Origin: Hymenobacter sp. GOD-10R
Lineage (GTDB): Bacteria > Bacteroidota > Bacteroidia > Cytophagales > Hymenobacteraceae
Assembly (NCBI RefSeq): GCF_035609205.1
Contig: NZ_CP141184.1
Coordinates: 3,748,501-3,812,500, forward strand
Reading direction: 5' to 3'
Length of the DNA: 64,000 bases
Each line of letters begins with the position of its first letter. Position 1 is the first letter of the stretch. A program made the position numbers and the translations under genes. This document shows positions 1 through 64,000 of this stretch, one piece after another. The notes beneath the pieces were generated by a model. The model was given only the letters and a program-made list of their open reading frames with translations. It did not search any database and was not told where the DNA came from.

Positions 1-14
1 CTGTTGCCGCTGAG

Positions 15-159
15 CCGGGTTTGTAATCCGGTCTTTGGGAGCTGCGGATTTGCAATCCGCTACGTCTGCGCTGCCAGCAAGCCCATTCGAAAAAAGAGCC
101 CGTCGTTGCGTGTGAGAATCCCTCTCCAAGTGACTAAGGAGCCCAGATTGCAGATCTGG
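15..159. repeat. three small hairpins of one family (TTGYA core)
   Basis: Three short palindromes share a core: 15-31 (CCGGGTT-TGT-AATCCGG, one G-T pair), 44-60 (GCGGATT-TGC-AATCCGC, perfect) and 143-159 (CCAGAT-TGCAG-ATCTGG). They look like members of a dispersed family of small repeated hairpins. No gene is supported in 1-385; an open frame over 4-198 only reads through the hairpins. What they do is unknown; a REP-like extragenic repeat is the simplest reading. Confidence 0.5.
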
Positions 160-385
160 CCAAGCATCCAACGCGTTCCAGAAAACTGCTCAAGCTAGGT
201 ACTCCCTAATCCCTTGGAGAACACCTAGCTAGCTCCTGCATAGGCTCGGCCAAAACTCATGAGAGTGCAGGAGAGTGCAGGTATTTTTTTAAAACTACCT
301 TAGTGAAGCGTTGCCCAAGTAGTGGCCAACACCGCCGGATTGGCCGGCAGCGTGCTCTGGGTCTCCCTCAACTTATTCTCTCCCA

Positions 386-979
386 GTGAAGCTTACGAAG
401 AACTTTCCGGAAGAAGCAGAGGCCGCAGCGTCGGACGACGAGCGGCAGTGGTTTCAGACGCTCTTTAAGCAACATGCTACGGGCCTGTACCACCTAGCCT
501 ACAACCACCTCCGCTCGCGCGCCGAAGCGCAGGAGATTGTGCAAGATTGCTTTCTGAAGTTCTGGGAGAAGCGCCACGAAGTGGGCCCCGAGGCTACGGC
601 GGCGAAAGGCTACCTCTACACCTCGGCCTACCACGCCATCCTGAACCAGGTGCGCCACCGCCACTACTGGGTGTACGAGGACTGCCCCGACGACTTGATG
701 GTGGAGCAGGAGCCGCAGAGCAGCGGTCTGGAGTACGAGCAGCTCCAGGATTTATATAACAATGCCCTCGCGCAACTGCCCCTGAAGCGGCGCCAGATCT
801 TCGCCATGAGCCGGCAGCAAGGCCTATCGAACGCCAAGATTGCCCAGGAGCTGAATATCTCCATCAAGACCGTGGAAAACCAGATGACCCAGGCGCTGAA
901 GTTTCTGCGGCACTACTTCGTAGCGCACGGCGTGCTGCTGGAGTTCATGCTGCTGCTTTCCGTGTCAGCACTCGTCTAA
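386..979 (+). CDS. RNA polymerase sigma-70 factor, ECF subfamily
   Basis: This 197-residue protein would direct RNA polymerase to a small set of promoters. Region 2 lies at about residues 25-95 (FKQHATGLYHLAYNHL, then a segment beginning EAQEIVQDCFLKFWEKR) and region 4 with its helix-turn-helix at about 130-180 (LPLKRRQIFAMSRQQGLSN, then IAQELNISIKTVENQM). The layout matches the expanded ECF family of Bacteroidota. The start is GTG at 386; no better ATG lies upstream. The C-terminus ends in a short hydrophobic run. No FecR-type anti-sigma gene or SusC/SusD pair follows, so it is an orphan and its signal cannot be deduced. Confidence 0.9.
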   Translation: MKLTKNFPEEAEAAASDDERQWFQTLFKQHATGLYHLAYNHLRSRAEAQEIVQDCFLKFWEKRHEVGPEATAAKGYLYTSAYHAILNQVRHRHYWVYEDCPDDLMVEQEPQSSGLEYEQLQDLYNNALAQLPLKRRQIFAMSRQQGLSNAKIAQELNISIKTVENQMTQALKFLRHYFVAHGVLLEFMLLLSVSALV

Positions 980-1190
980 CGTCCCGGAGAAAGTGCGTCT
1001 ACCCACCAGCCGGACGGCTACGCCACCTAGGCCACGTACCATAAAACCCTGACAGAGGCTTGAAGCCCTGTCAGGGTCAAAACGTCTTACGACTTACCGC
1101 TCTGGTAGCCATGCTTCGCCAAAACCAGCCGTTCTGTTTTTTAGAATACATTTACACTCATTGCTTACCAACCACAACCCTCCTATCCGA

Positions 1191-1592
1191 ATGAGTATCA
1201 CGTTAGAACAAGCTGAACAAGCTATCAAAGCCGCCAAGCAGAAATCAACCGAGCTAGGTGTCAAAATGAACATCGCCGTGGTAGATGCCGGTGCCAACCT
1301 CACGGCGTTCGCCCGCATGGACGACGCTTGGCTGGGCTCGGTCGACATTGCCATGCGTAAGGCCCGCACCGCCCGCTTCTTCGACATGCCCACCGGCAAC
1401 CTAGGCCAAGCCTCCCAGCCCGGTGGCTCGCTCTACAACATCGAGCACTCCAACGGCGGCCTGATCACCTTCCCCGGCGGCTTACCCATCAAGGACGGCA
1501 GCGGTAAGATCATCGGCGCTATTGGGGTGTCGGGCGACACCGTGGAGAACGACCACACCGTAGCGCAGGCTGGTGTGGATGCGTTGCAATAG
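1191..1592 (+). CDS. GlcG/HbpS family protein (DUF336)
   Basis: This is a 133-residue single-domain protein of the GlcG/HbpS family, a small alpha/beta fold found in haem-binding HbpS and in proteins encoded beside glycolate or other oxidoreductase genes. Recognisable segments are [17 protein letters not shown] and [22 protein letters not shown]. The ATG at 1191 ([10 protein letters not shown]) is preferred to a TTG at 1161, because the family begins with this 'slT...A..a' helix. It has no signal peptide. A 56-bp perfect palindrome follows the stop codon by 8 bases. The exact ligand cannot be told from sequence. Confidence 0.85.
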
Positions 1593-1600
1593 GCTCCCCA

Positions 1601-1656
1601 AAAGCTCTTCAAACAAAAAGCCGGACCTAGGTCCGGCTTTTTGTTTGAAGAGCTTT
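1601..1656. terminator. 56-bp perfect palindrome between convergent genes
   Basis: Both arms are 28 bases with no loop; the dyad centre is ACCTAGGT and the outer ends are AAAGCTCTTC and GAAGAGCTTT. The arms contain A5 and T5 tracts beside a GC-rich core (GCCGGACCT), so it can terminate transcription from both sides. It separates the GlcG gene (+) from the SDR gene (-). Confidence 0.8.
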
Positions 1657-1833
1657 GTCAAAGTCCTTCCCCATTCGGACTGCTGAGCGTCGCCGGACCG
1701 GTTGCTGTGTGCATCGTTCGGGGGTTGTTCGCTTATTGCTATTTGAACCAATTTGTGCAATGACTACAGCCGATAACCGGTCGGGCACCTAGGACGTTGG
1801 ATCGGCAGGCGGCGCTACAGGTACACCTTCCAA

Positions 1834-2610
1834 CTAAGCTCCCTGCCCGAGTAGCCGCATGAAGGCGCCGTCCATGACATAGGTAGAGCCCGATACGTAG
1901 TCCGAATCGGCGGAGGCTAGGAACAGGGCTAGCTTAGCAATTTCCTCGGGGTGGCCGGCTCGCTTCATTGGAATCTTCTGCGCTTGCTCGTCACGAAACT
2001 TGGGGTCGTCGAGGGCCTTCTGGTTCATGGGTGTCAGGATCATGCCAGGGGCGATGTTGTTCACGTTGATGCCGTCTTCAGCAAGTTCCAGCGCCAGCGT
2101 GCGGGTCAGGTTGCGCAAACCACCTTTTGCCGCGCAGTAATCGGCCGTGTTCGGCGATACCACCTCTTCGTGGATAGACGTCACGTTGATGATCTTGCCT
2201 TTGCCACCTTGCTCCTTGCGGTGTCGTGCAAATAAGCGAGCTAGATAGAAAGGCCCGAACAAATCGGTACGGATGGTTTTCTCAAACTCTGCGGGTTCCA
2301 TCTCCACCACTGGCTTGTGCGCCCCGCTCACCCCGGCATTGTTGACGAGAATATCGAGAGTGCCGAACCGTTCGAGGCTTTGGGTAAACAGCTGCTCAGC
2401 CTGCTGGGCTTCACTCACGTCGGTTTGCACTACCAAGGCTTGCTGCCCGGCTTCTTCTACAGCCTGGCGGGTGTGCTCGGCGCCTTCTTGGTCGGTGTGG
2501 TACACAATCACCACGTTGGCCCCTTCCCGAGCAAACTCAATAGCCGTAGCCTGGCCAATACCCGAATCCGAACCCGTCACAAGGGCTACTTTGCCTGCTA
2601 GCTTTTTCAT
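1834..2610 (-). CDS. SDR family oxidoreductase (glucose 1-dehydrogenase-like)
   Basis: A 258-residue classical short-chain dehydrogenase/reductase. The Rossmann motif TGSDSGIG spans residues 12-19, NNAG residues 90-93, and the catalytic residues are Ser145, Tyr158 and Lys162 (YCAAK). The C-terminal segment DYVSGSTYVMDGA is typical of the family. The ATG at 2610 gives the full N-terminal beta strand. It lies 260 bases downstream of a TetR-type repressor on the same strand, and the gap contains repeated GAATG/CATTC half-sites, so control by that repressor is likely. The substrate is not predictable. Confidence 0.9.
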   Translation of the reverse strand: MKKLAGKVALVTGSDSGIGQATAIEFAREGANVVIVYHTDQEGAEHTRQAVEEAGQQALVVQTDVSEAQQAEQLFTQSLERFGTLDILVNNAGVSGAHKPVVEMEPAEFEKTIRTDLFGPFYLARLFARHRKEQGGKGKIINVTSIHEEVVSPNTADYCAAKGGLRNLTRTLALELAEDGINVNNIAPGMILTPMNQKALDDPKFRDEQAQKIPMKRAGHPEEIAKLALFLASADSDYVSGSTYVMDGAFMRLLGQGA

Positions 2611-2802
2611 CGAAACCTAAGGTTGAATTAGTTGAGAGGGCAGCAAGTCAGCGCCCATGCTAGGTGCTAACGTCTGACAGTTACTGCTTGAAATCAACCT
2701 TACCAAACGGTATGCGATGTGGAAGGTTAGGTGGCTAAGTTGCGCCAGTAATGGAGATAGTTTTCATGGTGCTGAACGTGTATGTTTGGGTGAAACAAAA
2801 AA

Positions 2803-2854
2803 GTTCATTCCCGTTAGAATGAACATTCCACTGTCATAGAGTGAATGTTCACTC
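2803..2854. promoter_or_regulatory. operator-like palindromes upstream of the SDR gene
   Basis: GTTCATTC-6 bases-GAATGAAC (2803-2824), the overlapping GAATG-AA-CATTC (2817-2828) and GAGTGAA-TG-TTCACTC (2839-2854) are variants of one word, GAATGNNCATTC. They sit between the TetR gene and the SDR gene, as expected for autoregulation or control of the SDR promoter by a dimeric TetR repressor. Inferred from symmetry and position only. Confidence 0.6.
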
Positions 2855-2870
2855 CATAACCAAGCAAAAA

Positions 2871-3425
2871 TCATTGCTTGATAGCATCCCAAGCAATGCG
2901 TGCCTGGCTGTCGAGGAAGGTTTGAGTGAGTGGTTTATCGTTGTTGAGTACCCACCGCACAACGCCCATCATTCCTCCATTGAGAAACTCCAACAACTCG
3001 TCAATCCCAATCTCCTTCACGATGCCCTGCTGCTGCCCCTTGGCGAGTAGGTCGGCAACGGGCGCAATGGTTTCCAGTCCTTGCTGCCTGGTAGTAGGCG
3101 TCAGCACCGGGGCGTTCTGGTAATGATCCATAAAGCGAAACTGCTCCGGATGTGCCACTAAATACTGTAATAGCGACGTGTAGTACCGATCGAAACGCCG
3201 CTTGATGGGCTCGTCGGTAGCTGGCTCGGCCACACTGTGAAGCTGGTTGCGCTTCACGTACAAGTAAATAGCGTTGATCAGTTCTTCTTTCGTAGCGAAG
3301 TAGTTGTAGATGGTACCCATGCCCGTATTGGCCGCCCGCGCAATAGCAGACATCGGTGTGCCTTGCGTGCCGTGCTCAATCAGCAGCTTCATGGCTGCCT
3401 CTAGTATCTGCGTTTCCTTATCCAC
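2871..3425 (-). CDS. TetR/AcrR family transcriptional regulator
   Basis: A dimeric DNA-binding repressor of about 184 residues. The N-terminal helix-turn-helix is clear: QILEAAMKLLIEHGTQGTPM followed by IARAANTGMGTIYNYFATKE. The rest is a helical ligand-binding domain. A GTG at 3425 (reads VDKETQILEA) is the most likely start; the reading frame runs on to a TTG at 3518, but that extension contains no ATG and does not resemble the family. It is co-oriented with the SDR gene, and the palindromes in the gap are the probable binding sites. The effector is unknown. Confidence 0.85.
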   Translation of the reverse strand: MDKETQILEAAMKLLIEHGTQGTPMSAIARAANTGMGTIYNYFATKEELINAIYLYVKRNQLHSVAEPATDEPIKRRFDRYYTSLLQYLVAHPEQFRFMDHYQNAPVLTPTTRQQGLETIAPVADLLAKGQQQGIVKEIGIDELLEFLNGGMMGVVRWVLNNDKPLTQTFLDSQARIAWDAIKQ

Positions 3426-3583
3426 GGAGTAAAGGAAAGTGTCTGGAATGTGTACTCCAAACCTAGGTAGGCAGAATTCTTTTACTACTGAGTTTCGACA
3501 ACCAATACAAATTTGCAATTCGGCCTACTAGATGAGGAGCTTGTCCCTCTCCTCTCACTACAATAGCAACTAACTTATAAATG

Positions 3584-3611
3584 AAAAGGCACCCACTCCG
3601 GGTGCCTTTTT
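3584..3611. terminator. rho-independent terminator
   Basis: The hairpin AAAAGGCACCC-ACTCC-GGGTGCCTTTTT has a short loop and T tracts on both strands. It ends the hydrolase gene on the minus strand and lies upstream of the TetR gene. Confidence 0.8.
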
Positions 3612-3711
3612 CTATTGTACGAGGCTATATTATGCACGCTTGCTTCTTGTTGCTGTCGACGCTCCTATCATCCTAGCTTCTGTACCTGCGCCTAGATGTA
3701 GGGCATTCCTC

Positions 3712-4536
3712 TTAAACAGTCGTCGTACTAACGGAATCGTTAACCGGACGCAGGTAGTTTTCTAGAGCAGCAATGGTAGCCACCGGCGCGTTCAAGTGCG
3801 GGTAGTGTCCACTCGTGTCGAGAATATTTAGGGCGCTACCCGCCAAGCGCTCGTGCATATACTCTCCCACGGCAGCTGGTGCCACTGAGTCGTCGGCGCA
3901 CTGCACAACCAAAGTCGGCACGTGCAACTTAGGCAGATCAGAGCGGTGATCCGAGAGAAAAGTGGCCCGGGCAAATTGGCGGGCAATGGCGTGCTCCACA
4001 CTGTTGAAGCTCGTCAGCAGCTCATCGAGCAGTTCTGGGCGCATGTCGCCGCCCACAATGCTAGGTACCAACATGCTAGACCACGCGCGATAATCACGAT
4101 CTAGAAACCCGAGTAGTTCCTCTAAGTCACCCGGCTCGAAGCCCCCGGCGTAATTGTCATGGTTGACGTAGCAAGGCGACGCAGCTACCAACACCAGCCG
4201 CTCGAACAGCTCCGGTGCTCGAATGGCTGCCAGCAGGCCAATCATTCCGCCCACAGAGTGCCCCACGAAGATCACCTTGGGAAGTTGGAGCTCCCGCAAG
4301 AGCTCTATTAAGTCGCTGGCATAGCCTTCAAGGGAAGAATATCGGGTAAAGTCATAGGCTGACTTATCCGATTGCCCGGCCCCTACCCAATCGAAGAGAA
4401 TCACTCGATACTGATTGGCGAAAGCGGGCGCTACGTGGCGCCACGTGTGCTGGTCTGTGCCGAAACCGTGCGCAAACACTATCGGCTGAGTCCCGGAACC
4501 ATACGTTGTGACATGGTGGCGGAGAAGTATATCCAT
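3712..4536 (-). CDS. alpha/beta hydrolase, RsbQ/KAI2-like
   Basis: A 274-residue alpha/beta hydrolase. The nucleophile Ser94 lies in GHSVGG, the oxyanion region is HGFGTDQHTW (residues 23-32), Asp about 216 lies in CADDSVAP and His about 245 in SGHYPHL. The lid segment YAGGFEPGDLEELLGFLD and the words FARATFLSDHRSDLP are characteristic of the RsbQ/KAI2/D14 group rather than of generic esterases. In Bacillus, RsbQ works with the PAS-phosphatase RsbP in stress signalling; no such partner is encoded nearby, so the substrate and pathway are open. Stand-alone gene with its own terminator. Confidence 0.85.
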   Translation of the reverse strand: MDILLRHHVTTYGSGTQPIVFAHGFGTDQHTWRHVAPAFANQYRVILFDWVGAGQSDKSAYDFTRYSSLEGYASDLIELLRELQLPKVIFVGHSVGGMIGLLAAIRAPELFERLVLVAASPCYVNHDNYAGGFEPGDLEELLGFLDRDYRAWSSMLVPSIVGGDMRPELLDELLTSFNSVEHAIARQFARATFLSDHRSDLPKLHVPTLVVQCADDSVAPAAVGEYMHERLAGSALNILDTSGHYPHLNAPVATIAALENYLRPVNDSVSTTTV

Positions 4537-4632
4537 GCAGTGGACGAGCTACAAAAAGTTGTTCCTAGGCTATAAAGGGTGAGAGCAAATAGGTGAGCTT
4601 GGACAAAGAACTACAGAAAGTTTGAAACAGCA

Positions 4633-4692
4633 ACATGACCCGTCCTGTTGAGCTCGCCCAATCGATGGACAGCTCAGCAGGACGGGTCATGT
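4633..4692. terminator. long inverted repeat, probable terminator
   Basis: Arms of about 22 bases (ACATGACCCGTCCTG continuing to GAGCT, with one mismatch) surround a 16-base loop. It lies downstream of the gluconate-dehydrogenase-subunit-3-like gene on the minus strand and upstream of the RsbQ-like gene. Confidence 0.6.
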
Positions 4693-4727
4693 ACCTTTTA
4701 AAAACTGCGCTCTAGCGCGTTTTGGAA

Positions 4728-5360
4728 TCACACATTTTCCATGCCGTATTGCTTTAGCACGTCCGCTGGCACGCCCGTCCAGCGGTTTGGCGAGTTGCCA
4801 ACGTACCCTAGGTCAGCAATGCCCATCTTGCTGGTAAAGAAGCCGGTCGCTGTCAGGTCGCGCATTCGGTTGAAAAACGTCACTCCTTGCTGCATTTCGG
4901 GCTTCGCTTTGAGCGGATAGGCAATGGCCGTCACCATTTCAAGCTGCTGGGCGCTGGTGCAGTCCACAAAGGCATGCTTGAAGCGTTTCGAGCACTGCAC
5001 ATCCAGCCAGCGCAAGCCCCCACGCAGCGGAACCTGATGATCGGGGATGTCTTTCACGATGAACTCGATAAACTCAGGCACTTTCGCATCAGAGGCGCTA
5101 CCCGAGTGTTCATCTTTGGGAATAATAATGTCGGCCAGTACCGTAATGGTAGCCATTTCGTGCTTGGTGAAGAACGTCTCGGCGTGGAGTTTTTTGTCGC
5201 GCTCTATTTCAAACGCCTGGCGGCCGACGTTATCCGCTTCGGGCGTTTTAATGACGGCGGCCTGCTGGGTCTTACTCGCATCCTCTGTGCAAGAGTCGAG
5301 TAGCAAACCGGAGGCTAGGGCAGTTAAGCCGATAGCTTTTAGGGAATCACGTCTTTTCAT
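4728..5360 (-). CDS. gluconate 2-dehydrogenase subunit 3 family protein, Tat-type lipoprotein signal
   Basis: This is the small subunit that accompanies FAD-dependent GMC dehydrogenases. The ATG at 5360 gives MKRRDSLKAIGLTALASGLL then DSC, a twin-arginine-like signal ending in a lipobox cysteine. The body carries subunit-3 hallmarks: LADIIIPKDEHSGSASDAKV, FIEFIVKD and FFNRMRDLTATGFFTSKMG, ending TGVPADVLKQYGM. The ORF extends upstream to 5495, but that would bury the signal, so it is rejected. It starts 22 bases after the GMC stop, so both form one operon. By family analogy this subunit carries the signal that exports the folded GMC subunit. Confidence 0.88.
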   Translation of the reverse strand: MKRRDSLKAIGLTALASGLLLDSCTEDASKTQQAAVIKTPEADNVGRQAFEIERDKKLHAETFFTKHEMATITVLADIIIPKDEHSGSASDAKVPEFIEFIVKDIPDHQVPLRGGLRWLDVQCSKRFKHAFVDCTSAQQLEMVTAIAYPLKAKPEMQQGVTFFNRMRDLTATGFFTSKMGIADLGYVGNSPNRWTGVPADVLKQYGMENV

Positions 5361-5382
5361 TGGAGGGGGCTGTAATGGACCG

Positions 5383-7125
5383 TTAGACAGATAGTTTTTT
5401 GCGTTGCTCCAGAATGTACTCGCTGGTGCGCATCGATAGCGCCAAGATCGTCCAGGTAGCGTTCTTGTCGCCCTGCTGCACGAATGGGGCCGCATCCACT
5501 ACGAACAAGTTTTTGCAGTCATGTGCCTGGCACCATTTGTTGAGAGCCGACTTCTTCGGGTCATCTCCCATCCGAACCGTGCCTACTTCGTGGATGATCC
5601 GGCCAGGCGCTTCCAGCCCATAGTTGGTATCAGCCCCGTGAATTTTTGACGTGATGATGCCGCCCATTTCGTGCATGATGGACTGGAACGTTTCCTGCAT
5701 GTGCTTGGCCTGCTTGACTTCGGCGTCGGTCCACTTGTAGTGAAATTTGAGCACGGGGATGCCGTATTTATCCACCACTTCTTTGTCAATTTCGCAGTAG
5801 TTGTCGGCGCGGGCAATAGCGGTGCCCCGACCCGCCATACCGACCTGGCTACCGTAGAAGCGGCGGTAGTCGTCTTTCAGCGAAGCCCCAAAGCCACCGG
5901 CTTCTCTCGTGCTGCCGTCGCGGGCGGGTACCAGGCCGTTAATGCTTTCGATGCCGCTGCCGAACCCGTAGGAAGGCATGCGCATGCCGCCGCCGTACTC
6001 GATATGATAGCCGCGGGGAAAATCGAGCTTCTTATTATCGAGCCACCAGGGCGTGTAGATGTGTACGCTCCCGACGCCATCCTCATTGTAGCGTTTGCGG
6101 TCAAGAAGCTGAGGCAGGAAGCCGCCTAAGCTAGCCCCCGTCGAATCGTGCAGGTATTTGCCGACCACACCGCTGCTGTTAGCGAGACCATTAGGATGGT
6201 TGTTGGACACAGAGTTGAGCAACAGCCGGGCACTCTCACCAGCACTGGCTCCTAGAATGACCATCTTGCCCTTTACTTGGTATTCCTGCAAGCTGTTTCT
6301 ATCCACGTACGACACCCCCGTTGCCAACCCGTTTGACCCGGTGAGCACCTCGCGTACCATCGCATTGGAGAGCACCTTCAGGTTGCCGGTTTTGATAGCC
6401 GGAATAACCAAGCAGGAGGAAGCCGAGAAGTCGCCGTACACTTTGCAGCTCCGCCCGCACTGCCCGCAAAAGAAGCAGGCACCCCGGTCCTTGTTGCCCG
6501 GCAGCGCTTCCGTCAGCACCGATCCGCGGCCGGGAATCACTTTCACCCCGGCTTTTTCGGCTCCCTTCTTGATGAATAACTCGTTGAGCCTAGGTTTGGG
6601 CGGCGGCAAATAAATGCCGTCAGGCTCATTTTCCAGGTTCTCCACGGTGCCATAGATGCCAATCAGGCGGTCTACTTTGTCGTAGAACGGCTTTACCTCT
6701 TCGTAGGTGATGGGCCAGTCATCGGTGAGGCCGTCGATGTCGTGGCTTTTAAAATCCTTCGGTCCCATGCGCAGGGAGATGCGCCCCCAGTGGTTGGTGC
6801 GCCCCCCGAGCATGCGAGCCCGGAACCAGTCGAACTTCGTTCCGTCCTTGGTAGTATAGGGCTCCCCTTCCAAATCCCAGCCGCCGAAGGCCGCGTCGAA
6901 GTCACCGAACGGCCGGGTAGTAGAAGCACCCCGGCGCGGCGATTCGTAGGAAAATTTCAGCTGCTGCGCATCCTTGGCCGGATCGAAAAAAGGCCCTGCT
7001 TCGAGCATTAAAACGTTTAAGCCAGCATGAGCTAGCACGTATCCAGCCATGCCACCCCCAGCCCCCGACCCTACAATAATGGCATCGTAAACAGTCGCTG
7101 ATTCCTTTATTTCAAAAACGCTCAT
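5383..7125 (-). CDS. GMC family FAD oxidoreductase (glucoside 3-dehydrogenase / gluconate dehydrogenase type)
   Basis: A 580-residue flavoprotein dehydrogenase. The FAD-binding motif VGSGAGGGMAGYVLAHAGL is at residues 18-36. A cysteine cluster (GACFFCGQCGRSCKVYG) lies mid-protein, and the C-terminal GMC motif is DAAPFVQQGDKNATWTILAL. It has no signal peptide of its own, which fits co-export with the Tat-signal subunit encoded next. Related two-subunit enzymes oxidise sugars at C2 or C3 and pass electrons to a cytochrome. With two DUF1080 genes and a secreted Gfo/Idh/MocA gene nearby, C3 oxidation of glycosides is the best guess. No cytochrome gene is adjacent. Confidence 0.9.
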   Translation of the reverse strand: MSVFEIKESATVYDAIIVGSGAGGGMAGYVLAHAGLNVLMLEAGPFFDPAKDAQQLKFSYESPRRGASTTRPFGDFDAAFGGWDLEGEPYTTKDGTKFDWFRARMLGGRTNHWGRISLRMGPKDFKSHDIDGLTDDWPITYEEVKPFYDKVDRLIGIYGTVENLENEPDGIYLPPPKPRLNELFIKKGAEKAGVKVIPGRGSVLTEALPGNKDRGACFFCGQCGRSCKVYGDFSASSCLVIPAIKTGNLKVLSNAMVREVLTGSNGLATGVSYVDRNSLQEYQVKGKMVILGASAGESARLLLNSVSNNHPNGLANSSGVVGKYLHDSTGASLGGFLPQLLDRKRYNEDGVGSVHIYTPWWLDNKKLDFPRGYHIEYGGGMRMPSYGFGSGIESINGLVPARDGSTREAGGFGASLKDDYRRFYGSQVGMAGRGTAIARADNYCEIDKEVVDKYGIPVLKFHYKWTDAEVKQAKHMQETFQSIMHEMGGIITSKIHGADTNYGLEAPGRIIHEVGTVRMGDDPKKSALNKWCQAHDCKNLFVVDAAPFVQQGDKNATWTILALSMRTSEYILEQRKKLSV

Positions 7126-7269
7126 AAGTCTGTTACACTAGTGTTTGTGGAAGGAGCAAGCGAATACGATGGGCGCTTCTTGTTCACCCATTCGTCAATT
7201 GCCACCTATTCTTTCTGCAATCGTTTTCCTCCTCCTACTATCCTATCGATTCCAAATAGCTGACAAAGG

Positions 7270-7965
7270 CTACAGTTGCGTAATTTTTATGTTGCGGAAC
7301 GCTACCTCGTGGCCATGATCTTGCAGCGCAATATGCCCTTTGGGATAAGCAGCGAAGTTTTTCCAGGTCTTGAATTTGCTGTTTTGAACCAGGGTATTCC
7401 ACTCGCTACCACCCATTTGTGTATCCACTACTTCGGTACCATTGAGCCAAAAGGTTAGGTGGCCATTGAGTTTGCGCAGCTTGACCTGGTTCCACTGGCC
7501 GGCGGGCTTTACCACGTTTTTGGCCGGTGCTTTCATATCATATAAAGAGCCTGCTAGGTGGTTAGCTTTCTTGTTGTCTTCGGCCTTCTTATCATCTAAG
7601 ATTTGCATTTCCACGCCCGTGTCGTAGGTAGCTTGAAAGGCGGGGTCTTCGTGCACCCCGAAAATGATTCCGCTGTTCCCCCCTTCAGTTATATTCCAAT
7701 CGAGGGCTAGCTCGAAGTTTTCGTACTCCTTATCCGTCACCAAATCTCCCTGTCCCGTTGCCTTGGGGTCTAACTTCAAGGTGCCATTTACGGCCAACCA
7801 GGCGGGCTCTGCCTTGGGCTTCAGGTAAGTATGCCAGCCGTTGGTGGTTTTGCCATCAAACAGTGCTTGTGGGCTAGGCTTAGCTTTAACGGTAGTTCTT
7901 TGAGCAATAGCAACGGGGCTCAAGACGGCGCCTAGTGCTACGGCCGTGAAAAAGAAGGCTTTCAT
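7270..7965 (-). CDS. secreted DUF1080 protein (3-keto-disaccharide hydrolase family)
   Basis: A 231-residue exported protein with signal MKAFFFTAVALGAVLSPVAI-AQ. The DUF1080 concanavalin-like fold shows as ALFDGKTTNGWHTYLKP, LALDWNITEGGNSGIIFGVH, AGSLYDMKAP and WNQVKLRKLNGHLTFWLNG. Members of this family cleave or eliminate 3-keto-glycosides. It lies 144 bases upstream of the GMC gene on the same strand, so it probably acts on the product of that enzyme in the periplasm. A second DUF1080 protein is encoded at 10747-11463. Confidence 0.88.
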   Translation of the reverse strand: MKAFFFTAVALGAVLSPVAIAQRTTVKAKPSPQALFDGKTTNGWHTYLKPKAEPAWLAVNGTLKLDPKATGQGDLVTDKEYENFELALDWNITEGGNSGIIFGVHEDPAFQATYDTGVEMQILDDKKAEDNKKANHLAGSLYDMKAPAKNVVKPAGQWNQVKLRKLNGHLTFWLNGTEVVDTQMGGSEWNTLVQNSKFKTWKNFAAYPKGHIALQDHGHEVAFRNIKITQL

Positions 7966-8521
7966 GCGGTAAGGGTTGGTGGTTTTAGGAAGACAAGGGC
8001 AAGTAGGTGAAGTGGGCTAGGTAGCAGGTTAGCAGAAAACTAGCCGAGTGCGACACGGTAGAGCAATGTAGTATTTTCTGCTTGTTCGGCGTGCCCGGCA
8101 AGCTCCGCTGTTGTACCTGAAAGCTAGCCGTTTGGTCGGGCAGTTAGTATTCCGCCTTAAGCGAAAAATCTGGTTGAGACGCAAAAGCTAAAACATTTTA
8201 GCGGAGAAGCCATATGGTAGCACCTGCGGATTTGAGAAGTTGTGTGTAGAAAGCCCCAAAAAACGGTCCTGCTGAGCGTAGTGATCTTACTGCACTTCAG
8301 CCACTTCATGAGCAATCTTTAAACAAGCCGCCCGGATTCAGACTAGCTTCCTCGCTTCGCGCAGAATGACAGCGCTTAACTAGCCGCTTCCTTCCGTCTT
8401 ACCAGCTAGCCTAGTGCCTCCAAGGGCTGCAACTCTGCCCGGTTGAGATAATCCTGTGTATTTTGAGCGCACCTGGGCTTTGACAAAGCCCAGCATTTAC
8501 ATCACTCTTTATTAGCTGCGT
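7966..8521. other. intergenic region with degenerate repeat and quasi-palindrome before yitT-like gene
   Basis: No gene is supported. A block at about 8262-8374 (tcctgctgagcgtagtgat ... cttcgcgcagaatgacag) resembles dispersed intergenic repeats of this genus. A quasi-palindrome, CTGGGCTTTG-A-CAAAGCCCAG (8473-8493), lies 29 bases before the ATG at 8522 and could be an operator for the membrane protein gene. Confidence 0.4.
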
Positions 8522-9400
8522 ATGGCTGCTTCCGGTACTTCGACGGTGACTGAAAATTTTAAAAATGTAGGCTTGGTAGTGCTCGGTATCCTGAGTGCGA
8601 GCACAGGCCTAAAAAGCTTTTTATTGTCGAGTCACTTTATTGACGGCGGCGTAACGGGCATTTCCATGCTCTTGGCTCAAATCTTAGGCGTACCTCTAGC
8701 GGTGCTACTGTTGGTCATCAATTTGCCGTTTCTGGTGCTAGGTTACCGGCAGATTGGGCGAGGTTTTGCGCTCAAGAGCGCTGCCGCCATTGCCGGCCTC
8801 TCACTCACGGTGGCGCTGGTACCGTTCCCCGACATTACACCCGATTTGCTGCTCACCGCCGTTTTTGGCGGTCTATTTATTGGGGCCGGTATTGGCCTGG
8901 CTATGCGCGGCGGCGCAGTCCTCGACGGTACCGAAATTGCCGCCTTGCTTATCAGCAAACACAGCCCACTGCTCAAAGTAAGCGACGTCATCCTGCTACT
9001 GAACGTATTCATCTTCGGCACGGCCGCTTTCTTCCTAGGTATTCAAACGGCCATGTATTCCATTTTGACCTACGTAGCAGCGTCTAAGGCCTTGGATTTT
9101 CTGCTCAATGGCATTGAGCAATATACGGGGGTCACGATTGTGTCGGAGCATAGTGAGGAAGTGCGCCAAACCATCACGGAGAAGCTAGGTCGTGGGGTTA
9201 CGATTTATCAGGGCAAGCGCGGCTACGGCAAACGCGGCGATCAACATGAAGCCCGTGACATCGTCTTCACCGTGGTGACGCGGCTGGAGCTGCCGCAGCT
9301 GCGCAGTGAAGTACGCCGCATTGATCCGAAAGCCTTTCTCATTCAGCAGAGTATCGACGACACCGAGGGAGGAATGGTCAAGAAGCGGCCTTTGCACTAA
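8522..9400 (+). CDS. YitT family membrane protein (DUF2179 C-terminal domain)
   Basis: A 292-residue inner-membrane protein with about five to six membrane segments in residues 15-190 and a soluble DUF2179 domain at about 205-280. Typical YitT words are HFIDGGVTGISMLLAQILGV, GAGIGLAMRGGAVLDGTEI and the C-terminal GKRGYGKRGDQHEARDIVF. The transport or structural role of the family is not established. It lies between two genes of the presumed 3-keto-sugar locus; whether it belongs there functionally is unclear. Confidence 0.88.
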   Translation: MAASGTSTVTENFKNVGLVVLGILSASTGLKSFLLSSHFIDGGVTGISMLLAQILGVPLAVLLLVINLPFLVLGYRQIGRGFALKSAAAIAGLSLTVALVPFPDITPDLLLTAVFGGLFIGAGIGLAMRGGAVLDGTEIAALLISKHSPLLKVSDVILLLNVFIFGTAAFFLGIQTAMYSILTYVAASKALDFLLNGIEQYTGVTIVSEHSEEVRQTITEKLGRGVTIYQGKRGYGKRGDQHEARDIVFTVVTRLELPQLRSEVRRIDPKAFLIQQSIDDTEGGMVKKRPLH

Positions 9401-9556
9401 GGGTGTGGAGGGGTGCGCGGTCCCTGGCCCGAATGGATTTCAGCAGCACATTCCGCAGAGGGTGCAAACCGTCATTTCGCCTACTATCCACACCAGCTAG
9501 CTCAAAACACGTACTGTCCTGTTAGTTATATCCCTCCTGCCCCACCCCTCACTGAT

Positions 9557-10657
9557 ATGCTTACCAAATACCTCCTTGTCCTTTGCCTGATGCTCGTCAC
9601 AGCAGTTGGCGCTTCCGCTCAAAAGCCACCCGTGCGCGTGGGCATTGTGGGCCTCACTCACGCGCACGTACATGGCATCCTAGGTCGCAAAGGCCATGAT
9701 GATCTTCAGATCGTCGGGATTGTGGAGTCTAATCGGGAGCTAGCCCAGCGCTACTCGAAGCAGTACGGCTACTCCATGAACATTGTGTACAAGACGACAG
9801 AGGAGATGATTGCGGCCACCAAGCCCGAGGTCGTTACGGCTTTCGGTAGCATCTACGAGCACCTAGCCGTCGTGCAAACGTGCGCCCCGAAGGGCATCCA
9901 CGTCATGGTGGAGAAACCCTTGGCCGTGAGTCTAGACCACGCCCGCCAGATGGAAGCCTTGGCCAAGAAGCACCACATTAAACTGCTCACCAACTACGAA
10001 ACGACTTGGTATCCGACCAACCACGAGGCCTACGACTTACTAAAGAAGGGCATGGTGGGCCCGCTAAGCCAAGTGGTTGTCCACGATGGGCACCGCGGCC
10101 CGAAGAACATCGGCGTCAATAAGGAATTCCTGGACTGGCTGACTGACCCCATACAGAACGGCGGCGGGGCCCTCATCGATTTCGGCTGCTACGGTGTGAA
10201 CCTAATGACGTGGCTGCAAGACGGCAAAAAACCCACGACCGTGACCGCCGTAACCCAGCAGCTTCAGCCCGAAAACAACCCCAAAGTAGACGACGAATCA
10301 ACCATTCTACTCACCTACGACAACGCCAAAGCCACCATTCAAGGCTCCTGGAACTGGCCCATCGGCCGGAAGGATATGGAGATCTACGGCAAAACGGGCG
10401 TCATTTACGCCGACAACAAGAACGACCTACGCGTGCGCCAAGCCGACGGCTACGATCAGTATAAGGAAGAAAAGCGCCACCTAGAAGACCGAAAGGCCCC
10501 GTACGACGACCCATTCACGTTTTTGGTGGGCGTGGTGCGCAATGAAATAACGCTCAAGCCCTACGACTTGTCCTCGCTGGAGAACAACATGATTGTAGTA
10601 GAAATCTTGGAAGCTGCCCGCAAGAGCGCCAAAACGCATCAGAGTGTGAAGCTGTAG
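9557..10657 (+). CDS. secreted Gfo/Idh/MocA family oxidoreductase
   Basis: A 366-residue NAD(P)-dependent sugar oxidoreductase with an N-terminal signal (MLTKYLLVLCLMLVTAVGAS-AQ). The Rossmann domain starts VRVGIVGLTHAHVHGILG; the family motif EKPLAVSLDHARQM carries the usual EKP lysine, and the C-terminal half holds GGGALIDFGCYGVNLMTW. The ATG at 9557 is chosen because it begins the signal peptide; a longer frame from 9413 does not. Export of such an enzyme is a known feature of Bacteroidota keto-sugar loci. The gene is convergent with the second DUF1080 gene. Confidence 0.88.
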   Translation: MLTKYLLVLCLMLVTAVGASAQKPPVRVGIVGLTHAHVHGILGRKGHDDLQIVGIVESNRELAQRYSKQYGYSMNIVYKTTEEMIAATKPEVVTAFGSIYEHLAVVQTCAPKGIHVMVEKPLAVSLDHARQMEALAKKHHIKLLTNYETTWYPTNHEAYDLLKKGMVGPLSQVVVHDGHRGPKNIGVNKEFLDWLTDPIQNGGGALIDFGCYGVNLMTWLQDGKKPTTVTAVTQQLQPENNPKVDDESTILLTYDNAKATIQGSWNWPIGRKDMEIYGKTGVIYADNKNDLRVRQADGYDQYKEEKRHLEDRKAPYDDPFTFLVGVVRNEITLKPYDLSSLENNMIVVEILEAARKSAKTHQSVKL

Positions 10658-10685
10658 AGACACAAGTATGCGGCTCTACAGCTTC
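10648..10685. terminator. inverted repeat overlapping a stop codon
   Basis: GAAGCTGTAGAG and CTCTACAGCTTC are perfect 12-base arms around a 14-base loop. The left arm includes the last codons and the TAG of the Gfo/Idh/MocA gene. It has no clear T tract, so terminator function between the two convergent genes is only likely. Confidence 0.45.
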
Positions 10686-10746
10686 GCAACTGCCCCATGT
10701 ATTCCCCTTGCTAGACCCTGTTGTTACAGGAACCAGCGTAGGCTAC

Positions 10747-11463
10747 CTAGTTGAGTGTCTTTAGCTTGAAGTTTTTGTACTCGATTTTCATCGGTGGGCC
10801 TACGTGTACCTGCACCCCGATCCAGCCGCTCATTTTGCGGTTGGCGGCGTCCTCATCAGTCACGTCGGCCATGAGCACATCGTTGATGTAGTGCTGGAGA
10901 TGGTTGCCTTTCACAATTAAGTGCACCTGATTCCAATCGCCGGCTTTGATGTGGGTTTGCAGGGCCGCACGACCGCCACCTAGGCTGTCGAGCACTTGCG
11001 GCGGCTGGCCTTCGACGAGTCGCACGCGCTGCCCACGCAACGCCAAGAACTTGCGGCCTCGCTCCTCATAGTTCTGACCGGTGTAGCGGTTGCGGCCGTC
11101 GATATCGGCTTGGTAGCCTTGCAGCGCGTACGGCAGATCGGGCACTTCCTGGCTCCGGTAGTTGATGCCACTGTTACCTAGGGCCGAAATCCGATAGTCG
11201 ACCAGCAGTTCAAAGTCGCGGGGCTGCCCGCCGCGCCAGATGATGAAGGTGTTGCGCTTCACAATAGTAGCGGGCGTGATTTCGCCCACCATCACGCCGT
11301 CGCGCACGTGCCAGTACGTGGTGTCGTACTCCCAGCCGCGCAGCGTTTTGCCGTCGAAAATGTTCTGCCATCCCTTGCCCGCCGTTGACGCGTTTTGCGA
11401 CGAGCGGCAGCTCATGGTCAGCAATAAGCTACTCGCTAGAACCAGATACCCAGGAACTTTCAT
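10747..11463 (-). CDS. DUF1080 lipoprotein (3-keto-disaccharide hydrolase family)
   Basis: A 238-residue lipoprotein: the signal MKVPGYLVLASSLLLTMSC ends in a lipobox cysteine at about residue 19. DUF1080 words are NIFDGKTLRGWEYDTTYWHV, LLVDYRISALGNSGINYRSQ, ALQTHIKAGDWNQVHLIVKG and a final VGPPMKIEYKNFKLKTL. It belongs to a different subgroup from the 7270-7965 protein, having an extra RYTGQNYEERGRKFLALRG segment. By family it should act on 3-keto-glycosides at the cell envelope. It is convergent with the Gfo/Idh/MocA gene. Confidence 0.88.
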   Translation of the reverse strand: MKVPGYLVLASSLLLTMSCRSSQNASTAGKGWQNIFDGKTLRGWEYDTTYWHVRDGVMVGEITPATIVKRNTFIIWRGGQPRDFELLVDYRISALGNSGINYRSQEVPDLPYALQGYQADIDGRNRYTGQNYEERGRKFLALRGQRVRLVEGQPPQVLDSLGGGRAALQTHIKAGDWNQVHLIVKGNHLQHYINDVLMADVTDEDAANRKMSGWIGVQVHVGPPMKIEYKNFKLKTLN

Positions 11464-11788
11464 TTGGTAGGTGTGCAGTTATTAGTAGATGATCAATCAA
11501 TTAGAGCTTAGCGTACCTAGCGCCTTTCCCATAGGGGCATTCCTCTCGCTGATCGAAACGACGTGCTCTTTGTTGTTACGTCCTAGTTGAATAGGCTAGT
11601 AGTACCCTGCCGCTTAGCTAGCAGCCCGTCAGACCAACTACTATCTATCGACTAAGTACCTAAGCTGCATCTAATATCTACTGCGCCGCGGGTCTAGCCC
11701 TTACGCACCTACCTGCTTTGGACCTAGGTAGAGTTTAGAACACCGGCTAGGTATTCCAAGGCTTGCTCTCATGCCTCCTAGCTTTTGC
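11464..11788. other. intergenic region, nothing recognised
   Basis: The stretch lies between the start of the DUF1080 gene and the end of the AraC gene, both on the minus strand. It is rich in CTAG words (ACCTAGGTAG near 11724). No hairpin, promoter box or reading frame could be supported. Confidence 0.4.
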
Positions 11789-12712
11789 TTAATTAACGGT
11801 ACACAAAATCCGGTAGTCGGTCGGCGTCATGCCTTCCATCTGGCGGAACATGCGGGTGAAGTAGTTCAGGTTGTTGAAGCCCGCTTTAAAGCAGATTTCG
11901 GTGATGCTGAGCGCCGGGTTTTTCAGGCATTTCTTCGCTAAGCGCATGCGTTCCTTGATGATGTAGTCGATGGGCGACAGGCCAAACTCCTGCTTGAAGG
12001 CACGGTAGAAGTTGGGCTTGCTCATGTACACCTTTGCGCTCAGGTCGTCGACGCTGATCTTTTCGGCAATGTTTTCCTTGATGTAGTGCAAGATGTGCGC
12101 GAACCGATTGGAGGTTGCCAGCACTGCCACGTTGTGCTCCTTCTCGTGCAGACTCTGCACCTGCATAATGCGCAGCAACAGCTCCTTCACCGTGAAATCG
12201 GCTAGGATGTCTTTGTTCTGCGCGTCGCCAAAGCCGATACGCACCAACTTGTAAATCAGCGCCGTTACTTCTTCATCATTATAGAAATAGTGCTGATTGA
12301 AGCCGAAGGCCCACTTCTCATCTTCCGTTTTGGGGTAGTGTTCATTCAGGTAGTTTACCGTGTCGATGATCTGGAGCCGGTCGATAGCGAGGGCCACGCA
12401 CTGGGTCGGGTTTTCATTGGAGGCCTCCGGGAAATCAATCACCATCTTGAGGTTAGGCGGCACCACCATGGTGTTGCCAGGCAGGTAGTTGAACTCCTCT
12501 TGGTTGAAGAGGTGCATCACCTTCTTACCGCGCAGCATGTTGGTGAGCACCAAGTCGCTGTACGACTGCTCGATCTGGGCACTTTGCAGGTGCGTTTCGA
12601 GGAGGCTGAGCTCATACTTTTCGAGGGTTTGCACCCGGCGATTATCAATCAGCGTGGCGAGGTCCTGCGCTTTGGTGAGCGGGATGCTAGGAAGCAAATC
12701 AGTTACGGTCAT
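11789..12712 (-). CDS. AraC family transcriptional regulator (AraC_N type)
   Basis: A 307-residue regulator. The N-terminal half (about 20-190) matches the AraC_N sensor type (GNTMVVPPNLKMVIDFPEAS). The C-terminal double helix-turn-helix covers about 205-300, with ISVDDLSAKVYMSKPNFYRA, FKQEFGLSPIDYI and ICFKAGFNNLNYFTRMFRQM. The ATG at 12712 (MTVTDLLPSIPL) is preferred to a TTG at 12733. It is divergent from hxlB across 250 bases, so it is the best candidate regulator of the hxlBA operon and perhaps of itself; this is inferred from position only. Confidence 0.88.
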   Translation of the reverse strand: MTVTDLLPSIPLTKAQDLATLIDNRRVQTLEKYELSLLETHLQSAQIEQSYSDLVLTNMLRGKKVMHLFNQEEFNYLPGNTMVVPPNLKMVIDFPEASNENPTQCVALAIDRLQIIDTVNYLNEHYPKTEDEKWAFGFNQHYFYNDEEVTALIYKLVRIGFGDAQNKDILADFTVKELLLRIMQVQSLHEKEHNVAVLATSNRFAHILHYIKENIAEKISVDDLSAKVYMSKPNFYRAFKQEFGLSPIDYIIKERMRLAKKCLKNPALSITEICFKAGFNNLNYFTRMFRQMEGMTPTDYRILCTVN

Positions 12713-12867
12713 TACGAAAGAGGCAACAAGCAATCCGCGAGGATTGGGGTGGCAAGTACAGCATGGAATACGAGCAAAAACAGGCTAGTACCACCCGGCT
12801 AGGCTTGTTTGATAGGATAGTGCCACCGATTGATATCATTCTGCAAAGGCTCCCTTTTAGGCTGCCC

Positions 12868-12875
12868 TAGCTTTG
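12868..12875 (+). promoter_or_regulatory. possible Bacteroidota -7 box for hxlBA
   Basis: TAGCTTTG fits the TAnnTTTG -7 consensus and lies 88 bases before the hxlB start. No good TTG is present near the -33 position, so this is a weak call. Confidence 0.3.
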
Positions 12876-12963
12876 CAGCGCATTCGTCGGAAAGCCTCTC
12901 AGCGCCCCGACAGGCCGTCCAACTACCGGGCACTTTCGCCTGGTCACGCAACCCACCTACTTG

Positions 12964-13548
12964 ATGAGCACCCTAACGTCCGATAAGCTGAGCCTTGCCT
13001 TACAAGACAATTTGCAGGTCATTCTTCAGGAAAACCAACGGCTAGCCCAGCAGCTCGACCTAGGTGCGGCGGTGGCCATAATCCCGCTTATTCAACACGC
13101 CGAGCGGATTTTTGTTGTCGGCGCGGGCCGCACGGGGCTAATCCTAAAGGCCGCCGCCATGCGCCTGATGCACCTAGGCCTGACGGTGTTTGTGGTTGGC
13201 GAAACCACCACGCCCGCCATCAAGGCCGGCGACTTGCTGCTGGCCGGCTCGGGCTCCGGCACCACTAGCACTATCGTGAAAGCAGCCGAAAAGGCCGTTG
13301 TAGCGGGCGCTCAAGTTGTGGTCATCTCCACAACCGCTACGTCGCCGCTGGCAGCCCTCGCCACGCAAGTAGTGGTGCTGCCCGCTGCCCAGAAGCAAGA
13401 CCACGGTGGCGAAATCTCGAAGCAATACGCCGGCAGCTTATTCGAGCAGGGCGTGTTGCTGCTGCTCGATGCCATTTTCCAGACGCTGTGGGGTCTCGAT
13501 GGTACTCCTGCCCCCGAGCTCTGGAAACGTCACGCCAACCTGGAATAA
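12964..13548 (+). CDS. hxlB: 6-phospho-3-hexuloisomerase
   Basis: A 194-residue SIS-domain isomerase that turns D-arabino-3-hexulose 6-phosphate into fructose 6-phosphate, the second step of the ribulose-monophosphate pathway. The SIS fold shows as RIFVVGAGRTGLILKAAAMR, VVGETTTPAIKAGDLLLAGS and GAQVVVISTTATSPLAALAT. The C-terminal QYAGSLFEQGVLLLLDAIFQ is typical of PHI. The ATG at 12964 follows an in-frame TTG at 12961. Its partner hxlA starts 55 bases after its stop, so the pair is an operon. The order here is isomerase first. Confidence 0.93.
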   Translation: MSTLTSDKLSLALQDNLQVILQENQRLAQQLDLGAAVAIIPLIQHAERIFVVGAGRTGLILKAAAMRLMHLGLTVFVVGETTTPAIKAGDLLLAGSGSGTTSTIVKAAEKAVVAGAQVVVISTTATSPLAALATQVVVLPAAQKQDHGGEISKQYAGSLFEQGVLLLLDAIFQTLWGLDGTPAPELWKRHANLE

Positions 13549-13603
13549 CGCTGGCTGGCAATCCTTTACCTATTTACTCTCCCCTCATAACCCAACCCAT
13601 AAC

Positions 13604-14236
13604 ATGGCTAAATTACAAGTTGCAATCGACCTTCTGACCACCAAAGACGCCTTGGCCCTCGCCGAGAAAGTAGCGCCCTACGTGGATATTATTGAGCTAG
13701 GTACGCCCCTCATCAAGAGCGAAGGCCTAGCTGTCATTACGGCAATGAAGCAAGCTCACCCCGACAAGCTGGTATTTGCCGACTTCAAAACCGCTGACAC
13801 CGGCGAGCTAGAAGCCGGCATGGCCTTCGAAGCCGGCGCGGATCTGGTTACCATCCTAGGTGCCGTCGACAATGCCACCGTGGTTGGCGCCGTGAAAGCT
13901 GCCAAAGCCCACAACAAAGGCGTGGTAGTAGATACTATCGGCGTAACGGACCGCGTGAAGCGTGCCCAGGAGGTTTCGGCCCTAGGTGTCGAGTTCGTGG
14001 AGCTGCACGCTGGCCTCGACGAGCAAGCCCAGGCTGGCTACTCGATCCAAGTTCTGATTGATGAGGCCACGCGCGCTGGTGTTCCGGTTTCCATCGCGGG
14101 CGGTGTTAATCTGAGCAACATTGCCGCCGTGAAGCAAGCGGGCGTGGCTGTAGCCGTAGCCGGTGGTGCCATTTACGGCGCCGCTGACCCAGCCGCCGCC
14201 GCCAAAGAACTGCGCGAGGCATTCGACGCCGCGTAA
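13604..14236 (+). CDS. hxlA: 3-hexulose-6-phosphate synthase
   Basis: A 210-residue TIM-barrel aldolase of the orotidine-phosphate-decarboxylase superfamily. It condenses formaldehyde with ribulose 5-phosphate. The superfamily D-x-K-x-x-D motif is complete at Asp60, Lys62 and Asp65 (DFKTAD), Asp9 lies in VAIDLL, and IAGGVNLSNI contributes to phosphate binding. The ATG at 13604 matches the family start (MAKLQVAIDLL); a longer frame from 13406 overlaps hxlB and is rejected. With hxlB it gives formaldehyde fixation or detoxification, or in reverse ribulose-5-phosphate supply. No methanol or methylamine oxidation gene is in the window. Confidence 0.95.
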   Translation: MAKLQVAIDLLTTKDALALAEKVAPYVDIIELGTPLIKSEGLAVITAMKQAHPDKLVFADFKTADTGELEAGMAFEAGADLVTILGAVDNATVVGAVKAAKAHNKGVVVDTIGVTDRVKRAQEVSALGVEFVELHAGLDEQAQAGYSIQVLIDEATRAGVPVSIAGGVNLSNIAAVKQAGVAVAVAGGAIYGAADPAAAAKELREAFDAA

Positions 14237-14281
14237 GGCTGCCGGTGCCTAAAGGGCACCTAGGCTTTTCTGCTTGATAGC

Positions 14282-14311
14282 AAAGCTCCGGCCGTTGGCC
14301 GGAGCTTTTTT
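14282..14311 (+). terminator. rho-independent terminator of hxlBA
   Basis: AAAGCTCCGGCC-GTT-GGCCGGAGCTTTTTT, 12-base arms and a three-base loop followed by T6, 46 bases after the hxlA stop. Confidence 0.9.
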
Positions 14312-14388
14312 GTTGGCCTTGTAGCTCGATGCAACGCCTGAGTGGGTCGCAAGCCTCCTAGGGGAGTTCACCCATCTAGTATCTGCGT

Positions 14389-15261
14389 ATGCTCTATCTC
14401 CGGTGCAGGCTCGCTTGCCTGCTTGTATCCTCCCTGTTTATCTCCCCTCCTGCCCGTGCGCAGTCTTTCCCAACGGGCAAGATCACAACCCCAACCGGTA
14501 CCCCAGTAGCCTATACGTCAGCAGGGGTCAAAGGCAAACCTTTCGGAACAGTAGCGGCTGCAGACGGCACCTTTTCCCTTTCCGCTTTTGCGCCCGCTGC
14601 CGCTACAGATACCGTCGTTGTATCATGCGTAGGTTATCAGTCGCGTAAGCTATTGGTTAGTCAGTTACGGCAGCAACCAGCGGTGCAGCTCTATCCGACA
14701 GCAACGCAACTTCAGGAAGTAATGGTGCATAGCAAGCGCCCTAAGCGTACAATCCTAGGTCATAACGGTTCGAGTATTTTCACCAGCCTTAATTTCTACA
14801 CGGCCAAGGACACCGTACCGCACGACCGCCTCGGCCGGGAAGTGGGCCTACTTATGAAGGTCAAGCAACCTGTCCGCCTAGAGAGCTTTCATCTGTTTGT
14901 GTTCAACAGTGATTTCTCTTTCGTAACATTTCGCCTCACAATTTACGCCGTGGCGAACGGTCAGCCCCAAGCTCCTTTGTTGCAGAAGGACGTCATTTTT
15001 GAGGTGGCAGGTCGGAAGCATGGGTGGCGGGAAGTTGATCTGCGACCTTATGCTATCGAGTTAGCCGGACACCAGGACGTGGTAGCATCCGTGCAGTGGC
15101 TACAAAGCAAAAACGACCAGCCCACCAGCAAGTACTTCGGCATAGCCGCTCACTTGTCGCCTTTCCACAGTACTTTCTTGCGGGATAAAAGCCAGGAAAG
15201 CTGGCAGAAGATGGGAGCAAATACGAGTCTATATTTCACAGCTTTGGCTTACCCGGGGTAA
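14389..15261 (+). CDS. secreted protein with carboxypeptidase-like regulatory domain
   Basis: A 290-residue exported protein. The signal peptide ends near PPARA-QS (residue 25). Residues about 27-105 form a carboxypeptidase-D regulatory-like beta sandwich (GKITTPTGTPVAYTSAGVKG, then GTFSLSAF and VVVSCVGYQSRKL), the domain that usually opens TonB-dependent receptors. Here no plug or barrel follows. Residues about 140-290 are beta-rich (SFHLFVFNSDFSFVTFRLTI, WREVDLRPYAIELAGHQDV) and unassigned. A cell-surface or periplasmic binding role is possible. Stand-alone gene. Confidence 0.75.
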   Translation: MLYLRCRLACLLVSSLFISPPARAQSFPTGKITTPTGTPVAYTSAGVKGKPFGTVAAADGTFSLSAFAPAAATDTVVVSCVGYQSRKLLVSQLRQQPAVQLYPTATQLQEVMVHSKRPKRTILGHNGSSIFTSLNFYTAKDTVPHDRLGREVGLLMKVKQPVRLESFHLFVFNSDFSFVTFRLTIYAVANGQPQAPLLQKDVIFEVAGRKHGWREVDLRPYAIELAGHQDVVASVQWLQSKNDQPTSKYFGIAAHLSPFHSTFLRDKSQESWQKMGANTSLYFTALAYPG

Positions 15262-15420
15262 GTGCTAATGTGGGTTATAAATCCGCTAGCTCCTAACAGC
15301 CAGATCACAAGCTTGACTGAGCACGGACGCTTACCGATTCCTTCAACCACAATGCGCCACCCAAACGCTGAATGAACGTCTAGCGTTTAGGCATTACAGC
15401 CAAACTAGTATCTTTCTGCT

Positions 15421-16020
15421 ATGCGTCCTTCCTTCTCCGAACACAGTCTGGTATTGCGCGGTCCGTATCTGGGAAAGATGACAGATGACGAGTTCTTCGA
15501 CTTTTGCCAGCAACACCCTGAGTTGCGCATCGAGCGCACCGCTAACCACGAAATCCTAATTATGTCGCCCACCGGCAGCCGCTCCGGCAAACGCAACTTC
15601 GAGTTACTAGTAGAGCTAGGTATTTGGCACAAAGCCAATCCGCTTGGTGAAGCTTTCGACTCAAGTACTGGCTTCACCTTGCCCGATGGTTCCGTTAAGT
15701 CGCCGGATGCATCGTGGGTGGCGGCCGAAAAATGGAGCAGTCTGACGCTAGAGCAGCAAAGTCGCTACGCCCCGCTTTGCCCAGATTTCATCGTGGAGCT
15801 AGCTTCCGAATCGGATGAGGTGTCGAGCTTACAGCAGAAGATGCTCGACTGGCAGCGCAACGGTGCCCGCTTGGCTTGGCTCATCGTGCCCAAAACTGAA
15901 ACCGCCTATATCTACCGCGCGGGGCAGTTGGAACCAGAAGTCGTGCAGGGGTTTGACCAGGAGCTTTCCGGAGAAGAGGTGCTGCAGGTGTTTCGGCTGC
16001 GGCTGGCGGAGTTGCGGTAG
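15421..16020 (+). CDS. Uma2 family endonuclease-like protein (DUF820)
   Basis: A 199-residue protein of the Uma2/DUF820 family with a PD-(D/E)XK nuclease-like core. Core words are RTANHEILIMSPTGSRSGKR, NPLGEAFDSSTGFTLPDGSV then SPDASWV, CPDFIVELASESD and WQRNGARLAWLI. The acidic and basic catalytic-type residues (D of PDAS, E of VELAS, K of LQQKM) are present. The family is abundant in cyanobacteria and Cytophagales; its biological role is unsettled. Single gene with no toxin-antitoxin partner visible. Confidence 0.85.
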   Translation: MRPSFSEHSLVLRGPYLGKMTDDEFFDFCQQHPELRIERTANHEILIMSPTGSRSGKRNFELLVELGIWHKANPLGEAFDSSTGFTLPDGSVKSPDASWVAAEKWSSLTLEQQSRYAPLCPDFIVELASESDEVSSLQQKMLDWQRNGARLAWLIVPKTETAYIYRAGQLEPEVVQGFDQELSGEEVLQVFRLRLAELR

Positions 16021-16027
16021 CTACTGC

Positions 16028-16240
16028 TCAGCTAGGATCTGGAACAGGTAAGTTTATCGCAATTACTAGCAGCGCAATCAATAAAATCAGTATCCACCCA
16101 TTAGTAATCTCGTCACCTAGGTAGTCTCCGTAAGAACGGTTTTTACGTTGCAGTAAGCCTCGGAAGAAAGCCCAACGTATGGTGCCGCCAATCCATTGTA
16201 ATAGAATTTCGCCAATCAATTCGCCTAGGAACTCTGTCAT
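16028..16240 (-). CDS. small membrane protein, hypothetical
   Basis: A 70-residue protein beginning with ATG at 16240. The N-terminus is amphipathic (MTEFLGELIGEILLQWIGG); a charged middle (LLQRKNRSYGDYLGDEI) precedes one clear membrane helix, GWILILLIALLVIAINL, near the C-terminus. It is convergent with the Uma2 gene, ending 8 bases from it. The clear helix and ATG suggest a real gene; its function is unknown. Confidence 0.55.
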   Translation of the reverse strand: MTEFLGELIGEILLQWIGGTIRWAFFRGLLQRKNRSYGDYLGDEITNGWILILLIALLVIAINLPVPDPS

Positions 16241-16297
16241 TTTCGCAACATAAATAATAGCTGCATCTAATATACATCTATTTTATGTAGCTCTTCT

Positions 16298-16331
16298 GAA
16301 AAGCCCCGCGTCTACCTGGCCGGGGCTTTTC
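16298..16331. terminator. terminator-like hairpin
   Basis: GAAAAGCCCCG and CGGGGCTTTTC arms of 11 bases around a 12-base loop, with T tracts in both directions. Confidence 0.65.
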
Positions 16332-16348
16332 GTACCTTAGAGTCCCTC

Positions 16349-16464
16349 GAACAATGTAGAGACGCGACACTTCGCGTCTTGTCGTTGCTGATGTTGTTTA
16401 CCTAAACGGCGCGACCTAGGTCGTTCAACGACGAGACGCGAAGTGTTGTGTCTCTACATTGTTC
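16349..16464. repeat. 116-bp MITE-like inverted-repeat element
   Basis: Terminal arms of 39 bases (16349-16387 and 16426-16464) match at 36 positions; the ends read GAACAATGTAGAGAC and GTCTCTACATTGTTC. Each arm contains its own small hairpin, GACGCG...CGCGTC. The centre holds CGACCTAGGTCG. It ends 28 bases before the mutase start codon and so lies in its leader or promoter. Confidence 0.75.
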
Positions 16465-16492
16465 TAATACCACCCAAAATCACCCACCCACT

Positions 16493-19400
16493 ATGCAACC
16501 CACCCAAGTTGCCCCTTACAAACCCCAGAACCATATCCGCATCGTGACGGCGGCCGCTTTGTTCGACGGCCACGACGCGGCTATCAATGTGATGCGCCGC
16601 ATCATCCAGAGCAGCGGCGCTGAAGTAATTCACCTAGGCCACAACCGCGCCGTGCAGGAGATTGTGGACTGCGCCGTGCAGGAGGACGCCCAGGCCATTG
16701 CCATTACCAGCTACCAAGGCGGCCACAACGAGTACTTCAAGTACATGCACGACCTGCTGAAGGAGCGCGGCGCCGGCCACGTGAAGATCTTCGGCGGCGG
16801 TGGCGGCGTGATTCTGCCAACGGAAATTGCGGAACTGCACGCTTACGGTATCGAGCGCCTCTACTCCCCCGACGACGGCCGCGCCCTAGGTCTGCAAGGC
16901 ATGATCAACGACTTGCTCCAGCGCTGCGACTTCCCGACCGGCCAGAACCTGAACGGTGAAGTGACGCACGTAAAGGAGAAAGACGCTCGCAGCATTGGCC
17001 GCCTCATTTCGGCCGCCGAGAACTTCCCCGAGGAGTTTGAGCGGGTGAAAGGTCAGCTGATTGCCGATTTCCAGCAGTCGGAAAGCGCGGCCGATCAGCG
17101 GATCAACTCCGACGACCAGAAGAAAGCGCCCATCTTAGGTATCACCGGCACAGGTGGCGCGGGCAAATCGTCGCTGGTGGATGAGCTGGTGCGGCGCTTC
17201 CTCATGGACTTTCCCGACAAGACCATTGCCATCATCTCCGTCGACCCGAGCAAGCGCAAGACCGGCGGCGCCCTGCTCGGCGACCGGATTCGGATGAACG
17301 CCATCAACTCGCCGCGGGTGTACATGCGCAGCCTCGCCACGCGCCAGAGCAATCTAGCTTTGAGCCGCTACGTGCAAGACGCCGTAGACGTGGTACGCGC
17401 CGCCGAGTTCGACCTCATCATTCTGGAAACCAGCGGCATTGGGCAGTCTGACACCGAAATCATCGAGCACTCCGATGCGAGCCTCTACGTGATGACGCCC
17501 GAGTACGGCGCGGCCACGCAGCTGGAAAAGATCGACATGCTCGATTTCGCCGACGTAATTGCCCTCAATAAATTCGACAAGCGCGGCGCCCTTGATGCCC
17601 TGCGCGACGTACGCAAGCAGTACCAGCGCAACCACCAGCTCTGGGACCAGCCCCTGGACGAGATGCCGGTGTTCGGCACCATCGCCTCGCAATTCAACGA
17701 CCCTGGCATGAACCGGCTCTACCGTGCTATCCTCAGCATGCTGGAGCAGAAAACCGGGCTAGCTTTCGCCTCCCATCTCGAAACCAGTAAAGAGGACTCG
17801 GAGAAGATCTACATCATTCCGCCGCACCGCACGCGGTATCTATCTGAAATCGCCGAAACCAACCGTACCTATGATCTTTGGGTTCAGAAACAATCCGAGG
17901 TTGCCCAGCATCTTTTCGGGCTCTCCCAATCAATTGACGCCGTCCGAAGCCTCCAAACCGGAGGACATGGCAGCGGGAACAGCAGCGACGGACCCCAGGC
18001 CGGAGAACTCATCACCGGTTTGGAGAAAGCCTACGCGGAAATCAAGCTCCGGCTGGACGGCCAGAACTGGAAACTCCTGGAAACCTGGCCGCAGAAAGTA
18101 AAAGCCTACCGCGACCCGGAGTTCATTTTTAAGGTGCGAGACAAGGAAATCCGCATCAAGACGCACACCGAGAGCCTGTCGCACCTGCAAATTCCGAAGG
18201 TGAGCCTGCCCCGCTACACGGCCTGGGGCGACTTGCTGAAGTGGCAGCTCCAGGAAAACGTGCCGGGCGAATTTCCCTACACGGCCGGCGTGTTCCCCTT
18301 TAAGCGCGAGGGCGAAGACCCCACCCGCATGTTTGCCGGCGAAGGCGGCCCCGAACGCACCAACCGCCGCTTCCACTACGTGTCGGCCGGCTTGCCCGCC
18401 AAACGCCTAAGCACAGCCTTCGACTCGGTGACGCTCTACGGCGAAGACCCCGACCTACGCCCCGACATCTACGGCAAAATCGGCAACTCTGGCGTGAGCA
18501 TCGCCTGCCTCGACGACGCCAAGAAGCTCTACTCCGGCTTCAACCTCGCCGACCCCGCTACGTCGGTTAGCATGACCATCAACGGGCCAGCCGCGACCCT
18601 AGCTGCCTTCTTCATGAACGCCGCCATCGACCAGCAGTGCGAGCTGTATATCAAGGAGCACGGTCTGGAAGATGAAGTAAACCAGAAGATTGAGGCCATT
18701 TACCAAGGCTACGGCCAGCCCCGCCCCCGCTACCAGGGCGAGCTGCCCCAGGGCAACGACGGCCTAGGTCTGCTCCTGCTCGGCGTGACCGGCGACCAGG
18801 TGCTGCCCACCGAGGTGTACCAGCCCATCAAAGCGCGCACGCTCAGCCAAGTGCGCGGCACTGTGCAGGCCGACATCCTGAAGGAAGACCAGGCCCAAAA
18901 CACCTGCATCTTTAGCACCGAGTTTGCCCTGCGCCTCATGGGCGACGTGCAGGAGTACTTCATCACGGAGAAGGTACGCAACTTCTACTCGGTGAGTATC
19001 AGCGGCTACCACATTGCCGAGGCGGGCGCCAACCCCATCACGCAGCTAGCCCTCACGCTCTCCAACGGCTTCACCTTCGTGGAATACTACGTGAGCCGCG
19101 GCATGGACGTGAACGACTTCGCGCCCAACCTCTCCTTCTTCTTCTCCAACGGCATCGACCCCGAGTACGCCGTCATTGGGCGGGTGGCACGGCGCATCTG
19201 GGCCAAGGCTATGAAGCTGAAGTACGGCGCCAACGCCCGTTCGCAGATGCTGAAGTACCACATCCAGACCAGCGGCCGCAGCCTGCACGCCCAGGAAATC
19301 GACTTCAACGACATCCGCACCACGTTGCAGGCCCTCTACGCCATCTACGATAACTGCAACTCCCTGCATACCAACGCCTACGATGAGGCCATCACCACGC

Positions 19401-19954
19401 CCACCGAAGAATCAGTGCGCCGGGCCATGGCCATTCAGCTCATCATCAACCGCGAGCTAGGTTTGGCCAAAAACGAAAACCCGCTCCAAGGCTCCTTCAT
19501 TATCGAGGAGCTAACCGACCTAGTGGAAGAAGCGGTATTGCTGGAGTTCGACCGCATCACCGACCGCGGCGGCGTGCTGGGCGCCATGGAAACCATGTAC
19601 CAGCGCGGCAAGATTCAGGAGGAAAGCTTGTACTACGAGACGCTGAAGCACACGGGCGAGTACCCCATCATCGGCGTAAACACCTTCCTCTCCTCCAAAG
19701 GCTCGCCCACCATCATCCCCGCCGAGGTCATCCGCGCCACGGAAGCCGAAAAGCAGTACCAGATCGACATGCTAGGTCTGCTCCACGCTCGCCACGCCTC
19801 CGAAGCCCCACAGCGCCTGAAGCAGTTGCAACAGGTAGCGGTGCAGAACGGCAACCTGTTTGAAGAACTGATGGAAACGGTTAAGTTCTGCTCGCTCGGG
19901 CAGATTACGAATGCGTTGTTTGAAGTTGGGGGGCAGTATCGACGGAATATGTAA
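16493..19954 (+). CDS. icmF: fused acyl-CoA mutase, isobutyryl-CoA mutase type (IcmF)
   Basis: A 1153-residue adenosylcobalamin-dependent mutase fused to its G-protein chaperone. The B12-binding domain is at about 10-145 ([16 protein letters not shown], His ligand in DGH). The MeaI/ArgK-type GTPase begins near residue 215 with [17 protein letters not shown]. The mutase barrel covers about 560-1150 with [20 protein letters not shown]. The substrate-pocket words read GVFPF and QAQNT, where methylmalonyl-CoA mutases have Tyr and Arg; Phe and Gln are the isobutyryl-CoA mutase signature (recalled alignment). So it should interconvert isobutyryl-CoA and butyryl-CoA rather than methylmalonyl-CoA. 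The ATG at 16493 is chosen; a 15-residue extension to 16448 runs into the repeat element. Confidence 0.9.
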
Positions 19955-19975
19955 AATGGGGGCTATTAGTTAAAA

Positions 19976-20022
19976 AATTAGAGAAGTATGCTACCTTGTC
20001 GAGGTAGCATACTTCTCTAATT
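19976..20022. terminator. terminator, 21-bp perfect stem
   Basis: AATTAGAGAAGTATGCTACC(T) pairs perfectly with its complement around the loop TGTCG. It separates icmF from the A+T-rich TIR gene. Confidence 0.75.
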
Positions 20023-20061
20023 GAAAACATTGCTCATCTTTAATAACTATTTACAACTGAC

Positions 20062-21222
20062 ATGCACGACAAAGTATTTATCAGTTATGCAAAGGAGGAT
20101 TATAGATTCGCAGAATCTCTATATAATTTTTTAAATTCCAACAATTTCCAGCCTTGGATTGATAAAAAAGGAATTCTACCAGGGCAAGACTGGAATTTTA
20201 TCATAAGAAAAGCGCTAAGAGAAGCTAATTACATCATCCTATTACTTTCTGATACTTCTGTTCAAAAGCGAGGATATGTACAAAGAGAGTTTAAGTTAGC
20301 TCTTGAATATTATGAGGAAAAACTAGAAGATGATATCTATCTAATCCCTTTAAAGATCAATGATTGCCAAGTTCCAGATAGATTATCTAAGTTTCAATGA
20401 ATATAATATAACAGCAGTGAGTGCTTCGAATTAATACTAAAATCTCTAAGCACTCAAAGACAAAAGTATGTAGATATTGAAAGAAAGCAAATTGCTGCTA
20501 GGGAGCTATTTGCATATTCAGAAAAAAGTCATACATACGAATATAACCAAGAAATATCTTTCCATATTAGTACTCACTATTTTCAATTTGATGACGAAAG
20601 TTATCAATCTCTGGTGGAGTTAAATTCGTTAATAAAGGGTAAAGTGACAGGTCATGTTGTTAATAGCAGAAAAGATTTTCTTGACCTGAACGGCAGCATT
20701 ATTAATCTTGATTATATTGGGCCTGATTGGTATCATGATATATCCTACTCGCCTAACCTGATATCCAAATCAGTTATCAGTATTAACGCCAATAATTACA
20801 ACTTTACTGGTGGCGCTCACGGAAATAGCCATATCACAGGATTAAACTATCATCTTGATCCTTTATTCATAATAAATATAGAAGAACTATTTTCGTATAA
20901 AGACCATGACAATGTACTAGCATTCTTGTCATCATACTGCCATGAAGAGTTGAAGAAGATATACATTGATTGGCTAGACATTGACACTACAAGCGAAGAG
21001 TTTAATCCAGATACTATTTTCTGGGAAGGAAGCCTCACACCAGAGTGGAAAAATTTTTCTAACTATTTTATCTCAAAAAATGGTTTAGAAATAATATTCA
21101 ATACTTACTCAGTAAGTAGCTATGCCTTCGGACTGCATATAATTCCTATTCACTATGAACAGTTTATAAAAGTTATAGAAGATACCGAGCAAATACAGTC
21201 TTTGATTGAAAAGTTAAAGTAA
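20062..21222 (+). pseudogene. TIR domain-DUF3298 protein interrupted by two in-frame stops
   Basis: Residues 1-112 form a TIR domain: KVFISYAKEDYRFAESLYNF, WIDKKGILPGQDW, YIILLLSDTSVQKRGYVQRE, with Glu76 at the expected NADase position. TGA (20398) and TAA (20404) then occur two codons apart, after KFQ, where TIR domains usually read FQW. The same frame stays open for a further 271 codons to 21222: first a helical segment (ERKQIAARELFAYSEKS), then a DUF3298/RsiV-like domain (NYNFTGGAHGNSHITGLNYH; YSVSSYAFGLHIIPIHYEQF). Both stops could arise by single transitions (TGG to TGA, CAA to TAA). A second start at about 20614 could yield the C-terminal part alone. The gene is far more A+T-rich than its neighbours, suggesting transfer. 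Confidence 0.7.
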
Positions 21223-21227
21223 ATCTT

Positions 21228-21290
21228 CAACTGGCGCGAGTTTATAACTCGTGCCTAGCTTTGGGTGGAGGTTGTACCTCTACTGTCGCA
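21228..21290 (+). repeat. two-hairpin intergenic repeat, copy A
   Basis: GCGCGAGTTTATAACTCGTGCC is followed by TAGCTTTGGG and then GTGGAGGTTGTACCTCTAC. Each block is a small imperfect hairpin. It is one of at least four clear copies between 21.2 and 23.8 kb. Confidence 0.65.
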
Positions 21291-21358
21291 TCAGTGGTGA
21301 GCTAGCATTACACTATAGTGACATAACCTAAAATGCCGAATAGGCTCTAGGCATTAAC

Positions 21359-21814
21359 ATGAAATTAAGATTTTCAAGATACTCTTCCCTTATTTTATCA
21401 CTATTACTATTTAGCTACTCTCATGCAAAAGCTCAGATAGTAGGCGACTGGCAAGAGGGAAGTAAGATTGTTTCATCAAGCTATAGAAACAAATATACGT
21501 TCCGGTCTAATGGCACCTTTGCATATAACACTGATGAAGAAGATGGCTTAAGGAGTATTATTTCATTAGAAGGTCTATACAAACTAAAGAAGGATAGCTT
21601 ATTTCTGAAGCCCCTGTACTATGTCGAAAACCGCGGTACACATCTTGACAGGAGTATGATAACTACAGGCAATAATTCATGGGAGATGAGCGGAGGCAAG
21701 AATGTTAAGAAAAAGGTTCTCAATCCTGTTTGGTATTCCCTCATCTTCAAGCAGAACTCGGTTAAATCGTTGATCGAAATAGATTATGTACCCTATTATA
21801 AGATACATAGGTAA
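21359..21814 (+). CDS. secreted hypothetical protein, A+T-rich
   Basis: A 151-residue protein with a signal peptide (YSSLILSLLLFSYSHAKA-Q, cleavage near residue 25). The mature part opens IVGDWQEGSKI and continues YTFRSNGTFAYNTDEEDGL and LEGLYKLKKDSLFLKPLYYV, a pattern of lipocalin-like 'how much does it deviate from baseline' beta proteins, but no family can be fixed. Base composition is clearly more A+T-rich than the surroundings, like the TIR gene before it. Hairpin repeats flank it on both sides. Confidence 0.65.
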   Translation: MKLRFSRYSSLILSLLLFSYSHAKAQIVGDWQEGSKIVSSSYRNKYTFRSNGTFAYNTDEEDGLRSIISLEGLYKLKKDSLFLKPLYYVENRGTHLDRSMITTGNNSWEMSGGKNVKKKVLNPVWYSLIFKQNSVKSLIEIDYVPYYKIHR

Positions 21815-21816
21815 TT

Positions 21817-21894
21817 CCCAAAGCTAGGTGCGAGTTATAGACTCGCACCTAGCTTTGGGTGGAGGTTATACCTCCACTGCCGCGTCGCTGGGAG
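21817..21894 (+). repeat. two-hairpin repeat, copy B, doubling as terminator
   Basis: CCCAAAGCTAGGTGCGAGT pairs with ACTCGCACCTAGCTTTGGG (19-base arms, loop TATAG), followed by GTGGAGGTTATACCTCCAC. It begins three bases after the preceding stop codon and probably terminates that gene. Confidence 0.7.
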
Positions 21895-21925
21895 GCATTC
21901 GGGCGGCGCGGGTTGTATGCTGCGG

Positions 21926-22081
21926 TTACTCAGCCGCCAGCAGCGCCGTTACTTCCTGCTTCAGTTGTGGCAGGTGGCGCACCACGATGCTCCACACTAT
22001 CTCATCCGACACGGAATCGTAGCCGTGAATGATGCAGTTGCGAGGAGCTATAAGGCAATTCGTTTTGGAAGCCTTGCCGCG
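21926..22081 (-). pseudogene. remnant of a HepT-like (DUF86, HEPN) toxin, C-terminal part
   Basis: Read on the minus strand, about 52 codons end at the TAA (21926-21928) and give APRNCIIHGYDSVSDEIVW followed by SIVVRHLPQLKQEV. The RNCIIH word is the R-x4-H motif of HEPN ribonucleases, and the tail matches HepT toxins. The frame is closed by an upstream TAG near 22084, and the N-terminal half and the MntA-type antitoxin are gone. The intact system was presumably cut by the insertion or rearrangement that put the permease gene here. Confidence 0.7.
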
Positions 22082-22133
22082 CTAGTAGCAAATTGATAGC
22101 AACCCCTTAGCGACAAAACGAGTTACCTGGAGC

Positions 22134-23540
22134 ATGAAAGTTCCAGAAAAGCCACCCGTCGCTGCTCCCATAACGCTTGTTCGAGCCTTTGGCGTAGTTA
22201 GTGGCACGTTGCTGGTGGCGGGCATCGTGATTGGGTCCGGCGTCTTTAAGAAGATTGTGCCGCTGACCCAGAGTGGCTTGAGCGCGGAGTGGATTCTGGC
22301 CGCCTGGATGGTGGCGGGCCTGATTACCATCTGCGGTGCGCTGAACCTGTCGGGCATGGCCTCGCTCACCGAAGAATCGGGTGGCATCTACGAGTACCTG
22401 CGGCTGTCGTTTGGCAATCTCGCATCGTTCCTGTTCGGGTGGACGGATTTTGCCATCATCGGTTCTGCTTCGGTGGCGGCGTTGGCCTTCATTTTCGCCC
22501 AATCCATCAACGCGTTGGTACCCCTACCTAACCCGGCCCAGGCCTGGGCGCACCTCTCCATCGGCCAACTGGTTTATCCCTTCGCCGACTCCGGCATCAA
22601 GCTCCTAGCCATCGGCACCACGGCAGCACTCACCTGGGTGAATTACCGCGGGGTGAGCGGCAGCGGACGGCTCAGCAACATCTTCACGGCGGCCAAAATC
22701 GCGGGTATTCTGCTGCTCATCTTCGCGGGCGTGTTTCTGGCTTCGCCAAACTCTGGCGACACGTCGGCGGCGGTAGTGCCCACGCGAAACGTGTCGCTGG
22801 CCAGTGCCTTTTTTGGCGCCCTGCTCAGCGTGTTCTGGGCCTACGACGGCTGGGTAGACCTCTCCTTTGTCACGGGCGAAATCAAAAACCCGCGGCGCAA
22901 TGTGCCCCGCGCCATCGTTGGCGGGGTCAGCATAGCCATTGTGCTGTACGTGCTGATCAACTACGTGTACCTGCACACGTTGCCTCTGGCCCAGCTGGCG
23001 GCGATAGGTCCAAACGAAATTGGGGCGTCCGTGGTGGCGGAGGCCTTGCTGGGCAAGTGGGGCAAAACCGGCGTCACGGTCTTAATTCTGGTGAGTGTGT
23101 TCGGCACCCTTAACGCGGTGCTGCTCTCGCACACCCGCGTGCACTTCCGCATGGCGCAGGAAGGCTTTTTCTTCCGGTCGGCCGCGACGGTGCACTCCCA
23201 CTACCGCACGCCCTACCGCGCCCTTGCTTACACCCTAACGTGGAGCAGCCTGCTCATTATCTCCGGCACCTTCGAGCGCCTAACTGACCTGGTTATTTTT
23301 GCTACTTTCCTCTTTTATGGCTTGCTGGCCGTGGCCGTGGTGAAAATGAAATGGCAAGGCCGTATTCCAGGCCCAGTGCCTGGCTTTCCGTTCGTGCAAA
23401 TCGTGCTCATCCTGTTTGCCCTCACCTTCACTGGCCATACACTGATTACGCAGCCTACCCAGTCGCTTTTGGGCCTAGGACTGATTCTGACGGGACTTCC
23501 GTTTTTCGTGTACTTCCGTCGGCAGCAAACGCGCGCCTAG
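22134..23540 (+). CDS. APC family amino acid permease
   Basis: A 468-residue transporter with about 12 membrane helices. The first helix carries the APC signature (GTLLVAGIVIGSGVFKKIVP) and the second region reads SGMASLTEESGGIYEYLRLS. Further support comes from FWAYDGWVDLSFVTGEIKNP and RRNVPRAIVGG. It resembles the LAT-like group of amino-acid exchangers. The ATG at 22134 leaves a short charged N-terminus. The gene is GC-rich like the main chromosome although it lies among A+T-rich accessory genes. The substrate is not predictable. Confidence 0.9.
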   Translation: MKVPEKPPVAAPITLVRAFGVVSGTLLVAGIVIGSGVFKKIVPLTQSGLSAEWILAAWMVAGLITICGALNLSGMASLTEESGGIYEYLRLSFGNLASFLFGWTDFAIIGSASVAALAFIFAQSINALVPLPNPAQAWAHLSIGQLVYPFADSGIKLLAIGTTAALTWVNYRGVSGSGRLSNIFTAAKIAGILLLIFAGVFLASPNSGDTSAAVVPTRNVSLASAFFGALLSVFWAYDGWVDLSFVTGEIKNPRRNVPRAIVGGVSIAIVLYVLINYVYLHTLPLAQLAAIGPNEIGASVVAEALLGKWGKTGVTVLILVSVFGTLNAVLLSHTRVHFRMAQEGFFFRSAATVHSHYRTPYRALAYTLTWSSLLIISGTFERLTDLVIFATFLFYGLLAVAVVKMKWQGRIPGPVPGFPFVQIVLILFALTFTGHTLITQPTQSLLGLGLILTGLPFFVYFRRQQTRA

Positions 23541-23559
23541 CAAACGAATGGCCTACCTC

Positions 23560-23639
23560 CAACTGGCGCGAGTTTAGCGCAGCGTAACTCGTGCCTAGCA
23601 TTGAGTGGAGGTTGTACCTCCACTGCCACGTTAGCGGCA
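23560..23639 (+). repeat. two-hairpin repeat, copy C
   Basis: CTGGCGCGAGTTTAGCGCAG then TAACTCGTGCCTAGCATTGA and GTGGAGGTTGTACCTCCAC. Same architecture as copies A and B, with a longer first loop, directly downstream of the permease gene. Confidence 0.65.
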
Positions 23640-23699
23640 AGTCGGTACTGCGCCGCTTGTTCAACTGGCCACAACGATTTCGTTCTGACGTGGAAGGCG

Positions 23700-23752
23700 C
23701 AGCCTCCCGTCAAGATTGGCGTACAACCTCCACCCAAAGCTAGGTGCAAATT
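23700..23752 (-). repeat. two-hairpin repeat, copy D (inverted, partial)
   Basis: Reads on the minus strand TTTGCACCTAGCTTTGGG then TGGAGGTTGTACGCC, matching the second half of copies A-C. The opposite orientation to copy C makes the pair flank about 60 bases. Fragments of the same family also occur near 24396-24412 and 25293-25323. Confidence 0.55.
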
Positions 23753-23819
23753 AATTACTACTTATATACCACGCTAAAATACACCAGTTGAAAATACAAA
23801 ATAACATTTTACTATTACG

Positions 23820-24389
23820 ATGAAACTTCTCTTTACTCTCATATTATATCTTGCATACATAAACGCATCAGCCCAAAAAATGCACACAACTACGGGAGCA
23901 CATGATTCAATAGATTTATCTATTGCTACTCAGTATTTAAATAAAAAACTTGGAGCTGATTATGTTCAAGCTCACCTAAAATACGTAGGTCATTACCAAA
24001 GCGTATTGCATATGATTACATTTGAAATTATGCCAAACCTAAATAATAAAAATTTAATAATAATCTCTATTAACGACGAGGAAGTAGAAAGCAAACACAA
24101 TAGCAAAATAGAACTAAATGATATTAATCTATACAAACAAGGTAGACCGTCCCCTAATATATTTTACAATAAATGCTATGCATTTGAGCAGGCTAAAAAA
24201 GCTAATCTCAGCAAAGGAATTAAGGAGTGGGGAATTGAAATAGATGGTGTAGCAGACAAAGTTTCTTGGGTTGTAAGTTCGTATACAGAGGAACAGTATG
24301 ATCCGATATGGTCAGCACATGGAAAGTGCGTGGATATTGATATCAGGACAGGTAAAGCTAATCTCAGGTCTTGGCGTGGGATAGAATAA
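23820..24389 (+). CDS. secreted hypothetical protein, A+T-rich
   Basis: A 189-residue protein with signal MKLLFTLILYLAYINASA-Q. The mature part (LSIATQYLNKKLGADYVQAH, MITFEIMPNLNNKNLIIISI, KGIKEWGIEIDGVADKVSWV) resembles small PepSY-like or phage-independent periplasmic proteins only vaguely; no family is assigned. The DNA is strongly A+T-rich compared with the permease before it. It is a single gene set between hairpin repeats. Confidence 0.6.
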   Translation: MKLLFTLILYLAYINASAQKMHTTTGAHDSIDLSIATQYLNKKLGADYVQAHLKYVGHYQSVLHMITFEIMPNLNNKNLIIISINDEEVESKHNSKIELNDINLYKQGRPSPNIFYNKCYAFEQAKKANLSKGIKEWGIEIDGVADKVSWVVSSYTEEQYDPIWSAHGKCVDIDIRTGKANLRSWRGIE

Positions 24390-24551
24390 ACCCATTCAAC
24401 TAGCGCGAGTTTAGACGAAGCAATCCTCGCTAGCTACATCTAGCAATCTTTCTATCGGTCACATATTTATGTGATTGATAGTATCCTGCTAGTAGCCGTT
24501 CTTTACCTTGAGCTGGCACGTACTTCCCTCTGATAGAGTCCAAGTTTTCAG

Positions 24552-24586
24552 GGCGCTAAATCGCAAAGCATGGCAGCTTTAGCGCC
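24552..24586. terminator. hairpin, possible terminator
   Basis: GGCGCTAAA and TTTAGCGCC, nine-base arms around a 17-base loop, in the gap between the A+T-rich gene and the DUF1579 gene. Confidence 0.4.
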
Positions 24587-24663
24587 TTACCCTTGAACAA
24601 GAAGGTTTCTCCTTTAGGAATGCAGCCAACGGTTTTCCTCCCAAACCATTACGCCTCCTCTAC

Positions 24664-25266
24664 ATGAAACTTCTTGCATTGACCGCGCTTTCAAGCCTAT
24701 GCTTAGCCCATGGTGCGCTGGGCCAACAATCGCTCGCCGCGACCAAAGCCAAAGCATCGGCCCCTGTACCTTCCGTAACCCATGAGCACTCTAGCGCGGC
24801 TGACGAATTCCATAAGATGCTGGCGCGGTCGAATGGCAGTTGGACTGGTCAGGCCACGATAACGTTTTCCCCGGATGCTCCCCCCATGACCAGTACCTCT
24901 ACCCTGACCAATCACATGGCGATGGGCGGGCTCTACCAAGTCTCGGAAATCACCTATGTAATTACGGGCAAGCCGACTACCGGAATTCGGGTAACTGGCT
25001 ACGATGCCAACAAAAAGATATTCACCCGCGCCATGATTCAGGATGGCGGCAACGGAGTAGCCATGGAAGGCCCGTGGGATGCATCCGCAAAGACCATGAC
25101 GTTTCGCTACCAACAGATGAACAACGCCACGGGCAAAGCAGCGGATATGAAGGAAGTCTACACCATTGTGGATGCAAATACCGAGGTGCTCGAACTCTAC
25201 CGGCTAGATCCACAAACCAGCCAGGAATCGAAGATCCTGCATGTGAAGTGGACCCGAAACCAATAG
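24664..25266 (+). CDS. secreted DUF1579 domain protein
   Basis: A 200-residue protein with signal MKLLALTALSSLCLAHGALG-Q. The DUF1579 domain covers about 50-198: LARSNGSWTGQATITFSPDA, TLTNHMAMGGLYQVSEITYV, GIRVTGYDANKKIFTRAMIQ and ELYRLDPQTSQESKILHVKW. The family is a lipocalin-like barrel of unknown ligand. Composition is back to the normal GC-rich chromosomal type. Stand-alone gene. Confidence 0.85.
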   Translation: MKLLALTALSSLCLAHGALGQQSLAATKAKASAPVPSVTHEHSSAADEFHKMLARSNGSWTGQATITFSPDAPPMTSTSTLTNHMAMGGLYQVSEITYVITGKPTTGIRVTGYDANKKIFTRAMIQDGGNGVAMEGPWDASAKTMTFRYQQMNNATGKAADMKEVYTIVDANTEVLELYRLDPQTSQESKILHVKWTRNQ

Positions 25267-25332
25267 CGCCAAAGAGCATTCTTTAATATTTCGCGCGTTG
25301 AGCAACATAACTCGTGTCTAGCTTACCACCTT

Positions 25333-25640
25333 TCAGTCAAGCATCGCAAGGTTGCGAAACTTTCGCTGGCCACTACCCACCACAATGGCGACGCGCCTTT
25401 TGGTAGTATTCCCCATCATCTTACAGCCCATTCCGGCCGCCCCTACAATCTGGCCGGATCGGACAACGGATGCATCTAGGCCGCTGTTGAGCAAGAGCTG
25501 TTCGGCCTGCCAGCGCCCACGTACCCATGCATGCACTCGTGGCGTCGGGCGCGGCACCTAGGAAGAGAACGTAAATTAGGCGACGCACGCCGCAGGTTCG
25601 GCACGCTGTCACGATGGTTCTGCAAACCACTCCTCTTCGC
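25333..25640 (-). pseudogene. NAD(P)H-binding (NmrA/atypical SDR) protein fragment with a 4-bp duplication
   Basis: On the minus strand one frame gives TACRTCGVRRLIYVLFLGAA then PDATSAC; a second frame gives WVRGRWQAEQLLLNSGLDAS then VVRSGQIVGAAGMGCKMM and VVGSGQRKFRNLAMLD, stopping at 25333. Together these are the middle of an NmrA-like or epimerase-like protein. The join is at TGCATGCA near 25530; removing one TGCA restores a single frame (ATSAWVRGRW). The N-terminal Rossmann motif and the C-terminus are missing. Confidence 0.65.
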
Positions 25641-25642
25641 AT

Positions 25643-26167
25643 TTACAAGGCCTTGCGCCGCCTCAGGGCATGTTGAGGGCTTAGCGTGTAAACAGCCTTT
25701 ACAGCTTTCAAGACCTGCTGCATCGAGACGGGATCATATCTCTTTGAATAATCTCGCACCCGGCAGCAGCCAAATCTTAGATTTTAGCAGCATCACAGGC
25801 TAAACAGCAGACTACATAGCCGTTCACAAGCAAGACTTAGGCAGCATGCCTCCAGACATATCCTGATGCTCTAACGATCAGAATTCTTTTTATGTGGCTA
25901 TGTCTTTGGCGCTTGTTTTATAAGCCAAAGGTATCAATTAGAGCAGGCGCAGCTGTAGCCAAATCCTAGGTTATTGTAGTCAAAGAGAGCGTTGTTAGCT
26001 TAACTATTGGGTTGCTTAGTTTGCGTTTATGCTTGTGCAACAAACCGTCGCTCTCTGCTGCTCCCCGAATTGAATGGCATAAATAATGGTAAAAAGTCCT
26101 ATAGAACTGAGGAAAGCACAAATCGTGCACTCAGCTTATTATGAGTTGAACTATTCTTTATAAATAC
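25643..26167. other. intergenic region, no gene supported
   Basis: A reading frame at 25531-25803 (+) lies opposite the pseudogene and has no family features. The remainder is A+T-richer and holds the promoter region of the large surface protein at 26168. No hairpin or promoter box was convincing. Confidence 0.4.
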
Positions 26168-29100
26168 ATGAAACCAACCCTTACCATACCACGTCGAGCA
26201 AGCGACCCATCTTGTTATCGCAAAAAATTTTACCAAGCAGGAACATTTTTAGGATTACTCCTGCTGTCGCTGCCTGCTTTCGCTCAGTTTCCCCGCGTTG
26301 AGTCGTTTAAAAGCAACTCAGCTTCCGGCTTCACGCTTGGCGGCTCCGCCGTCTTAACGGGTAATGGCACTACCGATGCTACGGGCGCAGGTTACCTCCG
26401 CCTGACCAGCAACACCAACAACCAGGCTGGTTTCGCCATCGATAACACAGCTTTTCCAGCTCCTCAGGGTTTCCGGATTTCGTTCGAGTTCTTTTCGTAT
26501 GGGACAACGACCACAACAGGCGCCGATGGATTCAGTGTATTCCTGATTGATGGTTCAACGACTACCTTTCGCATTGGAGCTACCGGTGGCTCTTTAGGTT
26601 ACGCGCAAAAAACAGTTGCTCCTGCTGCGGCAGGTGTTTCTAATGGCTACATCGGTATTGGCATTGACGAGTTTGGCAACTTTTCGAACTCGACGGAAGG
26701 TCGCAACGGTGGCCCTGGTCAAGTAGCCAACTCTGTTGCTATTCGAGGGGCGGGGAATGGCTCCAGTACAACAGATTATCCTTACTTGGTTGGTACCACA
26801 AGCAGCTTACCATTCAAACTCGCTGTGCCTACCACCCGGGCGCAGAGCGGTAGTGGCGATTACCGCCGGGCCTTTATTGACGTAACCCCAGTTACGACCA
26901 ACGGTACTGTCTCTTACCGCATAACTGTTCGCATCCAGTATGGGAATGCTGTTGCGACGGCGATAAATAGCTATACGGTTCAATCTCCACCTAATACGTT
27001 GCGCATTGGCTTTGCCGGTTCCACAGGTAGCTTCAACAACTATCACGAAATCCGCAACTTGTCTATCGTACAGGTACCCTACGCTAACGACGACCGGTTT
27101 GGCACTGTCTACAACCAAGCGGGCTCTACCAATGTTCTCGCCAATGACGCGGCCCCTGGGAGTAGCCTAGATGTTGCCTCCGTTGATTTGGACCCAAACA
27201 CGGCTGGCCCGCAAGCTAGCTATACCGTTACCGATAAGGGAACGTTCACGGTGGATAACCAAGGAGTGGTGACATTTACGCCAGTGGGTACATTTGCCGG
27301 CATCGTAATGATTCCGTACACGGTGAAGAATATTCTGGGTGATGAATCATTACCAGCTAATATCACGGTAGTGGTAGCTGGTTCTGACATCGCGACTAGC
27401 GTGAGTGGTCCAACCTCCACCAACCCGGGCACGCGTGTTACCTACACCGTAGGTACCACTAACCTCGGCACGGAAACAGGAGTCAACATAGTTCCCACCT
27501 TCACTATTCCGAAGGGCTTAACAAACGTTCTGATTAATGGCGTCGCGGCAGGGTCGGCCTACAACAGCACCACCGGCGTAGTAACGCTGCCAACTATCGC
27601 TTCCCTAGCTAGTGGCGCCTCCGGGGATGATAATACTATTACGTTCACGGCGCCCGCTACTGGCTCTTACCCTTTAGCCACTAACTACACAGCCTCCTCT
27701 GCCGATCCAGTAGCGAGCAATAACTCTGCGCAACTAACGCTGGTGGTGAGCGGCTTAAGCTCTGTGTCTACCATTTGCGGGACTCCTGGAAAAGATGGTG
27801 TGGGCACTTTGTCTGGCGGCACCGCTGGCCCAAACACGTACTATCCCGGCAATAGCACGGGCTCCACTAGCACAGCAAGCACCATTACGCTCGGTCCCGC
27901 CCGCACTGGAGCAGGTACTAGCACTACCGCACTTAGCGCCGGCGACTTGGTGCTGGTCATGCAGATGCAAGGGGCTACGATGGACGTGACGACTAATGCG
28001 GGTACATACGGCAGCATAACTGATGTAAAAGCTGGCCAATACGAATACGCCCAGGTATCTAGCGTATCGGGCAGTACCATCACGCTTACCCGGACGCTGA
28101 ACAACACATACGTTAGTAATGCTAGCACCAGTCAATACTTCCAGGTAGTACGCATACCGCAATACTCTAGCCTCGCACTTTCGGGCACCACAACCGGCGC
28201 GGCCTGGAATGGCACGACGGGTGGCGTATTGGCAGTAGACGTAGCTGGTGTAGTTTCTCTTTCCAACAATGCTATCTTCGATATGAACGGCAAGGGCTAC
28301 CGCGGCGGCGGCGGCCGGAGCTACACGGGTGGCGCTGGCCGCACCAACACGGATGTACGCTCCGCGCCTAGCTTAGCTCACGGCCTAAAGGGCGAAGGAC
28401 TAGCTGGCACGCCCGACTACGTGTATGATGGTTCGACTGTTGCTGCTACTTCCAGATCTTACACCAATGGTAGTACTGCCTTAGGTGCTCCTGCCAACGG
28501 CGGCGGTGGGGGTACAGATTACAATCCTGCCACCAACAACGGCAATGCCGGCGGTGGTGGCGGCGGCAACGCAGGAGCAGGTGGAACAGGCGGCTACGGC
28601 TACAACGCAACTACTGCTCCCGTTGCCGGTCAGGTTCGGGCCCAAGGCGCTAAGGCTTCTGGCGGCACGACGACCCAGTTCTTCATGGGTGGCGGTGGCG
28701 GCGCTGGCTCTACCAACGACGGAGCGACAGTAGCTCCCAACGCCAGCGGCGCTCCAGGCGGCGGCATTATCCTGCTGCGCTCTGGTAATATCGTCCGTCA
28801 GAGTGGTAATACGACGGCTACGCTAACCTTGACCGCCAACGGCGATGACGCACCATTTGCATACAGCACGCCCGCTGGAGCAACAACTGCTGACCGTTTT
28901 GGCGGCGGTGGTGGCGGTGGCGGCGGCACAGTTGCCGTTGTTGCGACCTTACCCAACGGCTCGGCAGCAAATTTATCATCCCTAGTAACTGCTAGCGCGG
29001 TAGGAGGCACAGGCAGCAACGCAGGGTATTTTGCCCCCTCAGGCAGTGAAACACGTGGCTTCGGACCAGGTGGTGGCGGCGGCGGCGGATTTATTTTCGC

Positions 29101-30355
29101 TAGCGCAATACTTAATAGCAGTACTGCAACTGCTGGAGCGGGTGGTATTACCCGTTCAGGCACAGGCACTAGCTCTAGTACAACCGACGTCAACTTTGGC
29201 GCCGCGGCGGGCAATGACGGTGCAACAACGAATGCTACCACTCAAGCCAACACCAACATCGTTGGCGGCGCGGGTGCCTGTGCTCCGGCCCTCACGGCAG
29301 CCCTGAGCACCTCGACGCCAAACGTAACGCGTAGCAGCACGACTGTTAATCCAGCTACGTACACGCTCACCATTTCCAACACGGGTGGAGCGGTGCAAGG
29401 CCTAGCCACAACGGTGACCATGCCTGCTGGTTTGTTCTCCTATGACAATATCAACTCTACGACGGTAGTAACGCTAGTAAATGCCGACGGAACAACGTCC
29501 ACCGTTAGTCCCGGCTCTTACAGCGTTAACGCGTCAACGGCTAATGCCCCCCAGTTTTCGGGACTGAGCCTGCCAGCGGGCGCTTCGTTGCGCATATCTT
29601 TCCGGGCGGCTATTGCTTCGGCAGCGGTTACCGGCACGGTCTACCAGGCTGATGCTACTGTTACGTACATCGATCCTACTCGCACGACGTCTAACGCTAC
29701 CACCACTCCCAAAGGCACGATGGGCGACGGTAGCACGGCTCCCGGCAGCAACTATGCCCAGGCTAGCAGTACAGCCGAGGACGTGACCATTGTACGCCCA
29801 TTGCCCGTGTCGCTGGTGCGCTTCAGCGCCGCCGCAAAAGAAGTCGATGCAGTCCTCAGCTGGACAACCGCGCAGGAAAAGGATAACGCTCGCTTCGAGG
29901 TAGAACGCTCTGCAGATGGCATTGCTTTCCAAGTAATTAGCACTCGCGCCGGACAAGGCACGGTTAGCACCACTACCGTATATCAGTACACCGACCTAGG
30001 GGCGGCACGCCTTGGGAATGTAGTGTACTACCGCTTGCGGCAAATAGACCTGGATGGCACCTCCTCCTGGAGCCCCGTGCAGGCCGTACGTTTCCACGGT
30101 GCTCAGCCAAGCCGGTCAGACCTAGCTTTGTTCCCGAACCCTACCGAGAGCACCACGACGCTGGATATGACCTTGCTGCCTACCAACACGTATCAGGTAA
30201 CACTAACCGACTTAGTAGGCCGCAGCTTGCAGCACTACCAGTTAGAGGGCGGCCAGCTGCATACGCTGAACACTCAAACCCTACCCGCAGGCGCTTACCT
30301 AGTAGAAGTACGCAATGCCTCGGTGAAGCTGGTGCAGAAGTTGGTAAAACAATAA
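26168..30355 (+). CDS. large T9SS-sorted surface protein with lectin-like, DUF11-like and glycine-rich regions
   Basis: A 1395-residue protein. A long N-terminus precedes the signal (GTFLGLLLLSLPAFA-QFP). Residues about 45-300 resemble an L-type lectin sandwich (GFRISFEFFSYGTTTTTGAD). An Ig-like segment with VLANDAAPGSSLDVAS follows at about 310-400 and a DUF11-like repeat at about 405-525 (TSVSGPTSTNPGTRVTYTVG). About 700-990 is glycine-rich, with runs of five to seven Gly (GGGGGGGGGTVAVV). A second DUF11-like part lies at about 1030-1160. A fibronectin-like segment (LPVSLVRFSAAAKEVDAVLS) precedes the type A sorting domain (ALFPNPTESTTTLDM, ending VKLVQKLVKQ). Probably an adhesin or matrix protein at the cell surface. 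Confidence 0.88.
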   Translation: MKPTLTIPRRASDPSCYRKKFYQAGTFLGLLLLSLPAFAQFPRVESFKSNSASGFTLGGSAVLTGNGTTDATGAGYLRLTSNTNNQAGFAIDNTAFPAPQGFRISFEFFSYGTTTTTGADGFSVFLIDGSTTTFRIGATGGSLGYAQKTVAPAAAGVSNGYIGIGIDEFGNFSNSTEGRNGGPGQVANSVAIRGAGNGSSTTDYPYLVGTTSSLPFKLAVPTTRAQSGSGDYRRAFIDVTPVTTNGTVSYRITVRIQYGNAVATAINSYTVQSPPNTLRIGFAGSTGSFNNYHEIRNLSIVQVPYANDDRFGTVYNQAGSTNVLANDAAPGSSLDVASVDLDPNTAGPQASYTVTDKGTFTVDNQGVVTFTPVGTFAGIVMIPYTVKNILGDESLPANITVVVAGSDIATSVSGPTSTNPGTRVTYTVGTTNLGTETGVNIVPTFTIPKGLTNVLINGVAAGSAYNSTTGVVTLPTIASLASGASGDDNTITFTAPATGSYPLATNYTASSADPVASNNSAQLTLVVSGLSSVSTICGTPGKDGVGTLSGGTAGPNTYYPGNSTGSTSTASTITLGPARTGAGTSTTALSAGDLVLVMQMQGATMDVTTNAGTYGSITDVKAGQYEYAQVSSVSGSTITLTRTLNNTYVSNASTSQYFQVVRIPQYSSLALSGTTTGAAWNGTTGGVLAVDVAGVVSLSNNAIFDMNGKGYRGGGGRSYTGGAGRTNTDVRSAPSLAHGLKGEGLAGTPDYVYDGSTVAATSRSYTNGSTALGAPANGGGGGTDYNPATNNGNAGGGGGGNAGAGGTGGYGYNATTAPVAGQVRAQGAKASGGTTTQFFMGGGGGAGSTNDGATVAPNASGAPGGGIILLRSGNIVRQSGNTTATLTLTANGDDAPFAYSTPAGATTADRFGGGGGGGGGTVAVVATLPNGSAANLSSLVTASAVGGTGSNAGYFAPSGSETRGFGPGGGGGGGFIFASAILNSSTATAGAGGITRSGTGTSSSTTDVNFGAAAGNDGATTNATTQANTNIVGGAGACAPALTAALSTSTPNVTRSSTTVNPATYTLTISNTGGAVQGLATTVTMPAGLFSYDNINSTTVVTLVNADGTTSTVSPGSYSVNASTANAPQFSGLSLPAGASLRISFRAAIASAAVTGTVYQADATVTYIDPTRTTSNATTTPKGTMGDGSTAPGSNYAQASSTAEDVTIVRPLPVSLVRFSAAAKEVDAVLSWTTAQEKDNARFEVERSADGIAFQVISTRAGQGTVSTTTVYQYTDLGAARLGNVVYYRLRQIDLDGTSSWSPVQAVRFHGAQPSRSDLALFPNPTESTTTLDMTLLPTNTYQVTLTDLVGRSLQHYQLEGGQLHTLNTQTLPAGAYLVEVRNASVKLVQKLVKQ

Positions 30356-30428
30356 GTTTGATCCGACTTTCAGGCGCCTAGGTGTCTCATCACGGCGGTG
30401 GTTAGCCGTAACTACTGCCACTCATTAG

Positions 30429-30459
30429 CCAGCCCGTGCCACCATGTGGCACGGGCTGG
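30429..30459 (+). terminator. hairpin terminator of the surface protein gene
   Basis: CCAGCCCGTGCCAC-CAT-GTGGCACGGGCTGG, 14-base arms and three-base loop, 73 bases after the stop. Confidence 0.7.
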
Positions 30460-30617
30460 TTGCGTTTACTTGGATAGATACCGATGCTTACAGGTGGCAT
30501 ATTTCGATTCGACGGGGCTAGATCACCGAGCCTTCTCGCTTCATCAGTAAACAAAGCCAACCAGCAAATGGTAAAGAACCTAGCTTAACAACTCGCCTGG
30601 CCAATACCTACCTACTT

Positions 30618-31493
30618 ATGCCCTCAACCATCACCATCGCACAAAACTCCGCTCACCCACTTACCGTCAACCGGCTTGGCTACGGCACCATGCGCCTGAC
30701 CGGACCCGAAATCTGGGGCGAGCCAACTAATCGCTCTGAAGCGTTGCAAATCTTGCGTACCGCCATCGAGAGCGGGGTGAACTTCATCGACACGGCCGAC
30801 TATTATGGCGAAGATGTAACCAACCGCCTCATCCGCGAGGCGCTGTATCCCTACTCCGCCGACCTAGTCATCTGTACCAAAGTAGGTGCGACCCGCCGCC
30901 CCGACAAAAGCTGGGTACCCTTCAACACGCCCGAAAACCTACGCACCAGTATCGACAACAACCTGCGCACCCTCGGGCAAGAGCAGGTTCAGTTGGTACA
31001 CCTGCGCCTCATGGGCCACGGCCCGGTACCGCTCGATGAGCAGCTAGGCGCCATGTTTGAAATGCAGCGCGAGGGTAAAATCCTGCACGTTGGCCTCAGC
31101 AACGTGACCCACGAGGAGTTGGAAGCTGGCCTCAAGCTAGGTCCTATTGCCACCGTGGAGAACATGTTCAGCTACGCCCAGCGGACCACTCTCTCGCACG
31201 CACACGGCCACAACCCTGGCGGCGAAGAAGTGCTGGAACTCTGTGAACAGCACGGCATTCCACTAATTCCTTTTTTCTCACTACTGCACGCGTTGCCCAA
31301 GCAACTGGATAAAATTGCGGAAGTGGCCAGCCGGCACAATGCCACACCCGCGCAGGTAAATATCGCCTGGCTCTTGCACCATTCGCCTTGGCTGCTGCCC
31401 ATTCCCGGCACGTCGTTGCTGGCTCACTTCCGTGAGAACCTTGCGGCTAAGGACATTCAGCTGAGCGCGGAGGATATGTCATACCTAGGCTAA
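30618..31493 (+). CDS. aldo/keto reductase
   Basis: A 291-residue NADPH-dependent reductase with the AKR barrel. The catalytic set is visible: Asp58 and Tyr63 in IDTADYYGE, Lys about 88 in ICTKVGA, His about 130 in LVHLRL. The C-terminal cofactor-binding part contains AQVNIAWLLHHSPWLLPIPG then TSLLAHFREN. It resembles the YdbC/PdxI-like group of cytosolic AKRs. No operon partner; substrate not predictable. Confidence 0.92.
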   Translation: MPSTITIAQNSAHPLTVNRLGYGTMRLTGPEIWGEPTNRSEALQILRTAIESGVNFIDTADYYGEDVTNRLIREALYPYSADLVICTKVGATRRPDKSWVPFNTPENLRTSIDNNLRTLGQEQVQLVHLRLMGHGPVPLDEQLGAMFEMQREGKILHVGLSNVTHEELEAGLKLGPIATVENMFSYAQRTTLSHAHGHNPGGEEVLELCEQHGIPLIPFFSLLHALPKQLDKIAEVASRHNATPAQVNIAWLLHHSPWLLPIPGTSLLAHFRENLAAKDIQLSAEDMSYLG

Positions 31494-31565
31494 GGGACTC
31501 CTTAGCTCTGTCCTGCTGAAAATACCATTCATTAAACAACAACTGAGTACAGGCGAAGTGACTCG

Positions 31566-31752
31566 CGTGCTGACGATACTACCTGAATAGCCTATAGAAG
31601 CATCTGCACGCTTCATTAGGCTATCAGTTCGATGATAGGGGGAATCTCGGGTGCCATGGCAACTCTAACCATCCAGTTTACCATTGCAACGTCAGCACGC
31701 GAGATTCCTCCTGCCGTCGAACTGACGGCCTATCTAGGCAGCAAAGATGCTT
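31566..31752. repeat. large imperfect inverted repeat, MITE/REP-like
   Basis: The left part (from about 31599: AGCATCTGCACGC ... CAGTTCGATG ... GGAATCTCGGGTGC) pairs with the right part (GCACGCGAGATTCC ... CGTCGAACTG ... AAGATGCT, to about 31750). GCGTGCTGACG near 31565 also matches CGTCAGCACGC near 31690. The arms are about 57 bases and imperfect. The 31494-31957 gap holds nothing else that is recognisable. Confidence 0.6.
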
Positions 31753-31957
31753 CGACCAGTTTGGCATGGCTGCTTGCTTGGTAAAGTTGGTTTCTGATGC
31801 CCGTTTCATTACTACACAAAACACCCCTAGGCTCGCGCTATTCATGGTTGAGCGGGCTCGTCAGCATGACTTTTCTACGATTTCCTTTTACTTTGGCCAA
31901 CGGTTTATAGGAGGGCTTACTCCTAATTTCATCTTCTAGAACAGGTTGCGTCGTAAA

Positions 31958-33061
31958 ATGAAACCTAGCATTTGGTTCGGCGTGGCGACCTTGCTGCTGG
32001 CGGGGCCGGTAAAGGCTCAGTCGTTGGCGGGCATTTGGCAAGGTGTCGAAACGGATAAGGATCAGCCGGGCGCCTCCTGGCCCTCGGTGATGCGGGTGCA
32101 GGAAGGTAAGAGTACCGGCTTATTTGGGGTGCTGTATCAGGAGGCGACGGGCCAGCCAGGCGTCACGGCCACCTTTCAGGTGCAGGCTGCTCGCACATCT
32201 GGTGGCATGCGCCTAGAACACGTGCGCAAGCTGAATGAGACTGGCGCTAACCCCTTCAACTACTGGTGCGAAGGCATCATCCTGTTCACCTACGATCCGG
32301 CGCTGGAAAAGCTAACCGGCCGCGCCGACTACGACCCTATCGGTCGCTGCGACAAAGGTACTTATACCCTGTACCGTGTCAAGCTGAAGTCGGCTGCCAC
32401 GGTACGAGCGGGCGCTACAACCACCATTCGCGTATCCGGCCGCGACGTGCGCTGGTACGCCGATGCCGACCTTAAGCAACTAGTAAACAGCGGTAACGAG
32501 TACCGCACCAAGCTCAACAAGGCCACTACCTTTTACCTAACGCAAGGTTATTATCCTACCCGTGAAGGTGCCGTAATACCTATTACAGTGAAGGTTAGCG
32601 GCACAGTCGAGAAGCCCACTCCCCCGCCGGCACCACCTGTAGCCGCAGCCCCCGCCGATACGAGCCGCCCGGCGCCTGCCTTGGCAGACACTACGCGGCC
32701 CATGCGTCCGGCACCCGCCCCAACCCTGTCGGCCAACCCTGTGGTATTACCAACCGTGTTATTCAAGCAGGGCACGCCGGAGCTGTTGCCAGACGCCACA
32801 CCGGCTCTAGCCCAACTGGCTGAGGAATTGCGTGCCCGCCCCACCCTGCGGCTGCAGGTAACTGGTCACACCGACCGCATTGGCGAAAGCAAGAAAAACC
32901 AAGCCTTATCGGAGCAGCGCGCGGAAGCTGTAAAAGCGTATCTGGTGAAAGCAGGCATTGCCGCCGAGCGTATCAGCACCATCGGTTACGGCGACTCGAA
33001 ACCCCTCTACCCTTCGCCAGACATTCGCAACCGCCGCGTGGAAGTCTCGGAAGTGAAGTAG
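31958..33061 (+). CDS. OmpA family protein with C-terminal peptidoglycan-binding domain
   Basis: A 367-residue exported protein; signal MKPSIWFGVATLLLAGPVKA-Q. Residues about 25-145 form a beta-rich domain (AGIWQGVETDKDQPGASWPS), and about 150-215 another small one. A proline-rich linker follows (KPTPPPAPPVAAAPADTSRP). The OmpA-like domain at about 260-367 has LQVTGHTDRIGESKKNQALS then EQRAEAVKAYLVKAGI and the arginine word IRNRRVEV, which contact peptidoglycan. It anchors the envelope or senses cell-wall state. The ATG at 31958 replaces a TTG at 31946. Confidence 0.88.
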   Translation: MKPSIWFGVATLLLAGPVKAQSLAGIWQGVETDKDQPGASWPSVMRVQEGKSTGLFGVLYQEATGQPGVTATFQVQAARTSGGMRLEHVRKLNETGANPFNYWCEGIILFTYDPALEKLTGRADYDPIGRCDKGTYTLYRVKLKSAATVRAGATTTIRVSGRDVRWYADADLKQLVNSGNEYRTKLNKATTFYLTQGYYPTREGAVIPITVKVSGTVEKPTPPPAPPVAAAPADTSRPAPALADTTRPMRPAPAPTLSANPVVLPTVLFKQGTPELLPDATPALAQLAEELRARPTLRLQVTGHTDRIGESKKNQALSEQRAEAVKAYLVKAGIAAERISTIGYGDSKPLYPSPDIRNRRVEVSEVK

Positions 33062-33145
33062 CGCTGTTTGCGGCGCAACTAATAACCTAGCGCAACCGCC
33101 ACGGCTGTATACTTGCGTCCGTTATGCCAACTCAATTCCAAAGCG

Positions 33146-33598
33146 ATGCTCATTGAAACGCTCAGAACTCTCTTCAATCGCGACCTGAACAAATTGAAGC
33201 AGGAGATTGGTCTTTACATAAGTGAGCCTGTGATCTGGCATTACGAAAAAGGTATCGCCAACTCGGCTGGCAACCTTTGCCTGCACTTGGTAGGGAATCT
33301 CAAGACGTACATTGGGGCGGAGCTAGGCCAGCACTCTTACGTCAGAAACAGAGAGTTGGAGTTCTCAGCGAAGGACGTACCGAGGGCGGATCTGCTTCAA
33401 CGCGTGGAAGAAACAATTGTCGTACTGAACGACTCGCTTGGTAAGCTCACCGAAGACGAGCTGCAGAAAGAGTACCCGATCTTGGTATTCGCAGAAAAAA
33501 CGTCGACGGAGTACTTCTTGGTCCATCTCGCCGCGCACCTAGCGTACCACCTAGGCCAGATAAATTACCACCGGCGTTTATTGGATGAAGGTATTTAG
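33146..33598 (+). CDS. DinB-like / DUF1572 protein
   Basis: A 150-residue four-helix protein of the DinB/YfiT-like superfamily. It opens MLIETLRTLFNRDLNKLKQE and keeps the metal-type histidines in NLCLHLVGNLKTYIGAELG and LVHLAAHLAYHLGQINYHRR. Relatives include thiol-dependent transferases; the function of this member is unknown. The ATG at 33146 fits the family start better than a TTG at 33113. It is followed 67 bases later by the NADAR gene on the same strand. Confidence 0.85.
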   Translation: MLIETLRTLFNRDLNKLKQEIGLYISEPVIWHYEKGIANSAGNLCLHLVGNLKTYIGAELGQHSYVRNRELEFSAKDVPRADLLQRVEETIVVLNDSLGKLTEDELQKEYPILVFAEKTSTEYFLVHLAAHLAYHLGQINYHRRLLDEGI

Positions 33599-33665
33599 AA
33601 AGTGGCTAAAAGCTAGGTCTCTCAAGACGCAGTTGGTTTGTACTGCGCGAAACTTGTAAACTCTT

Positions 33666-34223
33666 ATGACAACAACCTATACGTTAGACTGGCTCCTATC
33701 TAATTACGAAAAGGGAAAACGGCAGAAGTACCTATTTTTCTGGGGACATCAGCCGAGCAAAAGCGGCGAACTCACTGCCTCTTGTTTTAGTCAGTGGTGG
33801 AACGCGCCTTTCGTGGTAGACAACGTGCGCTACAACACGGCCGAACATTGGATGATGGCCCAGAAAGCTCTTCTCTTTCACGACACGGCAGTTTTCGAAA
33901 AAGTCTTAGTGGCCAAAACACCAGGCGAAGCCAAGACCCTAGGTCGGCAGGTACGGAACTTCGATGAGCCGCTTTGGCTGGAAAAGCGGTTTGAAATTGT
34001 GGTAACTGGCTGTTTGCACAAGTTTGGTCAACACCAGGATCTGCGGGACTTTCTCCTGAATACCAAAAACCGAGTACTGGTAGAAGCTAGCCCCGTGGAC
34101 AGAATTTGGGGCATCGGCCTAGCCGCTGATGACGAAAAAGCAGAAAACCCGAAGCGGTGGAATGGATTGAACCTGCTCGGTTTCGCGCTAATGGAAGCTA
34201 GAGATGTTCTGGGCGCAGAATAG
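33666..34223 (+). CDS. NADAR family protein (YbiA-like)
   Basis: A 185-residue protein with the NADAR fold: KYLFFWGHQPSK, then CFSQWWNAPFVVDNVRYNTA and EHWMMAQKALLFHD, WGIGLAADD and WNGLNLLGFALMEARD. YbiA-type enzymes hydrolyse the N-glycosidic bond of early riboflavin intermediates; other NADAR proteins remove ADP-ribose from guanine. The Trp/Glu pocket words are complete, so it should be active. No DarT-type toxin is encoded nearby, so the housekeeping YbiA role is more likely. Confidence 0.9.
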   Translation: MTTTYTLDWLLSNYEKGKRQKYLFFWGHQPSKSGELTASCFSQWWNAPFVVDNVRYNTAEHWMMAQKALLFHDTAVFEKVLVAKTPGEAKTLGRQVRNFDEPLWLEKRFEIVVTGCLHKFGQHQDLRDFLLNTKNRVLVEASPVDRIWGIGLAADDEKAENPKRWNGLNLLGFALMEARDVLGAE

Positions 34224-34247
34224 CTAACTCCGCCGCTTGCCCAAGCG

Positions 34248-35102
34248 CTAGAATACCTCGTGTGGACTAGTATATGCCCATCCCAATGCCTTCAGCATCG
34301 TGACGGGCTTGCCCGTCATATGCGTTACTTTATCGATGACGACGGTGTGCAGGTCCAAGTTTTGGTAGTGGCGGGCTTGTAGTAGCTGCACCAGTTTTTG
34401 GTAGGGTTCTTTTTGGCCCGGCGTTTCTAGTTCGCCCACTTCCACAAAGACGTGCACCGGCAACGCAGTATGGGTGGTATGATAGGCGTTCTCAATGTCG
34501 AATATCTTACCGTTGTCGTAGCCTAGGGCCGGGCTACCAATTAGGATGTTCTGGAATAAAGTTGGCTTCTGAAACAGAACGTACGAGCCAAACAGGCCTC
34601 CCATTGAGTAACCGTAGAGGGTACGTTGCGCAGGGTCGGCTTTGTAGTTCTTTTCAACGAAGGGCAGTAGCTCCTGCTCGATAAACCCCAGAAAGGCAGG
34701 CCCACCTCCGCTGCCTGGCTTGTCGGCGGTAGCAGTGGGCGTGAAGTCGCGGTTACGCTGGTTGGTGGGCGTGCCGATCAGGCCGCCGTCGCCGATGGCT
34801 ACTACCAGCGGCTCGGGGATGTGGTACTCGGCCATGAGCAACCCTAGGTACTCGAGCGTGGGCGAAAAGTCATTGTCGCCATCGACTACGTACAGCACGG
34901 GGTACTTCTTATTGGAGCTAGCGTAGCCCGCCGGAAAGTGCACGTACACGTCGTAGGGGTGTCCGGCGACTTTGGACTGTATCACCCGATGCTCTGAGTT
35001 AGGCACCGTCACGAGGGCCGGCTGTTGGGCGTAGGCAGCAACACCGGATAACGACCAAAGGAGCCCTAGGCAGAGGAGCTTGGCAAAATACTTAGCGCGC
35101 AT
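34248..35102 (-). CDS. secreted alpha/beta hydrolase (esterase D / Fes-like)
   Basis: A 284-residue exported esterase (PF00756 type); signal LLCLGLLWSLSGVAAYA-Q. Key words are YPVLYVVDGDNDFSPTLEYL, the nucleophile Ser in YGYSMGGLFGSYVLF (about residue 165), PHVFVEVGELETPGQKE-like acid region, and a C-terminal His in KVTHMTGKP. It resembles periplasmic siderophore or acyl esterases. It is convergent with the NADAR gene, 24 bases from it. Confidence 0.85.
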   Translation of the reverse strand: MRAKYFAKLLCLGLLWSLSGVAAYAQQPALVTVPNSEHRVIQSKVAGHPYDVYVHFPAGYASSNKKYPVLYVVDGDNDFSPTLEYLGLLMAEYHIPEPLVVAIGDGGLIGTPTNQRNRDFTPTATADKPGSGGGPAFLGFIEQELLPFVEKNYKADPAQRTLYGYSMGGLFGSYVLFQKPTLFQNILIGSPALGYDNGKIFDIENAYHTTHTALPVHVFVEVGELETPGQKEPYQKLVQLLQARHYQNLDLHTVVIDKVTHMTGKPVTMLKALGWAYTSPHEVF

Positions 35103-35218
35103 TTGAAAGAAGTAGAGTTGTGAACAGCGAAAATCCGAGCACTAGCAAGTTAGAGTTTCTTACCTGACCTGTTACACCTAGCTAGCCTGAATTTCTCCGT
35201 TTCTCGCCAGTGCTGACC

Positions 35219-36025
35219 CTAGATCCTCGACGGTGCTACGCCATACATTTTCTTGAAGGCAAAGGAGAAGTGCGACAGATCCTCAAAGCCCACTTCTAGG
35301 TACGCCTCAGAGGGCGCTTTGCCTTTCTCCTTGATTAGATAATGCGCCTCTTGCAACCTGCGCTGCTGAAGCCAGCGACTCGGCGACAGATTAAAAATTT
35401 TCTCAAAATCACGCTTAAACGTAGCTAGGCTCCGCCCAGTGAGATAGGCAAACCGCCGCAGTTGCACGTTGAAATGAAAGTTTCGGTTCATGAAAGCTTC
35501 CAGGTCGAGCTTGCCGGGTTCTGCAAAATCAAATAGCACATCCTTAAGCTCCGGATTATACTTGAGCAACAGCATAATAGCCTCGCGCACTTTTAGCGAC
35601 AGCAAGGCCTCGTTGCCGGGTTCGGCTAACTGCTCGTACGGCTGAAGCGAGTCGAGGTAGCTTTTATAAAATTGGTTGGGCTGTAGCGCTACAATGGCGT
35701 TGTCGGCGGAATGCTTAGCGGCCTGATAGCCATATTCAATACTGAAGCTGCGCAGCATGTCCTGGTCGAGCGTGACGGATAACGACTTGAACTGGCCATT
35801 CGCAGGTATCTCCTTCCTGAACTTCACCAATCGGTAGCGCTTGCTGAGCCACAACGACCCTTCGCTGAAGGTATTGACCTTATTGCCATCGTTGGTGATG
35901 AGAGAGCCCGCAAGCTGATAGCTGAGAATGTGCTCGGGCACAAACTGCTCCCCTGTCCGGCTCGTGGTGAAGTAGCAGGAATACAGGATTTTCGGCCGAT
36001 GATGGATTTCGTGTTGCCGAGGCAT
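35219..36025 (-). CDS. AraC family transcriptional regulator
   Basis: A 268-residue regulator. The N-terminal part is a cupin-like sensor (FVPEHILSYQLAGSLITNDG). The C-terminal helix-turn-helix domain is at about 165-268: VQLRRFAYLTGRSLATFKRD, FEKIFNLSPSRWLQQRRLQE and VGFEDLSHFSFAFKKMYGVA. It is transcribed in the same direction as, and downstream of, an SDR gene (154 bases apart), the common arrangement in which the regulator controls that oxidoreductase. Confidence 0.88.
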   Translation of the reverse strand: MPRQHEIHHRPKILYSCYFTTSRTGEQFVPEHILSYQLAGSLITNDGNKVNTFSEGSLWLSKRYRLVKFRKEIPANGQFKSLSVTLDQDMLRSFSIEYGYQAAKHSADNAIVALQPNQFYKSYLDSLQPYEQLAEPGNEALLSLKVREAIMLLLKYNPELKDVLFDFAEPGKLDLEAFMNRNFHFNVQLRRFAYLTGRSLATFKRDFEKIFNLSPSRWLQQRRLQEAHYLIKEKGKAPSEAYLEVGFEDLSHFSFAFKKMYGVAPSRI

Positions 36026-36178
36026 CGTAAGGTCACGTTAAGCAGCAATTAGGAGCCACATCACAAAGTACTCAGGGCCATTTTCTGTTTAGCTTCTTGG
36101 CACTAAAAAGTAGAAGCTAAGAATCAGCTTAGCCGCTAGCCAGTCTGCGTCGCAGCGAATGCTAGCTAGCGGCCACTC

Positions 36179-37057
36179 CTATTTTTGTTGCATATAGAAT
36201 TTTCCTACCTCCGTTTCCAGGAAATTCTCCGCATCATCAGCATCAGTACTCACGCTCACGGGTAACCACTGCTCTAGCTCCGCTTTGCGGTCGGCATCCG
36301 CTTGTTGGATCAGGCCCACTGCTTCGCTGCCTAGCACCAAGTGCACGGGCGGAGTGGGGTGCTCAACTAAATCAATCAGCACATTAGCGGCTTTGCTGGG
36401 GTCGCCCATTGGCACAAACTTGCCGCTGACAAAGAAGTCGGCGCGCTGGTTGACGGCTTCGTAATCGGCTAGCGTCGGGGCGTAGCTCATGGAAGGACCG
36501 GCCCAATCGGTGCGGAAGCCGCCCGGCTCCACAGACGTTACGTGAATACCAAGGGGCGCTACTTCCTTAGCTAGGGCTTCCGTGAAGCCACTCAGACCGA
36601 ATTTAGCAGCCTGGTAAATAGAGATGCCGGCATTGCCAACCCGCCCTCCCACGGAGCTAATTTGCAGGATATGTCCCGCGCGTTGCTGGCGCAAGTACGG
36701 CAGCACAGCACGCGTAACAGCAATAGGTGCGTACAGGTTGGTTTCGAGTTGGCTGCGCACTTGCTCCTCGGTGAAGGCTTCAGCAGCTCCCGTGATACCA
36801 AAGCCGGCGTTGTTTACGACCACATCTAGGCGACCAAAATGCGCTACGGCTTCGGCTACCACTTGCTTTATCTGCGCGGCATTGGTGACGTCTAGGGCCA
36901 AGGGAAGAATCTTGGCACCGTATTGGTCGGCGAGGGAATCTAAGTTTTCGGGTTGCCGAGCAGTGGCCACGACCCGCCCACCACGCGCGAGTACTGCTTC
37001 GGTTAGGGTGCGACCTAAGCCACGCGAGCTACCTGTAATAAACCATATTTTGTCCAT
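36179..37057 (-). CDS. SDR family oxidoreductase
   Basis: A 292-residue short-chain dehydrogenase: WFITGSSRGLGRTL (cofactor), NNAGFG, ISSVGG (Ser), and YQAAKFGLSGF (Tyr, Lys). It belongs to the group with the long C-terminal part (QQADADRKAELEQWLPVSVS) common in bacterial 'oxidoreductase with AraC' pairs. The AraC gene downstream is its probable regulator. Substrate unknown. Confidence 0.9.
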   Translation of the reverse strand: MDKIWFITGSSRGLGRTLTEAVLARGGRVVATARQPENLDSLADQYGAKILPLALDVTNAAQIKQVVAEAVAHFGRLDVVVNNAGFGITGAAEAFTEEQVRSQLETNLYAPIAVTRAVLPYLRQQRAGHILQISSVGGRVGNAGISIYQAAKFGLSGFTEALAKEVAPLGIHVTSVEPGGFRTDWAGPSMSYAPTLADYEAVNQRADFFVSGKFVPMGDPSKAANVLIDLVEHPTPPVHLVLGSEAVGLIQQADADRKAELEQWLPVSVSTDADDAENFLETEVGKFYMQQK

Positions 37058-37269
37058 GTTTTTAGAGCATTAAGTTCACGACAAAGGTCTGGCCGAAACG
37101 CAGCGTCTACTTTGTTGTGCGGCTCAAAGTTGGTTTGCTAAAAAGCTCATTGCCTATCGTTGCAAAGCAACTTCTCTAGCGCTTCAGCATTAGCAGCCAC
37201 TTATACTTTGCTAAGAACTCAGGACTAAGTAGCAAGCTAGCGCACCCCAGGACATTATGCCCCTCGATT

Positions 37270-37291
37270 AATATATAATTAATTATATATT
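37270..37291. promoter_or_regulatory. 22-bp A+T palindrome in a divergent promoter region
   Basis: AATATATAATT-AATTATATATT is a perfect palindrome, 71 bases before the rhomboid start and between divergent SDR and rhomboid genes (gap 37058-37361). It may be an operator or a DNA-melting site. Nothing else in the gap was recognised. Confidence 0.45.
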
Positions 37292-37361
37292 TACCTCTCC
37301 GTTATTCCCATCCCCATACCACTATCCGCTTTCTATTTTCAACCTTTATTATTAGCTCTCA

Positions 37362-38195
37362 ATGAATGAAATAGGCATCGTCGGCCTAGTGATTCTAGCG
37401 GTTACTTTTCTTGTATCCTACAAGGGGTTTAAAGATTCCATCTATTTTGACCAGCACCTTTTCAGAATTGGTGACATTCTCCACCGCAAGGAGTACCAGC
37501 GCCTAATTTCGTCGGGGTTCCTGCACGCGGGCTGGACCCACCTGCTTCTTAATGCCGCTACCTTTTACTGCTTCAGTGGCAGCATTGAAGAATACCTAGG
37601 TTTCAAGAACTTTCTGACTATCTACTTCTTGAGCTTGGTGGGCGGCAATTTGCTCTCGCTCTTTTTGCATCGCCACGAGTCCGGTTATACTGCGGTGGGC
37701 GCTTCAGGAGCTATTGCAGGACTAGTATTCGCCACCATTGCCTTATACCCTGGCGTTGAAATCAGCTTATTGGCGCTGCCTTACCATATTCCTGGTTGGC
37801 TGTTTGGCCTGCTCTACGTCATCATCTCGGCTTATGGCATCAGTGTCAAGCGCGACTATATTGGGCACGATGCGCACTTGGGCGGAGGCTTGGTCGGGCT
37901 CGTGACAACAGTAGCATTACAGCCAGAGCTTTTGCGCACCAACTACCTAGCCATCGGGGCTATCTTACTGCCTGCTTGTGCCTTTCTCTACTTACTACTG
38001 AAAGAGCCTGTGACCGATTCTGCTAGCACACGCTTCTCTCCTCTCCCGCTTTATCAGTCCGTTGATGATCGTTATACGTCCGAGCGGAGGAAACGAGAAG
38101 AGGAGTTGGATGAGCTACTCGATAAGATTAGCCACAAAGGGTTGGAGGGGCTAAGTACCCGCGAGAAAAAAGAGCTGGAAGAGCTTTCCCGCTGA
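37362..38195 (+). CDS. rhomboid family intramembrane serine protease
   Basis: A 277-residue membrane protease with about six to seven helices. The catalytic Ser115 lies in GASGAIAG and His172 in GHDAHLGGG, the standard dyad. The word HAGWTHLLLNAATFYCFSGS provides the conserved His-Asn of helix 2. A cytosolic, charged C-terminal tail of about 60 residues (RRKREEELDELLDKISHKGL then STREKKELEELS) is a typical feature of Bacteroidota rhomboids. It cleaves membrane-spanning substrates; these are unknown. Confidence 0.92.
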   Translation: MNEIGIVGLVILAVTFLVSYKGFKDSIYFDQHLFRIGDILHRKEYQRLISSGFLHAGWTHLLLNAATFYCFSGSIEEYLGFKNFLTIYFLSLVGGNLLSLFLHRHESGYTAVGASGAIAGLVFATIALYPGVEISLLALPYHIPGWLFGLLYVIISAYGISVKRDYIGHDAHLGGGLVGLVTTVALQPELLRTNYLAIGAILLPACAFLYLLLKEPVTDSASTRFSPLPLYQSVDDRYTSERRKREEELDELLDKISHKGLEGLSTREKKELEELSR

Positions 38196-38400
38196 TTATA
38201 AAGTATGCAGCTATAGCCGCGGGCTAAGTTGGGATAGAGGAGTACTGGGCGTCAGACGAGGACGGAAGCAAATTCATTTTGCAAAGCTTGGTGTCTGGAG
38301 CTAACCTACGTTCTCGACTACGCGCTACCTTGTGCGTAAACTTGTGGTAGGAACGCACCGCAGGTACTTTTATCAGCCATCTACTCTACTAGCCCACCTC

Positions 38401-39219
38401 GTGAACACAACCAAGCTACTCACCCTGGCCGCTGCGCTACTGCTCGCCAGCCACTCCGCGAGCCTTGCTCAAACCTCTAGCGTCTGGAACAACAAGCAAT
38501 GCGCCGTGGTACTCACCTACGACGATGCCATCGACGTCGACCTAGACAATGCTATACCTGCGCTCGACTCCGTAAAATTTCGGGGTACCTTTTATTTGAT
38601 TGGTTCCTCACCCGTAGTGACTAAGCGGCTGGAGGAATGGCGACAAGCCGCCAAGCGGGGGCACGAGCTAGGCAACCATGCCCTGATGCATCCCTGCGAC
38701 GGCTCTTTGCCCGGCCGCGGCTTTGTGACGCCCGACAACGACTTGAGCAAGTACACAGTTAGCCGAGCGGTGACCGAGGCGCGGGTAAATAACACCCTGC
38801 TGAAGGCCATTGATGGCAAGACGGCCCGCACGTTCGCCTACCCGTGCGGTGACCTGACTATTGGCGGCGTCAAGTTCTACGACCAGCTCCGAAATGATTT
38901 CGTCGCGGCGCGGGGCGTAACCGGAGGCTTGCAAACACCCGCCGAAGTCGACCTGACGAACATCGACAGCTACATGATCAACGAGAAGTCGGGCGAGTAC
39001 CTGATCGATCTTGTGAAGAAGGCTCAGCAGTCGCACACACTACTGGTGTTCTTGTTTCACGGTGTGGGTGGCGGTCATTCCCTGAACGTCAGTTTGCAGG
39101 CGCACTGGCAGTTGCTACGCTACTTGAAGGCGCATGAGAAAGATATTTGGGTGGCGCCGATGGTAGAAGTGGCCGAGAAGATCAAGACCTACCAGCAGAG
39201 TCCTACCTCGAAAAAATAA
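38401..39219 (+). CDS. secreted polysaccharide deacetylase (NodB fold)
   Basis: A 272-residue carbohydrate esterase family 4-like protein. Reading from the GTG at 38401 gives a proper signal (LLTLAAALLLASHSASLA-Q); the frame continues to a GTG at 38332 but that hides the signal. The NodB motifs are CAVVLTYDDAIDVDLDNAIP (Asp pair), GHELGNHALMHPC (His metal ligands) and TFAYPCGD. It would deacetylate sugar polymers in the periplasm or outside. Start choice is uncertain because both candidates are GTG. Confidence 0.85.
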   Translation: MNTTKLLTLAAALLLASHSASLAQTSSVWNNKQCAVVLTYDDAIDVDLDNAIPALDSVKFRGTFYLIGSSPVVTKRLEEWRQAAKRGHELGNHALMHPCDGSLPGRGFVTPDNDLSKYTVSRAVTEARVNNTLLKAIDGKTARTFAYPCGDLTIGGVKFYDQLRNDFVAARGVTGGLQTPAEVDLTNIDSYMINEKSGEYLIDLVKKAQQSHTLLVFLFHGVGGGHSLNVSLQAHWQLLRYLKAHEKDIWVAPMVEVAEKIKTYQQSPTSKK

Positions 39220-39400
39220 GGAACTGGAATTGGATCAGTAGCCGGGACTTTAGCGCCCGTCTCTGGCGTGAATTTCGCGTTGTTCAGCTTATGCTAGCTG
39301 CGGGCACAAATCGTCTTTTTGGTCGGACAGGCGTGTAGCTAGCTACATAGCCGTATTCAGGTAAAAGCTAGCCCATTTACAACCGTATTTATCGAGTCCA

Positions 39401-39886
39401 ATGAAATGTTATCTATCTACCCTAGGTCCTAAAAGCCTTATCTGGGTTCTCTCCCTCGCCTTACCCTTACAAGGCTGCAATGCTTTGTTCGGCAAAGAAG
39501 TATCGCGCCTACCCGTAAATGTTGTGAGCACCAAAGGACACGAAGTAGTCAAAGAAGCAACGATACGGCTGCAAAAGGACGAGGAAGTTTCCGTGTGGTC
39601 GGAGATGGACATGGCCTACGATGGCGATGCTCCTTTACGCTTTCAGGTGCTGATCCTGAAGAATGGCGCAGCCTTTCAGGAGCTAGAAATCAACCCCACG
39701 GAGAAGCACATTACGGTAGGCGAACTCAAAACCTCTATCAACGGCAGAACCAACTGGAGCTTCTCGGGCAAAAACGGCGAAGTAACAGCTCCCGAAAATG
39801 GTACCTATACCTTTAAAGCACGCTTGGTAGCGGCCAACAATCCAACGCTGCAAATCAAAAAAGCAGAGTTGGTACTCAAGAAATAG
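39401..39886 (+). CDS. lipoprotein, hypothetical
   Basis: A 161-residue protein with a lipobox (LALPLQGC, Cys at about residue 26). The mature part is beta-rich: VEKVATI-like opening EVVKEATIRLQKDEEVSVWS, FQVLILKNGAAFQELEINPT and TYTFKARLVAANNPTLQIKK. No family was recognised; similar short envelope lipoproteins occur in Cytophagales. A very long palindrome follows its stop by 17 bases. Confidence 0.7.
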   Translation: MKCYLSTLGPKSLIWVLSLALPLQGCNALFGKEVSRLPVNVVSTKGHEVVKEATIRLQKDEEVSVWSEMDMAYDGDAPLRFQVLILKNGAAFQELEINPTEKHITVGELKTSINGRTNWSFSGKNGEVTAPENGTYTFKARLVAANNPTLQIKKAELVLKK

Positions 39887-39903
39887 CTAGCTTATTGTCA
39901 TCT

Positions 39904-39970
39904 ACAAACGCAAAAGGCCTTCCTGGTTCCGGATCAAAGATCCGGAACCAGGAAGGCCTTTTGCGTTTGT
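39904..39970. terminator. 67-bp palindrome (32-bp perfect arms) between convergent genes
   Basis: ACAAACGCAAAAGGCCTTCC continuing to GGATC, three-base loop AAA, and the exact complement. It contains A4/T4 tracts beside GC blocks and can terminate both the lipoprotein gene (+) and the disordered-protein operon (-). Confidence 0.8.
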
Positions 39971-39990
39971 CTGACCAGCAGAAAAGAAAG

Positions 39991-40254
39991 CTAGCCTTCT
40001 TTGCCGTTTGTCTGGTCGCTGTTGCCGTATTCGCCGCGGATGCCGCTGCCGTCACCCATGTTTTCCTGGGTGCTCACCGTACCAGCTTCGGGGCTGTTCT
40101 TGGCGCGCTCCGAAGAGTCTGCGTACTGCTGGCCACCGTCGCCAGTACCATCGGCGATGGTTGCGTCAGCGTTCTTGGCACTATCGTTATCGTTAGCAGG
40201 CTCGATGCGGCCTTGTTGCTCGTCTTGTTCCGAAGGGGTGGAGGGCGTGTTCAT
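39991..40254 (-). CDS. small disordered hydrophilic protein 1
   Basis: An 87-residue protein made almost only of Gly, Asn, Asp, Ser, Glu, Gln, Thr and Ala, with no hydrophobic core and no Cys or Trp (begins MNTPSTPSEQDEQQGRIEPA). It should be intrinsically disordered, in the manner of hydrophilins or stress proteins; no family was recognised. The upstream gene of the same kind ends 14 bases before it, so both are co-transcribed. Coding status is inferred from ATG, spacing, and a paired gene of the same character. Confidence 0.65.
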   Translation of the reverse strand: MNTPSTPSEQDEQQGRIEPANDNDSAKNADATIADGTGDGGQQYADSSERAKNSPEAGTVSTQENMGDGSGIRGEYGNSDQTNGKEG

Positions 40255-40268
40255 AAAGGAAAAGTGCG

Positions 40269-40559
40269 TTAGCTGTTATTTGCGTCGTCAATTTTGCCGC
40301 CGTCGTTGGCGGGGCTAGAAGCGGCATTGCCGGTCCCATAGTCAGAGTTATACTCAGTGGTGTTCTGCGTCTGATTCGCTTTTTCGGCGTCGGAGCCACC
40401 ACCTTGGTTGCGTTGGTCGGCACTGGTGTGGCCGCCCTGGCGGCTGCTTCCCTTGGCGCCATCAGTGTTAGCGTGCTGGTCGCCGCCGCGGTTCCCACCG
40501 TGGGTACCATCGTTGGTGGGCTGTGTCTCCGAAGATTTGTTGCTCTGGGTGTCACTCAT
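40269..40559 (-). CDS. small disordered hydrophilic protein 2
   Basis: A 96-residue protein with the same composition as its neighbour (begins MSDTQSNKSSETQPTNDGTH), rich in Gly-Gly and Asn, without a hydrophobic segment. It starts at an ATG and forms a two-gene operon with protein 1. Possible roles are protection against drying or a nucleoid- or matrix-linked function; none is shown by sequence. The plus-strand frame across both genes is a shadow. Confidence 0.65.
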   Translation of the reverse strand: MSDTQSNKSSETQPTNDGTHGGNRGGDQHANTDGAKGSSRQGGHTSADQRNQGGGSDAEKANQTQNTTEYNSDYGTGNAASSPANDGGKIDDANNS

Positions 40560-40929
40560 GGCTGTGGGTGGAAAGAGGTGATACAGATGCTCCTGCTTTG
40601 TCTATACGGGTCCGCACGCCGGGTGGTTAAGCAACGCAGTGGTTTCCTACTTGCCCGCCGCATTCCTGGGGACATTCCCTCCCTGACAAAGGCTGTCTTT
40701 GGCTTCACCGATCTGCACCCTGCTGTGAGCCGACAATACGCACTGGGTTAAAGGACAATTCCTACGCTGAAAACGGCCACAGCAGACGACCTAGGTATTA
40801 CGATCCTTCAGGTGAAAAACTGCTAGCAAAGGGTGCTACCAAAGCCAGAATGAGTATGATCTTTATGTTACAAAACCTGTGTAGGACAGCGAATTATAGC
40901 GAGATACTACTTCTTTAATTTCTCACGAG
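40560..40929. other. intergenic region, divergent promoters presumed
   Basis: It separates the minus-strand disordered-protein operon from the plus-strand miniprotein gene. A plus-strand frame at 40404-40751 is an antisense shadow extended into this gap. No repeat or hairpin was seen. Confidence 0.4.
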
Positions 40930-40937
40930 TATCTTTG
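40930..40937 (+). promoter_or_regulatory. Bacteroidota -7 box before the miniprotein gene
   Basis: TATCTTTG fits TAnnTTTG and lies 39 bases before the ATG at 40976. A -33 TTG is not evident. Confidence 0.4.
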
Positions 40938-40975
40938 TGCCAACGCATTATCTTACTTACTCGACTCACTTGGCT

Positions 40976-41107
40976 ATGAAAAAGAGTACCGCCGTTCTTT
41001 CTTCACTCCTGCTCGTTGGGAGTTTGGTCTACTTGACCGCGAAGGTGCTGGATCTCAGTCTGCATTTCGACTTGAGCGATGAGGACGACGAAGTTCATTA
41101 TGGCTAG
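40976..41107 (+). CDS. 43-residue membrane miniprotein with acidic tail
   Basis: ATG to TAG encodes MKKSTAVLSSLLLVGSLVYL continuing to an acidic end (LSDEDDEVHYG). The Lys-Lys start and one hydrophobic helix of about 20 residues make an uncleaved anchor or signal; the C-terminal tail holds six Asp/Glu in about ten residues. A promoter-like box precedes it. The function is unknown and no relative was recognised. Confidence 0.5.
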   Translation: MKKSTAVLSSLLLVGSLVYLTAKVLDLSLHFDLSDEDDEVHYG

Positions 41108-41322
41108 CCAAGAGCTGCATCTAGCTGTTTTTCTTTTGATTATAGCAATGGGCTTTGCCGAAAGGCGAAGCTCAATTTGTTTTTACGAGGTAAGAAAATA
41201 GGGTTTTGAAAATCGGGTGTTACTATTGCGGGCCGAAAAATGCATATCCATTCCGGCGTTTTTTCGGTATTGCCTGGTAGTAGCCGCCAACGGAGCGGTT
41301 CTTATCCCTTTTTCTTTCCCTT

Positions 41323-41946
41323 ATGAACCTGACCAGCCACCAAGAGCAAATCAGCTACATCATTGGGCGTGACCTCGCCCGTAACTTCTCGCAGCAAGGC
41401 CTAGACCTCGATATCGACGTGCTAGCCGCGAGCCTAAAAGAGGCATTAGCCGGTCAGCCGAGCCGCCTCACCCAGGAGCAAATGGAAACAGCCATGCGCA
41501 AGCTCCAAGAACAATTTGAAGAAAACGAACCTCAACAAGACGACAACGTGAGCAGCAACAGCAAAGCCGAAGGCGAAGCCTTCCTAGCCGAAAACAAAAA
41601 CAAGCCGGGCGTAACCACGCTGCCCAGCGGCCTCCAGTACGAAGTCCTGACCGAAGGCACAGGCAAGAAGCCGACCCCTCGCTCGTCGGTGACGACGCAC
41701 TACCACGGCACGCTGATCGACGGAAAAGTGTTCGACAGCAGCTACCAGCGCGGCCAACCTGCTACGTTTGGTGTAAACCAAGTAATTGCCGGCTGGACAG
41801 AAGCCCTCCAGCTGATGCCCGAAGGCTCGAAGTGGCGCCTCTACATCCCCTCCGACCTAGCTTATGGTAAGCGTGGCGCAGGCCGTGACATTGGCCCCGA
41901 CTCAGCGCTCATCTTCGACGTGGAGCTGCTGAAAGTGAACAACTGA
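41323..41946 (+). CDS. FKBP-type peptidyl-prolyl cis-trans isomerase
   Basis: A 207-residue FkpA/FklB-like isomerase without a signal peptide. Residues 1-75 are the helical dimerisation region (ISYIIGRDLARNFSQQGLDL). The FKBP domain covers about 100-205: TLPSGLQYEVLTEGTGKKPT, VTTHYHGTLIDGKVFDSSYQ and WRLYIPSDLAYGKRGAGRDI. It speeds proline isomerisation during folding. The frame after its TGA stays open into the next gene. Confidence 0.93.
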   Translation: MNLTSHQEQISYIIGRDLARNFSQQGLDLDIDVLAASLKEALAGQPSRLTQEQMETAMRKLQEQFEENEPQQDDNVSSNSKAEGEAFLAENKNKPGVTTLPSGLQYEVLTEGTGKKPTPRSSVTTHYHGTLIDGKVFDSSYQRGQPATFGVNQVIAGWTEALQLMPEGSKWRLYIPSDLAYGKRGAGRDIGPDSALIFDVELLKVNN

Positions 41947-42051
41947 ATCGCCGATTCTGCCGCCTCGACCACCACGGTAACGAACCCACCTAGCTGGGTT
42001 CGTACTACCACGGCCGAGGCGGCCCCTTCGGTCGCTAGCCCCGCCACATCG

Positions 42052-42591
42052 GTGCCCGCTCCGCCTGAGATCGTGCCTACCGAAGCAGAAGCACCGCCCC
42101 TACCTAACCCTGTTAAGCCAGCGCCCCTGCCTACCTTGCGCAGCGACGATGGCCGGGTAGTACTCACGGCCACTAGCCTAGCTATCAACGGCACTTCCTT
42201 CAGCTTCCTGGAGCTGGAAGCGGTCGAGCTAACCCCGGTACGCTGGCTGCTGTGGTACCTGCTGGGCGGGCTGACGCTAGCGGGATTCGCTATAGCTTTT
42301 TTACAAAACTGGCTGCGGACGCTACCCGCCATGATAGGCCTTGCTACCGGGGCCTTATTGCTAGCGTATGGCCGGCGCGGCACGAACCGGTTGCGGGTGC
42401 ACCGCCTAGGTCGGGAAGCCACGCACTTTGCTTTACCTGGCGAGCTAGAGCAGTGGCAGAAGCTAACCGCCGAGGCAAACCGACGTATTCGCCGGGCTCA
42501 CGACGAAGCAGCGGCAGCTGCTGCTATGTTACTCGATGCACCGTCCCTTACGCCCCCTGATTCTGGCACTTTTCCATCCTCAAATGTGTAA
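42052..42591 (+). CDS. membrane protein, DUF6232-like, hypothetical
   Basis: About 179 residues from a GTG at 42052. A Pro/Ala-rich start is followed by a small beta unit (RVVLTATSLAINGTSFSFLE), two membrane helices (RWLLWYLLGGLTLAGFAIAF and LPAMIGLATGALLLAYG) and a charged C-terminus. The order beta unit-two helices resembles DUF6232-type proteins, a tentative match. It is in the same frame as the FKBP gene, and no stop lies between that gene's TGA (41944) and this start, so readthrough, an ATC/GTG start, or coupled translation are all possible. Confidence 0.6.
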   Translation: MPAPPEIVPTEAEAPPLPNPVKPAPLPTLRSDDGRVVLTATSLAINGTSFSFLELEAVELTPVRWLLWYLLGGLTLAGFAIAFLQNWLRTLPAMIGLATGALLLAYGRRGTNRLRVHRLGREATHFALPGELEQWQKLTAEANRRIRRAHDEAAAAAAMLLDAPSLTPPDSGTFPSSNV

Positions 42592-42666
42592 GACTGCGGA
42601 GTGTTCTGTTTAGGTTGATTGCTCTACCTTTAGCCACTTCTCCCCTCTTTTACTTCTACTTATTTC

Positions 42667-44616
42667 ATGGACGCCAAACACAAGCACACCGCTGTTTCAA
42701 CCGCTGGTCTGCTCATTGCCCTCGGCATCATCTATGGCGATATTGGTACCTCGCCTCTGTATGTAATGTCGGCTATTTTGAAGGGCGCCAAGGTGCCCGA
42801 CGTAATCGACCGTGACCTTGTGCTAGGAGCCATCTCTTGCGTGCTTTGGACGCTGACACTGCAAACGACGATCAAGTACGTGTTGCTTACGCTTAATGCT
42901 GACAACAACGGTGAGGGTGGTATTTTTTCGCTTTATACCCTCGTGCGGCGGCGCGGTGCCTGGCTTTCAGCCGTGGCAATCATTGGCGGCTCGGCCCTGC
43001 TAGCCGACGGCGTGATTACACCGCCCATCTCGGTGTCGTCAGCCATCGAAGGGCTACGGGCCATTTATCCGAATATCCCGACTGTTCCTATCGTCATTGG
43101 TATCATTGCCGGCTTATTTTTGGTACAAAGCTTTGGTACCCAGATCATCGGTAAGGCTTTCGGGCCTATCATGTTCATCTGGTTTTCGATGCTCGGCACG
43201 CTGGGAGTACTCTGGATAGCGCAGAATCCAGTTATTCTTAAAGCTGCCAACCCCTACTACGCCTACGAGTTGCTGACGCAGTATCCGAGAGGTTTCTGGC
43301 TGCTGGGCTCGGTATTCTTGTGCACCACAGGGGCCGAAGCCCTGTATTCTGACCTAGGTCACTGCGGTAAGGGCAACATCCGCATTAGTTGGATGTTCGT
43401 TAAGACCACGCTCATTCTCAATTACTTTGGGCAGGGCGCTTGGTTGCTGAGCCACGTAAATCAGCCGCTAGCTGGTCGCAACCCATTCTATGCGCTCATG
43501 CCGTCCTGGTTCTTGCTTATCGGCATCATCATCGCAACGGTAGCAGCCATCATTGCCTCGCAAGCCCTCATCACGGGTTCCTTTACGCTCGTGGCTGAGG
43601 CTATCCGCCTCAATATGTGGCCGAAGGTGAAGCTCAACTACCCCACCGATGTGAAGGGCCAGCTCTACGTACCGAGCATGAACCGCCTGCTACTTCTGGG
43701 CTGCATTGGCATCGTGCTCTACTTCCGCGAGTCGGCCAACATGGATGCGGCATATGGTCTGGCCATCACCCTCACGATGCTCATGACCACGATTCTGCTC
43801 ACGGTGTGGCTACGTGCTCGGCGCGTGCCGCTCCCGATCGTCGTGTTGTTTGCTCTTACCTATGCCATCATTGAGGGATCTTTCCTGATAGCGAACCTGG
43901 TTAAGTTCCCGCACGGCGGCTGGGTGTCGCTAGCTATTGGTACGGTGCTGGTTGGGGTGATGTATACGTGGCTGCGGGCTTACTTCATCAAGAAGCGTCT
44001 GACGGAATTCGTCAAGATTGAGCCTTATATGGAAGCACTTAAGCAGCTCAGCGACGACGACTCCATCCCTAAGTACTCCACGCACCTGGTGTTCATGACC
44101 TCGGCGGAACGCGCTTCTGAGATTGAGTCGAAGATCATCTACTCTATCTTCCAGAAGCGTCCGAAGCGAGCTGACATCTACTGGTTTGTGCACGTTGATA
44201 CCACCGACGAGCCGTACACGATGGAGTACAAAGTAGTGGAGCTAGCTCCCGACGATGCCTTCCGTATCACATTCCGCCTAGGTTTCCGCGTAGAGCAGCG
44301 CATCAACCTGTACTTCCGCAAGGTGGTAGAAGACCTTGTGCGCAACAAAGAAGTGGACATCACCTCGCGCTACGAATCCTTGAGTCGTCAGCACGTTACC
44401 GGCGACTTCCGCTTTGTAGTACTGGAGAAGTTCTTGTCCGTCGAAAACGAATTCCCCGTTGTCGAGAAGCTTGTGATGCAAGCGTACTTCTACATCAAGC
44501 AGTTCATTGCTTCCGAAGACAAATACTTCGGCTTGGACACCAGCTCAGTGAAAGTAGAAAAGGTACCGCTAGTGATTACGCCCGTGCGCGACGTAGCGCT
44601 GAAGCGGGTCTCTTAG
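42667..44616 (+). CDS. kup: KUP family potassium uptake transporter
   Basis: A 649-residue K+ symporter. The N-terminal 450 residues hold about 12 helices, with the family signature GIIYGDIGTSPLYVMSAILK near residue 18, LNADNNGEGGIFSLYTLVRR and LADGVITPPISVSSAIEGL. The C-terminal soluble region (about 455-649) contains VFMTSAERASEIESKIIYSI and VVEDLVRNKEVDITS. The length is usual for the family. It brings potassium into the cell, probably with protons. The gene stands alone and is followed by a bidirectional terminator. Confidence 0.95.
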   Translation: MDAKHKHTAVSTAGLLIALGIIYGDIGTSPLYVMSAILKGAKVPDVIDRDLVLGAISCVLWTLTLQTTIKYVLLTLNADNNGEGGIFSLYTLVRRRGAWLSAVAIIGGSALLADGVITPPISVSSAIEGLRAIYPNIPTVPIVIGIIAGLFLVQSFGTQIIGKAFGPIMFIWFSMLGTLGVLWIAQNPVILKAANPYYAYELLTQYPRGFWLLGSVFLCTTGAEALYSDLGHCGKGNIRISWMFVKTTLILNYFGQGAWLLSHVNQPLAGRNPFYALMPSWFLLIGIIIATVAAIIASQALITGSFTLVAEAIRLNMWPKVKLNYPTDVKGQLYVPSMNRLLLLGCIGIVLYFRESANMDAAYGLAITLTMLMTTILLTVWLRARRVPLPIVVLFALTYAIIEGSFLIANLVKFPHGGWVSLAIGTVLVGVMYTWLRAYFIKKRLTEFVKIEPYMEALKQLSDDDSIPKYSTHLVFMTSAERASEIESKIIYSIFQKRPKRADIYWFVHVDTTDEPYTMEYKVVELAPDDAFRITFRLGFRVEQRINLYFRKVVEDLVRNKEVDITSRYESLSRQHVTGDFRFVVLEKFLSVENEFPVVEKLVMQAYFYIKQFIASEDKYFGLDTSSVKVEKVPLVITPVRDVALKRVS

Positions 44617-44650
44617 TACCATGTATTATGCTAGCTAGCCTAGCAACCAC

Positions 44651-44693
44651 CAACAAAAAAGCCTCTCCCAAATTGGATGAGGCTTTTTTGTTG
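44651..44693. terminator. bidirectional terminator between kup and the M61 gene
   Basis: CAACAAAAAAGCCTC and GAGGCTTTTTTGTTG arms with a 13-base loop; T6 tracts on both strands. Confidence 0.85.
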
Positions 44694-44711
44694 TGGGCTT
44701 ACTCGAGAAAA

Positions 44712-46550
44712 CTATTGTTGAAACTTAAGCCACTTGCGAAGGATGTTAAGCTGCGCTTCCGTTGGGTTGGCCGACTGCTCAATGCGGTAACGCTTGGCGG
44801 GGTTGGCTAGCAGCGGAAACCGTACCTCGATGGGCTGGCCTTCGCGGTTTACCAACAAGCTCACTTCGCTGCCCACAGGGCGGTCGGCGAGTAGCTTATT
44901 CAGGTCTTCTGTGATGCGAACACCATCGAGCGTTAGCAGTTCGTCATTCACGCTCAAGCCACCTTTCCAGGCGCTACCGTCGCGCACTACTCCGGTCACC
45001 ACGTAGCGGCCGCCGTTAGGCGTACCAGCAGCACTCAGGTTTACGCCGGTGGCGGTAATGCTAGCGCCGAGCGACGCGCCCGTCGCTTGCGCCGTAGTCA
45101 GGGTTAGGCCCGCGTAGCCTAGCACGGTGTTGTAGTCCAGCATTTGGGCGCCGTACACGCGGGTACGGAAGAACTCGTCGAAGCGCTGGCCTGCAATTTT
45201 AGCCACGGCATCCTGGAATTCTTCATCCGTGAAGCCACGCTTGCGCTTCTGGTAATACTCCGCGTAGAGGTAGCGCATCACGTCATCAAAGCGCTTCTCG
45301 CCCTTCGTTGCGTTCAGGACCATCAGATCGAGTTGTCCGACAAGAAGCTGGCCTTTGTCGTAGTAGCTCACGCCTGTGTTATCCGAGTTTTCGTTAGGGC
45401 GGTATTGCTTGATCCACGCATCGAAGCTCGATTCGGCAGCCGATTGCAGCTTGTTGCCCGGCAGGTTCTCTACCCGCGTGATGGTATTGCTGAGGGCTGC
45501 TAGGTAGTTCTCTGGCGTCGTGAAGCCAGCGCGCTGCACAATCTGGTCGCCGTAGTAGCTGGTTCCGCCTTCGCTTAGCCACAGCATGTGGGTGTAGTTT
45601 TCGGCGTCGTAGTTGAACGGACCTAGGACGATCGGGCGAATGCGCTTTACGTTCCAGAGGTGAAAGTACTCGTGCCCTACCAGCCCGAGGAAGCGCTTCA
45701 TACCCGCCTCGGAGCTATAGGAGTTGCGCGATACCGACAGCGTAGTGGAGTACAAATGCTCTAGACCGCCCGTGCCCCGCTCCAGGTTGTGCACGATGAA
45801 CACGTAGCGGTCGAGGGGGTTCTGCCCTACCACTTTGTGCGCTTCTTCGCACACCCGTTTCATGTTGTCGAGCAGTTTGGCCTCATCATACACAGCATCC
45901 CCGTACATGGCCACCGTGTGCGGCGTGCCATTGGCCACGAACGACAGCACTTTATGGGTCCCAATTTCAATGGGCGAGTCGGCTAGCTCGTCGTAACTGG
46001 TGGAGGCAAACGTGAAGGCAGCACCGCCAGCCACGGGCTTGAGGCTCGTTGATACCTGCGTCCAGCCGGTAGCAGGCTGCACCGTAAGGGTACTCGACAG
46101 CATCTTCTCTTCGGCCGGATACATAAACACGCTCGTGCCGTTCAGGTAGCCGTGCGAGGCATCGATGAAGCTGGTGCGCACGCTTAGTTCAAACGCATAT
46201 ACCTTATAGCGTACCGTAAATTCCTTGGCTTTGGGGTGGTACACGCGCCAGGTATTCTTGTCGACTTTATCGGCGCGCAGGACCTGGCTGCCGGCTTGAG
46301 CCGTGAAGCCTTCCACATTCTTGGCAAACTCACGCACGAGGTAAGAACCCGGTGCCCACACAGGCATTTTCACATCGGTGTACTGCTTGCCAAAGCCACC
46401 GAGAGCCATTTCAACTTCAAAATAGTGCGTTTGAGGCGCCGGCATTGATAAGGTGTAGCGCAACGTAGGTGCTGCTAGCGCTGCACCAACTTGGCTTAGT
46501 ACCAACACCAGGGCCACAGACAGCGACAGGCGTAAACGAGAAAGGGGCAT
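44712..46550 (-). CDS. M61 family metallopeptidase with PDZ domain
   Basis: A 612-residue exported peptidase of the glycyl-aminopeptidase family. The signal ends near VGAALA-APT. The zinc motif HEYFH lies in GLVGHEYFHLWNVKRIRP (about residue 293), followed by the downstream glutamate region WLSEGGTSYYGDQIVQRAGF. The N-terminal M61 domain reads MPVWAPGSYLVREFAKNVEG. A PDZ domain at about 510-590 has GSAWKGGLSVNDELLTLDGV. It would trim peptides in the periplasm. Convergent with kup. Confidence 0.93.
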   Translation of the reverse strand: MPLSRLRLSLSVALVLVLSQVGAALAAPTLRYTLSMPAPQTHYFEVEMALGGFGKQYTDVKMPVWAPGSYLVREFAKNVEGFTAQAGSQVLRADKVDKNTWRVYHPKAKEFTVRYKVYAFELSVRTSFIDASHGYLNGTSVFMYPAEEKMLSSTLTVQPATGWTQVSTSLKPVAGGAAFTFASTSYDELADSPIEIGTHKVLSFVANGTPHTVAMYGDAVYDEAKLLDNMKRVCEEAHKVVGQNPLDRYVFIVHNLERGTGGLEHLYSTTLSVSRNSYSSEAGMKRFLGLVGHEYFHLWNVKRIRPIVLGPFNYDAENYTHMLWLSEGGTSYYGDQIVQRAGFTTPENYLAALSNTITRVENLPGNKLQSAAESSFDAWIKQYRPNENSDNTGVSYYDKGQLLVGQLDLMVLNATKGEKRFDDVMRYLYAEYYQKRKRGFTDEEFQDAVAKIAGQRFDEFFRTRVYGAQMLDYNTVLGYAGLTLTTAQATGASLGASITATGVNLSAAGTPNGGRYVVTGVVRDGSAWKGGLSVNDELLTLDGVRITEDLNKLLADRPVGSEVSLLVNREGQPIEVRFPLLANPAKRYRIEQSANPTEAQLNILRKWLKFQQ

Positions 46551-46772
46551 GAAAAAGTGAATTGGTGATTTACTGTTGATGGCTGAAGGCTAGCTTCCTC
46601 TTTTCGACCCAAAAAAATGGGAGAGGTTGCAAAGTACGGCTTCATTTCTCCCGCTTCCACTACCTGAGCTACACCAAAACCGCTGTTTTACCACTTCCCG
46701 TGTAGAACCCCACTCCTAGCTCCACCGTTAAGGCGTGCACTACGGCAGCGTACCGGCCGTTATAAAGAACCT

Positions 46773-47585
46773 ATGCGCTACGTCTGGATTTCGTTTATTG
46801 GCTTGGCTCTGCTCCTGCTCGGGCTCATTGGCTGGCAACACCGGCAAGCGGCTCGTGCTCCGTTAGCGGCCCAATCGGCGCCTCCGCTTCCCGTTCAAGC
46901 AACAGCCTTTGTGGTACCTCGCCCTACTCAGCAAGCCGACAGTATCGTGGCATTTGCTCTGAAGCAGCTAGGTTCGCCCTACACCTATGCAGGCGTTAGC
47001 CCACGCAGTGGCTTCGATTGCTCTGGGTTTGTGATGTACGTGTACGGGCACTTTGCCATCGACATGCCCCACTCCACGGCCCAACTAATTGACGTGGGGC
47101 GGGAGGTGCCGCGCCTGCAAGCCCGCAAAGGCGACATTGTGGTTTTCACCGGCACCGCAGCTACGTCTACTACCCCAGGACACGCTGGCATTGTCATTTC
47201 CGATCCAGGTGAGCCCATACGGTTTGTGCACGCTTCTTCCGCCCGCCGCGAATCGGGAGTGAAGATCAGCGAAGTAGCCGGCACCGACTACGAACGCCGC
47301 TTCATGAGCGTACGACGGGTACTGGCTGGGGAGCGCACCGCGACTCCTAAACCTAGCTATTTCGTTAAAGAGCTGGAACCTGTAGCCGTTGCGCCGGCCA
47401 CGGCAGCGCTGGCACCTGCCCTGGCAACGGTCAAGAAGGTAAGCGTCCGCAGCACGACTCGGAAGCGTGTGTACAAGAAAGCCGATCCTAAGAAACCCGT
47501 AACGAAGCGCACTACTGTTTCTTCTCGGCGGCGCACATCATCCGCTAAGTCAGTGCATCATAAAGCTAGCTCCGCGAAGAAATAA
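46773..47585 (+). CDS. C40 family (NlpC/P60) cell-wall peptidase
   Basis: A 270-residue endopeptidase anchored by an N-terminal membrane helix (WISFIGLALLLLGLIGW). The catalytic Cys83 lies in GFDCSGFVMYVYG, His137 in PGHAGIVI, and His153 in FVHASS, the usual triad. It cleaves peptidoglycan stem peptides. The last 75 residues are a Lys/Arg/Ser/Thr-rich tail (KKVSVRSTTRKRVYKKADPK), probably binding the anionic wall. Its stop codon touches a hairpin whose T tract faces the opposite strand. Confidence 0.92.
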   Translation: MRYVWISFIGLALLLLGLIGWQHRQAARAPLAAQSAPPLPVQATAFVVPRPTQQADSIVAFALKQLGSPYTYAGVSPRSGFDCSGFVMYVYGHFAIDMPHSTAQLIDVGREVPRLQARKGDIVVFTGTAATSTTPGHAGIVISDPGEPIRFVHASSARRESGVKISEVAGTDYERRFMSVRRVLAGERTATPKPSYFVKELEPVAVAPATAALAPALATVKKVSVRSTTRKRVYKKADPKKPVTKRTTVSSRRRTSSAKSVHHKASSAKK

Positions 47586-47587
47586 AA

Positions 47588-47623
47588 AAGCCCATCTGAA
47601 TTCGAGCGAATCCAGATGGGCTT
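47588..47623 (-). terminator. hairpin with T tract on the minus strand
   Basis: AAGCCCATCTG-A-ATTCG-AG-CGAAT-C-CAGATGGGCTT. On the minus strand it is followed by TTTTTTATT; on the plus strand it is followed by AAAAAGC. So it ends a minus-strand transcript better than the NlpC/P60 gene. Confidence 0.7.
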
Positions 47624-47950
47624 AAAAAGCGATACCCGGTCTGCCTATGCAAAACCTCAAAGAGAGGCTGCTGGGCGGACCGGGTATCTAATCCTTCAAA
47701 TCTTACCAAGCGACGAGTCTGGGGTTCAGCCCCGTCATCCTTGGAGGTAAGACCTTGCCAGAATGCGGGAACACGCCCTGAGGGGCTAACAAATGTTCCG
47801 CGCGAAAGCTGTTGTTAAGCGCGTCCGGCGGTGAAGCGGACTACATTCGACAGGCTTGGCAGGATTTGGTTGGGACTACTAGACATTTTGTACCTCCTTT
47901 CTTTACGTTCGACATCTCCCCACCCGCGCTACCCAGCACCTTAGGGCTGC
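47624..47950 (-). ncRNA. candidate structured RNA with leader ORF
   Basis: The 656-base gap between the NlpC/P60 and DUF2147 genes holds a chain of strong hairpins: 47631-47688 (GATACCCGGTC/GACCGGGTATC), 47701-47752 (TCTTACC..CCTTGG region, with GGGG/CCCC inside), 47765-47803 (GCGGGAACA/TGTTCCGC) and 47822-47843 (GTCCG/CGGAC). The minus-strand terminator at 47588 and the 23-codon ORF with a perfect Shine-Dalgarno (47815-47886) favour minus-strand transcription. It does not match tmRNA, RNase P RNA, SRP RNA or 6S RNA as I know them. Transcript ends are inferred. Confidence 0.45.
47815..47886 (-). CDS. 23-residue small ORF behind a perfect Shine-Dalgarno
   Basis: On the minus strand AGAAAGGAGGT (47892-47902), five bases, then ATG at 47886, running 23 codons to TAA at 47815. 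The peptide begins MSSSPNQILPSLSNVV and ends in RFTAGRA. The 11-base element is exactly complementary to the 3' end of Bacteroidota 16S rRNA (ACCUCCUUUCU), whereas nearly every other gene here lacks such a site. The ORF overlaps the hairpins nearest the 5' end, so its translation could change the RNA fold. Coding status is not proven. Confidence 0.45.
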   Translation of the reverse strand: MSSSPNQILPSLSNVVRFTAGRA

Positions 47951-48241
47951 TTGGGGGGGCCGTAGCACTCACTACTGGTTGGTAAAGTTAAAAGCCGGGC
48001 GGATGGTTCAAAATAAAAAACCTGTTTTTTAGCTGCGCTCAGCCATTTATCCGGCAGCGCCTTGACTATCAGCTAGTTTTTCTTTCTAAAAATTTTGTCT
48101 TTTTTCAGAAAGGCCGCTTTTAAGTCCTGCGACCTAGGGTATGGCCTCATTTGCTTCACCCGTCAATTCGCTACTACCGCACTGATTTAGAAGTTTTGGA
48201 GTATCTTTTTCCCACAAAACCCACTCACTACGCACGCTATT

Positions 48242-48682
48242 ATGAAAAAAACCTTGTTCCTCTGCTTGGCACTGCTGCTGGGCTTTACGGGAATAGCTAC
48301 CGCTCAGACGCTCTCTCCGGTTGGCATGTGGACCAACGCCGACAAGAAAGCTACCTTCGAGATTTATAAGTGCGGTGACAAGCTCTGCGGCAAAATTGTA
48401 ACAGTTGCCGTCCCAAACGACCCAGCTACTGGCAAGCCAAAAGTTGATAAGAACAACCCCGAACCCAAACTTCGCTCACAACCATTGCTGGGGTTGGTAT
48501 TCATGCGGGACTTTGCCTACGATAGCGAGAACAAGTGGGATGACGGCAAGATCTACGATCCGGAAAACGGCAAAACGTATTCTTGCTACATGAAGGTACT
48601 GAATGCTACTAGCATGGAAGTAAAAGGTTACATCGGCTTCTCGATGATTGGCCGCTCCCAGACCTGGACGCGGGTAAAATAA
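48242..48682 (+). CDS. secreted DUF2147 protein
   Basis: A 146-residue protein with signal MKKTLFLCLALLLGFTGIAT-AQ. The DUF2147 domain fills the mature part: SPVGMWTNADKKATFEIYKC, GDKLCGKIVTVAVPNDPATG, LGLVFMRDFAYDSENKWDDG then KIYDPENGKTYSCYMK, and GYIGFSMIGRSQTWTRV. Two cysteines (YKCGDKLC) are conserved in the family. Function unknown; envelope location. A 58-bp perfect palindrome follows. Confidence 0.92.
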   Translation: MKKTLFLCLALLLGFTGIATAQTLSPVGMWTNADKKATFEIYKCGDKLCGKIVTVAVPNDPATGKPKVDKNNPEPKLRSQPLLGLVFMRDFAYDSENKWDDGKIYDPENGKTYSCYMKVLNATSMEVKGYIGFSMIGRSQTWTRVK

Positions 48683-48691
48683 GCTAGGTTT

Positions 48692-48749
48692 ACAGCCCCT
48701 AAAAAGAAGCGCCGCTCTCATGAGAGCGGCGCTTCTTTTTAGGGGCTGT
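48692..48749. terminator. 58-bp perfect palindrome between convergent genes
   Basis: Arms of 29 bases with no loop; ends ACAGCCCCTAAAAAGAAGC and its complement, centre CTCATGAG. A5/T5 tracts flank a GC block, so it can work in both directions for the DUF2147 (+) and GreA-like (-) genes. Confidence 0.8.
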
Positions 48750-48815
48750 CGAGGCAGTTTTAATTAGCCATATTGATTACACAAGGCTTTTTACCTCAGA
48801 GCTTCCCCTTATGAA

Positions 48816-49283
48816 CTAATAAATAGCTTCGATCCGATAGGGCTTGCCACGGAACGTATACGTTTGTCCTACGCGACTTTTGGCCATAGCCTGATACATG
48901 GGCGAGAAGGCAGAAATAGCAAAATATTTTTCCCCTTCTACAGCTATTTCCCCGAGGCTCACGGCAATATAGAAGCGTTGGGTATCCGTCACGACGATGG
49001 TACCTAGGGTAGGCTCGTCGTGCGCGGCACGGGTTTCGGGCAACCGCTGTAGTACTTGCAAGCTGCTGAGTGCCTCATCAAGCTGCTGGGCATATAAGTC
49101 GCGCTGAATCTGGCAGGCTTCCCGGAACGACTCAAATTTGTCTTCAATAGCGCCTTGGCTTTCATTGGCGCTTTCCTGCACATCCAGCATGGCCTGCCGG
49201 GCAGTGTCGGCCTTTTGCTGTTGAACTCGACGGCATTCTGCTAGTAGCCGTTGTTTAAGCGTCGTGCGTTCGATGGTGGTCAT
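48816..49283 (-). CDS. GreA/GreB-like protein
   Basis: A 155-residue protein with an N-terminal coiled coil (about 5-85; LKQRLLAECRRVQQQKADTA, FESFREACQIQRDLYAQQLD) and a C-terminal FKBP-like domain (about 90-155) that reads LGTIVVTDTQRFYIAVSLGE and ISAFSPMYQAMAKSRVGQTY. The 'SP' word and final IEAIY are those of GreA/GreB transcript-cleavage factors. The acidic coiled-coil tip typical of true GreA is not obvious, so it may be a competitor or accessory factor binding RNA polymerase. Such divergent copies are common in Cytophagales. Confidence 0.75.
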   Translation of the reverse strand: MTTIERTTLKQRLLAECRRVQQQKADTARQAMLDVQESANESQGAIEDKFESFREACQIQRDLYAQQLDEALSSLQVLQRLPETRAAHDEPTLGTIVVTDTQRFYIAVSLGEIAVEGEKYFAISAFSPMYQAMAKSRVGQTYTFRGKPYRIEAIY

Positions 49284-49374
49284 AGTATGGCATGAGTGGG
49301 ATTAGAGCGGAAAACAAAGACGAAATCAAGGCGCGAGAAGATGCTGTGACATAGAAAACTATTTCGAGCAGCTA

Positions 49375-50040
49375 GTGTTTGTCCTTCAAGTAGTAGCCTC
49401 AACATTGTTCAAGTTTTTCGACCATCTTTTCTCACATCGCTCCTCCCCATCCAAGAGCGAATGGCAGCCACTGGTACGCACAGCGGCTGAACAACGCGCC
49501 CATACACAATGGTTGGCTGAGCAGGTGTATCTCAACTGGGCAGGCCCCTATTTTAAGGCCTACCATTTCTGCAAAGCCCACATTACCAATGGGCAAGGCT
49601 TGCGCGTGCAGATGCTTCAGGAAACTGGCCGGCAGGGCGCAGTATTCTTTTACGACCCGAGTATTGGTCCCGGTAACTTCCGGCACTTCTTCGACTTTTT
49701 GCGCGACCGGGTGCTAGCCCTCGGCTATAACCTTTCTACCTCTGATCAGCGCGTTCACCGTCAACCGCGCTATACGGAGACTATTTACAAGCACTTTTTA
49801 AAGCCGAAGCCGAACGATTGCACCGAAACAGGGCGTTGCAATCAACTCTTTGGCACTATCACGATTGACCTGGTCACGATCAATAAGCAACCCGGCTTCA
49901 TTCGCTTCTTCAGCAATCCGTACCAAGACGCCATCTTCACGCCCGCGCACTCTTTTAATGAACTGATGGAGCAGGTGCTGAACTTGCCACCGGCGCCCGC
50001 CGAGGTTCAAGCCAGAATCAAGCAGTACGCGAAGAGCTAG
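49375..50040 (+). CDS. conserved hypothetical protein
   Basis: A 221-residue protein from a GTG at 49375. It is soluble and mixed alpha/beta with words such as WLAEQVYLNWAGPYFKAYHF, FFYDPSIGPGNFRHFFDFLR, LGYNLSTSDQRVHRQPRYTE and FGTITIDLVTINKQPGFIRF. No family was recognised, and no signal or membrane segment is convincing, although the first 18 residues are hydrophobic. It is divergent from the GreA-like gene. Confidence 0.65.
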   Translation: MFVLQVVASTLFKFFDHLFSHRSSPSKSEWQPLVRTAAEQRAHTQWLAEQVYLNWAGPYFKAYHFCKAHITNGQGLRVQMLQETGRQGAVFFYDPSIGPGNFRHFFDFLRDRVLALGYNLSTSDQRVHRQPRYTETIYKHFLKPKPNDCTETGRCNQLFGTITIDLVTINKQPGFIRFFSNPYQDAIFTPAHSFNELMEQVLNLPPAPAEVQARIKQYAKS

Positions 50041-50065
50041 GTCTGTTCTTTGTTTCAGAGCCCAG

Positions 50066-52075
50066 CTATTCCCGCACAAAGCGCCCACGTAGCACCTCGC
50101 CTCCCGCCGTGGTGAACCGTAGCAGGTACAGCCCCGAAGCTAGGTTGCGGGTGTTGAGCGGCTGGCCTGCACGCAAGTGTTGGCGCAGCACCACTCGGCC
50201 AGCGGCATCCAACACCTCTGCGGTTGCCGCAGTACCGTTCTGACCTAGGTCGGGTAGTTGCAGAACGTCTCGACAAGGGTTGGGGTACACGTGCAACTGG
50301 GCGGCGCTTACGGCATTTTTAGTAGCCAATACCAGCCCATTGTCTCGCTGAATGGTGCCGTTACCGTTGAGTATCCATTGGTCAGGATCTAGTTCAATGG
50401 AGCTTACCGTGCCCAATGCTGGCACGCTAAAAGAGGCCACCGGCTGCCCCTGGCGCAAACGTATAATTTGACTTGTGCCACCTACGTAATTGACTTTGTA
50501 GTCGAGGTCGGTATCGAAGAACGGCGTGACCGTAGGTGCGGAAGCCGTTTCGGTGGTTTGCAGGTACAAGCTAGCGCCTACCTGATTCCACCGCACGTTG
50601 AAAGTTGGATATCCCTGCCCAACAAACCATTGTTGAAAAAAGTAGGCGAGTGAACGGCCCGCTTCTCCTTCAAATACCCGCTGCAAGTCACTTGTGCGGG
50701 CAGTGCGGCCGGCGTACGTGGCTTGGTAGGTGCGCAGGGCGCGGAAAAACTTGGTGTCGTCATTGAGCAGGTAACGTAGCATGTGGACCACGGCTGCCCC
50801 TTTCTTGTAGCTCAGCGCCGAGTTGAAGATGCGGTTGGTGCTCGTGGTATCCGTCACGCGCACGCTGCCGGTAGCCCCCATCGCGCTGCTGTGTGCCTGA
50901 TCCATCCACGGGCGTGCGTTGGCAGGGATAAAGCGCTGATAAGAAAGATATTCCCCGTAGGAGGCAAAGCCTTCATTAAGCCAGACATCCTGCCACGACG
51001 CACACGTCACGTTGTCGCCGAACCACTGGTGAAATAGCTCGTGAGCCGTGAGGGTGAAGTTGAAACCATCCTGCGTCGTCATGGTCTGGTGCTCCATGCC
51101 TCCACCTAGCGGGGCCATGCTATGCCCGTACTTTTCATTGGCAAAGGGGTACAAACCGACCAAGGCTGAGTAGTTCTCGATGAAGCCTGGGGTGCGGTCT
51201 ATCTCCGTTTTGAAGTCCGCTAGTGCGGCTTGGTTGTAGAGGTAGTTGACAATCGAGATGCTAGGTGCGCCTGCCGGATTAGCATAGTTCACGTACTCTA
51301 CGTAGGGCGCCACTGCCACTGAAATCAGGTAGTAATCAATAGGGTGCCGTGACGTCCACTCGTAGCGGCTCTGGTTATTGGGTAACGCAGTAACGCGCTT
51401 TAACACCCCATTGGAGCCTACCCGGTTAGGGTTAGTGGTCGTTACCCACACGTCAGACGAGTCGGCTTTGTCGGTGAGCACCTGCTTGCAGGGCCACCAC
51501 TCGTACGCACCAAATGGCTCGCTCAAGCTCCAGGTCACGTTCACATTATACGGAGCGCGGCGCCCCGTATTTAGCGCGTCGCCGATAGCCGAACCACCCG
51601 TGTTGCTATTAGGCGCAACGCCCCGGTAGTAGAAGAGAGCGTTGAATACAGTATTGGCAGGTACTGCGGTAGCTAGCTTTGCGGTTACATCGCCGGTCTG
51701 CCGGAGCCAGCCTGGGGAGCGCCGCCCGTTCACCACAATCGAGTCAATGGTATAAGTAGGGTACAGCTCAAAAGCTAGGGAATCGAGCGACTGGCTAGCG
51801 CGGGCTTGCATCCGCACCACCCCTCCTACTGCGCGCGAATTATTCTCTAGCGCAATATCGAGCTTGTAGTAGCTCACGTCGTAGCGTTCCATCTTTTGCC
51901 GGTGCCGTACGGTGGCAGCTGGCGCAAGCTGCGTAGCGGCCAGCTGCGCCGAAGCGCAACGTTGCGCGGCATCTACGCAGTCGTCGGGAACGAAGGCAGT
52001 GCTGGGTACCTGTCCCCAACTCGTGGAAGCTAGCAAGAACAGATTGGATAGAAGCAGATAGTAGAACTGACGCAT
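50066..52075 (-). CDS. M1 family aminopeptidase with T9SS sorting domain
   Basis: A 669-residue secreted zinc peptidase. The signal is LLLSNLFLLASTSWG-Q. The GGGMEHQTMTTQ word binds the N-terminus of substrates; the zinc site is HELFHQWFGDNVTC (about residue 345) and continues VWLNEGFASYGEYL with the third ligand Glu. The last 80 residues are a type A sorting domain (AQLHVYPNPCRDVLQLPDLG, LASGLYLLRFTTAGGEVLRG). It is therefore exported through the type IX system and kept on or released from the cell surface to degrade peptides. Confidence 0.94.
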   Translation of the reverse strand: MRQFYYLLLSNLFLLASTSWGQVPSTAFVPDDCVDAAQRCASAQLAATQLAPAATVRHRQKMERYDVSYYKLDIALENNSRAVGGVVRMQARASQSLDSLAFELYPTYTIDSIVVNGRRSPGWLRQTGDVTAKLATAVPANTVFNALFYYRGVAPNSNTGGSAIGDALNTGRRAPYNVNVTWSLSEPFGAYEWWPCKQVLTDKADSSDVWVTTTNPNRVGSNGVLKRVTALPNNQSRYEWTSRHPIDYYLISVAVAPYVEYVNYANPAGAPSISIVNYLYNQAALADFKTEIDRTPGFIENYSALVGLYPFANEKYGHSMAPLGGGMEHQTMTTQDGFNFTLTAHELFHQWFGDNVTCASWQDVWLNEGFASYGEYLSYQRFIPANARPWMDQAHSSAMGATGSVRVTDTTSTNRIFNSALSYKKGAAVVHMLRYLLNDDTKFFRALRTYQATYAGRTARTSDLQRVFEGEAGRSLAYFFQQWFVGQGYPTFNVRWNQVGASLYLQTTETASAPTVTPFFDTDLDYKVNYVGGTSQIIRLRQGQPVASFSVPALGTVSSIELDPDQWILNGNGTIQRDNGLVLATKNAVSAAQLHVYPNPCRDVLQLPDLGQNGTAATAEVLDAAGRVVLRQHLRAGQPLNTRNLASGLYLLRFTTAGGEVLRGRFVRE

Positions 52076-52220
52076 GCGTTGGAGTAAAGCGTGGAATAGC
52101 GAAGAAATATAAAGAAATCGCAGCTACTTACCATTTTATCATTACGTCACCCAGCACTTGCCGTTTCGCCTTATTTCTTATCTTTCGAAACAAGCTATTC
52201 CTCTGTTAACCTGTCACCTA

Positions 52221-54461
52221 ATGCATAAACGCTACTCTTCTTTCTTTTTCCACCGCTTGCTGCTGATGCTTCCGTTGCTGGTGCTGGCGCGCCTCAGCCA
52301 CGCGACGCACATTGTGGGAGGTGAGCTAGATCTGCAATACAAATCGGGCAGCACCTACACGCTCACGCTCAACCTGTATTTTGATGCGGTGAACGGCAGC
52401 GTCGGTGCTCTGGATAACGACCTCACCGCGAGCATTTTTGAGAAGACGACTAACAAACGCATGCTCAACGTGTCGCTGCCCCTCGTCAACAATTCGTTTG
52501 TGTCGTACACCAATCCGGCTTGTACCCGCTCCGACCTAAGCACGCGGCGGCTGGTGTACACCCGCGACGTGCAGCTACCAGCGGCCACGTTCATCAATCT
52601 GACGGGGTACTACGTGGCCGTGGAGCGCTGCTGCCGCAACAACGTGATTGGCAACATTGTAAACCCAGGCGGGGCCGGCCAGACGTTCTACCTAGAGTTT
52701 CCGGCCGTCGTGCGCAACGGCAAGGCCTTCCTAAATTCAACGCCACGTATCTTCCCCCCACTGAGCGACTACGCTTGCCGGGGTGAGCTATTCTACTACA
52801 ATTTCGGGGGACAGGATGTCGACGGCGATTCGCTGGTGTATGAACTCGTAACGCCCCTGAACGGCCACTCTAGTAGCGGCAATTCCAAGCCTGGCCAAGC
52901 CGAGCCCGTGCCTTATGACCCAATTACGTGGTTAACGGGGCGCAGTGAACAGAACCAGATTCCGGGTACTCCTACCCTTTCTATTGGTCGTACCACAGGG
53001 CGGCTCGAAGTGCGCCCCACCCAGCTTGGTTTGTTTGTATTCGGAATTAAGTGCAGCGAATACCGCAACAAGGAGAAGATTGGCGAGGTGCGCCGCGACT
53101 TCCAGCTGAAGGTTATTACCTGCTCCTCCAACACCGACCCCACAGTCCAGGTCATGTTGCCGGATACGCGCGTGTACCAACCCAACCGGGACACGCTAAA
53201 CCTGCGGCCGGGCAGCAACCGTTGCATCAACCTGCGCTTCACCGACCCGGACCCCGCCTCGAACCTCACGATGTCATTGAGCCCCGTGAACTTTACGGGG
53301 GTACTTCCCACCTTCACCACAACCAAGGGGATGGTGCACGCACCTGGCGCACCCGATACGCTGGTTTCGCAACTTTGCTTTCCTACCTGCCTCGACACCA
53401 AGGGCAAAGTGTACCTGCTCGATGTGATTGTGGCTGACGATGGCTGTAGCTTGCCGAAGCGCGACACGGTACGGGTGGCTTTCACCTCCAAGCCTGACCC
53501 CAACTCGGCCCCTACCTTAACCACTACCGCCGATCCGACTACCCCCCTGCGCGTGCGCCTAGGTGACCTGGTCACGTTCGACGTAATCGGCAACGACCCC
53601 GACAATGACGCGGTAACGCTAGAAATGGCGGGTCGCAACTTCGTCCCAGCGAGCATAGGCGCGCAGTTTACCGTAGCGGCAGGCACCAACCCAAGTCGTG
53701 CGCGCTTCTCCTGGCGCGTCGATTGCGCGGCCGTTGCGGCGGGCAAAACGCTTTACGAGTTTGTGTTTACGGCTACGGCTAACCCTTGCACTGAGCGCCA
53801 AGTAAGTACCATCGTCATTCCTATGCAGATCGAGTACATCAATGGGCCGCCGGTGCTTACCTCTACCCTGCCGCCAGCTGATCCGGCGACAACCGCGGTT
53901 TCGGTCGTGCGCCGTACCCTAGGTAGCTCCTATGAAGCCACCTTCACCGGCCTCGACAGCGACCAGGATGCGTTGGTACTTTCAGCTACCGGCAATGGCT
54001 TCGACCTCGCGGAGGCAGGCATGCGCTTCGTGCCGGTTAATGGCAAAGGACAAGCCACGGCCACTTTTCACTGGGACCCTTCCTGTGAGATCGTGACCCG
54101 GGGCGGAGTGGAAGTCACCTTCAAGCTCCAAGAAGCTAGCTGCGCGGCCAGAACCATCCCCCGTACTGTGCGCTTCGAAGTGTTTAGCGCCGATACGCTC
54201 ACGTTCCTGCCAGCAAACATTTTTACCCCAAACGGCGACAACAAAAACGACTTTTTCGAGCTACCCACTTTGCCGCCAGATTACTGTGGCTCTCTGCTCA
54301 GTAGTATCAAGATTTTCAGCCGCTGGGGCAACGAAGTATACCGCACAGTCAACCGTGACCTGCACTGGGACGGAGGCGGCTTGCCGGCAGGTGTTTACTA
54401 TTACCTCATCGAATACACTGATAAAAAACGGTTCCGCGGCACGGTCACCATTGCTCCCTAG
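52221..54461 (+). CDS. gliding motility-associated C-terminal domain (T9SS type B) protein
   Basis: A 746-residue secreted protein. The ATG at 52221 opens a signal (FHRLLLMLPLLVLARLSHA-TH). The mature N-terminus HIVGGELDLQYKSG is typical of a large Cytophagales surface family. Several Ig/cadherin-like repeats follow, with calcium-type words such as GQDVDGDSLVYELV, GNDPDNDAVTLEMAG and GLDSDQDALVLSATG. The last 85 residues are the CHU_C domain (FLPANIFTPNGDNKNDFFEL, IFSRWGNEVYRTVNRD, GGLPAGVYYYLIEYTD). It is likely anchored at the surface for adhesion or motility. A TTG at 52158 is rejected as start. Confidence 0.93.
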   Translation: MHKRYSSFFFHRLLLMLPLLVLARLSHATHIVGGELDLQYKSGSTYTLTLNLYFDAVNGSVGALDNDLTASIFEKTTNKRMLNVSLPLVNNSFVSYTNPACTRSDLSTRRLVYTRDVQLPAATFINLTGYYVAVERCCRNNVIGNIVNPGGAGQTFYLEFPAVVRNGKAFLNSTPRIFPPLSDYACRGELFYYNFGGQDVDGDSLVYELVTPLNGHSSSGNSKPGQAEPVPYDPITWLTGRSEQNQIPGTPTLSIGRTTGRLEVRPTQLGLFVFGIKCSEYRNKEKIGEVRRDFQLKVITCSSNTDPTVQVMLPDTRVYQPNRDTLNLRPGSNRCINLRFTDPDPASNLTMSLSPVNFTGVLPTFTTTKGMVHAPGAPDTLVSQLCFPTCLDTKGKVYLLDVIVADDGCSLPKRDTVRVAFTSKPDPNSAPTLTTTADPTTPLRVRLGDLVTFDVIGNDPDNDAVTLEMAGRNFVPASIGAQFTVAAGTNPSRARFSWRVDCAAVAAGKTLYEFVFTATANPCTERQVSTIVIPMQIEYINGPPVLTSTLPPADPATTAVSVVRRTLGSSYEATFTGLDSDQDALVLSATGNGFDLAEAGMRFVPVNGKGQATATFHWDPSCEIVTRGGVEVTFKLQEASCAARTIPRTVRFEVFSADTLTFLPANIFTPNGDNKNDFFELPTLPPDYCGSLLSSIKIFSRWGNEVYRTVNRDLHWDGGGLPAGVYYYLIEYTDKKRFRGTVTIAP

Positions 54462-54496
54462 CCGTAGCACCTAGGTTCGTCTTCTCGTTGGAAGGA

Positions 54497-54537
54497 ACAC
54501 AAAAAGCCCTGCTGTGTATCAGCAGGGCTTTTTGTGT
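54497..54537. terminator. bidirectional terminator
   Basis: ACACAAAAAGCCCTGCTG-TGTAT-CAGCAGGGCTTTTTGTGT, 18-base arms with A5/T5 tracts, between convergent genes. Confidence 0.85.
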
Positions 54538-54558
54538 AGCAACTGTAGCATGCTTTCG

Positions 54559-55209
54559 TTAATACAGAAATAGAAACACGACGAACAATCCTAGCCATAG
54601 CACATCGATGAAGTGCCAGTATACCGTGAGCATGCGTAGTTGCAGGCGCCGGTAAGGATTGCGGATGTAGACCAAGGTGCGTACCGCGTCGCGAGAGGCG
54701 TGCAACGTGCGCAACAAGAGCACGAACAAAAAGATAATGCCGCCCAAGACGTGCACAATGTGCAACCCCGAAATCAAGTAGATGTAGGTATAGCTTGCGT
54801 CGCCATCCTCTCCGGAGAAGAGCGCTCCTTGCGCATCCAGCTCGCGCCAACCCGCTATTTGTAGGCCCATGAAAATAGCGCCAAGCATCATAGTAGCACC
54901 TAGACAACGGGCTAGGTTGTTCATGTCGTCTTGCTGGTAAATGCGGCGGGCTTGGTTGACGGTATAGCTGCTCACCAGCAACACAATGGTGCTTATGGAA
55001 AAATAGCGGGGGAACGAATGTAGCCCCGAGGGAAGCGCGCTGAAATAACGGGTATGCGAATAGGCGCCTACCAGAATCACGAAGAGCACCGTGATTCCCA
55101 CCATGCTCAAGTACAATAGCATTAGCAGGGGCGACATACGCTCCATGCGGGCAAAAGCGGAGGGCGTTCGACGGGCCCCGACCTTATTACGTTCTTTATC
55201 AGAATTCAT
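54559..55209 (-). CDS. cytochrome c oxidase subunit III-like protein (orphan)
   Basis: A 216-residue membrane protein with five helices. Subunit III words are LHSFPRYFSISTIVLLVSSY, MGLQIAGWRELDAQGALFSG, LISGLHIVHVLGGIIFLFVL and the C-terminal YWHFIDVLWLGLFVVFLFLY. The ATG at 55209 (MNSDKERNKVG) is preferred to an upstream frame reaching 55311. No subunits I, II or IV lie alongside, so it must join an oxidase encoded elsewhere or replace a subunit in one. Confidence 0.88.
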   Translation of the reverse strand: MNSDKERNKVGARRTPSAFARMERMSPLLMLLYLSMVGITVLFVILVGAYSHTRYFSALPSGLHSFPRYFSISTIVLLVSSYTVNQARRIYQQDDMNNLARCLGATMMLGAIFMGLQIAGWRELDAQGALFSGEDGDASYTYIYLISGLHIVHVLGGIIFLFVLLLRTLHASRDAVRTLVYIRNPYRRLQLRMLTVYWHFIDVLWLGLFVVFLFLY

Positions 55210-55386
55210 CAGTGGGAGTGACAGCAGTGTGTTTTGGCAAACCATTCTAACGCCCTTTAGTTCCGTGCTTTCCTTTTGCCTAGATAAAGTATGCCGTAGC
55301 CCAAGGTACACAAAAAACCCAGCGCTGCGCCCCTCGTTTTCTAGTGGAAAATACTATTATCCACCGGGTTGGGGTAGACATAGTAC

Positions 55387-55773
55387 CTAGCTCCCGCGGA
55401 AGAACGAGCCAATCTTACCTAGCACGGCGTGAAACGTAATTTTGGGAGAGCGGCCCGCCCCAAACGTTACGTGCGTTTTACCAGCCACGCGCAGTTCGAG
55501 CACCAACTCTAGCTGCCGGGCTAGGTCGTTGAGCTGCTGCAAAGGATCGAACCCTTTGGGCGGCTTGGGTTTCTCAGGACCACCGCCCGGCGGGCCGCTT
55601 GTAAGCGTATCGAACACGCGCTGGTTGGGGAAATTGATAATCAGATAGCCGCCTGAGCCAGCTATCTGAATGTCTTCGTTGTTGAAAGAAAGAACCAGGC
55701 GCGCATCTATCTCCAGGCCGCTAGCCAAGGCGCGAGCCGGCAGCTGCCGCAGAAGTCGCCCCAGATGATGCAC
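55387..55773 (-). CDS. hypothetical protein, downstream half of a possibly frameshifted gene
   Basis: 128 codons from an ATG at 55773. Residues 15-60 are beta-rich (SGLEIDARLVLSFNNEDIQI then FPNQRVFDTLTSG), then a Pro/Gly linker (PPGGGPEKPKPPKGF) and a C-terminal ELVLELRVAGKTHVTFGAGR. It overlaps the gene at 55721-55984 by 53 bases in the +1 frame. The two read naturally as one protein of about 200 residues joined at about 55725. No family was recognised. Confidence 0.55.
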   Translation of the reverse strand: MHHLGRLLRQLPARALASGLEIDARLVLSFNNEDIQIAGSGGYLIINFPNQRVFDTLTSGPPGGGPEKPKPPKGFDPLQQLNDLARQLELVLELRVAGKTHVTFGAGRSPKITFHAVLGKIGSFFRGS

Positions 55774-55984
55774 TTATGGCGGGGCTCTCGCCACGCGTTT
55801 TGATGCGGAGTGAACCATTCAGGCGCCATGTAGCAGGCGCAGCGGCAGGGTTTTGTGCATTAGGCACTTGCAGTTCCATTTGGTCGAAGGCGCAGGTAAG
55901 CTCCACGCCGCCCGAGAGCTTAGAAAGCAACGAAGCAGCCGTGTCGGCCCAAGAAGAAGCAGATTGAGAAGTAGCGTCAGCCAT
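55721..55984 (-). CDS. hypothetical protein, upstream half of a possibly frameshifted gene
   Basis: 87 codons from an ATG at 55984 (MADATSQSASSWADTAASLL). Residues 25-60 form a beta segment (LTCAFDQMELQVPNAQNPAA, ATWRLNGSLRIKT) like that at the start of the downstream ORF. The frame ends in an Ala/Ser-rich tail (SAAAAGSRLG) and a TAG, just where the +1 frame continues ALASGLEIDARL. A single inserted base, a programmed shift, or translational coupling of two genes would explain it. Confidence 0.55.
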   Translation of the reverse strand: MADATSQSASSWADTAASLLSKLSGGVELTCAFDQMELQVPNAQNPAAAPATWRLNGSLRIKTRGESPAISASSGATSAAAAGSRLG

Positions 55985-56214
55985 AGGGGTAAAATGTAAA
56001 GAAGGGTACCAAGTACAGAAGAAACGTGTCTGCCAGGCGCAAGTTGCGCCGCTCTGTCAACCCTAGCTTTTCAGCCGGGCGTTGTCGCCAACAAGGTTAA
56101 GGTAGAAAACAGCCGGAATCAACTACCGTTCAGCTAGCAAAAACAGGATCTTTATAGAATCCAATCTGCGGGCCATGCGTAGTAGAAAAATAACCTATCG
56201 TTTTCTTCTCGAAC

Positions 56215-57045
56215 ATGATCTGCTCCGCCCTTTTCCGCCCCCTACTTCTTGGAACCTTTGCTTGTCTGCCCCTAGCTTCTGTCCTCGCGCAAACCACCGA
56301 TACTACGCAGCCCACATCGGCCGCGGCACCGGGTGGCTGCGTTCATCCCTTCGGCTTGGATGATAACACGGAATACGTGTATCAGCTCTTCGATCGGGAC
56401 GGTAAGAGTCAGGGCGTAATTCGCAACCGCGTAGTCAGCCTAGGTACCGAAACAAACAAGAAACAAACGATTACAACGAATACCGTCCTGATTAAGAGCG
56501 GCATCTACGACACCAAAAGCCGGCTGGTGCACTCGCAGGATCTCACCTACCGCTGCCGCCAAGACACCAGCTTCACAGACGGTTTGGGGGAGCTCAGCTT
56601 CGAGAGCTTGCGCCGTTTCCGCGACCGGCGTCTCGCCTTTGCCCCAGTACCTTTGGCTTGGCCCAACCAACCGACGGTGGGTAGCGAGTTGCCGGGCGGG
56701 GGCGTGACGGTAGACGTAAGCAGTTCCGTTGTGGATATCGCTAAAGTTTTCTCCAAAGTGCAAAAGCGGCGCGTGGTCAGCGACCTTAGCCCTATCACTA
56801 CCCCAGCCGGAACGTTTGCGTGTTATAAGATCGAATCGGAGCGAGAATCGGGCACCTTGGCCCACGTGGATATGCTGCTACGTACCGTCAGCAAAGTAGT
56901 CGACTACTATTCGCCCAACGTAGGCCTTGTCAGAACGGAAGTTTACGGCAAGAATGGTAAACTGGAGCAAACCCGTGTGCTGACTGAGCGCAACCTAGGA
57001 GGCAAGGCCAACCAGAGCGCCGTGCAGAAAAAAGTTAAAATGTAA
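56215..57045 (+). CDS. TapB-like (DUF3108-type) secreted protein
   Basis: A 276-residue exported protein; signal FRPLLLGTFACLPLASVLA-Q. The mature part carries a long beta domain: EYVYQLFDRDGKSQGVIRNR, TEYRCRQ-type LTYRCRQDTSFTDGLG, VQKRRVVSDLSPITTPAGTF and YYSPNVGLVRTEVYGKNGKL. These match proteins annotated as TapB-like in Bacteroidota, with a DUF3108-like fold. The role is unknown. It ends 160 bases before ligA on the same strand, with a small hairpin between. Confidence 0.75.
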   Translation: MICSALFRPLLLGTFACLPLASVLAQTTDTTQPTSAAAPGGCVHPFGLDDNTEYVYQLFDRDGKSQGVIRNRVVSLGTETNKKQTITTNTVLIKSGIYDTKSRLVHSQDLTYRCRQDTSFTDGLGELSFESLRRFRDRRLAFAPVPLAWPNQPTVGSELPGGGVTVDVSSSVVDIAKVFSKVQKRRVVSDLSPITTPAGTFACYKIESERESGTLAHVDMLLRTVSKVVDYYSPNVGLVRTEVYGKNGKLEQTRVLTERNLGGKANQSAVQKKVKM

Positions 57046-57172
57046 CTAAATACCTAGCCTAGGCAGTGAGCTAGCTCCTGCTGTTTAACTGCTTATGCTA
57101 TAACCTCGAAACGGCTGCCTAACCTGGGCGGCCGTTTTTCGTTGGAACAAATACGGGTAACTGGCTCCCTAA

Positions 57173-59272
<2,100 letters not shown>

Positions 59273-59307
59273 CTGCAGCTGAACATTGGTCACGTAAGCG
59301 CGTAGAG

Positions 59308-59367
59308 CACACGGTTTGTATGAAAAAACCGCAACCGTTTGCATAAAATTACTGCAACCGTTTGCAT
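59308..59367 (+). promoter_or_regulatory. tandem LacI-type operator-like repeats, 23-bp phase
   Basis: TGCAACCGTTTGCA occurs at 59353-59366, the same word less its first base (GCAACCGTTTGCAT) at 59331-59344, and a degenerate copy (ACGGTTTGTATG) at 59311-59322. The GTTTG words begin at 59314, 59337 and 59360, exactly 23 bases apart. The imperfect palindrome with a central CG resembles sites of LacI/GalR regulators. No LacI gene is in the window. Confidence 0.55.
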
Positions 59368-59392
59368 AGTAAAAAAATGCCCTTACCTTAGT

Positions 59393-59536
59393 GCTCACTA
59401 ACCAGCCGCCCATGGGCGCGGCGCTCCAACCGTGAGTCAGACCGGCTTCCACCCGGGCCCGTCTACTAACCTCCCACCCAACTTCCCACCCATTGGCTCA
59501 CGGTTGCAGCGCTGCGCTCAGGCGCAGCGTTTTGCG
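59393..59536 (+). ncRNA. candidate structured leader of the rhodanese gene, with terminator-like hairpin
   Basis: GCGCTCCAACCGTGAG (from about 59421) pairs with CTCACGGTTGCAGCGC (to about 59513), enclosing a C-rich loop that contains CCCACCCAACTTCCCACCC (59473-59491). The right end continues GCTGCGC-TCAG-GCGCAGC followed by GTTTTG, a terminator-like hairpin, 18 bases before the rhodanese ATG. A leader that can terminate before the gene is possible; no known riboswitch was recognised. Confidence 0.4.
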
Positions 59537-59548
59537 TAGTTTTACCCC

Positions 59549-59929
59549 ATGAAACTTCTGCACCTTCTCTCCTCAACGGCTATTGCACTTTCCCTTGCTG
59601 GTTGTGCACAATCCCAAACTACCCCCGTTGCTGCTCCAGCAACCACGGCTCAGCTCATGCAGCAGCCCAACGTGGTAGTGCTCGATGTACGTACCCCAGA
59701 CGAGTACGCCAGCGGCCACTTACAGAATGCTCGTAATCTTGACTTCAAGGCGGCCGATTTTTCCACTCAGATTGCTCACCTAGACACGGCCAAAACTTAT
59801 GTACTCTACTGTGCTTCCGGCAACCGGAGCGGCAAAGCTGGAGTGCTTATGCAGCAGCAAGGATTCCGTAAGGTCTTAAATGCGGGCGGGTTTAAGACGC
59901 TAAAAGAGAGCGGCTTGAAGACCGAATAA
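59549..59929 (+). CDS. rhodanese-like lipoprotein
   Basis: A 126-residue envelope lipoprotein: the signal ends in the lipobox SLAGC (Cys19). The single rhodanese domain covers about 35-125 with VVVLDVRTPDEYASGHLQNA and the active-site loop YCASGNRS, whose Cys is the persulfide carrier. It would transfer sulfur or act on thiols in the periplasm. It follows the structured region with tandem operator-like repeats and is convergent with a deacetylase gene across a very long palindrome. Confidence 0.92.
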   Translation: MKLLHLLSSTAIALSLAGCAQSQTTPVAAPATTAQLMQQPNVVVLDVRTPDEYASGHLQNARNLDFKAADFSTQIAHLDTAKTYVLYCASGNRSGKAGVLMQQQGFRKVLNAGGFKTLKESGLKTE

Positions 59930-59940
59930 AGTATACTGCT

Positions 59941-60023
59941 ACCTAGCCTAAACTTCAAAGCCCCTGTAAGTACCAGAATCACTTGTTCTGGTACTTACAG
60001 GGGCTTTGAAGTTTAGGCTAGGT
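59941..60023. terminator. 83-bp inverted repeat (38-bp perfect arms) between convergent genes
   Basis: ACCTAGCCTAAACTTCAAAG ... GTACCAGAA pairs perfectly with its complement across the loop TCACTTG. The arms contain CTTCAAAGCCCC/GGGGCTTTGAAG. It separates the rhodanese (+) and deacetylase (-) genes. Confidence 0.75.
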
Positions 60024-60046
60024 CTTACTTATCCTATCTGTGTAGT

Positions 60047-60943
60047 CTAAAAGCTGTTCACCATGCTGTTGTGCAATGTTCTGGGCGACCAGTACCCACT
60101 CGCAATAAGGCGGCGCACGGTATACAGCGGATCCTGTTGGTCACGCTTCTCCGACAACACAAAGGCCGACACAAAGCCGCGTTTCTTCAGCTCGGGAATG
60201 GCTTCGGGGTTCCAGAGGCCGAAAGGATAGGCGAAGTATTTTATGGGTTTGCCGGTAATTTCTTCGAGTTGCTTTGTGGGCTTATCAATTTGCGTTGCCC
60301 AATCTTCGCCCTTGTACTTTTTCACATTGTGGTGGTCCCACGTGTGTGAGCCAATCACGTTGCCCGCATCGGCGAGTTCTTTTACTTGCGCCCGGCTCAT
60401 GTAATGCGGCCGTCCGAGTGACACAGTCATCACAAAGTAGACGGCCTTGAAGCCATACTTATCTAGCTCAGGCTTGGCAACGGTAAACTGATCGAGGTCT
60501 GTGTCGTCAAAGGTCAACATGACGGGCTTGCTCGGGAGTGGCGCCCCGGTAGCGAGGTAAGCGTATAGCTGATCAGGCAAAACGCTGTGATATCCACTAT
60601 CTGCCAGCATTTTAATTTGCTGACGAAAGGTCTCAACCGGCACAATGTAATCCTTAGCCCGGCGTGAATCACGCGGCCGCCAGTCACGAATCTGATGGTA
60701 GCACAAGATGGGCACTTGCTCGCGAGCGTAAATAGTAGCAGGCGGAGCAATTTTATTGGCCGGAATGCTCGATGGATCAAGCGGTTTCGCCGCAGCCTCA
60801 GTATTAGTAGCCTCAGGGCTAGCTAGGGTGCCTTTGTCAACAACCTCAGTTGCTGCGGCAGACTTGGTTTCGCACGAGGAGAGCGAGAGGGCAGCTACCA
60901 GGGAGGTGGCGACTGTAAGCGAAGCAGTACGGAACAAATACAT
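60047..60943 (-). CDS. polysaccharide deacetylase family lipoprotein
   Basis: A 298-residue NodB-fold protein; signal VATSLVAALSLSSC with the lipobox Cys at about residue 24, then a Ser/Thr/Ala-rich linker to about residue 70. Catalytic words are VPILCYHQIRDW, VMLTFDDTDLDQF (Asp pair) and GSHTWDHHNV (metal His). PGA/PgaB-like deacetylases have the same opening. It would de-N-acetylate an extracellular polysaccharide or peptidoglycan at the outer envelope. It is divergent from dapA. Confidence 0.92.
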   Translation of the reverse strand: MYLFRTASLTVATSLVAALSLSSCETKSAAATEVVDKGTLASPEATNTEAAAKPLDPSSIPANKIAPPATIYAREQVPILCYHQIRDWRPRDSRRAKDYIVPVETFRQQIKMLADSGYHSVLPDQLYAYLATGAPLPSKPVMLTFDDTDLDQFTVAKPELDKYGFKAVYFVMTVSLGRPHYMSRAQVKELADAGNVIGSHTWDHHNVKKYKGEDWATQIDKPTKQLEEITGKPIKYFAYPFGLWNPEAIPELKKRGFVSAFVLSEKRDQQDPLYTVRRLIASGYWSPRTLHNSMVNSF

Positions 60944-61078
60944 AGGGAGTTAGTGCCGGTCTCAAGGATAAAAACCGGATATTTTGCGGAAAGCAAAGCC
61001 TAGGCCAAGCAACCACACCAATGGAGTTTGTACCTTCGCATCCGCCTTTCCAGGCTCAAAGCAACAGCTTTTTCTTAC

Positions 61079-61948
61079 ATGGACCAACTCCGCGGTACGG
61101 GCATCGCACTCGTAACACCTTTTACTCCCACCCCTGATCATGCAGTAGACTACGTAGCCTTGCGGCGTCTACTCGACTTCACTATTGACGGTGGCATCGA
61201 ATATCTTGTCATCAACGGCACCACAGCCGAGTCGCCTACGGTGACGGCTGACGAGAAAACGGAGATTCTGCGCGTTGTGAAAGAACACGTAGCAGGTCGC
61301 GTACCACTCGTGTACGGAATGGGTGGTAACGACACGATGGGCGTAGAAGCCCAACTACAGGCCACCGACCTGACGGGCATTGCCGCCATTCTTTCTGTTA
61401 GCCCTGCCTACAACAAACCGTCGCAGCAAGGCATTATCCAGCATTATCTGCGCGTAGCGGACGCTTCGCCAGTGCCAGTCATTCTTTATAACGTGCCGGG
61501 CCGGACCAGTTCCAACATGACTGCCGACACAACGCTGCGCCTCGCCCAGCACGATAATATTATTGGCACCAAGGAAGCAAGCGGCAACTTAGAGCAATGC
61601 ATGGTCATTGCCGCACGCAAGCCTAATAACTTCCTCCTTATCAGCGGCGACGACTTACTCACCGTTCCCATGATTTCTTTCGGAGCAGTAGGCGTCATTA
61701 GCGTACTCGGCAATGCATTCCCCGAACGTATGGCTCAAATGACGCGCCATGCCTTATCTGGCAACTTTGCTGAAGCCAGTAAGCTCCTCTATGAGTTCTT
61801 GCCTCTTAACCCTTTGATGTATGAGGAAAGCAACCCTGTGGGCGTGAAAGCGATACTCGAAGCCCTAGGTTTGTGCTCGGCAGCAGCTCGCCTTCCGTTA
61901 ATGGAAGCCTCTGGAGGCTTAAAGGAAAGGATTCAGAAACTGCTGTAG
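61079..61948 (+). CDS. dapA: 4-hydroxy-tetrahydrodipicolinate synthase
   Basis: A 289-residue TIM-barrel lyase that joins pyruvate and aspartate semialdehyde in lysine and diaminopimelate synthesis. The Schiff-base Lys165 lies in IGTKEASGN and the proton-relay Tyr137 in YNVPGRT. Other family words are VINGTTAESPTVTADEK and YGMGGNDT. The ATG at 61079 (MDQLRGTGIALVTPF) is preferred to a TTG-led extension. Full length. Transcribed alone and ended by a long bidirectional hairpin. Confidence 0.96.
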   Translation: MDQLRGTGIALVTPFTPTPDHAVDYVALRRLLDFTIDGGIEYLVINGTTAESPTVTADEKTEILRVVKEHVAGRVPLVYGMGGNDTMGVEAQLQATDLTGIAAILSVSPAYNKPSQQGIIQHYLRVADASPVPVILYNVPGRTSSNMTADTTLRLAQHDNIIGTKEASGNLEQCMVIAARKPNNFLLISGDDLLTVPMISFGAVGVISVLGNAFPERMAQMTRHALSGNFAEASKLLYEFLPLNPLMYEESNPVGVKAILEALGLCSAAARLPLMEASGGLKERIQKLL

Positions 61949-61984
61949 TTCACTTAAAGTACGCTGCTAGCTTGTAACAGAAAA

Positions 61985-62044
61985 AAGCCCAAAACAAGAA
62001 AGGGAGCATGCCGAGTAGCACGCTCCCTTTCTTGTTTTGGGCTT
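61985..62044. terminator. bidirectional terminator, 23-bp perfect stem
   Basis: AAGCCCAAAACAAGAAAGGG(AGC) and its exact complement surround a 14-base loop that pairs further with one mismatch. It lies between dapA (+) and the cupin gene (-). Confidence 0.85.
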
Positions 62045-62064
62045 CTAGTTAATTCTTTTTGAGA

Positions 62065-62964
62065 CTAAGCAGGCATGCTCATTCTCTCTTGCATATCGAT
62101 TATGCGACCTAGAATTTTGCCGTAAGCTAGTGTAGCTAGGGCTACAGCAGGGTGGTTCTTTTTACGTAAGTCGTAGTTGTCCTGCGTGAAATCCGCCCAA
62201 TTCAAGGTGTTCAAGTGCACCCGGCCTACTGATACGCTAGGTTCGTGAATTTGGGTCGTATGCCACCACTTCGTTGGAAACAGAATCGTTTCGCCTTCCT
62301 CCACGGTAACCCGTATTGGCTTTGCTTTTTTGAAAAGCGGAAACTTTTCGTAGTCAGGATTAAAGATGTCTATCTGGGACACCTTTTTGTTTTCTTCCTT
62401 TGGGTACATGTACTCTACTTGATCCGGTGAGTACAGGATAAAATCTTTGGCGCCGTAGAGCTGGGTTATTTGCGTGTGCAGAAATAGCGCATCTACGTGC
62501 AAATACGGAAAGCTAGCTCCGTTGCCGCCCAAGAAGATTTCATACACTTCAGTGCCACGTAGCATGAGCTTCGGCAGCAGCGGATGTTTGATCCGGTCTG
62601 ACTTTCCAAAGACAATCTCGGGCTTTAGCTCCTCCATCAACTCCGGAAAATACCGCTCGATATTCAAGTTACAGGGGTAGGGCGCTGGGCTGGAAGGGCT
62701 AGAAACCAGGATGCGGTCTACGACCTCTGCTATTGTGTACGACTTGCCTTTTATCTCTTTTGTGAGGTGGCCGTAGTTCTTTTTGAAAAACGATGGAGTG
62801 AATTTCCCCATGGCACCCCATTTCCGGGCAACATCGGTTAGCACCACCGGAATGCCGGGCTCAATATATTCCGCCATCAGCTCCCGGTGCGAGAGATTGC
62901 TGCGCTTGTCAATAGAAGTCAAGTGGGAATAAGCAGACTGTTTCTGCGCCGTTAGGGTAGACAT
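62065..62964 (-). CDS. JmjC/cupin-like domain protein (2-oxoglutarate/Fe dioxygenase type)
   Basis: A 299-residue cupin of the JmjC/FIH type. The metal ligands are His156 and Asp158 in YLHVDALF, and His235 in KWWHTTQ. IPVVLTDVARKWGAMGKFTP and EEGETILFPTKWWH are standard for the family. FYLYSPD-like strand reads KDFILYSPDQVEYMYPKE. It probably hydroxylates a protein or peptide in the cytosol; the target is unknown. It lies alone between dapA and the LutA-type gene. Confidence 0.9.
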   Translation of the reverse strand: MSTLTAQKQSAYSHLTSIDKRSNLSHRELMAEYIEPGIPVVLTDVARKWGAMGKFTPSFFKKNYGHLTKEIKGKSYTIAEVVDRILVSSPSSPAPYPCNLNIERYFPELMEELKPEIVFGKSDRIKHPLLPKLMLRGTEVYEIFLGGNGASFPYLHVDALFLHTQITQLYGAKDFILYSPDQVEYMYPKEENKKVSQIDIFNPDYEKFPLFKKAKPIRVTVEEGETILFPTKWWHTTQIHEPSVSVGRVHLNTLNWADFTQDNYDLRKKNHPAVALATLAYGKILGRIIDMQERMSMPA

Positions 62965-63092
62965 GATGGATCAATAAAGAATGATTAGCAGAGGAAGTAG
63001 TAACCGAGGAGCTACCACGACATAAATATATAGTAATTTTTATATTTATAAAAGCCTATTCATTTTCTTTTCGGCAAATACCCGCTGGCGCA

Positions 63093-63824
63093 CTACCAAC
63101 CGCTCGCTAGCACGTCGGCAACGTGCAGCGTGCGGATAGGTTTATCATAGCGGCGGATGTAGGCATCGAGGTGCATAAGGCAACTTGTGTCGGTGCTCAC
63201 GAGGTATTCGGCACCGGTAGCTAGCGCATGCTCGACCTTTTGCTCGGCCATGGCGACGGAAATAGCCTCGAATTTCACGGCGAAAGTGCCACCAAAGCCG
63301 CAGCACGTTTCATTCTCTTGCATTTCCAGGCGCTCTAGTCCTTGCACACTATCGAGCAAGGTACGAGGCGCTTCCTTGATGCCACACTCGCGCAGCGCAG
63401 CACACGAGTCATGATAGGTGTACTTGCCCGTCAGCTGTGCCCCTTCAATCCGCTTCACTCCTAATACATCTACTAGGAATTCCGTCATTTCGAAAATGCG
63501 CCGCTGCACGCCGAAGTAGCGGCTTTGGTCTTTGGTGCCTTCAAACAGCTCGGCATACGCTCCACGCACCATGCCTACGCACGAGGCCGATGGGCTCACA
63601 ATGTAACGGCCGGGCTCGTTCGGAAAGTCGTTGAGAAACTTGGTGGCTACCTGGCAGCTTTCCGCTTTGTAGCCGGCGTTGTAGGCGGGCTGTCCACAGC
63701 ACGTTTGGTTGCCGTTGTAGTACACTTCGCAGCCTACTGCCTCCAGCACTTTCACCATATTCATGGCTGTTTGCGGAAAGAGCTGGTCTACAAAGCAAGG
63801 AATAAAGAGGTCAACGGCAGGCAT
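63093..63824 (-). CDS. lutA: (Fe-S)-binding protein, LutA type
   Basis: A 243-residue member of the CCG-domain family, a subunit of lactate (LutABC) or glycolate oxidation complexes. Both cysteine-rich CCG motifs are present (NQTCCGQPAYNAGY and NETCCGFGGTFAVKF), and HDSCAALRECGI and STDTSCLMHLD supply the remaining Cys. The ATG at 63824 (MPAVDLFIPCFVDQLFP) matches the family start; the frame extends to 63947 without homology. A gene ending 55 bases upstream on the same strand is probably in the same operon. LutB and LutC are not in view. Confidence 0.9.
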   Translation of the reverse strand: MPAVDLFIPCFVDQLFPQTAMNMVKVLEAVGCEVYYNGNQTCCGQPAYNAGYKAESCQVATKFLNDFPNEPGRYIVSPSASCVGMVRGAYAELFEGTKDQSRYFGVQRRIFEMTEFLVDVLGVKRIEGAQLTGKYTYHDSCAALRECGIKEAPRTLLDSVQGLERLEMQENETCCGFGGTFAVKFEAISVAMAEQKVEHALATGAEYLVSTDTSCLMHLDAYIRRYDKPIRTLHVADVLASGW

Positions 63825-63879
63825 TTTTCGATTCGTAATTAACAATGAGCATTGAGCTGAGCACAACTGGCTTACTTGG

Positions 63880-64000
63880 TCAGGGCGTTTGTGCCAGATG
63901 AAACACTTTGCTAGCCGCGTTGCGCGCTTCGGCAAAAGCTGCTTCATCTATCCCCAAAGCTACGCCTTGCTCCGCAAAGTAGGCCACCAACTGCTCCGTT
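63880..64000 (-). CDS. C-terminal end of a gene, truncated by the window edge
   Basis: The last 40 codons of an ORF on the minus strand end at TGA (63880-63882), reading TEQLVAYFAEQGVALGIDEA then FAEARNAASKVFHL. It lies directly upstream of the LutA-type gene, so it is probably in the same operon. Too little is visible to name it; sugar or organic-acid metabolism genes commonly sit here. Confidence 0.6.
   Translation of the reverse strand, partial: TEQLVAYFAEQGVALGIDEAAFAEARNAASKVFHLAQTP

Follow-up and report, generated by a model that had tools for sequence, protein, structure and literature searches.

A reading frame of 23 codons on the minus strand of Hymenobacter sp. GOD-10R raises the question of what an extended Shine-Dalgarno (SD) sequence does away from rpsU in a phylum with a masked anti-SD. 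According to passages of PMC9976891, the anti-SD of Bacteroidia is sequestered by bS21, bS18 and bS6, and extended SDs, which are characteristic of rpsU, are favoured by Flavobacterium ribosomes that lack bS21. In the window (the whole 64,000-nt stretch analysed here; all features below are on its minus strand unless marked +), the extended SD AAAGAAAGGAGGT at 47892..47904 can be read directly 5 nt (ACAAA) before the ATG (47886-47884) of the micro-ORF MSSSPNQILPSLSNVVRFTAGRA, which comprises 23 codons and a stop (47815..47886; TAA at 47817-47815), as a preliminary description of this DNA had it. The predicted duplex of the SD with ACCUCCUUUCU has an energy of -17.6 kcal/mol, a value calculated with an assumed 16S tail instead of the genome's own, for which two patterns found no match, so that the pairing rests on this tail and the published core. 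AGAAAGGAGGT is invariant in 83/83 loci examined, with variants in some Pontibacter-like and distant loci, and both SD and micro-ORF are kept across the family and beyond; their lack of conservation had been named beforehand as evidence that would count against the locus. A search of the whole genome for AAAGGAGGT before an ATG returned 6 matches versus 7 in the reversed control, and among the five SD sites read the micro-ORF alone looks convincing; an SD-led frame is unusual in this genome.

The micro-ORF appears to lie within a stand-alone structured RNA gene of ~350 nt (47624..47977, both ends estimated), whose transcription we infer from conserved promoter-like boxes, structure and a terminator. 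A -33-like box, TTTG (48009..48012), is found 18 nt from the -7-like box TAACTTTA (47983..47990); the Bacteroidota promoter consensus given in a passage of PMC7366714 is TTTG / TAnnTTTG. With a search pattern devised after the alignment had been seen, both boxes were found at the right spacing in 103/111 family sequences (18 nt in 101) versus 0/111 control windows within the RNA. The terminator hairpin and its T tract (47624..47688) are terminator-like in 96/111 family sequences by a simple rule, a figure that has no control behind it. The minus-strand T-tract terminator of the preliminary description thus has two counterparts, as a second, strong hairpin with a T tract can be read directly at 47588..47623, 3' of the RNA's own terminator, abutting the NlpC stop codon and beyond the match ends of nearly all relatives.

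A 373-nt stretch of this locus folds with an energy of -159.6 kcal/mol, whereas 100 shuffles that keep its dinucleotides give -124.5 +/- 6.1 (z -5.8). Upstream of the SD are hairpin H1 (GUAG..CUAC; 47962..47975), with 96.2% of alignment cells paired and both-side changes in 1/4 pairs, and hairpin H2 with an inner stem (47918..47960), with both-side changes in 6/7 pairs (helices 2 and 3). Together they have 90.4% of cells paired and 53 both-side changes versus 19.2 in shuffles, whereas the count of pairs changed on both sides (7 versus 6.2; 190/500) is not above shuffles. Hairpin H3, in the 3' part of the ORF (47823..47841), has both-side changes in 4/5 pairs and 79.0% of cells paired, and its register shifts between genera; a hairpin at the stop codon (47800..47822) is weakly defined, its outer pair being broken in 8/33 sequences. 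The chain of minus-strand hairpins first described is therefore confirmed, except that the 5' end lies upstream of the 47950 originally given, H1 occupying 47975-47962 and the two boxes 47990-47983 and 48012-48009. The SD is only partly accessible in the predicted ensemble, which counts against the switch proposed below: its mean unpaired probability is 0.58 and exceeds 0.7 in 7% of 111 sequences. In the window, and likewise in its close relatives L021 and L028, the SD could pair with UUACCUCC (47750-47743); we judged this to be due to chance because the other aligned rows do not share it.

The main new finding is a predicted long-range helix, P1, which covaries across genera and families and is supported by a comparison of cognate and swapped duplexes. 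Consensus folding, covariation and swapped duplexes place its 5' strand over codons 4-11 of the micro-ORF (47854..47877) and its 3' strand, GCUUGGUAAGAUUUGAAGGAUU, just before the terminator (47690..47711). RNAalifold pairs these codons with the 3' element in 33 genus sequences, where most P1 pairs are invariant. In 39 sequences from all family genera sampled, 90.2% of P1 and H3 cells are paired, falling to at most 47.0% when the strands are slid, and both-side changes number 78 versus 23.5 in shuffles (0/500); further pair types (31 versus 29.6; 160/500) are the one of five measures not exceeding shuffles, and in five rows of this alignment the AGUCC part is out of register. P1 alone, in 29 sequences including other families, has 95.0% of cells paired (at most 51.0% when slid) and 39 both-side changes versus 10.5; such changes affect 12/13 pairs in its long helix. 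Compensatory base changes, the absence of which was to speak against a structured RNA, are accordingly present across relatives in P1, H1/H2 and H3.

Energies of the ORF/3' duplexes in 11 lineages point the same way, with a mean of -21.8 kcal/mol for cognate and -16.9 kcal/mol for swapped strands. Because closely related lineages are partly interchangeable, the cognate partner is the best in its row for only 3/11 and in its column for 6/11 lineages. Ensemble folding predicts a mean of 15.6 P1 pairs, with 90% of the 111 sequences reaching 8 or more; one of the eight sequences from other families (L179) has zero. Among the matches listed for a set of named genomes, GGATT occurs 90-200 nt downstream in 73/74 real loci, and equally strong pairing with the ORF is seen in 121/6223 background windows.

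The position of P1 suggests how it might be opened. The helix starts at ORF nucleotide +10 in the window RNA and at +7 where an extra codon is absent, so that by its geometry an initiating 30S subunit and closed P1 should be mutually exclusive, and elongation would have to open P1. The preliminary description had translation opening the 5' hairpins; the notion of opening stands with P1 as the proposed target, backed by covariation and duplexes, and H1 and H2 were discarded as the main site of the effect because they lie upstream of the SD. Our preferred reading is that of a stand-alone, vertically inherited regulatory RNA acting as a conformational switch set by translation, a proposal that we regard as evenly poised between right and wrong. 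At rest, the 3' element would be paired with codons 4-11, within the footprint of an initiating 30S. A 30S with an accessible anti-SD, either bS21-less or with its 16S tail otherwise unmasked, would dock on the 11-13 nt SD, and initiation and translation of the short ORF would force P1 open and free the 3' element. The latter may then pair with an upstream GGUCUUA-like segment (GGUCUUAC, 47747..47754), a possible second partner with no more than suggestive duplex energies of -14.0 kcal/mol for cognate versus -11.6 kcal/mol for swapped strands. The ribosomes concerned are presumably of a bS21-poor class, and the open or closed state presumably has a regulatory output, which could be pairing of the freed 3' element in trans or altered stability; neither a target nor an output was identified. 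If translation does flip P1, the RNA would allow a direct test of the role of anti-SD-exposed ribosomes outside rpsU and provide a ready-made reporter.

BLAST with the 373-nt query matched 120/120 genomes of the genus, including one (G112) in which the match covers query positions 2-68 only (67 bases), and 147/200 genomes of the family. Nearly all genus genomes have one copy, and G082 has two on one contig. A covariance model of the 5' part of the RNA (R1) applied to an order-wide sample of 390 genomes detected it in 79/79 Hymenobacteraceae and in 8/311 others at E <= 1.5e-9 (families f5, f17 and f20), with marginal matches in eight further genomes. Even at its plainest, the locus holds an RNA that has no Rfam family and that every Hymenobacteraceae genome of the sample contains: Rfam 15 gave 0 matches at gathering score in the window, and 10 homologous loci gave nothing but a separate cobalamin riboswitch. 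Weak Rfam matches in the window (anti-hemB, E 0.0044, on the terminator region, and miRNAs) are far below gathering scores, no tRNA or tmRNA was identified there, and no title in the open-access literature searched names this RNA. Two of the eight genomes with marginal R1 matches, G410 and G429, were read together with a second, weak match in G160, and these loci (L184, L194 and L195) were judged non-homologous. G280 has a recognizable homologue (L185, E 9e-4) that has lost the SD core (AAAGAAAGGTGCTATG) through decay or assembly error, the genome being 75% complete.

Across 395 genomes of the class, R1 has eight matches at E <= 0.001. Four are in genomes of the genus; the other four, in G543, G518, G810 and G867, each have a 19-23 codon ORF after a strong SD. 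A pattern scan of named genomes found an 18-23 codon ORF behind GAAAGGAGGT in at least 74 of the 118 loci listed; 38 were rejected for their resemblance to the antisense of the 16S 3' end and 6 as longer ORFs. This antisense sequence (L208 and similar loci) reads AAAGGAGGTGATC, mimicking an SD and a TTG start. Among the 80 of these 118 loci that carry a title, at least 51 are real and belong to Pontibacter, Rufibacter, Adhaeribacter, Botryobacter, Rhodocytophaga, Chryseolinea, Ohtaekwangia, Cesiribacter, Nafulsella, related genera and Cytophagales bins. One bin labelled uncultured Bacteroides (L227) encodes a peptide identical to that of Ohtaekwangia. Class-wide, the SD pattern matched in 10/395 genomes, about as many as in the reversed control, and four of the loci (L350, L351, L356 and L359) were dismissed as they precede unrelated frames. 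R1 misses divergent homologues that the pattern catches in Chryseolinea, Ohtaekwangia and Cesiribacter, and calls of absence are therefore weak. Homologues are present in further families of the Cytophagales and, more sporadically, in the rest of the class; vertical inheritance of the RNA is part of the explanation preferred here and shares its even standing.

Extended SDs have been linked to the autoregulation of rpsU by ribosomes free of bS21 (passages of PMC9976891), and here one is found on a separate, deeply conserved RNA. The two systems have in common an 11-13 nt SD in an anti-SD-masking phylum and similar predicted pairing energies, near -17 kcal/mol for the RNA and -16.2 and -16.9 kcal/mol for rpsU of two f19 genomes, G410 and G454 (L335 and L328), in which GAAAGG(A/G)GGTGTATA precedes rpsU in keeping with the published autoregulation. 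They differ in that the SD of the RNA drives a 23-codon ORF unrelated to S21, with neither bS21 nor another protein gene downstream, and in that the RNA is a separate gene with a long-range helix and the local rpsU has no SD. In the genome of the window rpsU is at a separate place, and it lacks an SD in six family genera (one genome each). With 30 further genomes included, a strong rpsU SD is absent in 15/17 RNA-bearing genomes checked, the remaining two, G518 (-17.1) and G867 (-13.5), having both. Among 19 genomes without RNA detected by R1, which include G410 and G221 with marginal matches, the rpsU SD is strong in 2 (both f19), moderate in 1 (-11.0) and missing in 16. For genomes with more than one S21 gene (G515, G810 and G867), the best one only was read; these three f23 genomes have two or three bS21 matches each, a possible sign of alternative compositions of the small subunit. 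Across the genomes sampled, the RNA mostly accompanies an SD-less rpsU. A simple, clean exchange of the two was not established, 2/17 genomes having both and 16/19 neither. A bolder form of the proposal, which takes up the sensing of free anti-SDs suggested in the preliminary description, would make the RNA an order-wide sensor of 30S subunits exposing the anti-SD, with ORF translation flipping P1 and the state being relayed in trans. This is a tentative reading, possible if doubtful; were it true, ribosome composition would be the input of a stand-alone RNA switch.

The main rival explanation is that the RNA is the mRNA of a functional microprotein of 18-23 aa, whose translation and stability P1 and the hairpins merely tune. 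Frame length is 22-23 codons within the family and 18-23 outside it; starts are ATG or GTG, indels stay in frame, and as the chance of such a length in a random frame is ~0.11, its persistence over divergent lineages points to translation of the micro-ORF. A microprotein would account for the N-terminus MS(S/N)P..(I/V)L, which recurs in Cytophagales, and for the dN/dS of 24 distinct sequences from the genus and g19, which is 0.39 in frame versus 1.50 and 1.07 out of frame. However, for codons 2-13 of 15 distinct sequences from the remaining genera of the family dN/dS is 0.77 in frame, no better than 0.75 in one shifted frame (1.01 in the other). The peptide moreover differs strongly between lineages, for example MSSPKHILSINRTLKFFTGVKN, MSNSDKTLSVKQISNLSVVKMN and MTSSSCYVTCFITQIPLKR, while SD, frame length and P1 largely persist, and some residue changes track P1 and H3 pairing, changes such as G/V/E accompanying base-pair changes in the H3 region. 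Three peptides searched had no Pfam or NCBIfam match. We consider a functional microprotein rather unlikely.

Among the closest known systems are the mRNAs of type I toxins, which have a short ORF in a structured stand-alone RNA whose 3' end pairs back and blocks translation. Fold-back or 5'-3' long-distance pairing is known from hok and AapA1 (see PMC6733600). The present RNA resembles them in its short ORF and its stand-alone structure; P1 joins its 3' element to the ORF, and a block of translation by this helix would be a further parallel. It is unlike them in that the 3' end pairs with coding sequence and in its presence in every genome of the genus, and the hydrophobicity of a toxin was not found in 14 peptides (GRAVY -0.25 to 0.61; best 15-aa mean hydropathy 0.09-1.41).

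An improbable alternative is that the RNA is an abundant decoy, occupying anti-SD-exposed 30S subunits in futile rounds and thereby sparing internal SD-like sites. A near-maximal SD on a tiny ORF with a weakly conserved peptide, equipped with its own promoter-like boxes and terminator, would suit such a role, but a sink needs no helix pairing with its ORF, P1 would lower its capacity, and nearly all genomes have a single copy.

The surroundings of the RNA bear on whether it acts on an adjacent gene. In the window it lies between a divergent DUF2147 gene (48242-48682, +) and a convergent NlpC/P60 gene (46773-47585, +), which agrees with the original view that no same-strand gene follows and that the RNA stands alone. 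The upstream neighbour is DUF2147-like in 8/8 family loci with enough flank (by eye) and the downstream gene is convergent in those family loci that were read; other families have other neighbours, and the RNA apparently serves no particular one. Passages of PMC6429828 deal with leader peptides, attenuators and conserved sORF motifs, and the RNA is like these in that translation of a short ORF would decide the fold, and unlike attenuators in having no constant downstream gene and a terminator that follows in either state. That it is the leader or attenuator of a regulated downstream gene is very improbable: a leader-like ORF with hairpins and a terminator after it would fit, as would unrelated same-strand genes starting 286 nt (Rhodocytophaga, L242) and 247 nt (Ohtaekwangia, L221) past the micro-ORF start, but a constant same-strand gene is absent from the window and the loci read, the next gene being convergent in the window and family loci and the following genes varying between families.

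Two further features were seen beside the RNA. A 155-aa ORF at 48816-49283, for which no significant Pfam family was found, has likely relatives in Pontibacter and Adhaeribacter that also adjoin the RNA and its DUF2147-like neighbour (by eye). In G810 (f23), the homologous RNA (L200, 1191-1417) is located just upstream of a cobalamin riboswitch.
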